Virus record (IMG/VR): IMGVR_UViG_3300027659_000132
Span: 1 to 31,732 of that record
From: a virus
Direction: 5' to 3' (one strand)
Length of the DNA: 31,732 nucleotides
The notes under the pieces are model-generated. The model made no database searches and was not told where the DNA came from. It saw only the letters and a list, made by a program, of their open reading frames with translations. Positions within the stretch are counted from its first letter, which is position 1. The number at the start of each line of letters is the position of its first letter. The position numbers and the translations under genes are program-made. Below are positions 1 through 31,732 of the stretch, piece after piece.

Positions 1-1376
1 CCGACACGCTTGGTGAATGGACATACAGCCAGTCCTGTGCAACATCAGGTTCAGTCGAAGTAATAGACAACACCATCATCTTGCATGGTCCTAATTATGG
101 TGGTTGTTCTGGTGCTGCTCATTGGGTGAAAATTGAGACTACAATCCCCGCCGATGTAGACACAATAGATTTTACTTGGGCATATCAGACAACTGATGGT
201 TGGGTGTATGACCCGCCACAGTACGGCATTAACGGCGTATACACCTTGCTTACACAACAGAACAATGCGACAGGTGAACTGTCTGTACCCGTGAATGAGG
301 GTGATGTGTTCACGTTCCGTCAGTATTCGATAGATACCTGCTGTGCGCCAGGTCATCTCACAATCAGTAACCTGTCGTTATGGGCATCTATAACCACATC
401 CACGACATCAACGACAACGACGACTACTACTTCTACTGTCCCCGAAACGACTGTCCCTGCCACAGTCCCGACTACCACGACAGTTCAAGAAACCTCAACA
501 TCCAGTACGAGTACAACGACGAGCACAACGTCTACTTCAACTACGACAACAGTTCCTCAAACAACAACTTCTGTGGTGAACTCAACTAGCACCACCTCAA
601 CGACGACAACTACCAGTACTTCCGTACCCCAAACAACATCAACAGTATCAACGACGACCACGACAGAAGCACCAGCAGTTCCGACACCTGTTACACAGCC
701 TCAAATAGTTGAGCCAGAACCCGTTGATACTTCCGTTCCTGAAGAGCCTGAACAAACCGAGACAGGCACCACAAGCACGACAGTAGAGGAAGCCATGCCA
801 GAAGAGACGCTTCCCGAAGAAACAACCACAACAACTGAACCAAGTCCTGAGCCATCCCCCGACACTACAGAAGAACCAGTCGTAGACACAACCCTGCCAG
901 AAGAGCCTGAGACCCCTCTAGAAGCCCCTCTAAGCGACGAGGAAGTGGATACGCTAATAGCAGAAGCAGAAACCACAGAAGCCCTTGTAGAAGCCCTAGC
1001 CGAACTTAGCCCAGAACAAGTCGAACAAGTCTTGGAAACCCTGCTCGCTGAGGAACCATCCCAAGAGCAGGCAACAGCCCTTGCATCCAGTCCTGAAGTG
1101 CTTGCAATAGTTAGCACCGAGCAGGCGCAACAAATCTTTGAGGCGTTGGACGTAGCCGAACTGTCCGATGCCCAGACCGAAGAACTTATTGCCGCTATTG
1201 AATCCGCACCTACGGAAATCCGTGAAGAATTTGAGGACACCATCGACATCTTTGGTGAAGGCTTAGACGACTACACCCCTACTGGCTCAAACATCCCAGT
1301 CGGAGAACGCCGCACCCTTATCGCGGTCACAGCGGGGTTAACCCTCGCCGCCGCAGGTACTAGAATTAGACGCTAA
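1..1376 (+). CDS. Surface/structural-type protein, C-terminal part (5' end off window)
   Basis: The frame is already open at base 3, so the gene enters from the left and 457 residues are visible; the first in-frame TTG at 81 is not a credible start. Visible order: a Gly/Tyr/Asp-rich beta-sandwich-like domain with paired Cys (about residues 1-128) of a kind seen in exported bacterial proteins; a mucin-like Thr/Ser linker with Val-Pro breaks (about 130-220); a Pro/Glu/Asp/Thr-rich stretch; an acidic helical region (about 305-420); and a C-terminal hydrophobic segment ending in Arg-Arg (about 437-457), which could be a membrane anchor. The stop overlaps the next start (TAATG), so it is coupled to the lysis genes. 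It could be a virion spike or a host-surface protein made late. The domain assignment is by appearance; function is inferred. Confidence 0.75.
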   Translation, partial: DTLGEWTYSQSCATSGSVEVIDNTIILHGPNYGGCSGAAHWVKIETTIPADVDTIDFTWAYQTTDGWVYDPPQYGINGVYTLLTQQNNATGELSVPVNEGDVFTFRQYSIDTCCAPGHLTISNLSLWASITTSTTSTTTTTTTSTVPETTVPATVPTTTTVQETSTSSTSTTTSTTSTSTTTTVPQTTTSVVNSTSTTSTTTTTSTSVPQTTSTVSTTTTTEAPAVPTPVTQPQIVEPEPVDTSVPEEPEQTETGTTSTTVEEAMPEETLPEETTTTTEPSPEPSPDTTEEPVVDTTLPEEPETPLEAPLSDEEVDTLIAEAETTEALVEALAELSPEQVEQVLETLLAEEPSQEQATALASSPEVLAIVSTEQAQQIFEALDVAELSDAQTEELIAAIESAPTEIREEFEDTIDIFGEGLDDYTPTGSNIPVGERRTLIAVTAGLTLAAAGTRIRR

Positions 1377-1537
1377 TGAGAAAACTTTTGGATTACCTAG
1401 TGGATAATGCGTGGACATGGGCAGGCACAGGCATGGTCCTGATTACCCTCTCTGGTCCTACCTTAAGACAGGCAACCCTTATCACAGGCGTTGTTGTTTT
1501 GGTACACTCAATACTCACACTCTCAAAGAAAGACTAG
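1376..1537 (+). CDS. Small two-helix membrane protein, holin-like
   Basis: A 53-residue protein beginning MRKLLDYLVDNAWTW, with its ATG overlapping the stop of the upstream gene (TAATG). It has two hydrophobic stretches (about residues 14-29 and 34-49) separated by a short polar turn (GPTLRQ) and ends in Lys-Lys-Asp. Size, two membrane segments, charged C-terminus and position two genes before the endolysin fit a holin or a holin accessory protein. A second small membrane protein follows two bases downstream, so the two may work as a pair (holin/antiholin), which is inference. No sequence family is recognised. Confidence 0.7.
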   Translation: MRKLLDYLVDNAWTWAGTGMVLITLSGPTLRQATLITGVVVLVHSILTLSKKD

Positions 1538-1539
1538 TC

Positions 1540-1788
1540 ATGGCAAAACTTCAGAACATCATCTTCCGTATCTTCGCATTGTTCGGCTCATCCGCACTCG
1601 CGGCTGTTGCTGGTGGCGCTTTGATTGGTGTCCAACTATGGAAGTCAGCAGCACTCGCTGGCATCATGGCATGCGCACAGGTTGTTGAGAAGTTGTTGCG
1701 CTTCAGCGTTGACGGTTCCCTCAGCAAAGAGGAAATCGAACTTGCATTCACAGGTGCAGTTAAGGCTAAGCCTGAAGTTTCCGAGTAA
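1540..1788 (+). CDS. Putative holin
   Basis: An 82-residue protein starting MAKLQNIIFRIFALFG. The start at 1540 is preferred over the upstream in-frame codon at 1411 because it follows the stop of the previous gene by two bases and removes an N-terminal extension that lies over that gene. Hydrophobic segments cover about residues 8-29 and 33-47, rich in Ala/Gly as in many holins, followed by a charged tail containing an acidic helix (SKEEIELAF). Its stop overlaps the endolysin start (TAATG at 1786-1790). A role in forming the lysis lesion in the inner membrane is inferred from topology and from being next to the endolysin. Confidence 0.7.
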   Translation: MAKLQNIIFRIFALFGSSALAAVAGGALIGVQLWKSAALAGIMACAQVVEKLLRFSVDGSLSKEEIELAFTGAVKAKPEVSE

Positions 1789-2348
1789 TGGCGTTAAAGA
1801 AAAAGGTAGGCAATGACCTACCAATCATCGATGTCAAACTCTGTTCGTGTCTTAAGAATGCGAAGCCTGGTGAACTCGCTCCGAAACTTCTTCGCAAGAT
1901 TGAAGGCAAAGGAATGTTGCACCATTGCGCCGCAGACGCATACGAAGCAATGGATGCGGCAGCAAACGCTGAAGGAATTGACCTTAGTCCGACAAGCCCA
2001 GCGGATACATACCGCACTTTGGCGGTTCAAGAGTACGGATTCTTCCAGCGATACACAACAGATGTAATTGCAGGGCAGAAGCCTCGTATCTATCAGGGCA
2101 AAGCATGGTATCTGAAGAAAGGTATGGCGATGTTGGCGGTGCCTGGAACGTCCAAGCATAACCTCGGTATTGCCATTGACATTGCTAACGCTAGCGAACC
2201 GAAGCGTCTTGCATGGTTGAAGGCTAACGCTGTGTCGTTTGGTTTCTCTTGGGAAGTAGTGCCAAGTGAACCGTGGCATTTGCGTTACGTGTGTGGCGAT
2301 GCAAAACCTCAGCGTGTTCTTGACTGGTTAGCGAGCAAGGCGGTTTAA
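1788..2348 (+). CDS. Endolysin, M15-family (VanY/D-Ala-D-Ala carboxypeptidase-like) peptidase
   Basis: A 186-residue zinc peptidase of the MEROPS M15 type. The zinc and catalytic signatures are visible: SKHNLGIAIDIA (about residues 122-133, matching SxHxxGxAxD) and EPWHLRY (about 161-167, matching ExWH), preceded by the ADTYRT motif (about 72-77) typical of these enzymes. The family cleaves peptide cross-links of peptidoglycan. There is no signal peptide, so release would need the adjacent holin-like proteins. The first 45 residues are basic and could be a cell-wall or regulatory extension; no separate binding domain is evident. The start overlaps the upstream stop, indicating translational coupling within the lysis block. 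Confidence 0.9.
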   Translation: MALKKKVGNDLPIIDVKLCSCLKNAKPGELAPKLLRKIEGKGMLHHCAADAYEAMDAAANAEGIDLSPTSPADTYRTLAVQEYGFFQRYTTDVIAGQKPRIYQGKAWYLKKGMAMLAVPGTSKHNLGIAIDIANASEPKRLAWLKANAVSFGFSWEVVPSEPWHLRYVCGDAKPQRVLDWLASKAV

Positions 2349-2349
2349 T

Positions 2350-2568
2350 GTGGACGCTGGCTGGGCTATCTTTCTTGCTGCTGTTGTGTCTAGTGTTGGC
2401 GGTTTGCTAACAGTTCTGTTGCAACAGTTCAGAAAAGAAAACGCGAAAGACCATGACGTTGTTATGGGCATGTTGAAGATGGTGTACAAGAAGCAGGGTT
2501 CTGTTGAGTACAAGATAGACAAAGTGTCTGACCAATTGGGTGACCACGTAAAAAATCATCCGCGGTAA
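2350..2568 (+). CDS. Small single-span membrane protein of the lysis block
   Basis: A 72-residue protein from a GTG start that lies one base past the endolysin stop (TTTAATGTGG). The overlapping ATG at 2348 gives only a 20-codon frame, so GTG is preferred. An N-terminal membrane segment (about residues 4-25) is followed by a charged, probably coiled-coil tail with repeated Lys/Asp/Val. This N-in, helix-tail layout occurs in holin-associated and spanin-like small proteins of actinophages. A lysis role is inferred from position only. Confidence 0.65.
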   Translation: MDAGWAIFLAAVVSSVGGLLTVLLQQFRKENAKDHDVVMGMLKMVYKKQGSVEYKIDKVSDQLGDHVKNHPR

Positions 2569-2608
2569 TCGCAAGACAATTCAACAGGCTGGTATCTTGG
2601 TCGGTCCC

Positions 2609-2758
2609 ATGACTCGCCAAACCTTAGAAACAATCCGCAAATACCTAGTAACCGCAAGGGTTTCCCGTCCCGAAGAAGACGAGTTCTTCCGCGCACTCAA
2701 CGAACTAGACCACCTGCTAACCGCGTCCGCGCGCCCTCGTGAGACAGTAAACTCCTGA
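2609..2758 (+). CDS. Small hypothetical protein
   Basis: A 49-residue frame beginning MTRQTLETIRKYLVTARV and ending one base before the next ATG (stop 2756-2758, next start 2760). It is highly charged (Arg, Glu, Asp) and predicted helical, with no Cys and no membrane segment. The good fit between two genes and the absence of any alternative coding use of this stretch support it; no ribosome-binding site stands out. The function is not recognised. Confidence 0.5.
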   Translation: MTRQTLETIRKYLVTARVSRPEEDEFFRALNELDHLLTASARPRETVNS

Positions 2759-2759
2759 C

Positions 2760-3026
2760 ATGGAAGAAGGGCTAACACATCCCATAGTTACCGTCACGTG
2801 GATGGACGCGCATGCCGCGACAGAAACATGGACGGCACTAGACAACATCGACCAAGACCCATGCATGGTGTTGAGTTGCGGATTCTTGTTAGCAGTAGAA
2901 CAAGGTGGCAAGCCCGACCATGTAACTATCTACCAATCAAAAACAGATAGCGATGACGTGGATGGTGTGTTGTGCATCCCTGTGGCGATGGTGAAGACGC
3001 TAAAAGTTTTTCCGAATAATACTTGA
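2760..3026 (+). CDS. Hypothetical protein
   Basis: An 88-residue soluble protein starting MEEGLTHPIVTVTWMDAHA. It is acidic, with alternating hydrophobic residues consistent with a small beta-sheet fold (for example CMVLSCGFLLAVEQ, about residues 40-53). I do not recognise a family. Its TGA (3024-3026) lies inside the -35 hexamer of the promoter driving the next gene, so the gene ends exactly where the early transcription unit begins. Confidence 0.65.
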   Translation: MEEGLTHPIVTVTWMDAHAATETWTALDNIDQDPCMVLSCGFLLAVEQGGKPDHVTIYQSKTDSDDVDGVLCIPVAMVKTLKVFPNNT

Positions 3027-3052
3027 CATACAGTATTACTTGCTTGTAAGGT
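3017..3052 (+). promoter_or_regulatory. Promoter with overlapping inverted repeat (candidate operator) for the recombination genes
   Basis: A perfect TTGACA (3023-3028) is followed after 18 bases by TAAGGT (3047-3052), a TAnnnT -10. A perfect 7-bp inverted repeat, TAATACT (3017-3023) and AGTATTA (3032-3038) with 8 bases between, straddles the -35. This is the classic place for a repressor site. The exonuclease start lies 33 bases downstream with an AAGGGA ribosome-binding site. That this is the early promoter is inference. Confidence 0.65.
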
Positions 3053-3084
3053 GAACCACATCAACTTACAACGAAGGGAAACAC

Positions 3085-4044
3085 ATGGAAATCAAACGAT
3101 TCCGCATAACCAAACCCACACACGGAGAACAAGACTGGCTTGACATCCGCTTCTGGGATGAACAGAAACGCAAACGAGTATCAGCATCAGCAGTAGCCGC
3201 AATCTACGGGCTACACCCATTTGTTCCGATGGACAAGTACGCTGCCGAACTGTTAGGTGACATACCCCCTGCACCTATCCCGCCAACATGGGCAATGACC
3301 CGTGGCAACGACCTTGAACCACTCTGTATCAAATGGGCGACAGACAGAACAGGCATTGAGTTCTTCACACCCGAAGAAATGTTTGCTTGTGAAACTGATA
3401 ACGGTGCGCGAATGATTGCCACCCTTGACGGCTTCTATGAGAACGGTGATGACCGCAAGATACTTGAAATCAAAACCATGAACCGTGAATGGTCAGGCGT
3501 ACTGCCCGATTATTGGCGTGTCCAAGGTATCCAGCAAGCCATCTGTGCTGACGTAAGTCAGGTGACATGGGGTGTGTTTGATTCCTCTATGAGTTTTTAT
3601 ATACACGAACAAATGATTAGCGAAGGAGAAAAGAATGAGCACATTGAAGCAGTCGGAAAGTGGCTGGCATCCTGCGATTTGGGCATCACACCTGAAGGTG
3701 TCAAATGGTCGTACGAAACCATCACGACCCGCTACCAGCGTCCAACGGACACCACGATTGAACTCCCACCTGACACTCTTGACTTGGTCGCCCAACTCAA
3801 ACAAGTAAAAAAACAGGTGAAGGAACTGAGCGTCATTGAGGACCAGTTGAAAGCAGAACTTTGCGATTTGATTGGGCAGAATGAATACGCTACGGTGAAC
3901 GGCACGATGGTTGCCACATGGAAAGGCAAGACGTGGCAGTCACTTGACATCAAATTATTGAAGGCTTTAGAGCCAGCAATTGCAGACAAATACAGTAAGC
4001 AAGTAACCAATAGAACACTTCTCTTGAAGGGAGAACGAGCATGA
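3085..4044 (+). CDS. YqaJ-type viral recombinase (lambda-exonuclease-like nuclease)
   Basis: A 319-residue protein with the ordered motifs of the YqaJ/lambda Exo branch of the PD-(D/E)XK superfamily: SASAVAAIYG (about 33-42), RGNDLEP (73-79), ATLDG with Asp115, LEIK with Glu128 and Lys130, and YWRVQ (143-147) with the family's conserved Gln. These enzymes resect duplex DNA 5' to 3' to make single strands for annealing. A charged helical C-terminal part (about 230-280) follows the core. A clear AAGGGA precedes the ATG, and the stop overlaps the next start (ATGA), where the partner annealing protein would be expected. Confidence 0.88.
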   Translation: MEIKRFRITKPTHGEQDWLDIRFWDEQKRKRVSASAVAAIYGLHPFVPMDKYAAELLGDIPPAPIPPTWAMTRGNDLEPLCIKWATDRTGIEFFTPEEMFACETDNGARMIATLDGFYENGDDRKILEIKTMNREWSGVLPDYWRVQGIQQAICADVSQVTWGVFDSSMSFYIHEQMISEGEKNEHIEAVGKWLASCDLGITPEGVKWSYETITTRYQRPTDTTIELPPDTLDLVAQLKQVKKQVKELSVIEDQLKAELCDLIGQNEYATVNGTMVATWKGKTWQSLDIKLLKALEPAIADKYSKQVTNRTLLLKGERA

Positions 4045-4679
4045 AATTAGAAGAAATCCTCGGCAAGTATGGCGTACCAGACCCAAAGATTGTTGGCAAA
4101 CTACCTCGCGGTGGTGGCAGTCTCGATTTTGTGGGGCATGCGGACGTAACCAAGATGCTCCTAGAAATTTCTGCGGAGTGGACATGGGAACCAGTAGCGT
4201 TCGACAATGACGGGCTACCTGCGTACCGTGTAGAGAACGGCATGGCACACATGGCTGGATGGATGACCATTCACGGTGTACGCCGTCTCGGTATCGGCTC
4301 AGTCCAAGCATCAAAGCCTGACCTACTAAAAGAATTAGTGTCCGACTTCATCCGCAATGCGGCTATGCGCTTCGGTGTATGCCTCGCACTATGGACGAAG
4401 CAGGAGTGGGAGTCAGACGATGCACCCGCAAAAGCACAAGTCGGTAGCAAGGCAGTAGTGCCAAAGGTTGCAAAGGTAGAGACACCAGCCGAACCCGAAG
4501 CAGACAAGGCTCTCACCCAGTCACAGGTAAAACAGTTCGTGGATGCCTGCGACAAGATTGGTTTAGACCCAGCCATCGTTGCATCTAAAGCCAAACTAAA
4601 TTGGGACGGCATCATTATGCAGTCACAGTTGCCTTTGTTGCGTGACGCATTCACCGCATTGAAGAACGAAGGTGGATAG
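4041..4679 (+). CDS. Putative single-strand annealing protein (Rad52/ERF/Sak-like)
   Basis: A 212-residue protein overlapping the exonuclease gene by four bases. The first 135 residues look like a compact annealing core, with conserved-looking segments GGGSLDFVGHADVTKMLL, HMAGWMTIHGVRR and LVSDFIRNAAMRFGVCLALW, the last resembling the 'A-x-R-x-x-G' end of Rad52-like phage annealing proteins. A Pro/Lys/Ala-rich linker leads to a C-terminal helical tail (about 155-212) that could bind SSB or the nuclease. Exonuclease and annealing protein encoded side by side are a known recombination pair. The family is inferred from motifs and context rather than clear homology. Confidence 0.62.
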   Translation: MKLEEILGKYGVPDPKIVGKLPRGGGSLDFVGHADVTKMLLEISAEWTWEPVAFDNDGLPAYRVENGMAHMAGWMTIHGVRRLGIGSVQASKPDLLKELVSDFIRNAAMRFGVCLALWTKQEWESDDAPAKAQVGSKAVVPKVAKVETPAEPEADKALTQSQVKQFVDACDKIGLDPAIVASKAKLNWDGIIMQSQLPLLRDAFTALKNEGG

Positions 4680-4681
4680 CA

Positions 4682-4876
4682 ATGGCTGCGAAACGAACCG
4701 TAGACCCAACAGGTAAAGACCGTTCAGTCAAGATGATTGCGTTGCGTATCACCGCACAGCAACATGAAGTACTCACACAGTTGTGTCAACAGCGTGGCGT
4801 AGGGCGTAGTGCTTTACTTCGCCAACTGCTACAACAGGAGGTGAGGAATGTCCAAGGAACGAGCCAAGGGAACTAG
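4682..4876 (+). CDS. Ribbon-helix-helix (CopG/Arc-like) small DNA-binding protein
   Basis: A 64-residue basic protein. Residues about 13-50 fit a ribbon-helix-helix unit: a short strand (SVKMIALRI) followed by two helices (TAQQHEVLTQLCQQRG and GRSALLRQLLQQEV). Such proteins are dimeric repressors or nicking accessory factors. It overlaps the next gene by 29 bases in another frame, and the AGGAGG-like sequence inside its 3' end (about 4834-4841) serves as ribosome-binding site for that gene. It is a candidate ligand for one of the inverted-repeat operators in this window, which is inference. Confidence 0.65.
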   Translation: MAAKRTVDPTGKDRSVKMIALRITAQQHEVLTQLCQQRGVGRSALLRQLLQQEVRNVQGTSQGN

Positions 4877-5183
4877 TTTTGAAACGTTCGTAGTGAACTA
4901 TCTCAAAGACTTCTACCCTCACGTCGAACGACGCACACTACAAGGCACGTTAGACAAAGGCGACATCACTGGAACAGACCCGCGTCTTGTATGGGAATGC
5001 AAGAACCATAAGACATTGAACTTCTCTGGCTGGTTACATGAGGCTGAGAACGAACGAGTGAACGCGAACGCAGAGATAGGTATAGTCGTGGCGAAGCGCC
5101 GTAACTATGGCAATCCTGCTGACCAGTATGCGCTTGTCCGTTTAGAAGACTTAGTGAAACTGTTGAAGCAAGCAGGCTACTAG
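4848..5183 (+). CDS. PD-(D/E)XK nuclease, Holliday-junction-resolvase-like
   Basis: A 111-residue protein of the size of archaeal Hjc-like resolvases. The catalytic pattern is visible: Glu12 in the first helix (KGTSFET), Asp39 in KGDI, and Glu50-x-Lys52 in WECK, followed by a helix (about 60-72) and a strand (EIGIVVAKRR). The family cuts branched or restriction-type DNA substrates with Mg2+. Its place right after the exonuclease and annealing genes argues for branch resolution. The ATG has the strong AGGAGG ribosome-binding site at about 4836-4841, and the stop is joined to the next GTG (TAGTG). Confidence 0.75.
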   Translation: MSKERAKGTSFETFVVNYLKDFYPHVERRTLQGTLDKGDITGTDPRLVWECKNHKTLNFSGWLHEAENERVNANAEIGIVVAKRRNYGNPADQYALVRLEDLVKLLKQAGY

Positions 5184-5617
5184 TGGCTGAACGTACCGAA
5201 GGTTACGTACCATCACACGACATCAAACAGTTTGACTTCACAAAAGATTTAGAGTTCGGACATCAAGGCGAAGAGATTGTTTTGCAGTTTCTTTCGGACT
5301 TAAGTCAGGGTTCTTTTGAGGTGAAGTATGACAGATACCGTAATGGTCGAATCTTCGTAGAGTACGAACAGAACCCACGTAATACAGGGTGGAAGCCAAG
5401 CGGTATACAGGTAACACAAGCGAAATGGTGGGTCTATTTGTTCTCGCCCAACGCATTCGTTATAATTGAGGTACGCAGATTGAAACGCTATCTCAAACAT
5501 AATGTCACTCAACTCAGACAGTTGGTAGCGGCGGAACACTCAGACAACCCAGCGAAAGGCTTTCTTATATACCCAGAGCAGGTCAAGGAGTTGATGTCAG
5601 TATCCACCTACGATTAG
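5183..5617 (+). CDS. Probable PD-(D/E)XK-fold nuclease of unknown substrate
   Basis: A 144-residue protein starting at GTG overlapping the upstream TAG. A helix with Glu30-Glu31, then FEVKYD (about 45-50) and IFVEYEQ (57-63), then strands around VIIEVRRLKRY, follow the helix-strand-strand-helix order of restriction-endonuclease-like folds; Asp50 and Glu60 could be metal ligands. It sits directly behind another such nuclease, so the two may act on different structures. I cannot name a family with certainty; a catalytically inactive fold or a host-takeover nuclease are alternatives. Confidence 0.6.
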   Translation: MAERTEGYVPSHDIKQFDFTKDLEFGHQGEEIVLQFLSDLSQGSFEVKYDRYRNGRIFVEYEQNPRNTGWKPSGIQVTQAKWWVYLFSPNAFVIIEVRRLKRYLKHNVTQLRQLVAAEHSDNPAKGFLIYPEQVKELMSVSTYD

Positions 5618-5625
5618 GAGAATAA

Positions 5626-6096
5626 ATGTTAAAAGTTTTTATATCATTACTTATAGGTTTAGGTTTAGCAGGGGGAACGGTAGCGATGGCAGAAGCACCA
5701 GCAGAGAAGACAGGGACGCCATCCTCAACCGCAAACATTCGTTTAGTAAGGGAAGAACCATTGCCGATACCAGCAAATGCCAAAGCACCCCAGTGGTGGT
5801 CGCTTGCACGTGAGGTTGGTTGGACAGAGGACGCATTGCCTACTCTTGACTACGTGATTTTTAGGGAGAGCCGTGGGTTCAACCGTTCGTTCAACCGTCA
5901 AGACCCGCATGGTGGAAGCCGTTGCTTGCTTCAATTGAATGGTTCGTGGACTGGATGGCTGACCGACAAAGGCATCATCACTAAACCAGCAGACCTGTTC
6001 AAGCCTGTCACCTGTCTTACGGCAGGGCTAGCCATCTACCAGTACGGTATGGATAGGTACGGTTTCGGCTGGGGACCTTGGGCTATCAAGCCATAA
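5626..6096 (+). CDS. Exported lysozyme-fold (SLT-like) muralytic protein
   Basis: A 156-residue protein with a clear signal peptide (hydrophobic residues about 4-22; probable cleavage near AMA-EA). After a Pro-rich linker, residues about 55-156 look like a small lytic transglycosylase or lysozyme-like domain: FRES with catalytic-type Glu81-Ser82, then the GGSRCLLQLNGSW stretch corresponding to the family's 'xGLxQI' strand, and a helix ending AIYQYG. Cys100 and Cys130 could form a disulfide outside the membrane. It has its own AGGAG ribosome-binding site (5615-5619). It lies inside the replication module, away from the endolysin, which suggests an early role at the envelope. Confidence 0.72.
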   Translation: MLKVFISLLIGLGLAGGTVAMAEAPAEKTGTPSSTANIRLVREEPLPIPANAKAPQWWSLAREVGWTEDALPTLDYVIFRESRGFNRSFNRQDPHGGSRCLLQLNGSWTGWLTDKGIITKPADLFKPVTCLTAGLAIYQYGMDRYGFGWGPWAIKP

Positions 6097-6106
6097 ACTA
6101 AACACG

Positions 6107-6265
6107 ATGAAGGGCAGACACACAACAAGTTGGGTATGCGATGCGTGCAGTACACGCCTCATTACCCATGTAAAAGTTTCCGAACCACCAACCCATTTTT
6201 GTCTTGGGCGTGATAGGAATAGCACAACAAACAACATCCACCCCATGAAAGAGGAAACAAAATGA
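6107..6265 (+). CDS. Small zinc-ribbon-like protein
   Basis: A 52-residue frame, MKGRHTTSWVCDACSTRL at its start, with a CxxC knuckle (Cys11, Cys14) and THFC (Cys32) about 18 residues later, and His30 as a possible fourth ligand. The middle segment HVKVSEPPTHFC has the look of short conserved phage zinc-finger proteins. Its TGA overlaps the SSB start codon (ATGA, 6262-6265), which strongly supports it as a real coupled gene. Its function is not recognised; DNA or protein binding is likely. Confidence 0.7.
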   Translation: MKGRHTTSWVCDACSTRLITHVKVSEPPTHFCLGRDRNSTTNNIHPMKEETK

Positions 6266-6660
6266 ATACCATCACCATTGTCGGCAACGCTGGCAAACCA
6301 ATTGAGTTGAAGTACGGTCAATCAGGGCTAGCACAAGGCACGTTCTCTGTTGCTACCACATCAGGCAAAGACGAAAAGAAAGTTACGGTGTGGCACAACG
6401 TCACTGTCTTCGGACAGATGGCAGAGCACGCTGCATCATCCATCGAAAAGGGTAGTCGCGTGGTTGTTGTAGGCAAACTAGACATCTCGTCATACGAAAA
6501 CAAAGAAGGTGTCAAGGTGTGGACTACAAAGATTTTGGCTGACGAAATCGGATTGACCATGCGTTTCAACAACGTGTTCGTAGACAAGACCGAACAAGTA
6601 CTGAAGCAGGTGACACAGAAGTTCGGAGCGCCATCGTTCCTTGAAGAAGAATCTTTCTAG
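6262..6660 (+). CDS. ssb: Single-stranded DNA-binding protein
   Basis: A 132-residue OB-fold SSB. The N-terminus MNTITIVGNAGKPIELKY is the typical first strand; VWHNVTVFGQMAEHAAS and KGSRVVVVGKLDISSYENKEG are the diagnostic strand-loop segments; and the C-terminus ends in an acidic tip (EEESF), a shortened version of the tip that recruits partner enzymes. It would coat single strands made by the upstream exonuclease. GAGGAAAC upstream of the ATG is a good ribosome-binding site. Its stop overlaps the next GTG (TAGTG). Confidence 0.92.
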   Translation: MNTITIVGNAGKPIELKYGQSGLAQGTFSVATTSGKDEKKVTVWHNVTVFGQMAEHAASSIEKGSRVVVVGKLDISSYENKEGVKVWTTKILADEIGLTMRFNNVFVDKTEQVLKQVTQKFGAPSFLEEESF

Positions 6661-6920
6661 TGGGCATTACGAAACTGTCCTTTGACCAATGGTTAGAGAT
6701 TGGTCTTAGGGCAGGGTTCACCACCCCACCTGTCTGCTCAACCCATGACGGGCTACCGATGACGATTACCGAAGACGCAGAGTTCATGGACGGCTCTGAC
6801 CCTTGCGTTTATGTGATGCGTTGCTATGAAAGCGATGAGCAAAGAGAAGCAGTTGAAGCCAACTGTGGCGCGGTTATTTGGAGGAACCCATATAATGAGA
6901 CAAGAGACAAAAGGCGCTGA
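6660..6920 (+). CDS. Conserved phage hypothetical protein
   Basis: An 86-residue protein from GTG. The pattern 'LSFDQWLEIGLRAGFTTPPV' (read as two short blocks) followed by CSTHDGLPMT and a DPCVYVMR motif matches, from memory, a short acidic protein widespread in actinophage early regions whose function is unknown. Cys26, His29 and Cys49 could bind metal. It is coupled to ssb by a TAGTG overlap, and its 3' end contains the GGAGG ribosome-binding site of the next gene. Confidence 0.7.
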   Translation: MGITKLSFDQWLEIGLRAGFTTPPVCSTHDGLPMTITEDAEFMDGSDPCVYVMRCYESDEQREAVEANCGAVIWRNPYNETRDKRR

Positions 6921-7212
6921 CGTCCTACTTGAAGCACACAATTTGATAACAGGGGATAGGCACAACGCTTACGCCCACCCGTTAGAGGATTACACACAGA
7001 CCCGCGACATCTTTGAGGCACTCTGCGGGGTGTCCCTCACAGTAGAACAAGCCATCTTGTTCATGGTGTCAGTCAAACTCTCACGTCTCAGGACAGCAAT
7101 GAGTGAAGGCAGATGGGCGCATGACACTGTCGTGGATACGGCAGGCTACATTGGTTGCCTTGCTATGGTGAACGCGAAACTTCAGGAACATTTTGATGAG
7201 ACGGCTTACTGA
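6895..7212 (+). CDS. DUF6378-like phage protein
   Basis: A 105-residue protein starting MRQETKGADVLLEAHN. This ATG is chosen over the longer frame from 6826 because a perfect GGAGG (6880-6884) lies 10 bases upstream and the extension would overlap the previous gene more deeply. The segment ITGDRHNAYAHPLEDYTQT followed by LTVEQAILFMVSVKLSRL and DTVVDTAGYIG resembles the all-helical DUF6378 family of phage proteins, loosely reminiscent of MazG-like nucleotide hydrolases. The activity is not established, and the family name is from memory of its motif order. Confidence 0.65.
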   Translation: MRQETKGADVLLEAHNLITGDRHNAYAHPLEDYTQTRDIFEALCGVSLTVEQAILFMVSVKLSRLRTAMSEGRWAHDTVVDTAGYIGCLAMVNAKLQEHFDETAY

Positions 7213-7310
7213 TGGTAGTCAAAGGCGAACGTAAACCATGTCCGTGTGACTTCCCGATTGGGAGAACACCCCTCGTATGTGGTAAACCTGAAGACGATGA
7301 CGACGACTGA
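7212..7310 (+). CDS. Very small Cys-containing peptide
   Basis: A 32-residue frame whose ATG overlaps the upstream stop (TGATG, 7210-7214). It has a CPC pair (Cys10, Cys12), Cys23, and a C-terminus of six acidic residues, consistent with a zinc knuckle followed by an acidic tail. It overlaps the next gene by 14 bases in another frame. The stretch TGACTTCCCGA recurs in both genes. The tight fit supports translation, but its size leaves doubt. Confidence 0.45.
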   Translation: MVVKGERKPCPCDFPIGRTPLVCGKPEDDDDD

Positions 7311-7494
7311 TGACTTCCCGAATGGTAACTGTGTCCACCCGTGCGGGCATATGGGTATGTGTGACCATTGCGGGACAGTCGGTAAAGCGGTGCAGTTGTG
7401 GACAGACTTTGAGATAGAGGGCTGTGAATGTCTCTGTCATAAAGCAAGAAAACTATTCGTTGGCGTAGCAAAGAAAACTAAGGGGCGCAAGTGA
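7297..7494 (+). CDS. Small Cys/His-rich putative zinc protein
   Basis: A 65-residue protein starting MTTTDDFPNGNCVHPCGHM. Cys12, Cys16, Cys22, Cys25, Cys43, Cys45 and Cys47, with His14, His18, His24 and His48, provide enough ligands for two zinc sites. The tail is strongly basic (KKTKGRK). The start at 7297 is preferred over 7246 because it places the frame just inside the end of the preceding short gene. The stop overlaps the WhiB GTG (AAGTGAG), so it may be co-translated with WhiB. Nucleic-acid binding is inferred. Confidence 0.65.
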   Translation: MTTTDDFPNGNCVHPCGHMGMCDHCGTVGKAVQLWTDFEIEGCECLCHKARKLFVGVAKKTKGRK

Positions 7495-7751
7495 GAGAAT
7501 TAGAGTTGGGTTGGTATGACCGTGCGCGATGCAAAGGTATGGACGCCAAGATATTTTTCCCTGATATACCTGCTGGGTTGAACCATCGCGGTGTGTTTGA
7601 TGAGGCGGTGAAGGTGTGCGGGCTGTGCTCGGTGCGCCGTGAGTGCTTGGCTCTTGCTATGCAGGCGGAGACAACTGACATTCGCAGGTTCGGTGTGTTC
7701 GGTGGCAAGACTCCACGTCAGCGCGATGCTTTGGGTAAAAATAAAAAGTAG
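7491..7751 (+). CDS. WhiB-family transcriptional regulator
   Basis: An 86-residue protein with the four iron-sulfur-cluster cysteines in the WhiB arrangement: Cys14, then Cys43-x2-Cys46 and Cys52 (VCGLCSVRREC). It also has the FFP motif (22-24) and the GVFGG turn (68-72), followed by a basic KTPRQRD tail that would touch DNA. Family members bind the principal sigma factor and adjust transcription or redox responses. Some phage WhiB proteins block host WhiB and alter septation. Its presence is the strongest pointer to an actinobacterial host. It is the last plus-strand gene before the convergent terminator. Confidence 0.9.
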   Translation: MRELELGWYDRARCKGMDAKIFFPDIPAGLNHRGVFDEAVKVCGLCSVRRECLALAMQAETTDIRRFGVFGGKTPRQRDALGKNKK

Positions 7752-7795
7752 CCCTGCTCTACCACAGGAAGGGGAAACCGTGGGAGCAAGGCTAC
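7748..7795. terminator. Hairpin between convergent operons (best as minus-strand intrinsic terminator)
   Basis: GTAGCC-c-TGCTC-ta-CCAC (7748-7765) pairs with GTGG-ga-GCA-a-GGCTAC (7780-7795), leaving a 14-base loop. On the minus strand the stem is followed by CTTTTTATTTTTAC, a good U-rich tract, so minus-strand transcripts should end here. Plus-strand transcripts lack a U tract but may also stop. The 5' arm overlaps the end of the WhiB gene. Confidence 0.7.
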
Positions 7796-7811
7796 TCGGA
7801 CTGTAATACTA

Positions 7812-8138
7812 TCAGACTTGGGTGTAGTACAACTTCCACCCGTCACATGCGTCACTGTTCATGGCGCAATGCTTTGCTGTTTGCTCGGACTGAAAGCGCC
7901 GTGCCTTCGCCATGTCTAATGACCAACAGTTGTCTGTTGTCTTGGCGGTGGCGAGGTGTCTGCCTGTCCAGTATTTATCTATAGACGGGTGCTTACCGCA
8001 ACGCTTGACCACCCACGTGTATGTCGGTAGTGGCTGTGTCGTTGGGTGATTCTTCCTGTCGTAAGGCTTGACCCTGCGGAACAAGGTGAGTGCAATGTCA
8101 ATGGTTGGTCGTTGCTGTATCCACTTACTTAGTTTCAT
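7812..8138 (-). CDS. Hypothetical protein, last gene of the minus-strand block
   Basis: A 108-residue basic protein beginning MKLSKWIQQRPTIDIAL, with many Lys, Arg, Thr and Trp and three Cys. A GAGGAG ribosome-binding site lies seven bases before the ATG, inside the preceding 53-residue gene, which it overlaps by 14 bases. The stop falls 17 bases before the convergent hairpin. The central part, with a Trp-Val-Val strand and Lys/Arg clusters (about 40-75), may be nucleic-acid binding. No family is recognised. Confidence 0.65.
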   Translation of the reverse strand: MKLSKWIQQRPTIDIALTLFRRVKPYDRKNHPTTQPLPTYTWVVKRCGKHPSIDKYWTGRHLATAKTTDNCWSLDMAKARRFQSEQTAKHCAMNSDACDGWKLYYTQV

Positions 8139-8286
8139 TGGCGGTCTCCTCGTACTGTAGCCAGTCGTTGATTAGTACTGTCCAACCCCAACGCTTGCGT
8201 AGTATCTCTACAACCTCGCGTGCTGTTGGTTCGTTGGTGATGTTGTGGTGTACCCATTCTTCCAAGATGTCTGATGTAGTTCTCAT
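8125..8286 (-). CDS. Small hypothetical protein
   Basis: A 53-residue frame beginning MRTTSDILEEWVHHNITNEP. Its ATG overlaps the stop of the upstream gene (ATGA) and its 3' end overlaps the next gene by 14 bases and contains that gene's GAGGAG ribosome-binding site. Predicted mostly helical, with several Trp (EEWVHH, KRWGWTV, NDWLQYEE). It fills the only gap in this otherwise back-to-back operon, which is the main reason to accept it. The function is unknown. Confidence 0.65.
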   Translation of the reverse strand: MRTTSDILEEWVHHNITNEPTAREVVEILRKRWGWTVLINDWLQYEETANETK

Positions 8287-8681
8287 TCGGATACCGCATC
8301 TTGTAGTTCTTCAATCACTTCAATGATTTGCTGTTGGGTTAGGTGCTTGCTCATCTCATGGACAAGCCAGTCCACAGGGTCATGTAATCTACGTGCATTG
8401 CCATCTATCAGTTGGTACTGTGTGTCGCCCATCGGTATGCGGTTCATTGCTTGCAAGCCCAACGTGAAGCGGTCAGTCAGTTTGTCTGTGCCTTCAAGGT
8501 ATTCACCGTCACCTTGATAGTCGCTTTCCCATTGGTCATAACTCTCGTTGTAGACCGTGCCATAGGGGAAGAAACCTTCTTCGTTCTCGGTGTCGTGATA
8601 CCACAAGTCAAGACTGCTGTCGTAAGTCACGATGTAATGGTGCTGTCTGACTGTCTCTAAGTTCAGGTCATAGATTTTCAT
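8283..8681 (-). CDS. Hypothetical acidic protein
   Basis: A 132-residue, strongly acidic, Tyr/Asp-rich protein (DLWYHDTENEEGFFPYG; SDYQGDGEYLEG) with a C-terminal helix ending in LQDAVSE. The ATG overlaps the upstream gene by 14 bases and has an AAGGAG ribosome-binding site. High negative charge and aromatic content are reminiscent of small phage proteins that mimic DNA surfaces or inhibit host enzymes, but there is no motif to prove this. The family is unknown. Confidence 0.65.
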   Translation of the reverse strand: MKIYDLNLETVRQHHYIVTYDSSLDLWYHDTENEEGFFPYGTVYNESYDQWESDYQGDGEYLEGTDKLTDRFTLGLQAMNRIPMGDTQYQLIDGNARRLHDPVDWLVHEMSKHLTQQQIIEVIEELQDAVSE

Positions 8682-8859
8682 TGGCTGTCTCCTTGTCCTT
8701 CATGCCCTGCTCAATAAGAAACTGGGCTTGGTTTAGTTGCTCTAACATTCCGAAGGTTTGCATTGGGCGTAGTTCGCCCTGTCGCACTCCTTCTGTGAGT
8801 AGAAATCTCAAGTCCTCAAATCCTCGGATAATTTCTGCGCGGATAGTTTCCTTAGTCAT
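8668..8859 (-). CDS. Small helical hypothetical protein
   Basis: A 63-residue all-helical protein starting MTKETIRAEIIRGFEDLRF. Its ATG overlaps the stop of the gene before it (ATGA), and AAAGGAG lies at the proper distance inside that gene. No Cys, no membrane segment, no recognised family. Gln/Glu-rich helices about 35-55 could mediate oligomerisation. Confidence 0.6.
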   Translation of the reverse strand: MTKETIRAEIIRGFEDLRFLLTEGVRQGELRPMQTFGMLEQLNQAQFLIEQGMKDKETANENL

Positions 8860-9026
8860 TGCTGTTCTCCTTTGTATGTTGCTTCTAGTTCCCGTTCATG
8901 CCAGCCGATAACCTGAACACCGTCAGTGTGGATATAGTCCATTGCACATCCGTTGTCGTGGGTATCTGTGTCTATCGCTAGTACGAGAGTTACCTCTACT
9001 AGTTTGGTTGTCTCTAATGCTTTCAT
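8856..9026 (-). CDS. Small hypothetical protein
   Basis: A 56-residue protein starting MKALETTKLVEVTLVLAI. The ATG at 9026 is preferred over 9086 because AAGGAGAACAGCA, the recurring leader of this block, lies just upstream and the longer version would run across it. Alternating strands (VEVTLVLAIDTD; VQVIGWHERELEA) suggest a small beta-sheet fold. The C-terminal YKGEQQ is encoded by the ribosome-binding site of the next gene. Confidence 0.65.
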   Translation of the reverse strand: MKALETTKLVEVTLVLAIDTDTHDNGCAMDYIHTDGVQVIGWHERELEATYKGEQQ

Positions 9027-9057
9027 TGCTGTTCTCCTTCGTTGTTGGTTGTTTGTT

Positions 9058-9441
9058 TTATATTGAAATATGTATCTCAAACTCATCTTTGTTCATGTAA
9101 TCAAACACATCTCTTGCCACATCCTCGGCATCGTCTTCGTCCTCTGCTTCAACACAAACTCTGCTGATAACCGTGACCAAGAACTCATCATCGTCATCAA
9201 ACTCCTCTGTGATTTCGCACTGAACAAACTGCTCTGTAAGCGCATCATCTTTGTATAGGTTCCACGCTTTCCAACAGTCCTCGTGTAGTTCCTCTTCAAC
9301 TAGTTCAACATCATCAAACTCAAAGTCTCTTGCGGTGTACCAATCGCCATAGAACTCTTGTTTCATTCGGGCTACTGCTTCCACTTCTGACTTCGCGTGT
9401 ATCTTTTCTAAGTTCCAAACCGAAACCGAGTACTTGTTCAT
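9058..9441 (-). CDS. Hypothetical very acidic protein
   Basis: A 127-residue protein starting MNKYSVSVWNLEKIHAKSE. The ATG at 9441 overlaps the upstream stop (ATGA) and has an AAGGGAGAA ribosome-binding site, so it is preferred over 9477. The first 30 residues form a strand-helix unit; the rest is extremely rich in Asp and Glu, with two blocks (DFEFDDVELVEEELHED and EDEDDAEDVARD). The charge pattern would suit a DNA-mimic or an antirestriction-type protein, which is speculation. Confidence 0.65.
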   Translation of the reverse strand: MNKYSVSVWNLEKIHAKSEVEAVARMKQEFYGDWYTARDFEFDDVELVEEELHEDCWKAWNLYKDDALTEQFVQCEITEEFDDDDEFLVTVISRVCVEAEDEDDAEDVARDVFDYMNKDEFEIHISI

Positions 9442-9773
9442 TCTTCTTCTCCCTTTATGTAGCCGAGCGGATACCATTCGTCACCACATTCAGCACAGGT
9501 ATAGCCATCGGGGTATCCCTCTTCGTATGCTGGTTGTGATGATGCTCCTTTGTTTCTTGGTTCGTTAGCGCATTGAAAACAAACCAAACCACCCTCATCT
9601 AAAGAGATACCAATTGCCCTTTCTTCTGTTGGACAGTCTGAATATGGGTTCTCATTACCTTCGTTGTCTTCACACCCACACCAGTTGAATATCGCAACCT
9701 GTGTTTCGTGTGTTAGGTCAGCCATTTCGCCCCAACTATATGAGCGTTGGCTTGGGTCTATGTCTTGCTTCAT
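9438..9773 (-). CDS. Zinc-ribbon-like Cys-rich protein
   Basis: A 111-residue acidic protein with seven cysteines in knuckle-like pairs: Cys32-x-Cys34, Cys47, Cys65-x2-Cys68 (VCFQCAN) and Cys93-x2-Cys96 (YTCAECGDEWYPLG). The last pair followed by an aromatic turn is typical of zinc ribbons. The recurring leader with AAGGAGAATAGCA precedes the ATG. Its C-terminal KGEEE is encoded by the next gene's ribosome-binding site. Role unknown; RNA-polymerase or DNA contact is plausible. Confidence 0.65.
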   Translation of the reverse strand: MKQDIDPSQRSYSWGEMADLTHETQVAIFNWCGCEDNEGNENPYSDCPTEERAIGISLDEGGLVCFQCANEPRNKGASSQPAYEEGYPDGYTCAECGDEWYPLGYIKGEEE

Positions 9774-9794
9774 TGCTATTCTCCTTCGTTGTTG

Positions 9795-9998
9795 TTACTT
9801 GAACTCAACTGTTTTGATAGTTGAGAGTGGAATTGAAAAGTCGTACATACAATCTTTCACTAGGTGCATTGCGTTGAAATCAACTGTCTCGTTGTTCAGC
9901 GACATCACCGTTACTTCTTTGTATACGCTTTGGTCTGTTCTAATTTCTACAAAGTCACCTGTCTCGCAGGCTTGTTTGAGTATTCCCTTTACTGACAT
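9795..9998 (-). CDS. Small beta-rich hypothetical protein, first gene of its operon
   Basis: A 67-residue protein starting MSVKGILKQACETGDFVEI. Alternating strands (DFVEIRT, YKEVTVMSLN, TVDFNAMHLV, IPLSTIKTVEF) fit a small SH3- or Sm-like barrel. The ATG is preceded by the leader with AAGGAGAACGGGA, and a consensus promoter lies 31 bases upstream. It heads the run of minus-strand genes down to the hairpin at 7748-7795. No named family is recognised. Confidence 0.65.
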   Translation of the reverse strand: MSVKGILKQACETGDFVEIRTDQSVYKEVTVMSLNNETVDFNAMHLVKDCMYDFSIPLSTIKTVEFK

Positions 9999-10028
9999 TC
10001 CCGTTCTCCTTCGTTGTTGTTATGTTCT

Positions 10029-10057
10029 ACCGTAGTACGAATACTACAGGATGTCAA
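10029..10057 (-). promoter_or_regulatory. Sigma70-like promoter with palindromic operator in the spacer
   Basis: On the minus strand TTGACA (10057-10052) is followed after exactly 17 bases by TACGGT (10034-10029). The spacer and -10 hold a perfect inverted repeat, GTAGTA (10032-10037), CGAA, TACTAC (10042-10047). A protein bound here would block polymerase. It would drive the operon that starts at 9998. Confidence 0.7.
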
Positions 10058-10076
10058 GGACTGTCCTCTCTATCGT

Positions 10077-10116
10077 GGGTGTCGGGGACTTGAACCCCGA
10101 TGTCTGCCAGTCACCC
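10077..10116 (-). other. tRNA T-arm-like nested hairpin in a non-coding gap
   Basis: Read on the minus strand, CGGGG-TTCAAGT-CCCCG forms a stem-loop identical in layout to a tRNA T-arm (5-6 bp stem, 7-base TTCAAnn loop). It is enclosed by a second stem, GGGTG (minus, 10116-10112) with CACCC (10081-10077), with an 11-base bulge on one side. No 5' acceptor, D-arm or proper anticodon arm can be folded, so it is not a complete tRNA. It lies just after the stop of the 10124-10279 gene and before the promoter at 10057. Confidence 0.55.
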
Positions 10117-10123
10117 GACCTAC

Positions 10124-10279
10124 TTAGCGCAGGACTGTTGCTGTATGGCTGTATGCAGCGTCCTGTGATGTGCAGGTATTTATTCCCCAAGAAGGGTGTT
10201 GGCGCAAAGTCTCTAGTGTTTTTTCCACTAGTTTGTTGCACTCCTCACAATCCTCGTGTCTAGTTGTAATCCTTTTCAT
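10124..10279 (-). CDS. Small hypothetical protein with a CxxC
   Basis: A 51-residue protein starting MKRITTRHEDCEECNKLVEK. The ATG at 10279 is preferred over 10354 because AAAGGGAGAAGG lies upstream and the longer frame overlaps the previous gene. Cys11, Cys14 and the nearby His8 could bind metal; a basic/acidic helix follows. The C-terminal third looks unstructured. The upstream leader is a 19-base exact copy of that before the 10569 gene. Function unknown. Confidence 0.5.
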   Translation of the reverse strand: MKRITTRHEDCEECNKLVEKTLETLRQHPSWGINTCTSQDAAYSHTATVLR

Positions 10280-10291
10280 GTCACCCCCTTC

Positions 10292-10310
10292 TCCCTTTCG
10301 TGTTGCTTGT
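10292..10310 (-). repeat. Leader repeat, copy 1
   Basis: A 19-base block (TCCCTTTCGTGTTGCTTGT on the plus strand, ACAAGCAACACGAAAGGGA when transcribed) found again at 10576-10594. Each copy sits just before a minus-strand start codon and supplies the ribosome-binding site. The ATG distance differs (13 against 7 bases), so the duplication is of the leader rather than of the gene. Confidence 0.75.
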
Positions 10311-10311
10311 C

Positions 10312-10569
10312 TTATGACAAGTTCTGTTTCATCTTCTTGTGTCCATATCGGCAAGCACTTTTATACGAGCCTTCGCTGAACTCAATCTGATATTCCATGT
10401 CATCCAAGAAGTCGGCTATCGCTTCATCCGAGATGTCAATTTCAACAGTGCTTTTCAGAACTCTGACCACCCTGATAACCGCACCACTTCTATCAACATG
10501 AGTGTCACCTTCGTAAAGTCTGCTCATATGGTCAGACATTGCGCTTGATGGCATTTTCATCCGCTTCAT
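10312..10569 (-). CDS. Hypothetical protein
   Basis: An 85-residue protein starting MKRMKMPSSAMSDHMSRLY. It has a basic N-terminus, a central strand-rich section (AVIRVVRVLKSTVEIDIS) and an acidic helix (DEAIADFLDDMEYQIEF). A perfect-looking promoter and the CACGAAAGGG leader lie directly upstream, giving a confident start. No family is recognised. It heads a short unit with the 10124-10279 gene. Confidence 0.65.
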   Translation of the reverse strand: MKRMKMPSSAMSDHMSRLYEGDTHVDRSGAVIRVVRVLKSTVEIDISDEAIADFLDDMEYQIEFSEGSYKSACRYGHKKMKQNLS

Positions 10570-10575
10570 ATTGTT

Positions 10576-10594
10576 TCCCTTTCGTGTTGCTTGT
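10576..10594 (-). repeat. Leader repeat, copy 2
   Basis: Exact 19-base match to 10292-10310. It lies between the -10 at 10605-10600 and the start codon at 10569, so it forms most of this gene's 5' untranslated region and includes the AAAGGGA ribosome-binding site. Confidence 0.75.
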
Positions 10595-10599
10595 TACTA

Positions 10600-10628
10600 A
10601 GTGTATCACACATCATTGTCCCTGTCAA
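10600..10628 (-). promoter_or_regulatory. Consensus sigma70-like promoter
   Basis: TTGACA (10628-10623) and TACACT (10605-10600) on the minus strand are separated by exactly 17 bases. The start codon at 10569 lies 30 bases past the -10 with the CACGAAAGGG leader between them. No inverted repeat is seen in the spacer, but two SOS-box-like palindromes lie 54-87 bases upstream of the -35. Confidence 0.75.
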
Positions 10629-10681
10629 GGATTATCTTTGTGAAATATGTCATACCCTCAAACCCTTACCTGTCATCAAAC

Positions 10682-10695
10682 CGAACACCTGTTCG
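10682..10695. promoter_or_regulatory. SOS-box-like palindrome
   Basis: CGAACA-CC-TGTTCG: perfect 6-bp arms. It matches the Gram-positive/actinobacterial LexA box CGAAC-RNRY-GTTCG except for one central base. It lies between the end of the 10720-10911 gene and the promoter at 10628. Confidence 0.5.
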
Positions 10696-10696
10696 C

Positions 10697-10710
10697 CAAA
10701 CATATGTTCG
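10697..10710. promoter_or_regulatory. SOS-box-like palindrome
   Basis: CAAACATATGTTCG differs from the CGAAC-RNRY-GTTCG pattern by one outer base. It is separated from the previous palindrome by one base. The pair sits directly after the stop of the 10720-10911 gene, so weak hairpin termination is an alternative role. Confidence 0.5.
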
Positions 10711-10719
10711 CCTGATATA

Positions 10720-10911
10720 TCACGAGATGAGAACTCCTGTCGCTTCGTGCCATGCTTCTCCTTCGCCTGACATTGGCTTGACTTTGTAGTCCAAGTTGCC
10801 GTATCTGCTTCGGGCGTCAAGTATCTGCACCGAGAAGGTGAGTTGTGTGCCTGACACTCTGAGCGTGGCTGTCTTGCCGATGTTCTGTGCTAGTTCTTGT
10901 GCTGTTGCCAT
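10720..10911 (-). CDS. Small beta-rich hypothetical protein
   Basis: A 63-residue protein starting MATAQELAQNIGKTATLRV. Strands about 14-32 (TATLRVSGTQLTFSVQILDA) and 36-47 (YGNLDYKVKPM) suggest a small barrel such as an SH3- or OB-like fold. The ATG overlaps the upstream stop (TAATG). It is the last gene of the 11625 operon. No family recognised. Confidence 0.65.
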   Translation of the reverse strand: MATAQELAQNIGKTATLRVSGTQLTFSVQILDARSRYGNLDYKVKPMSGEGEAWHEATGVLIS

Positions 10912-11165
10912 TAGTTGCCTGCCTTCGCTTCTTCTCGTTCTTCTTCTAGTTCTTCTTGAACTTCGCGGTCTAGTTTTCGTACTCTCCGCATTTGCTCTAC
11001 TGCTTGCCCTGTCTTGTCCATGAGGTGGTCGTATGCCCGTTCGTATGCGGTCTCTATGTCCTCTCTCTCGGTCAGTTCAATGACATCTTCTAACTCTGTG
11101 AGTACCCGTTGCAGGTCTCGCTTCAGGTTGTCTAGTTCTGTTTCGTATCGGTCTTTGGTGTTCAT
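10911..11165 (-). CDS. Coiled-coil hypothetical protein
   Basis: An 84-residue, very charged protein starting MNTKDRYETELDNLKRDLQ. Nearly the whole length fits a long coiled coil with heptad-spaced Leu, Val and Ile (LDNLKRDLQRVLTELEDVIEL). The start overlaps the upstream stop (ATGA). It may bridge partners or dimerise a membrane-bound neighbour; the preceding gene encodes a single-span membrane protein. Function unknown. Confidence 0.65.
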   Translation of the reverse strand: MNTKDRYETELDNLKRDLQRVLTELEDVIELTEREDIETAYERAYDHLMDKTGQAVEQMRRVRKLDREVQEELEEEREEAKAGN

Positions 11166-11332
11166 TGGTTGCCCCTTTTCTTTCGTTCGTTGTCTAGTTT
11201 GTATTGGGTTTCTTGTATGTGTCGGTTTCTTGTGCGCTCTAGGTCAATTCCGAGCCATACACAGAGCCAGTGTGAGCCGATTACGGCTAAGAAGAATAAG
11301 CCTTCTTTGTTGTCGGTGATGAAGTTCCTCAT
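11162..11332 (-). CDS. Small single-span membrane protein
   Basis: A 56-residue protein starting MRNFITDNKEGLFFLAVIG. The ATG at 11332 overlaps the stop of the upstream gene (ATGA), which settles the start against the longer frame from 11575. A membrane segment (about residues 11-28, GLFFLAVIGSHWLCVWLGI) is followed by a basic helical tail. It could be an early membrane-acting phage protein, for example in exclusion. No family recognised. Confidence 0.65.
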   Translation of the reverse strand: MRNFITDNKEGLFFLAVIGSHWLCVWLGIDLERTRNRHIQETQYKLDNERKKRGNQ

Positions 11333-11625
11333 GCTGTGACCTCGCCTGCATAGACCGCCACTGCCCCGTCCGTGATGGTTGAAGTAATCCAGTGACCGCC
11401 CCAATTTGCCCGTGTTAGGTATTCCTGCACGGCTTCGGCGTAGTTCTCGGCTGGCTCTAGTCCATGATTCCATGAAACTATGATTCGTTGCGGGTCTTTC
11501 CCGTGAGCGTTCCCCTCGTAACGCTGTACCGATATTCTTGTGCTTCGGTGGTTGGTTGGCTGTAGGTATTTGCACCTAAGCACTACCCTTCCGTTCGTTG
11601 TTGTCTTGCTTGCTTGCTGTTCCAT
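11329..11625 (-). CDS. Hypothetical protein, first gene of its operon
   Basis: A 98-residue protein starting MEQQASKTTTNGRVVLRCK. Ribosome-binding site AAGGGGAAAC lies just upstream. The N-terminal half is basic with strands (RVVLRCKYLQ; TRISVQRYEG), followed by IIVSWNHGLEPAENYAEA and a C-terminal strand GAVAVYAGEVTA. A mixed alpha/beta fold is likely. No family recognised. A promoter with inverted repeats precedes it. Confidence 0.6.
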   Translation of the reverse strand: MEQQASKTTTNGRVVLRCKYLQPTNHRSTRISVQRYEGNAHGKDPQRIIVSWNHGLEPAENYAEAVQEYLTRANWGGHWITSTITDGAVAVYAGEVTA

Positions 11626-11653
11626 AGTTTCCCCTTGTTGTAGTTATGTCTTA

Positions 11654-11692
11654 CTGTAATACAGCCTAGTGACTGTATCGTGCCCTAGTCAA
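11654..11692 (-). promoter_or_regulatory. Promoter with overlapping inverted repeats
   Basis: On the minus strand TTGACT (11692-11687), 18 bases, TAGGCT (11668-11663). Inverted half-sites overlap the -10 and the spacer: ATACAG (11659-11664), 8 bases, CTGTAT (11673-11678), plus a third half-site forming the 11-base palindrome CTGTA-A-TACAG (11654-11664). The 8-base spacing equals that at 3017-3038, although the half-site sequences differ. Confidence 0.55.
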
Positions 11693-11742
11693 GCCTTGAC
11701 GCTTGTGCCTACCTTCGTAGGGCTAGGGCTACCCCGCAGGGT

Positions 11743-11976
11743 TTACCATTCAGTTTCTGTCAGTGTTTCCCATTCTTCGCCATTCCATTTCTTGGTGGCG
11801 ATTACGGCGACATAGTGTCCGTGCTTATTCTGTCGCCCTAGTAGGTAGTTCAGGCTTTCGGCGTACGATAGAGCGCCGTCTTCGGTTGTTGCCCTGATTA
11901 TGTTCATGACCGAAAAGTTACCGCTCAGTAGTTCTACCCTGTAGGGGTGGCTTTCGGTTGTTAGTGTTGTTTCCAA
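11743..11976 (-). CDS. Hypothetical protein, TTG start
   Basis: A 77-residue protein. No ATG suits; TTG at 11976 has an AAAGGGA ribosome-binding site seven bases upstream within the recurring CAACGAAAGGG leader, which makes it the best start. The sequence RVELLSGNFSVMNIIRATTEDGA followed by NYLLGRQNKHGHYVAVIATK looks like a small alpha/beta protein. A short GC hairpin (ACCC-TGC-GGGGT, minus strand) begins at the stop codon and may slow transcription. No family recognised. Confidence 0.55.
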   Translation of the reverse strand: METTLTTESHPYRVELLSGNFSVMNIIRATTEDGALSYAESLNYLLGRQNKHGHYVAVIATKKWNGEEWETLTETEW

Positions 11977-12065
11977 TGTTGTCCCTTTCGTTGTGTTGTG
12001 TGTCGGCTTTCGCCTTGTCCCTAGTCCCGATTGAACGGCACGGCTTGACCGCTAGGGGAAACTGA

Positions 12066-12239
12066 CTAGAGTCCGCAAGCCTTAAGGAATTTATCCCCAT
12101 CAAATCTTTCGTTATCTTTCCACAATTCTATTGCCAATTCTCTGGCAACTCGCGCAAGCGAGACTTTATCGCCCTCGCTTTCGCTTTCGTTTAAGTCTGC
12201 GAAAACTCGCGCGATTAGTTCGTAGTCTTTTCTTGTCAT
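12066..12239 (-). CDS. Small helical hypothetical protein
   Basis: A 57-residue protein starting MTRKDYELIARVFADLNES. The start at 12239 is chosen over 12395 because CAACGAAAGGGAAAC lies just upstream and the extension would cross a hairpin. The phrase DYELIARVFADL and a later ARELAIELWKDNERFDGDKF are common in short actinophage proteins of unknown role, and the sequence is all helical. Probably a conserved phage family, not named. Confidence 0.65.
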   Translation of the reverse strand: MTRKDYELIARVFADLNESESEGDKVSLARVARELAIELWKDNERFDGDKFLKACGL

Positions 12240-12275
12240 TGTTTTGTTTCCCTTTCGTTGTTCTGACCTCGTCAG

Positions 12276-12313
12276 TAGTGGCGATACCACTAGACCCCCG
12301 AAGGGGTTTCGGT
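12276..12313 (-). promoter_or_regulatory. Two consecutive inverted repeats between minus-strand genes
   Basis: Directly after the stop of the 12314-12502 gene, AGAC and GTCT enclose CCCC-TTC-GGGG, a compact GC hairpin that could terminate transcription although no U tract follows. Next comes TAGTGG (12276-12281), CGATA, CCACTA (12287-12292), a perfect 6-bp inverted repeat with operator-like geometry about 36 bases before the next start codon. No convincing -35/-10 pair is seen. Confidence 0.45.
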
Positions 12314-12502
12314 CTACTTGCCCCAAGTCACCTCTGAGTCCCTCACCGCTACGATTCCGCCAGTCATTGGGTGGTTCTCGTTCATAATGGTGCAAATTGT
12401 GACACCCTTCTCGTCTAGTCCCATGTAAGAAAGTTCAATACACCTACGAACTATCAAACCTTTCGCCCAGCCGTTCTTCTTGATTATTCCCATTTGTGCC
12501 AT
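12314..12502 (-). CDS. Hypothetical protein, first minus-strand gene of the block
   Basis: A 62-residue protein starting MAQMGIIKKNGWAKGLIVRR. The start at 12502 has AGAGGGA upstream; the longer frame from 12598 would run through the promoter. The strands GLIVRRCIELSYMGLDEKGVT and GGIVAVRDSEVTW suggest a small beta fold. It lies next to the long non-coding region and would be the first product made leftward from it. No family recognised. Confidence 0.55.
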   Translation of the reverse strand: MAQMGIIKKNGWAKGLIVRRCIELSYMGLDEKGVTICTIMNENHPMTGGIVAVRDSEVTWGK

Positions 12503-12554
12503 GTTCTTGTGTCCCTCTTTCTTGTAAGTGTTCGGGGTAAATCCCGATATGAAT

Positions 12555-12583
12555 ACATTATCGCCATCAGTAAGACAGTTCAA
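12555..12583 (-). promoter_or_regulatory. Leftward promoter at the edge of the non-coding region
   Basis: On the minus strand TTGAAC (12583-12578) and TAATGT (12560-12555) are spaced by exactly 17 bases, 52 bases before the start codon at 12502. The spacer begins TGTCTTAC, an octamer that also lies inside the spacer of the capsid-unit promoter (27373-27380). Confidence 0.65.
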
Positions 12584-12722
12584 ACACCAAGCAAGCACCT
12601 ATCACTACCAAGCCCTGTAAAACCCAATAGCCATAAGGGAAATAAAGTGTAACCAAATTGCAATACAAAACAGACAGCAAAAGCGACAGCCCGAAAGAAA
12701 AAGTTAGGCACACCTAACAAAA

Positions 12723-12736
12723 CGAACAGATGTTCG
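12723..12736. promoter_or_regulatory. SOS-box-like palindrome, full match
   Basis: CGAACAGATGTTCG matches CGAAC-RNRY-GTTCG at every position. It is followed by CAAGC, as is the next copy, giving a longer direct repeat. Confidence 0.6.
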
Positions 12737-12762
12737 CAAGCCGAGCCGAGACAACACACAAC

Positions 12763-12776
12763 CGAACAAGTGTTCG
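12763..12776. promoter_or_regulatory. SOS-box-like palindrome, full match
   Basis: CGAACAAGTGTTCG, full match to the pattern, 40 bases (about four helical turns) from the previous copy and again followed by CAAGC. Confidence 0.6.
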
Positions 12777-12802
12777 CAAGCGACACAACACAGCGCCGAG
12801 GG

Positions 12803-12816
12803 AGAACAAGTGTTCG
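12803..12816. promoter_or_regulatory. SOS-box-like palindrome, one mismatch
   Basis: AGAACAAGTGTTCG differs only in the first base. It begins exactly 40 bases after the previous copy, continuing the 40-base spacing. Confidence 0.6.
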
Positions 12817-12827
12817 CTCTGCCACAA

Positions 12828-12857
12828 GTTACCAGTCGGTAAGTTACTCCTCGGTAA
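12828..12857. repeat. 15-bp tandem repeat with internal symmetry
   Basis: GTTACCAGTCGGTAA (12828-12842) is followed immediately by GTTACTCCTCGGTAA (12843-12857), 12 of 15 identical. Each unit is itself an imperfect inverted repeat (GTTAC / GGTAA). It lies 11 bases after the third palindrome and resembles an iteron pair or dyad operator. Confidence 0.6.
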
Positions 12858-12975
12858 CATAGGCGAGCCGTCGTGCTAACTACAGCAAGCGGGGCACATA
12901 CTTTTTCAAGCGGAAGGGCTGGGGTATGGGGTAGTGCTTGCCGTATTTGTGGTGGAATAGTCGCTCTGCGTGATG

Positions 12976-12989
12976 CGAACAAGTGTTCG
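12976..12989. promoter_or_regulatory. SOS-box-like palindrome, full match
   Basis: CGAACAAGTGTTCG, identical in sequence to the copy at 12763-12776, 173 bases from the start of the third copy, on the G/T-rich side of the compositional switch. Confidence 0.6.
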
Positions 12990-13607
12990 TGTGCTGGGCA
13001 GATATCACGACTGGGCATATGCCGAGGGCGCGCGCGTAGGGATAACTATATATGCGTTCTGTATGCATGCACATTTGTGGCTCAGAATTTGGTGCGGGAT
13101 TTAGTGCTAATTAGTGTGGGTGGGTGTGTGGTTTTGGTTGTTGTTTCTGTTGGCAAGTGTTATACAACGGCGCATGTTGCAGAAGAAAAAAACGGAAAAA
13201 AAAGAAGCACCGAACGAGGGTGTCAGACGTTAGCAAACATGCTGCACCTTCTTTGCAAGCAAGCCCGCTAGGGCGCGCTAGATGGTTTCATCTGCTGTTG
13301 GCTGCAATGCCGAACAGCATGAGAGTGCCTCCCCCACAGTTCCCGTCCCCACGGAAGGTCGCCGTAGCATATTTCAGCCGACACCTTGATTCGATGAGAT
13401 GACGTTCATCACGCTGCTTACCTACTTCAAAGAATAGGTATCAACCCAGGTTCCCCTGTTTACGCCCCGCACCTTGCAACAGGTGTACAGCCATGAGTCT
13501 TGCCAGTTGTGTCGCCAAGTATACACACCCGCCACCTTGTTGCAACTATGTGTTACAGTTTCCTTTAGGTACCAAATACATCTCTAGAGACAAAGGAAAC
13601 AAACATT

Positions 13608-13964
13608 ATGGCTATGAAGAAAAAAACAGCACCAAAACGAAGTGGTGTAGATATGGAAGCAAAAAGAGCACAGTCTGAACGAATGGGGAAGCAAACTGCA
13701 TCTAAATCACAAAAAATAGACTCGGCTAGTTATGCTGCTGAACGAGCAAAAAACATTAAGACCGCTGGACAACAGATGCGTCAAGGCGTTACTGCAAGTG
13801 GTGGTTATGCTGGGAATCGACTTAATGTTTCTGATGTTCGTCGTTCACAGGTGCAACTGAACGCTGGTAATGCTAAGCGAAATGCTGAAAGACTAATCAA
13901 GGAAAGAGCATTAGCAACCCGCAAAGCAGCAAACGCCAAGAAAGTTGCTAAAGGCAAGAAGTAA
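13608..13964 (+). CDS. Small very basic protein, first of three
   Basis: A 118-residue Lys/Arg/Ala-rich protein starting MAMKKKTAPKRSGVDMEAK and ending VAKGKK. It has almost no acidic or aromatic residues and long Ala/Lys/Arg helices (about 85-118), like histone-H1-type or packaging-associated proteins. The leader AAAGGAAACAAACATT before the ATG is repeated exactly before the third gene of the unit. Its stop overlaps the next start (TAATGG). A DNA-condensing or virion role is inferred; no family recognised. Confidence 0.7.
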   Translation: MAMKKKTAPKRSGVDMEAKRAQSERMGKQTASKSQKIDSASYAAERAKNIKTAGQQMRQGVTASGGYAGNRLNVSDVRRSQVQLNAGNAKRNAERLIKERALATRKAANAKKVAKGKK

Positions 13965-14326
13965 TGGCTGCTAAAAAACCATTACCAAGAAACATGGACC
14001 AGCCAGTACGCCAAGGTCGCAAAGCCGCACAAGGAACAGGTGGCTTCGCAACAGCAGCAGAACGCAAAGCAATTATTAAAGAAGCAGAAAGAGTTTTTGG
14101 TAAAGGTGGCTTTCAACTAACTAAAAGCACACAGCGAAGCACGGTTAACGGAACACCAAAACTAACTGCAATCGGTAAAACAGCAAAAAGCGATGTTAAT
14201 ACTAAATCGGTTTATGCAAGCACACGTGCATATAGCAGTTTTAACCCATTGAAGAAACCATTAAAAGTATCGACATACATGCGTGACAAGAAATCAGGCG
14301 GTGGACCTGCCTCACGCAAAAAGTAA
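13964..14326 (+). CDS. Small very basic protein, second of three
   Basis: A 120-residue basic protein starting MAAKKPLPRNMDQPVRQGR and ending GGGPASRKK. It is joined to the first gene by a TAATG overlap. Middle segment AERKAIIKEAERVFGKGGFQL is a plausible helix-turn; the remainder is rich in Lys, Ser, Thr and Gly and probably disordered. High basic charge and shared Lys-Lys C-terminus with its neighbours suggest the three proteins act on the same nucleic-acid target. No family recognised. Confidence 0.65.
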   Translation: MAAKKPLPRNMDQPVRQGRKAAQGTGGFATAAERKAIIKEAERVFGKGGFQLTKSTQRSTVNGTPKLTAIGKTAKSDVNTKSVYASTRAYSSFNPLKKPLKVSTYMRDKKSGGGPASRKK

Positions 14327-14357
14327 TTCCCCTACAACCTTAAAGGAAACAAACATT

Positions 14358-14717
14358 ATGGCAACAAAGAAAACAGTCTCTAAGAAAACATCATCTGCAA
14401 GCGGTTCTGACCGCGGCGCAAAAATGAAAGCAGATGCAGCACAAAAGAAAAGTCAAGCCAAAACTGCTTCACAAAGAAAAACCAGTCCACAAAGGTATTC
14501 TTCAACAGGTGATGAACTTATGTCACAAAGGGAATACAATTCCCGCGCAGGAGACCTATCGGGTATGGGGTTGTTCGTGTCTGGAAGATTGGCTCAGCGT
14601 CAACTTAACCAAGTAAAAAAAGAAAATAAAAAACGCGCTGAATCACTTGCAAAAAGCAGTAGAACAAATCTTGCTCCTGGTGCTAGCCGAGTAAAGGTTG
14701 CTAGAGGCAAAAAGTAA
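14358..14717 (+). CDS. Small very basic protein, third of three
   Basis: A 119-residue protein starting MATKKTVSKKTSSASGSDR and ending VKVARGKK. The start at 14358 is chosen over 14283 because the leader AAAGGAAACAAACATT is identical to that of the first basic gene. The N-terminal 50 residues are Lys/Ser/Ala-rich and disordered; the C-terminal part RLAQRQLNQVKKENKKRAE is a basic helix. Likely a paralogue-like member of the same group, although overall similarity is limited to composition and termini. Confidence 0.65.
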   Translation: MATKKTVSKKTSSASGSDRGAKMKADAAQKKSQAKTASQRKTSPQRYSSTGDELMSQREYNSRAGDLSGMGLFVSGRLAQRQLNQVKKENKKRAESLAKSSRTNLAPGASRVKVARGKK

Positions 14718-14723
14718 TTCCCC

Positions 14724-14770
14724 ATCACCTAGGTGATAAAAAGACCCCTGCTGAAAAGTGGGGGTCTTTT
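14724..14770 (+). terminator. Intrinsic terminator preceded by a 14-bp palindrome
   Basis: AAAAGACCCC (14739-14748) pairs perfectly with GGGGTCTTTT (14761-14770), followed by GTTTATA. It would end the basic-protein unit and separate it from the terminase. Directly before it lies the perfect palindrome ATCACCTAGGTGAT (14724-14737), which could be a second hairpin or a protein site. Confidence 0.88.
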
Positions 14771-14782
14771 GTTTATACCTGC

Positions 14783-14797
14783 TAGATTACAAACCAC
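14783..14797 (+). promoter_or_regulatory. Candidate -10 for a leaderless terminase mRNA
   Basis: TAGATT (14783-14788) fits TAnnnT and lies nine bases before the terminase ATG, right after the terminator. There is no ribosome-binding site in between, so transcription would start at or next to the ATG. Leaderless messages are common in Actinobacteria. No -35 is visible. Confidence 0.35.
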
Positions 14798-16771
14798 ATG
14801 GCACAGGGAATTCGTAAGGTTCCAGCAAACGACAAAGCACGTTTCTGGCAAGCAATCCACTCAGGACACACAACGTTAGACGCATGCCGCATCGCAGGTG
14901 TACACCCCAACACAGGTTACAACTGGATAAAAAAATCTAAAGTAGCCAAAGCAAACGCAGATGTTGCAGCAATCGAACTCACCAAACACACCCGCAGACA
15001 GGGTGGCGTCCAATGGGAAGACGCAATGGACCTTGCTGAAGCAGCAGACCTACCACCAGCGATACCATTAGACCGTCTCACCCCAGAAGCACAACGAGGA
15101 TTAGACGACTTTCAATTCTTCCGTGAACATTACCTAGGACGAGTCTCCGCACCGTGGCAAGTTGAAGCCGCACTAGAAATCGTTATGTCACTAGACAGCG
15201 AAGAAAAAGAATTTATCTGTCTCAACGTCCCACCTGGCGCTGGTAAGTCAACCCTGTTCCATGATGTTGCGGTATGGGCAATCGTAAAGAACCGTGCCAT
15301 CCGTGTACTCATCGGCTCCGCCAACCAAAACCTAGCCAAAATGTACTCCCGCCGAATCCGCGAAACCCTAGAACGCCCCAACCCTATGCTTGCTGACACA
15401 GAACTAGTTAAGAAGGGTTTGGCAGTAGATGCACTGGGCTGCCTGTCAATCGACTACGGGAGATTCAAACCAGCAGACAAAGGTGCGCTATGGCGTGCTG
15501 AAGAATTCATTGTTGAACAACTAGACGGCAACGGGCTAGACAACAAAGAACCAACCGTACGTGCATATGGTATCGACGCAGAGTTCATTGGACACCGTGC
15601 AGACCTCTGCCTCTTTGACGACGTAGCCTCTACCGAAAACGCACGCGAATCCACAGCCCGTGACAAACTCCTAGAACGCTGGGACTCAATGGCAGAAGCA
15701 CGTGTAGACCCAGGCGGCACCTTGGTTGTAGTTGGACAAAGGCTTGGCTCAGGCGACCTGTATGCCCACTGTCTGAACAAAGTAACGTATGACCTAGACG
15801 AAGACGATTATGATGGCGAAGATGTCACAACTTCCAATGTGCTTGAGAAGCCTGAACCCACCAAGAAGCAAAAATATAAGCATATTATTTACAAGGCGTA
15901 CTACGAAGACTTGGATACTGGTCCTAAGTCCAGGCGTCTTGACTCGCCTGCTTACCCTGATGGACCACTACTTGACCCCAAAAGGCTCTCGTGGAAAGAC
16001 CTCTCGTATCTCCGTTCTTCAAACAATGAACGGTTCCGTGTCATTTACCAACAAGAAGACCTCGCAGACGAAACATATCTTGTTGATAGAACATGGATTA
16101 CAGGCGGACTAGGACAAGACGGCGTACTCTACCAAGGCTGCATAGACAACGAACGTCTACCAGAACACATCCCACCAGGATTACGCGCCCCAGTTATCTC
16201 CATCATCAGCATTGACCCATCCCCAACCCAATTCTGGGGACTCATCTGGATGCTCTACCAACCAGAACACAACCTGTATCACATCGTAGACATCCAAAGA
16301 ACCAAACTCACAGCAGAAAACCTCCTCGGATACAACACAACCGATGGCTCATACACAGGAATACTTGAAGAATGGTGCGAACGCGCTAACTATCTTGGCT
16401 ATCCCGTGTCCCACATTATCGTAGAAATCAACGCAGCCCAAAGATTCCTACTCCAACACGACTTTGTTCGCAAATGGACAGCCCTATGGGGTGTAAACAT
16501 CCTGCCCCACACCACAGCCCGCAACAAATTAGACCAAAACCTAGGAATTGAAGCAATCATCCCAACACTTGTACGCTCAGGTTCACTGCGGCTACCCACA
16601 ATGCGCGGAAACTGGAAGACACTTGCCCTAGTAGATGAACTTTGCAAATGGACCCGCGACAAAAAGAACGGAACCGACCTAGCAATGGCGTTATGGTTCG
16701 CATGTCTGCATGCACCGAACCTCACAACGATAAAAAGACCGCCAAGACAGTGGCGACCCTCATGGATATAA
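14798..16771 (+). CDS. terL: Terminase large subunit with N-terminal helix-turn-helix
   Basis: A 657-residue packaging motor. The ATPase half shows Walker A PPGAGKST (145-152) and Walker B LCLFDD (270-275), and the C-terminal nuclease half shows IISIDPSPTQFW with its first Asp, IIVEINAAQRF and the closing KNGTDLAMALWFA with Asp. The first about 50 residues (DKARFWQAIHSG; TTLDACRIAGVHPNTGYNWI) form a transposase-like helix-turn-helix, normally the job of the small subunit, and no separate small terminase gene is seen here. The enzyme would dock on the portal encoded next. Its start lies just past a strong terminator. Confidence 0.93.
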   Translation: MAQGIRKVPANDKARFWQAIHSGHTTLDACRIAGVHPNTGYNWIKKSKVAKANADVAAIELTKHTRRQGGVQWEDAMDLAEAADLPPAIPLDRLTPEAQRGLDDFQFFREHYLGRVSAPWQVEAALEIVMSLDSEEKEFICLNVPPGAGKSTLFHDVAVWAIVKNRAIRVLIGSANQNLAKMYSRRIRETLERPNPMLADTELVKKGLAVDALGCLSIDYGRFKPADKGALWRAEEFIVEQLDGNGLDNKEPTVRAYGIDAEFIGHRADLCLFDDVASTENARESTARDKLLERWDSMAEARVDPGGTLVVVGQRLGSGDLYAHCLNKVTYDLDEDDYDGEDVTTSNVLEKPEPTKKQKYKHIIYKAYYEDLDTGPKSRRLDSPAYPDGPLLDPKRLSWKDLSYLRSSNNERFRVIYQQEDLADETYLVDRTWITGGLGQDGVLYQGCIDNERLPEHIPPGLRAPVISIISIDPSPTQFWGLIWMLYQPEHNLYHIVDIQRTKLTAENLLGYNTTDGSYTGILEEWCERANYLGYPVSHIIVEINAAQRFLLQHDFVRKWTALWGVNILPHTTARNKLDQNLGIEAIIPTLVRSGSLRLPTMRGNWKTLALVDELCKWTRDKKNGTDLAMALWFACLHAPNLTTIKRPPRQWRPSWI

Positions 16772-16781
16772 CACTTGTGTA

Positions 16782-16790
16782 TGCTATAAC
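16782..16790 (+). promoter_or_regulatory. Extended -10 promoter candidate before the portal gene
   Basis: TGC-TATAAC (16782-16790) is an extended -10 (TGn plus TATAAc) in the 49-base gap between terminase and portal. No good -35 exists, as expected for extended -10 promoters. An AAAGG ribosome-binding site (16809-16813) follows before the GTG at 16821. Confidence 0.45.
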
Positions 16791-16820
16791 CACCAGGTTT
16801 AACATCGCAAAGGTTGATTA

Positions 16821-18644
16821 GTGGCAATTACCGTCGAAGAAATTGTAAGTCTCTACAAATCACGTCGAGAAACACAAGGACCAGTGCTCGCACAAATGCG
16901 CCGCGTCCGCGACCTAGCCAACGGCGACGTCATCGTACCGTTAAACGAGTTAGACCGCAACGCACGCACCTCAACAGCCAACCTTTTAGTACAGGGCTTG
17001 GACCAGACTTCTATGCGTGTCGCATCCACGATGCCGATGCCATACTTTCCGCCAGTAAAAGAAGGCAACGAGCGAAGCAAAGAACTATCACGCACCCGCC
17101 GCAAAGCAATCCTATCTATGTGGGATACAAACAAAATGGATTTGAAAATGCGACGCCGCGCACGTCACCTTCTTGCATACTCGTCAAGCCCAGTCATGCT
17201 GCGCCCCGATTTCAAAAACCTAATGCCAAAATGGTCAGTACGAAACCCACTAGACACATACGCTGCACCATCAGATGACCCAGATAACCTAGTCCCAGAC
17301 GACTGCATCTTCACCTACATGAAGCCAGCATCATGGCTTATCTCCAACTATGGCGAACAAGTCATTGGCAAACTCCGCATGGGCAAAGTACGCTTCGACA
17401 CCCTGTACGTAATTCTCGAATATGTTGATGAGAACGAAATTATTTGCTGTGTAATGGGACCAGAGAACACTCAAACACTTTCACCAGAAGAACGCTCTGG
17501 CATGGAAGTTGTAGAACTAGAACGCATCCCTAACCGTGCGGGAATCCCACTAGCAGTCGTCCCACAACGCATCACCCTTGACCTTCCTCGCGGACAGTTC
17601 GACGGTGTTATGGGCATGTACTACACACGTGCCCGTTTGCAAGCACTCACAGAAATTGCTATCGAACGCGGTATCTTCCCAGACGAATACCTCATTGCAC
17701 GCCCAGGCGAAAACCCAGAAATCCTGCAGATTGCCGATGGCAAGACAGGACAACTTGGTGTTGTCAAGGGTGGCGACATCCAACAGTTGCAATCAAACCC
17801 TGGATACAAGACAGACGTAGCCCTAGACCGCTTGGAACGTCAAGAGCGTCTTGAAGGTGCAATCCCTGCCGAGTTCGGTGGCGAATCAGGAACCAACATC
17901 CGCACAGGACGCCGTGGAGAATCAGTACTCTCAGCAACCGTAGACTTCCGCGTGCAAGAAGCACAATCAATCTTCTCCCAATCACTCCTTGAAGAAGACA
18001 AGATTGCTATTGCTCTAGAGAAATCGTATTTTGGAAACATGTCCAAATCGTTCTTTATGCCAGGACGCCAATCAAGCGGACGCATAGATTACATCCCAAA
18101 CAAAATTTGGGAAACAGACTTCCACTACGTCAACTATCCATCATCGGGTGCAGACGTCAACGGACTCATCGTAGGACTTGGACAGCGTCTCGGAACGGGA
18201 CTTATGTCTAAAGAATCCGCACGTGAAGCCGACCCACTCATCTCTGACCCAGAGTTGGAAAAGGACCGCATCACCGCAGAGTCAGTAGAAGCAGCATTGC
18301 TATCTTCTATCCAAGCGCAAGCAGCCGACCCTAACGGACCATACCAACCAGAAGACCTTGCATACTTAACCAAACTTACATTGGAAGAAAACGTGCCACT
18401 ACACGAGGCTGTAACTCGAACCAACCAACGCGCACAACAACGTCAAGCAACACCAGTAGAACCTGGTGCACCAGAAGCAATGCCAGGACTAGCAATGCCA
18501 GGAATGGGTGCAGAGCAACCAACAGCAGGTGGACCAGCAGGAATCGAAGGACTCCTCTCACAACTCGGCGGACCACCAGCAGGAGCAGCAGCACAACCAG
18601 GAACACCTGGCGGAGTACTCTCACTTGCAGGTAGGTTGGGCTAA
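16821..18644 (+). CDS. Portal protein
   Basis: A 607-residue protein, the right size and position for a portal directly after the large terminase. N-terminal charged helices (RRETQGPVLAQMRRVRDLANG), the segment ARTSTANLLVQGLDQTSMRVAS, the wing/stem-like middle and a long helical region with ATVDFRVQEAQSIFSQSLLEEDKIAIALEK are typical of portals. The last about 80 residues are Gly/Ala/Pro/Gln-rich and flexible. It forms the dodecameric ring through which DNA enters and leaves the head. It starts at GTG with AAAGG upstream, and the stop overlaps the next ATG (TAATGG). Confidence 0.85.
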   Translation: MAITVEEIVSLYKSRRETQGPVLAQMRRVRDLANGDVIVPLNELDRNARTSTANLLVQGLDQTSMRVASTMPMPYFPPVKEGNERSKELSRTRRKAILSMWDTNKMDLKMRRRARHLLAYSSSPVMLRPDFKNLMPKWSVRNPLDTYAAPSDDPDNLVPDDCIFTYMKPASWLISNYGEQVIGKLRMGKVRFDTLYVILEYVDENEIICCVMGPENTQTLSPEERSGMEVVELERIPNRAGIPLAVVPQRITLDLPRGQFDGVMGMYYTRARLQALTEIAIERGIFPDEYLIARPGENPEILQIADGKTGQLGVVKGGDIQQLQSNPGYKTDVALDRLERQERLEGAIPAEFGGESGTNIRTGRRGESVLSATVDFRVQEAQSIFSQSLLEEDKIAIALEKSYFGNMSKSFFMPGRQSSGRIDYIPNKIWETDFHYVNYPSSGADVNGLIVGLGQRLGTGLMSKESAREADPLISDPELEKDRITAESVEAALLSSIQAQAADPNGPYQPEDLAYLTKLTLEENVPLHEAVTRTNQRAQQRQATPVEPGAPEAMPGLAMPGMGAEQPTAGGPAGIEGLLSQLGGPPAGAAAQPGTPGGVLSLAGRLG

Positions 18645-19048
18645 TGGCAAAGCAATATCCAAATCGTTCAGACCTCCGTAATCCCGCAAAAAAAATGGCA
18701 GCAAAAGCAGCACCAGGACAAACTTATGGTGAAGCAGGAAAACAAGTAGCAGCACAACGTGCAGTACCAATGGCAGCCCCACCAACAGATGTAGCACCAA
18801 CCGCTACACCACAACAACCACGTGTAGCACCAGGTTCAATGGGACCACTATCACGTCCAACAGAACGCCCCAACGAGCCTCTTACCGCAGGCGCACCATT
18901 TGGACCAGGACGCACACAGCAACTAGGTGGATACATCGGACCGCGTAACAGCGACCCAATCCTTGACGAACTACGTGCACTTTACGCAACATACCCAAGC
19001 GAAGAACTCGCAGACATGCTGGACTCATACATACGTGAAGGATACTAA
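18644..19048 (+). CDS. Pro/Ala-rich virion-region hypothetical protein
   Basis: A 134-residue protein whose first about 95 residues are disordered (Pro, Ala, Gln, Thr and Arg) and whose last about 35 form an acidic helix pair (DPILDELRALYATYPSEELADMLDSYI). TAATG overlaps on both sides put it firmly in the portal operon. A helical docking tail on a flexible chain could suit a portal- or head-associated adaptor. No family recognised. Confidence 0.6.
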   Translation: MAKQYPNRSDLRNPAKKMAAKAAPGQTYGEAGKQVAAQRAVPMAAPPTDVAPTATPQQPRVAPGSMGPLSRPTERPNEPLTAGAPFGPGRTQQLGGYIGPRNSDPILDELRALYATYPSEELADMLDSYIREGY

Positions 19049-22000
19049 TGGCATTATTCGGTGCATTCGACCCAGTCGACGAAGAGAACAACGATAAAGA
19101 CGCACAAGCCAACATTGCGGCGCAAGCAAAATTTGCCAAAACAGTAACACCACAGCAAGCACAAGCCGCTTCACAAATTTATCGTCAGTCACCGTGGATT
19201 TCTCCACGCATCATTCTTGACTTAGCGAAACAAAACGCATCACAACAAGCAATCGATGCTGTGTCAAACGTTGCTGGCAAACAATATGTGATGACCAACA
19301 CCCCTCAACCAAAACAAGAACAAGGTAGTTGGTTCCAGCGAAACGTTTACGGTAAAGCAAAAGCATTATCACGTTGGACGTTTGCTGCATTGCAGTTCAC
19401 GCCAGACCTTGTACAAAACGCTGCATCACAAGCATTCTCAGGAAATGACCCAGCAGGTGTAGACGGATGGTTCGCATCCACACAGTTAGGTCAGATGGCT
19501 GGGAGCAATGACGCAGGCTCAGGTTTCTTTTTCGGTGGCGAAGCACAAAAAACACAAGCACAAAAAGCACGAGAGTTCCGTGGAACAATCAATGGCAACG
19601 CATGGACTATTGGACGTGGTGCAGCAGACATAGTGTTTACCCCAGGTTCAAAAGAATACTCACTACTGTCAGGTTTTCTTGATGCTGGCGTACAAATTTT
19701 TGCTGACCCAACGCTCTACCTTGGACAAGCATTCAAAGCCGCAAAAACAGGTGCGTACGCAGATGACACTATTAAGGGTTTGATTGGCACTCGTAAAATA
19801 TCTCAAGCATTAGGTAAACAACTTGTTGAACGCGGGATAGTACAAACAGACCAAATACCAAAAATCAGCAAAGAAGCAGGTGCCGCTGCTGCACGAATCG
19901 CACGCGGAGAAGCAGGACTTGATGCGAAAGAAAGCATTGCATTTGTTGAATCAAAGTTCTATACATGGTTTGACAAGAACACGCGCGCAGGACGAATGGC
20001 AGACCGCCTTGCTGAACACGCCAAAGCAGCAACGGACAACATCACCAGCCGCAAACTAACAGGTGTTGACGCAGACAACCAAATAGGTCGCGCCGCAGCA
20101 AAAATCCTTGAAGACTTCGGTGACAAAATCGACCCAGAAGTAGCAATGCGTCTCGCTCGCGCAGATTCACCAGACAAAGTGAAAGCAATCATTGGTGAGG
20201 CAGCAGCAGTGCTTGGCGGACAAAAAGACGCAAGCATTCTTCCGCGGTCTATTTCTGGGGTAACAGGAACAGGTGCAACATTTGCTGCACGCCAATACGC
20301 TCGTGAACGTGTGCCTTTGTACCGTTCAATCCGCAACAGCCGATGGTGGTCAGAAATCCCAACACAGCAAGCCATCATTAACGGAACAGGCATGGAACGC
20401 TCTAGGTCAATTGCCACGTACCGTCAGTGGATGAGAGGTCTAAAGATTGACCAGCAGTTACCAGAAACATACGAAAAGTTTTTGGGTAAAGCAATGAACA
20501 CGTTTAGTTTAGAAAACACTGCTGCGCGCCGTGAATCAGCAGACAAATTATATGATGATTTTCTTGAAATAATTACTGAACATGCTGATGCAGATAAAGC
20601 AGTAGCAAAAAAAGCGGTAGACAGTATCCGTGCAGACAAAGCAAAATTACGCGCATACAGTGTTGACCAAAACGGCAAACTTGACGACGGCGGAATGATT
20701 CAATTCCTTCGTGATTACACAGACCCACAAGAATTCGCACGATACAGTCCAGACCAACTTGACCAACTAAAACTGCAAGGCGCAAGCGCGCTTAATGAAA
20801 TGATTGAAAATGTGCAGGTTCTCCCTGACTATCGAAAGTTTCGCGCTTTAACTGGAGCCAAGATTGGCGGAAACAAAGTATTCCGTCATGTCCTTCGCAC
20901 TAAAGATGGTCGCGAACGCGCACTCATAGCAGCCGCGGAACAACTCCAGCAAGAAGTATGGAAGCCAATGGTGCTTGCTACAGGCGGATACATCGTAAGA
21001 AACATGATTGACTCACACATTCGTATTGGCGCACGAGGTTACGAATCATTCTTTACACACCCATTTCGCACCATTCAAACTGTTATGGGGCGCAGGTATG
21101 TTGGACCACTCACAGGGAAAATGGACCCAACTGGAGTCAACGTTGCAACTACTTTCGAAGAAGCATTAGAAGATGGTGCTGGAGAAATTAACTCAATTTT
21201 TGATGGGTATAAAAAATCGGTACAGCGTTCTGTGTATGAGCATCTTCAAGACCCTGCGGCTTTTAATGAATCAATGTATAGAAGTGAACAATTCGCGCAG
21301 GTTTCAAGACAAGTAAACCCAGAAGGTCATATCACGGGATACGTAGACAACTTGGGTCAAATTGCCACAGACCCAATCCTTTCACGTATTGCTTCGTTCT
21401 GGAATCTTCCGCAACAAGAACGCTTAGAAAGAACTCTCCAATGGTTCAATAGCACCGCAGATGGTAAAGAGGCTAAGAGGATAGTCATTGATAATTTCCG
21501 CAACGGAGTCAAAGTTACAGACGACAGCGGTAATCCATATTTTCAGGCTTTTAAGTCCACGGGCGATGACGCAATTCTTATTGGCTGGATAGACCGTTTG
21601 TCAACAGCAAAGTTATCAACTATTCTTCGCGGTTCCTCACCGACAGGCGTAGTTGACGAAGACCTAAGATTCATCGTTGCATTTGACCGTGTTCCACTTA
21701 TGGAAAACGTTAAGGTTGCTGGTGAGTTCACAGACGAAGCAGAAATTGCACGTCGTGTAGAACAAACACTTGACTCCGTAACCTATGCCACAGACGAAGC
21801 AAACAACCCACGCGGTATAGGTGGTTTGGTTAACCTCCCAGATGACCGCCAGGGCGTAATTGTTTCAATTAAAACCAGCATGATTGAAGACCCATTTAAT
21901 CCTGGGGCAATGATTAACCGTGAAATAGCAGACATCCAACCAGTCGCACCAGGTAGGGCTTTTACCACAAAAGAAAAAGACCCATCACTATTGGGAAGTG

Positions 22001-23907
22001 AAGCACTCCGCGAACACCTCAATTACAAAGGCGCAAAACAACAACTTGCTGAAGAAGTCAAAGTTGCTGTTCGTGTAGAAAAAGGCAAAACAGTTGGCTT
22101 GGACAAAATCTCACAAGCATTAGACACTGGAGTTAAGTGGTTCTTTAACAGTCTCGTGGGACGCTCGACACAAAGTCTCGAACGTTCACCCTTGTACCGT
22201 CAAGCCTTTTATAAAGAAGTAGCAGACCAAGCATTCTTGCTATCCCCAACAGAACAAACAACTCTACGCGCAAACATCACCCGTTACGTTGATGAACTAA
22301 ACGCGGACCTAGCGCGAGAAGGAAAACGCGCTCGTCTTACAGTGGAACAATACGTTGGTAACAAACGCAACTACGACGCAATCTTCAATAAGGTTTCAAC
22401 AGGCGACGCAACCATTGCAGAACTAGAAGAATATGCGTCATCAATGGCTGTGCAAGAACTACAAGATATTCTCTACAACGCTCAACAGAAATCCAACGTT
22501 GAAGACATGCTTCGTGTAGTGATGCCATTCGCCACAGCATTCCGTGAAACCCTTGGCAAATATGTTGGCTATCTAATCGAAGACCCATCGCGAATCCGTA
22601 AAACCCAACTCGCATACAATGGTGTCAACTACAACAGCGAAGACCCAGACAACATCGGCGCAGGATGGTTCGGCAAAGACCCAACAAGCGGCAAACATGT
22701 ATTCAACTTCCCAGTTGGCGGATGGGCAGGCTCACTCCTGCAGTTCCCTGTACGTGGCGCATTCCAGGTATTGAGCGTCCCAGGTGTAGGTCCAGTTGCA
22801 CAAATTGCAGCAAGCGAACTAATCCCAGACACACCACGACTTGATTTCGTACGAAGCATTGTTCTTCCATACGGCAAAAAGGGTGTCTCATCGCTTGCCC
22901 CACAATGGGCGGTTCGTGGAATTGAAGCAATACGCGCTGATACCACCAACATGGAAACCATTTTTGGAAACACCTACGGTGAAACAGTTAAATACCTAGC
23001 ATCATCAGGTGAATACGACCTGACCGACCCTAACGACACAGCCAAACTTTATGCAGATGCCAAAGGCAAAGCCCGAATTCTTGCAGGGTTGCGAGCATTG
23101 TTTCAGTTCACAGGACCATCATCACCACAAATCGATTTCGGTCTAGAAACCCAAGGCGGAGACATCACCGCATCAGCAATCGCTCAAGAGTTTTATAAGT
23201 TCCAAAGCGAAAACCCAGACAACGCTGTACAACGCTTCATCGAAACCTTCGGTGAAAACGCATTCATCTATCTCGGTCATAAGACAGAACCACTTGCAGG
23301 TGGCTTGGAAGCATCCGAAGCATTCGGTAACTGGCAACGTAACAACGGCGACCTATTCAGCCAATACAGCCAAACCGCAGGATACTTCGCCCCAGGCGGC
23401 GACGACTTCTCGTTCGAAACTTGGAACCGTCAACTGCAAAAAGGTCAACGCCGACGGCTGTCAGCCCCAGAGATGGTTGCCGCTGCCCAATACCGTTTAG
23501 GTGCAGCCGTCTATCGTTCCAAGCGCAACCAGTTGGGTGACAGAATCAGCACAGAACAACGTGACTGGCTGACCCAATGGCGCGGATACCTCAACAGCCA
23601 ATACCCAGGTTTCCCTGTTAAAGCAGATTTCAACCCAGGACAGTTCGAATCCTTTGTTAGCGAACTCAAGTTTGCTGTACAGGATGAGCGTCTCGCTGAT
23701 AACGATGTTGCTCAAGCGGTCAAAGAGTATATTGCTGCACGCGATAAAGCCCTTGCACAAGCAGGTGCAGTCAACCTTAAGAGCCTTGATTCCGCGCGAG
23801 CCGAACCGTTGCGTGATTGGTTGAGTAGTATTGCACAGGTGCTTATCCAAAGAACACCAGAATTCGCCCGTATTTTTGAAGATAAACTTGCAGCAGAGGT
23901 AGACTAA
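19048..23907 (+). CDS. Very large virion-associated protein, possibly internal/ejection protein
   Basis: A 1619-residue protein without a signal peptide or recognisable enzyme motif. It is predicted mostly helical, rich in Ala, Gln, Asp and Lys, with conspicuous hydrophobic segments around 95-110 (RWTFAALQFTPDLV) and 1240-1275 (GGWAGSLLQFPVRGAFQVL). Repeated short helical blocks such as DKAVAKKAVDSIRADKAKL appear between. Size, helicity and location between portal and scaffold match the internal or ejection proteins of short-tailed phages; a tape measure is less likely because no tail genes adjoin. It is joined to both neighbours by TAATG overlaps. The role is inferred. Confidence 0.55.
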   Translation: MALFGAFDPVDEENNDKDAQANIAAQAKFAKTVTPQQAQAASQIYRQSPWISPRIILDLAKQNASQQAIDAVSNVAGKQYVMTNTPQPKQEQGSWFQRNVYGKAKALSRWTFAALQFTPDLVQNAASQAFSGNDPAGVDGWFASTQLGQMAGSNDAGSGFFFGGEAQKTQAQKAREFRGTINGNAWTIGRGAADIVFTPGSKEYSLLSGFLDAGVQIFADPTLYLGQAFKAAKTGAYADDTIKGLIGTRKISQALGKQLVERGIVQTDQIPKISKEAGAAAARIARGEAGLDAKESIAFVESKFYTWFDKNTRAGRMADRLAEHAKAATDNITSRKLTGVDADNQIGRAAAKILEDFGDKIDPEVAMRLARADSPDKVKAIIGEAAAVLGGQKDASILPRSISGVTGTGATFAARQYARERVPLYRSIRNSRWWSEIPTQQAIINGTGMERSRSIATYRQWMRGLKIDQQLPETYEKFLGKAMNTFSLENTAARRESADKLYDDFLEIITEHADADKAVAKKAVDSIRADKAKLRAYSVDQNGKLDDGGMIQFLRDYTDPQEFARYSPDQLDQLKLQGASALNEMIENVQVLPDYRKFRALTGAKIGGNKVFRHVLRTKDGRERALIAAAEQLQQEVWKPMVLATGGYIVRNMIDSHIRIGARGYESFFTHPFRTIQTVMGRRYVGPLTGKMDPTGVNVATTFEEALEDGAGEINSIFDGYKKSVQRSVYEHLQDPAAFNESMYRSEQFAQVSRQVNPEGHITGYVDNLGQIATDPILSRIASFWNLPQQERLERTLQWFNSTADGKEAKRIVIDNFRNGVKVTDDSGNPYFQAFKSTGDDAILIGWIDRLSTAKLSTILRGSSPTGVVDEDLRFIVAFDRVPLMENVKVAGEFTDEAEIARRVEQTLDSVTYATDEANNPRGIGGLVNLPDDRQGVIVSIKTSMIEDPFNPGAMINREIADIQPVAPGRAFTTKEKDPSLLGSEALREHLNYKGAKQQLAEEVKVAVRVEKGKTVGLDKISQALDTGVKWFFNSLVGRSTQSLERSPLYRQAFYKEVADQAFLLSPTEQTTLRANITRYVDELNADLAREGKRARLTVEQYVGNKRNYDAIFNKVSTGDATIAELEEYASSMAVQELQDILYNAQQKSNVEDMLRVVMPFATAFRETLGKYVGYLIEDPSRIRKTQLAYNGVNYNSEDPDNIGAGWFGKDPTSGKHVFNFPVGGWAGSLLQFPVRGAFQVLSVPGVGPVAQIAASELIPDTPRLDFVRSIVLPYGKKGVSSLAPQWAVRGIEAIRADTTNMETIFGNTYGETVKYLASSGEYDLTDPNDTAKLYADAKGKARILAGLRALFQFTGPSSPQIDFGLETQGGDITASAIAQEFYKFQSENPDNAVQRFIETFGENAFIYLGHKTEPLAGGLEASEAFGNWQRNNGDLFSQYSQTAGYFAPGGDDFSFETWNRQLQKGQRRRLSAPEMVAAAQYRLGAAVYRSKRNQLGDRISTEQRDWLTQWRGYLNSQYPGFPVKADFNPGQFESFVSELKFAVQDERLADNDVAQAVKEYIAARDKALAQAGAVNLKSLDSARAEPLRDWLSSIAQVLIQRTPEFARIFEDKLAAEVD

Positions 23908-24707
23908 TGTCAGAAGACACACAAAACCAAACGCAGCCCGCTGCCGACGCCCCTGCATTGTCCGCAGGCACATCAGGGTTAGACCCAAACCAAAAACTAC
24001 AAGTACGACAAGTTAAAGGTGCAACCCTTGCAGGGTTTGCACCAGGTGAAGGCGACGTCGTAAGCACCACCCCAGTTTCCCCTACCGAAACCACCTCTGC
24101 TCGCACACGTGAAATCGCTGGACCAACCTCATTCGGTTATGTCGGTCAAAACCTTGTTGACTCCAGAGGCATCATCACCCGCGGACAGTATGACCCAACA
24201 AAAGAGGCATACGCCGAACTAGCAAAAATGGATTTGGCAGAACGCCAAGCATTCCTTAACTCGCTTGCAGCACGCGGACTATACGGCACAGGAAGACCAT
24301 CCGCCACAGGCTTTGACACTAAAGACTTTTCCGCAATGGGAGAATTCCTTCGTTTTGCAAACGCACAAGGTGTTACTTCTGATGTTGCATACAGCCAGTT
24401 TCTTACCACCTTCAAAGGGTCTGGTGGCAAACGTGTTCGCACCACAGCCAAGGAAGACATCCGTGCTGTGTTCAAAGATGCAACCCGCAAAATGTTAGGG
24501 CGAGATGTATCTAATGATGAGATTGAAAAGTTTGTTAAAGCCTACGAAGGCAAAGAAATCACCGAAGGCACTGGCGGTGTTAAGGCTCCAAGCCTGCAAA
24601 CCGCCGCCGAAGTGCAGGTAGAACAGCAGTATGGTGCTGAGGCTGCATCTGTTGGCATGTTGTCGTTGTTCGATATTCTTGACAAATCGATTAAAGGACT
24701 TGCATAA
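23907..24707 (+). CDS. Virion-associated hypothetical protein
   Basis: A 266-residue protein with a disordered N-terminal third (Thr, Pro, Ala), a middle domain (about 90-155: RQAFLNSLAARGLYGTGRP) and a helical domain with KEDIRAVFKDATRKMLGRD followed by SNDEIEKFVKAYEG (about 185-220), a helix-loop-helix pattern I have seen in internal virion proteins of uncultured phages. TAATG overlaps couple it to the 1619-residue protein and to the next gene, so it probably belongs to the same complex. The function is inferred. Confidence 0.55.
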   Translation: MSEDTQNQTQPAADAPALSAGTSGLDPNQKLQVRQVKGATLAGFAPGEGDVVSTTPVSPTETTSARTREIAGPTSFGYVGQNLVDSRGIITRGQYDPTKEAYAELAKMDLAERQAFLNSLAARGLYGTGRPSATGFDTKDFSAMGEFLRFANAQGVTSDVAYSQFLTTFKGSGGKRVRTTAKEDIRAVFKDATRKMLGRDVSNDEIEKFVKAYEGKEITEGTGGVKAPSLQTAAEVQVEQQYGAEAASVGMLSLFDILDKSIKGLA

Positions 24708-26251
24708 TGTCTATAAGTGACGACCTCAAAACCCTTGAGGAACTAATCAAGGACCCTAATGTTCGTGCAGGTGGTTCTGCAAGATACAAAAACAAGTCTT
24801 ATACGCTTGCTCAACTTGTTGTTGAACGTGACAAGGTTGTTAAACAACTTGAAAAAATGCAAAGTGCTAAATCTGCAAAAGAATCAGAAGCATTTATTGT
24901 TACCCCAGAAGAACGCGAAGCACGAGAAAAAATTAAACGTACAATTTATGCGGCGCGTGGAAAATTAAAAGCAGCATTAGAGAACCTTAATATCGCTATT
25001 GATAGAAATGGTGATGTGGCTGCCGCGCAGAAAGTCGTTGGCGAGACTTATAGGGCGTTGCAAGGTGTTAACCCTCAAGACAAAATGCTTGAAGGAATTG
25101 CTATTCCTAACATCTCCCGTGGTGGTCAAGAACGTGAAGGCGGCACAGATGCAGCGACATCTGGTGCAGGCATCAGCCCGTCTACTGCTGATACCGCAGA
25201 ACGCGCATCACAAATAGAAACCGCTAAACGTCTTGCTGCTGATGAAACCCTTACCGTAAAAAGCACAAGAGAAGTTGTTAAGAATGGTGTTACCGTAGTT
25301 CAGACAACTTACACCGACGGTAGTGTCACAGAAAAAGCAAAGGTTGTTTCAACCGCTGGAGTGACTAAGGTGCCAAAAGTTGTTAAGGGTGTAACAACGG
25401 CAGTTACCCCATCAACTGATTGGGAAGCAACATTTCGTTCAACGTTCCCAGCAAAAGCATGGTTGCTTGACCAAGACCGCACTAAATATCCACAACTATT
25501 TGCCCTGCTACAAAAGGCTCACGACGAGAAATACTATGAATCCACTGAGGGTCAGGCACGATTTGCCGCCGAACTTCAGGGTGTTGACTTCTATAACGAA
25601 CTAGCCGCATCAGGCAAAGTAAAAGAAATTAAAAAGATTGTTGGAGACCTTGGTTTCGACAGCACAGACTTCTCTAAATTCGTAACCGACTCCATCAACT
25701 TTGGTTGGACAGGTGAAACCCTTAAGGCTGAAACCTATAAGGAAGTATTCCGTAAAAACCCTGACGGCACCTATGCCAACCCAACATCGATAAAGCGTGC
25801 CACGGCAGGCAATGACTATCTGAATGTGCAGTTGATTGCCAAAAACTTCTTTAATAGCGCACCACAATCCAGCATTGAAAGTGTGCTGACAGGAACAATT
25901 ACGACATCAGATTTCCAACGCCAGCAACGTGAATTAGCAAAAACACGTTACAAGCATCTCGCTGACCTCATTGACCAGGGTGTAACCCTTGAGGACTTGG
26001 CGGGTAACTACAGGCAGACAGCAGCCAAACTGTTAGAGGTTGACCCGAACACTATTGACATGTCACAAGGCGACTATGAAATTGCGTTGGCTTTTGGTGA
26101 AGAAGGTAAGAAGCGTGCCATGACCACAGGTGAGTGGGAGAAACTGTTGCGTACTGATGCCCGCTATGGTTGGGAGAAGACAGAGAACGCTAAAGGCGAG
26201 GCACGTAGTCTCGCAAGCAATCTTGCACAAGCATTTGGAAGGATTATCTAA
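24707..26251 (+). CDS. Virion-associated helical protein
   Basis: A 514-residue protein. The first about 130 residues are a long coiled coil (LVVERDKVVKQLEKMQSAKS and on); a Ser/Thr linker and a strand-rich section (VKSTREVVKNGVTVVQTTY) follow; the C-terminal half (about 240-510) is helical, with FRSTFPAKAWLLDQDRTKYP and a closing acidic-to-basic helix. The coupling by TAATG and the domain mix match the neighbouring 266- and 368-residue proteins. An ejection-complex or head-to-tail connector role is inferred from position only. Confidence 0.55.
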   Translation: MSISDDLKTLEELIKDPNVRAGGSARYKNKSYTLAQLVVERDKVVKQLEKMQSAKSAKESEAFIVTPEEREAREKIKRTIYAARGKLKAALENLNIAIDRNGDVAAAQKVVGETYRALQGVNPQDKMLEGIAIPNISRGGQEREGGTDAATSGAGISPSTADTAERASQIETAKRLAADETLTVKSTREVVKNGVTVVQTTYTDGSVTEKAKVVSTAGVTKVPKVVKGVTTAVTPSTDWEATFRSTFPAKAWLLDQDRTKYPQLFALLQKAHDEKYYESTEGQARFAAELQGVDFYNELAASGKVKEIKKIVGDLGFDSTDFSKFVTDSINFGWTGETLKAETYKEVFRKNPDGTYANPTSIKRATAGNDYLNVQLIAKNFFNSAPQSSIESVLTGTITTSDFQRQQRELAKTRYKHLADLIDQGVTLEDLAGNYRQTAAKLLEVDPNTIDMSQGDYEIALAFGEEGKKRAMTTGEWEKLLRTDARYGWEKTENAKGEARSLASNLAQAFGRII

Positions 26252-27357
26252 TGAGCAACATATTTGGTGGAATTCAGGAGCGCATGGGCGATGCTTATGG
26301 CATTATCCCAGGTGGTGGTAGACCTGCTGGCGGACCTACAGGTGGAGATACTGGTGGAGGTACTGGCGGCGGCGAACCAACGGTTGTAGATACCTATTTT
26401 GAGGAAAGCGGCAAGAGCCGTATGCGTGTTACCGTGTTTAGCGACGGTTCTGTTAAACGTGTTTCAGCACCAGAAGAAGACGACGATGATGATGCTCTAA
26501 TTAAATACAAAAAAGAACAGGATGCTTTGGAGTTCCAGCAAGGCGTAGAAACCGCATCAAGCATTCTTGCAGCCACCCTAAAGTATTACGATATGGACGA
26601 CCCAGCCCTACTAGCCGATGTTAAGACCGCACTCGCTGACCGACGCATCACAGGCGCATCCACCATCGATGACATCGGAATCCAACTCCGCGAATCAGAA
26701 GCATTCAAACGACGCTTTTCAGGTAACGAAGCACGTCGCGCAGCAAACAAACCAGCCTACTCAGTATCCCAATACCTGCAATTAGAGTCCTCATACCGTC
26801 AAGTATTGAACGCTGCTGGAATGCCCCCAGATTTTTACAACGACAAAGAAGACTTTGCGACATTCATTAGCAACGATATTGCCCCCGACGAAATCCAATA
26901 CCGTGTGCAACAAGGCTATGCCGCAGTCAAGAACGCTGACCCAGCAGTAGTAAACGAACTCAAAACCCTATACGGGCTAGACGAAGGCACACTTGCCGCC
27001 TACTTCATTGACCCAAACCGCAACAGAGACGCAGTAGTACGCTCCGCACGTGCCGCAGAAGTAGCCGCACAAGCCCGCAAACAAGCAGGCATCGGACTCA
27101 CCGCGACCCAAGCAGAAGAACTCGTATTAGGTGGCGTAACAGAACAACAAGCACAACAAGCGTTCTCTGATGTACGTTCTCTGCAGGAACTTACTCGCCC
27201 AATCGCAGGCGAACAAGCACTCACCCAGCAAGAACTCATCCAAGGTGCAACAGGAGTGAACGCTGCCGCCCAGCAACGTGTAGCCAAAACAGCACGACGC
27301 CGACAAGCAACATTCGAAGGCGGCGGACAAACAGGACTCGGCACAGTCGGAGAATAA
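26251..27357 (+). CDS. Virion-associated protein with Gly-rich N-terminus
   Basis: A 368-residue protein. A Gly-rich N-terminal segment (about 20-42, repeats of GGxTGG) and a short strand pair (RMRVTVFSDGSVKRV) are followed by five consecutive acidic residues (77-81) and a long helical domain (about 85-320: KKEQDALEFQQGVETASSIL and later IQYRVQQGYAAVKNAD), ending in a basic Gln/Arg/Gly tail. It is the last gene of the terminase-to-virion chain and is followed by the separate capsid promoter. No family is recognised. Confidence 0.55.
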   Translation: MSNIFGGIQERMGDAYGIIPGGGRPAGGPTGGDTGGGTGGGEPTVVDTYFEESGKSRMRVTVFSDGSVKRVSAPEEDDDDDALIKYKKEQDALEFQQGVETASSILAATLKYYDMDDPALLADVKTALADRRITGASTIDDIGIQLRESEAFKRRFSGNEARRAANKPAYSVSQYLQLESSYRQVLNAAGMPPDFYNDKEDFATFISNDIAPDEIQYRVQQGYAAVKNADPAVVNELKTLYGLDEGTLAAYFIDPNRNRDAVVRSARAAEVAAQARKQAGIGLTATQAEELVLGGVTEQQAQQAFSDVRSLQELTRPIAGEQALTQQELIQGATGVNAAAQQRVAKTARRRQATFEGGGQTGLGTVGE

Positions 27358-27364
27358 CGCCTGA

Positions 27365-27393
27365 TTGCATTCTGTCTTACGACAGGATAATGT
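27365..27393 (+). promoter_or_regulatory. Promoter of the scaffold-capsid unit, with operator-like repeat in the spacer
   Basis: TTGCAT (27365-27370), exactly 17 bases, TAATGT (27388-27393). The spacer contains CTGTC-TTAC-GACAG (27372-27385), a perfect 5-bp inverted repeat centred on the spacer as in the promoter at 10029-10057. The start of transcription would be near 27400, leaving a leader of about 125 bases. Confidence 0.6.
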
Positions 27394-27421
27394 AACAAAT
27401 GATACTTTGAACAGTAGGAAC

Positions 27422-27449
27422 CTGTGCGGGCGCCCCCCGACTCGCACGG
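27422..27449 (+). promoter_or_regulatory. GC-rich hairpin in the scaffold-capsid leader
   Basis: CTGTGCG (27422-27428) pairs with CGCACGG (27443-27449), including one G-U pair, with a 14-base C-rich loop. It lies in an unusually GC-rich pocket of the leader about 80 bases before the scaffold ATG and could stabilise the mRNA or control translation. It is not followed by a U tract, so it is not an intrinsic terminator. Confidence 0.45.
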
Positions 27450-27526
27450 CGCATACGGGGTGTACCAATCAACTAAGCAGCCATCACTTCCCTCCGATGT
27501 GATGTGGGCAAAAGGAGCGTGCCATA

Positions 27527-27979
27527 ATGTCACAGTTTGACAACTACGACGAAGACCAACTGGAAGAAACCGAAACTCGCAATCCGTTGCGGGCAAGGAT
27601 GAAGCAACTGGAAAAGGAAAACGCAGAAGCCAAAAAACTTCTTGCGGAAGCCGAATCCGAAAGACGAGAACTAGCCTTTGTGAAGGCGGGTATTGACCCA
27701 ACCTCACCAATGGCAAAGTACTTTGTCAAAGGATACGACGGCGAACTAAACCAGGAAGCAATCCGTGAGGCTGCAGTCGAGGCGCAATTGATTAGTCCAC
27801 CCGTAGCACCATCCCAAACCGATGAGGCAAAGGCTTGGAACCGAACCGCAAAAATAGCGGCAGGTTCACAAACCGCACAGCCTCCAGTCGATTGGGCGCG
27901 ACGTTTGGAAGAAGCAGAGTCGCCACGAGAAGTTGAAAAAATTTTGGCAGAGGCACGAGCAGCAACAGAAAACTCATAA
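27527..27979 (+). CDS. Capsid scaffolding protein (putative)
   Basis: A 150-residue, highly charged helical protein placed immediately before the major capsid gene. The first 55 residues form a coiled coil (RARMKQLEKENAEAKKLLAEA); the middle is Ala/Pro-rich; the end is an acidic/basic helix (WARRLEEAESPREVEKILAEA). This layout is characteristic of phage scaffolds, which organise capsid subunits and are then expelled or cleaved. A strong AAAAGGAG ribosome-binding site precedes the ATG. The 26-base gap to the capsid gene implies co-transcription. Confidence 0.75.
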   Translation: MSQFDNYDEDQLEETETRNPLRARMKQLEKENAEAKKLLAEAESERRELAFVKAGIDPTSPMAKYFVKGYDGELNQEAIREAAVEAQLISPPVAPSQTDEAKAWNRTAKIAAGSQTAQPPVDWARRLEEAESPREVEKILAEARAATENS

Positions 27980-28005
27980 ACCTCTAAACCAAAGGAATAA
28001 AAATC

Positions 28006-28971
28006 ATGGCAGGCGAAACCCAACTCTCGTCACTGTCCGTAGACCAGGTAGCATTTGACCGTCTCGCGTATTTCGCGTTGCGTTCAGAACTCTTGTTCGA
28101 CCAGGCAGCAGACGTACAACCAGTACAGCAGGCAATGCCAGGTACAGGCGTAACATTCACCATCTTCGCAGACATTGCAGCAGCAACGTCAACGTTGAAC
28201 GAAGTTACCGACGTAACCCCAACAGCATTGTCCGACAGCCAAGTAACCGTAACTCTTAACGAATACGGTAACGCAGTAGTAACCACCGCCAAGTTGCGTG
28301 GAACAGCGTTCTTGGATGTTGACACAGCAGCAGCAAACATCATCGGATACAACGCAGGCGATTCAATCGACCAAGTTATCCGTGAAGTTCTTGCAGCAGG
28401 AACCAACGTTGTTTACGCAACGGGTGGAACCACCACACCAACCAGCCGTGAATCGATTTCAACAGATGACATCTTGTCTGCTGACGATGTTCGCAAGGTA
28501 ACTGCACAACTTCGTGCAGCAAACGTTGCAACCTTCGACGGTTCATACCTCGGTTACATTCACCCAGACGTTTCGTACGACTTCCGTTCGGCAACTGACG
28601 CAGCAGCATGGCGCACCCCTGCTAACTACGTCAACCCAGAGGGAATTTACAACGGCGAAATCGGCAAGTTCGAATCCGTCCGTTTCATCGAAACCCCACG
28701 TGCCAAGGTGTTCACCAACGCATCGAACGGAACCAGCACAACTGGTTCAATCGACGCTTATTGCACACACATCATGGGTCGTCAGGCTCTTGCAAAGGCA
28801 TACAGCGTACAAGACGGAAACGGTGCAGTACCGAAGATTGTCCGTGGCAACGTAACCGACATCCTTATGCGCTTGCAGCCATTGGGTTGGTACTGGTTGG
28901 GTGGCTATGGTCGCTTCCGCGAAGCATCGCTACGCCGCATTGAGTCATCCTCAAGCATTGGCTCCAACTAA
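28006..28971 (+). CDS. Major capsid protein, N4-gp56 family
   Basis: A 321-residue protein with the features of the N4-gp56-type HK97-fold coat: an N-terminal helix (DQVAFDRLAYFALRSEL), the E-loop region with alternating Thr/Val strands (VTFTIFADIAAATSTLNEV), the spine helix NAGDSIDQVIREVLAAG (about 116-132), and the conserved block GSYLGYIHPDVSYDFRS with AAWRTPANYVNPEGIYNGEIGKF (about 183-225). It would form the icosahedral shell. Ribosome-binding site AAAGGA (27991-27996). Its codon use favours frequent codons more strictly than its neighbours, as expected for a highly expressed gene, and a terminator follows. Confidence 0.9.
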   Translation: MAGETQLSSLSVDQVAFDRLAYFALRSELLFDQAADVQPVQQAMPGTGVTFTIFADIAAATSTLNEVTDVTPTALSDSQVTVTLNEYGNAVVTTAKLRGTAFLDVDTAAANIIGYNAGDSIDQVIREVLAAGTNVVYATGGTTTPTSRESISTDDILSADDVRKVTAQLRAANVATFDGSYLGYIHPDVSYDFRSATDAAAWRTPANYVNPEGIYNGEIGKFESVRFIETPRAKVFTNASNGTSTTGSIDAYCTHIMGRQALAKAYSVQDGNGAVPKIVRGNVTDILMRLQPLGWYWLGGYGRFREASLRRIESSSSIGSN

Positions 28972-28991
28972 TAACTGATAACAGTTAAAGC

Positions 28992-29038
28992 AAAAGCCCC
29001 TCATTTCCCCTAGTACGGGAGGTGGGGGGCTTTCGTTT
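28992..29038 (+). terminator. Intrinsic terminator after the capsid gene
   Basis: AAAGCCCC and its complement GGGGCTTT (29026-29033) form the outer stem; a CCC/GGG pair sits inside around a CTAGTAC loop; the stem is followed by CGTTTTG. It isolates the scaffold-capsid unit from the downstream fibre genes. Confidence 0.85.
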
Positions 29039-29069
29039 TGCTATAGTCATATGATACGAAAGGTTTACA

Positions 29070-29438
29070 ATGTCGATTTCTAACTATGCAGAATTAAAGA
29101 TTTTGGAACACACGACAGGTAAGACCGCGTGGACCATGCCAACAAACGTATATATCAAGTTGCATACCGCTGATGCTGGTGAGGCTGGCACTACTGCCGC
29201 CGCAACCGAAGCAACTCGCAAGGTTGCTGCTTGGGCTACTGCTGCTTCTGGTGCTATTGCAACCTCTGCAACTTTGGAGTGGACGAACGTTGCTGCTACT
29301 GAAACTTATTCGCATTGGTCTATGTGGGATGCTTCAACCGCTGGTAACTGTTTGTGGACTGGTGCACTATCTTCATCAGCAGCCGTGACCGCTGGTGACA
29401 CTTTCCAAATCACTACTCTCACGCTGTCGCTCGACTAG
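29070..29438 (+). CDS. Small minor structural protein (Gp80/fibre-like beta protein)
   Basis: A 122-residue Ala/Thr-rich protein. The string VYIKLHTADAGEAGT, then WATAASGAIATSATLEWTN, then YSHWSMWDASTAGNCLWTGAL and AGDTFQITTLTLSLD follows, from memory, the strand order of a small beta-sandwich found in actinophage tail-fibre or decoration proteins (Gp80-like). It lies after the capsid terminator, with GAAAGG before the ATG and a TATAGT -10 candidate at 29042-29047. It could be a capsid decoration or an assembly base for the next, repeat-containing fibre. Confidence 0.65.
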   Translation: MSISNYAELKILEHTTGKTAWTMPTNVYIKLHTADAGEAGTTAAATEATRKVAAWATAASGAIATSATLEWTNVAATETYSHWSMWDASTAGNCLWTGALSSSAAVTAGDTFQITTLTLSLD

Positions 29439-29458
29439 CCGTTAGGGGATAACCCCTT

Positions 29459-30427
29459 ATGGCGCAAACAGCAGTCACAGGTTTTAGCGAACCGTTTTTT
29501 GATACCCACCCGTTTTATCGGGCAACCTATTTCCGTACGGTAGGACGCACCGCTACTGGACCTGGCAACGGAACATCAGAAAGCGCATCTGGTAGAACTG
29601 TTACGAGACTTGACCGTCTTGTCGATTACCACACAGGTTTTTACAAAAACGGTGGACGCTTCTATCTTGGTGTACGCGCAATCGTTACGGTTACTGCTAC
29701 CGCATCGGGTTTAGGTACCGCTTCTTCATCGGCACAAGTATTACGTCAACGGCAGGGTACGGGTAGTGGTACGGGTTCTGAGTCTGCGACACGGATTGTT
29801 GTTCTTCTTCGCAGCGCAACTGGTTCGGGTGTTGGCACGATGGATTCCACAGGACTGCACGTTTCACCGCGCACAGCATCAGGAAGCGGAGCAGGTTCAG
29901 ATACAACAGTAGGCAAAATTCTTCCTGTGCGAAGTGGCACAGCATCAGGCGTTGGTTCTGCGACTACAATCTCAGTTCATGTTCTTGTTAGAATTAGCAC
30001 AGGTTCAGGCGATGGAACGTCTGAGGCGACGAGGGTTCTCACGGCTATCCGTACATCGTCGGGTTCGGGAGAGGGAACGTCGGAGACGGTTGGCGCACGG
30101 GCACTATTCAGAACATGCACAGGTTCGGGCGACGGAACAGCCACAGCCAACTGGGACAAGTCACACATCTTCAGAGTCCCAATAACCGAAGGCTACCCGT
30201 TCGCGGTAAGACTCTCAGAAGAATCACCAGACCGACTGTTCTCCCACACCCCACAAGGTTCCCGCGCCAAAAACCTGTACAGGCTCACTGACGGTAGTTA
30301 CACGACCACAGACCCACGCAGAATAGAACTCATCACCAGAACTTATCTTGGTGGACATGACAACTTCTTGACCGCAGCAGAAATAACCGAACTCACAGCA
30401 GCAGGCTATGGAAGTAGTATCACCTGA
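29459..30427 (+). CDS. Fibre/spike-like protein with eight 20-residue repeats
   Basis: A 322-residue protein in three parts: an N-terminal domain (1-80) probably attaching to the virion; a shaft of eight repeats of exactly 20 residues (81-240), each beginning S/T-G-S-G-x-G-T/S or the like and ending in a hydrophobic-basic strand such as RVLTAIRTS; and a C-terminal module (about 270-322) with LYRLTDGS, RTYLGGHDN and LTAAEI...LTAAGYGSSIT. The regular Gly turn plus strand suits a trimeric beta fibre. The C-terminal module recurs in the next gene. The stop overlaps the next ATG (TGATGG). Confidence 0.7.
   Translation: MAQTAVTGFSEPFFDTHPFYRATYFRTVGRTATGPGNGTSESASGRTVTRLDRLVDYHTGFYKNGGRFYLGVRAIVTVTATASGLGTASSSAQVLRQRQGTGSGTGSESATRIVVLLRSATGSGVGTMDSTGLHVSPRTASGSGAGSDTTVGKILPVRSGTASGVGSATTISVHVLVRISTGSGDGTSEATRVLTAIRTSSGSGEGTSETVGARALFRTCTGSGDGTATANWDKSHIFRVPITEGYPFAVRLSEESPDRLFSHTPQGSRAKNLYRLTDGSYTTTDPRRIELITRTYLGGHDNFLTAAEITELTAAGYGSSIT
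29699..30178 (+). repeat. Eight tandem 60-bp coding repeats
   Basis: Eight in-frame units of exactly 60 bases encode 20-residue repeats (residues 81-240 of the fibre-like protein). The Gly-turn part of each unit (coding x-G-S-G-x-G-T) is best conserved; the strand part drifts. Exact length with drifted sequence points to old duplication held by protein structure. Confidence 0.8.
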
Positions 30428-30723
30428 TGGCAACATTCAACCCACCAACCGACAACTTTGTTGTACCAGTAATCATCAGCGACTACATGGGCGGTTTACA
30501 TTTGTCAAAAGACCAACGTCTAGCGAACCGTCTTGGTGGACGAATCGAAGCATCACCACGCGGACGCAACATCTTCCTGCTCACCGATGGAAACTTCACA
30601 GACAACCAGCCGTCAAGTCTGAGCATGGTTTCAAAAGTGTATTATGGCGGACACGATAACGAGATAACAGCAGCAGAAGCAACCGCATTAACTGCGGCAG
30701 GATACGGGGCATACATCACATGA
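30427..30723 (+). CDS. Small structural protein sharing the fibre's C-terminal module
   Basis: A 98-residue protein. Residues about 46-98 (NIFLLTDGNF; VYYGGHDNEITAAEATALTAAGYGAYIT read in two pieces) align with the last 52 residues of the preceding fibre-like protein, including L-T-D-G, Y-x-G-G-H-D-N, T-A-A-E and L-T-A-A-G-Y-G-x-x-I-T. The N-terminal 45 residues (FVVPVIISDYMGG) are different. It may be a free copy of the fibre's tip or attachment domain. It overlaps both neighbours by a few bases. Confidence 0.7.
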   Translation: MATFNPPTDNFVVPVIISDYMGGLHLSKDQRLANRLGGRIEASPRGRNIFLLTDGNFTDNQPSSLSMVSKVYYGGHDNEITAAEATALTAAGYGAYIT

Positions 30724-30995
30724 AACACAGGGAAACACATCCGACTCTAGATGTTGAAGGATGCTTTGGTTGCAGGGTCGCAGGGGTTCGCATGGGGACC
30801 AACACGACTACTAGCCGAGGGGCTAGGGTGGCGGAAGTCAATACAACTGAACGTAATTGGAACAAAGATATGCCAGCATACAAACGTCTTCGCGCTGATG
30901 GTTTGCAACCTAAGAAGATTGATGGTGCTGCCGAGGTAGAAAAGAAAGCACAGGAATCATGGCAAGTGGAGACAGGGATTCTGCCAACTATCTAA
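30720..30995 (+). CDS. Conserved small Cys-containing phage protein
   Basis: A 91-residue basic protein starting MKHRETHPTLDVEGCFGCR. It has CFGC (Cys15, Cys18), then a Thr/Arg block and the phrase NKDMPAYKRLRADGLQP followed by IDGAAEVEKKAQ. Proteins with this N-terminal CxxC and 'DMPAYKRLRxDGLQP' phrase are, from memory, common in actinophages next to structural genes; their role is unknown. One metal site with outside ligands is possible. It overlaps the next gene by 37 bases in another frame. Confidence 0.65.
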   Translation: MKHRETHPTLDVEGCFGCRVAGVRMGTNTTTSRGARVAEVNTTERNWNKDMPAYKRLRADGLQPKKIDGAAEVEKKAQESWQVETGILPTI

Positions 30996-31732
30996 ACCTT
31001 GTCGGTGTCAACCTTGAACATGTTGGCTACGGCAAAATGGTTGTCGGACTTAAGACAGCATTAGCCCAAAAGGTTACGCTCACCGAGGACGCAGAACACG
31101 TAGTCTTTGCCCTTCGCCCCAACCTAATCAAAGGCTGGCATAAAACCCAAACCCCGCACCTGCTCACCATGTGGGAAACGAACTGGCTACCCCCAGAGTT
31201 CTCTGACTACCTGCACAATTTTGAAAAGGTTATCGTGCCAAGCCTGCACAACTTTGACTTATTCTCCCAACACCACGACAACGTGCATGTCATTCCGCTT
31301 GGGGTGAACCGCAACATATGGTGTCCAAAGGATGTTGAGCGAACTGAAACATACAAGATATTGTGTGGCGGGTCAGAGTGGTATCGCAAAGGGCTAGATG
31401 TTGTACTGGATACGTTTAACAAGTTAGGTCTACCTAACACAGAGTTACATATCAAGATTGTCCCCCCACACCTGTTCGCACCCAAAGACCTTAACTATCC
31501 GAACGTGGTGGTCCATGACCATTGGATGACCGAAGAAGAAGAAGCCGACCTGGTCCGTTCAATGGACTGCTTCATCTCCGTATCCCGCGGCGAAGGGTTT
31601 GGACTCATGCCACTCCAAGCAATCTCAGCAGGCATACCCACCATCCTGTCTGACGCTCACGGTCACCGAGAGTTCTCCGACCTAGCCACCCACCGCATCC
31701 CCACCACCAGCGTCCCCACCGCCAAGGGTGTC
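30959..31732 (+). CDS. GT-B glycosyltransferase (GT4-like), 3' end off window
   Basis: The frame from ATG 30959 is open to the right edge, giving 258 residues. The donor-binding half of a GT-B enzyme is clear: KILCGGSEWYRKGLDVVLDTF, HDHWMTEEEEADLVRSMD, and the signature RGEGFGLMPLQAISAGIPTI (read in two halves), the nucleotide-sugar E-x-G-F-G/x-L site of GT4-like enzymes. The N-terminal half has the acceptor-side pattern GYGKMVVGLKTAL and PSLHNFDLF. It probably transfers sugars onto a virion, cell-wall or host-surface acceptor; the acceptor is unknown. The start overlaps the upstream gene and has weak ribosome-binding site sequence (CAGGAA). Confidence 0.82.
   Translation, partial: MASGDRDSANYLNLVGVNLEHVGYGKMVVGLKTALAQKVTLTEDAEHVVFALRPNLIKGWHKTQTPHLLTMWETNWLPPEFSDYLHNFEKVIVPSLHNFDLFSQHHDNVHVIPLGVNRNIWCPKDVERTETYKILCGGSEWYRKGLDVVLDTFNKLGLPNTELHIKIVPPHLFAPKDLNYPNVVVHDHWMTEEEEADLVRSMDCFISVSRGEGFGLMPLQAISAGIPTILSDAHGHREFSDLATHRIPTTSVPTAKGV

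Follow-up and report, generated by a model that had tools for sequence, protein, structure and literature searches.

SOS-box palindromes in the control DNA of a tailed actinophage suggest docking of host LexA

Members of a family of tailed freshwater actinophages carry palindromes in the control DNA upstream of their terminase gene that match the SOS box of plausible hosts. We consider it probable that these palindromes are docking sites for host LexA, which would couple a leftward block of small genes to the SOS state of the cell. The analysis starts from a viral contig of 31.7 kb (31,732 nucleotides), here called the window; its near-complete, circularly permuted relative G003 has a length of 38 kb. 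The identity of the motif as an actinobacterial SOS box is well supported by sequence comparison. LexA binding, repression rather than activation, the responding promoter and the outcome, be it deferred or SOS-triggered lysis, are inferred.

The preliminary description of this DNA had placed four palindromes, three exact copies and a fourth with one mismatch, in a non-coding cluster. A pattern scan confirms their positions; from start to start the steps are 40, 40 and 173 bases (Table 1). The cluster is located between the first leftward gene (start at ~12598) and the rightward late-gene block. Its non-coding character is borne out by the alignment of relatives, with large indels and no conserved reading frame. 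The window holds four exact CGAACRNNYGTTCG sites, three in the cluster (12723, 12763, 12976) and one at 10682, while 400 dinucleotide shuffles give an expectation of 0.015 and a maximum of 1. With up to two mismatches allowed, 19 strand-matches are found against a shuffle mean of 4.5. The promoter scan agrees with the earlier statement that no visible promoter lies at the four cluster boxes. A common helical face for the sites, as proposed, is not tenable: a 40-bp step makes 3.81 helical turns of 10.5 bp each, and in relatives the spacing is 41 + 40. A further pair of sites, at 10682 and 10697, had been overlooked.

Table 1. Features of the window discussed in the text (coordinates in nucleotides of the window).
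Feature	Coordinates	Strand or match	Remark
Ribbon-helix-helix (RHH) protein	4682..4876	+	Only other clear DNA-binding protein in genes searched
WhiB-like protein	7491..7751	+	Whib 3.3e-14; found across family
Leftward block, small genes of unknown function	7812..12598	-	Likely control target
Sigma-70-type promoter TTGACA-17-TACACT of leftward block	10600..10628	-	Promoter scan
CRP-like palindrome TATGACATATTTCACA	10639..10654	-	Between pair and promoter; TGTGACAYATTTCACA in most relatives
SOS-box palindrome of upstream pair CGAACACCTGTTCG	10682..10695	exact	Kept in L220-L222
Pair partner CAAACATATGTTCG	10697..10710		15 bp from 10682 box
Possible -10 TACACT for first leftward genes	12646..12651	-	Inferred from likeness to 10.6-kb promoter
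Second palindrome type GTTAGGCACACCTAAC	12703..12718		4 bp from box 1; 28 phages, 25 contexts
SOS-box palindrome 1 CGAACAGATGTTCG	12723..12736	exact	Kept with substitutions in L007, L008, L012
SOS-box palindrome 2 CGAACAAGTGTTCG	12763..12776	exact	With flanks CCGAACAAGTGTTCGC, equal to lexA-upstream box of Acidimicrobiia genome G099 (L572)
SOS-box palindrome 3 AGAACAAGTGTTCG	12803..12816	one mismatch	
Third palindrome type, tandem GTTACCAGTCGGTAA-GTTACTCCTCGGTAAC	12828..12858		
SOS-box palindrome 4 CGAACAAGTGTTCG	12976..12989	exact	Of the four, kept most widely in close relatives
Strongly conserved, possibly structured leader RNA	13168..13498	+	~330 non-coding bases before rightward late genes
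Terminase large subunit (terL)	14798..16771	+	Anchor for finding relatives

The upstream pair belongs to a module with the order pair, GGTAAGGGTTTGAGG, CRP-like TGTGACAYATTTCACA and TTGACA-17-TACACT. The spacing from pair to promoter is fixed in relatives although the downstream genes differ between phages. The partner box keeps its CATATG core in relatives and appears in a symmetric form, CAAACATATGTTTG, in L237. The palindrome at 10639..10654 resembles a CRP site; the CRP reading of TGTGAC-N4-GTCACA found no confirmation in the candidate host genomes examined. The pair is located ~80-95 bp from the likely transcription start and does not overlap the promoter. This distance is unusual for simple repression, and the location before the promoter rather than on it is the weak point of the LexA reading. 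The boxes might instead tune a promoter activated by a CRP-type protein, support a loop between the two clusters or titrate LexA.

Terminase searches yielded several hundred contigs, which were reduced to 117 non-redundant upstream regions with the window included. CGAAC-N4-GTTCG occurs there at 59 sites in 29 of the 117 regions, compared to a mean of 0.38 for permuted arms, and ranks first when palindromes are tallied without bias over independent contexts. The motif thus recurs in related phages, with turnover of the individual sites. In the relatives read at length, all exact sites lie 0.7-5.1 kb upstream of terL and none elsewhere; they keep to control DNA and lack the genome-wide spread of stoperator or SPBRE arrays. 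Alignment of ten close relatives reveals the 12.7-13.0 kb region as a mosaic with gains and losses of palindromes, next to a highly conserved segment at 13168-13498. A separate DNA-only scan of viral contigs for paired boxes returned members of the terminase family in 24 of its loci. Other viral contigs (L085, L096, L100, L149, L167, L168, L182, L186, L203) carry five to seven LexA-like palindromes at steps of 15-40 bp, and the low-GC contigs L108 and L116 contain such a palindrome about once per kilobase.

For comparison with hosts, 16 candidate genomes, mostly of freshwater Actinomycetota, were picked through a rhodopsin pattern. Exact CGAACANNTGTTCG is present in 15 of them with one to seven copies; the reversed control gives none. 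With gene names taken from translations rather than from profile search, the motif is found upstream of lexA (L501, L510), recA (L509, L511, L518) and dnaE2 (L502, L505, L512), and it also precedes imuA-like, ruvC and UvrD-like helicase genes. This placement before lexA, recA and other SOS genes identifies it as the SOS box of plausible hosts, and the early assignment to the LexA consensus stands in freshwater Actinomycetota. The LexA regulon of Streptomyces venezuelae has the consensus tCGAAC-N4-GNNCGa, with the same core as the phage boxes (PMC9380542). The outer t/a pair of that host regulon is lacking in the phage boxes; it is a preference rather than a requirement of the 16-bp consensus. 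In the sampled host boxes, T/A occupies 75% of the outer positions versus 7% in phage boxes. Avoidance of TCGA does not account for this difference, as phages not avoiding TCGA show the same flanks. Judging by the outer bases, the phage boxes could bind LexA less strongly, or they could serve another protein. Of 30 Acidimicrobiia loci, 12 have a box with the phage-type (G/C) outer bases no more than 400 bp from the start of recA, lexA or imuA; among these is a lexA box, CCGAACAAGTGTTCGC, identical to the second box of the window.

Neither a search of 20 phage records for the LexA domain nor tblastn detected a phage LexA. The identity with host SOS boxes together with the lack of a recognisable phage LexA makes a tie to host SOS control the best reading, and that part of the preliminary description is supported. 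Its other suggestion, a phage initiator that uses the same palindrome, finds no support, as no gene tracks the sites. It is established in general that LexA occupies SOS boxes and that RecA drives its cleavage (PMC9380542, PMC4551915). This phage has four to six such boxes in its non-coding control DNA, as a fixed pair before the leftward sigma-70 promoter at 10.6 kb and as a cluster of variable make-up in the divergent region at 12.7-13.0 kb. In the undamaged cell, dimers of host LexA bound there would keep the small leftward genes repressed or adjust their expression. Upon DNA damage, RecA-driven cleavage of LexA would free the leftward block, and the phage programme would thereby track the DNA-damage state of its host.

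An alternative that we regard as rather unlikely is a phage-encoded regulator with a LexA-like operator, in an immunity or operator array like that of SPbeta (MrpR) or the mycobacteriophage stoperators. The outer bases unlike those of most host boxes would fit this alternative, but phage-type boxes are real lexA and recA boxes in Acidimicrobiia. Repeated-site phage repressors are known (PMC10516654, PMC9283540), and many viral contigs contain regular palindrome arrays with steps of 15, 21, 22, 26 or 40 bp; in the genes searched here, however, no repressor was recognised, and no phage gene family co-occurs with the presence of boxes. The RHH protein is conserved throughout the family and could be proposed as the binder, but it is not favoured, given that phages with different palindrome sets encode an RHH protein that is 100% identical.

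The boxes could also serve as decoys that after replication titrate host LexA and so switch on SOS repair functions used by the phage, which we regard as improbable. The phage encodes RecE, an annealing protein, RusA and SSB with no polymerase recognised, and its four exact boxes in 32 kb equal the four in the 1.3 Mb of Ca. Planktophila versatilis. Boxes clear of promoters, and free to vary in number and position within the 12.7-13.0 kb cluster, are what such a sponge would allow; the fixed promoter spacing of the 10.6-kb pair is needless for it.

Docking of host LexA may be part of a broader pattern. Exact parS, TGTTTCACGTGAAACA, is found upstream of terL in five phages (L244, L246, L266, L296, L298) and in 6 of the 16 candidate host genomes, while no ParB-domain protein was found in the phage records searched and the window itself has no parS. 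Several relatives contain paired DnaA boxes, TTGTCCACAGGTTGTGGATA, 100-150 bp past the last box. Since some relatives carry such sites, more than one host protein could dock in the region. Sequence identity speaks for LexA and ParB, and for DnaA such docking is plausible. A more far-reaching proposal, which we offer as speculative, is a mosaic platform (LexA, ParB/parS, DnaA, perhaps a CRP-type protein) swapped among close relatives, by which actinophages without their own repressor, integrase and partition genes would persist as an episome and time lysis by host state.

The same parS sites and DnaA boxes would also suit a replication origin or partition-like site in which the boxes are iterons or sites for host replication proteins, as would the GC-skew minimum, which 7 of the 12 relatives examined have at 0.7-2.8 kb upstream of terL. 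We give this reading little probability. The region of the window contains no DnaA box, gene direction switches at the same place and confounds the skew signal, a similar pair lies 2 kb off at a promoter, and the box is known as an operator of transcription. No replication initiator was recognised among the genes searched.

The closest parallel to docking of host LexA is the Bacillus phage GIL01 (Betatectivirus), in which host LexA acts as prophage repressor (PMC4551915, PMC6182141). Both phages have host LexA boxes with a CGAAC-N4-GTTCG core in their own control region. GIL01 lives as a plasmid, and in the present phage no integrase was recognised among the genes searched. GIL01 is a small tectivirus that uses phage co-factors (gp1, gp7, a LexA homologue) and has its main box at +17 of promoter P1. 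Unlike GIL01, the present phage is a 38-kb tailed actinophage with boxes off promoters and no LexA homologue found. Similar to the present phage, CtrA-controlled phages of Alphaproteobacteria, for which 'lytic deferment' is described, are lytic-looking and have clusters of host-regulator sites in few non-coding regions (PMC9437464). CtrA is a cell-cycle regulator (PMC9437464), whereas here the putative regulator would be LexA, which responds to DNA damage. As the same source summarises, the virulent Bacillus phage phi29 combines Spo0A sites with trapping by a host segregation protein (PMC9437464), which resembles those relatives that carry exact parS plus regulator-like palindromes; phi29 differs in host, regulator and phage, and the window itself lacks parS. 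SPbeta with MrpR/SPBRE (PMC10516654) and mycobacteriophages with stoperators (PMC9283540) also have repeated operator-like sites in intergenic DNA. SPBRE and stoperators are bound by phage-encoded repressors; here none was found among the genes searched, and the sequence equals host SOS boxes.

The comparison suggests that use of host LexA, known in a few viruses, is, as far as found, new for this large family. The present case stands apart in the group of hosts, the type of phage and the palindrome mosaic, and in that no co-repressor was recognised. Freshwater Actinomycetota are among the commonest bacteria of lakes, and their phages are mostly derived from metagenomes and obscure in lifestyle. 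If host LexA indeed docks at these sites, DNA damage, for example by sunlight, would trigger the lytic programme directly, and phages that look lytic would actually be postponing lysis. The comparative set forms a collection of natural operator variants for finding the host protein that acts.

The cluster has further palindromes as neighbours. The GTTAGGCACACCTAAC type, which is not above chance in candidate host genomes, is followed at 12703..12718 by TTTTTC and may alternatively function as a leftward hairpin or terminator. In L226, L229, L234 and L236, the third type is found next to a lone SOS-like box at the 10.6-kb promoter. That all palindromes of the region are host boxes finds no support, as GTTAGG-N4-CCTAAC, TGAGAA-N3-TTCTCA and AACAGTC-N3-GACTGTT occur at or near chance in candidate hosts; some palindromes there are thus no host box. 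A role as RNA hairpins was rejected, as the arm sequence itself, beyond its complementarity, is conserved over many contexts. The palindrome TGTTAGGCNNNCCTAACA is found upstream of terL in 28 relatives and equals the SOS box in family-wide frequency. The possible -10 element at 12646..12651 was not called by the promoter scan.

The consensus fold of the leader RNA at 13168-13498 has an energy of -70.8 kcal/mol and includes a compensatory hairpin, CACCTTGCAACAGGTG / CCACATGCAACCGTGG. Four pairs are changed on both sides, with a covariation term of only -0.14. Rfam gave no match in the control region or the leader.

The WhiB-like gene points to an actinobacterial host, and isolated phages of Ca. 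Nanopelagicales contain whiB and are of similar size (PMC10202952). Close relatives among annotated phages were not found, and a terminase profile scan of bacterial genomes returned neither host nor prophage. Besides the recombination genes named above (the exonuclease being RecE-like), the window encodes portal and major capsid protein; integrase, CI-type repressor and polymerase were not recognised among the genes searched in the window. The part of G003 that lies outside the window contains, judged from translations, structural-looking genes, and no integrase or CI-type repressor was recognised in it. At 10075-10123 (-) a T-arm and the acceptor-like stem that closes it, GGGTG...CGGGGTTCAAGTCCCCGACACCCAC, form a tRNA-like element with neither D nor anticodon arm; ARAGORN called no tRNA there. 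The same shape with varying sequence is present in the distant relatives L244, L259, L280, L285, L296 and L178. As a guide to the host through tRNA or attP likeness the element was discarded, since it varies among phages and copies no single host tRNA.

The window is also devoid of GATC, AGCT, GGCC and CCGG, of which 67-106 each are expected from trinucleotide content. Which palindromic 4-mers are absent varies among the relatives (G003-G033), with as many as seven missing from G028 and from G030, and no non-palindromic 4-mer is missing. This pattern looks like extreme restriction-site avoidance.
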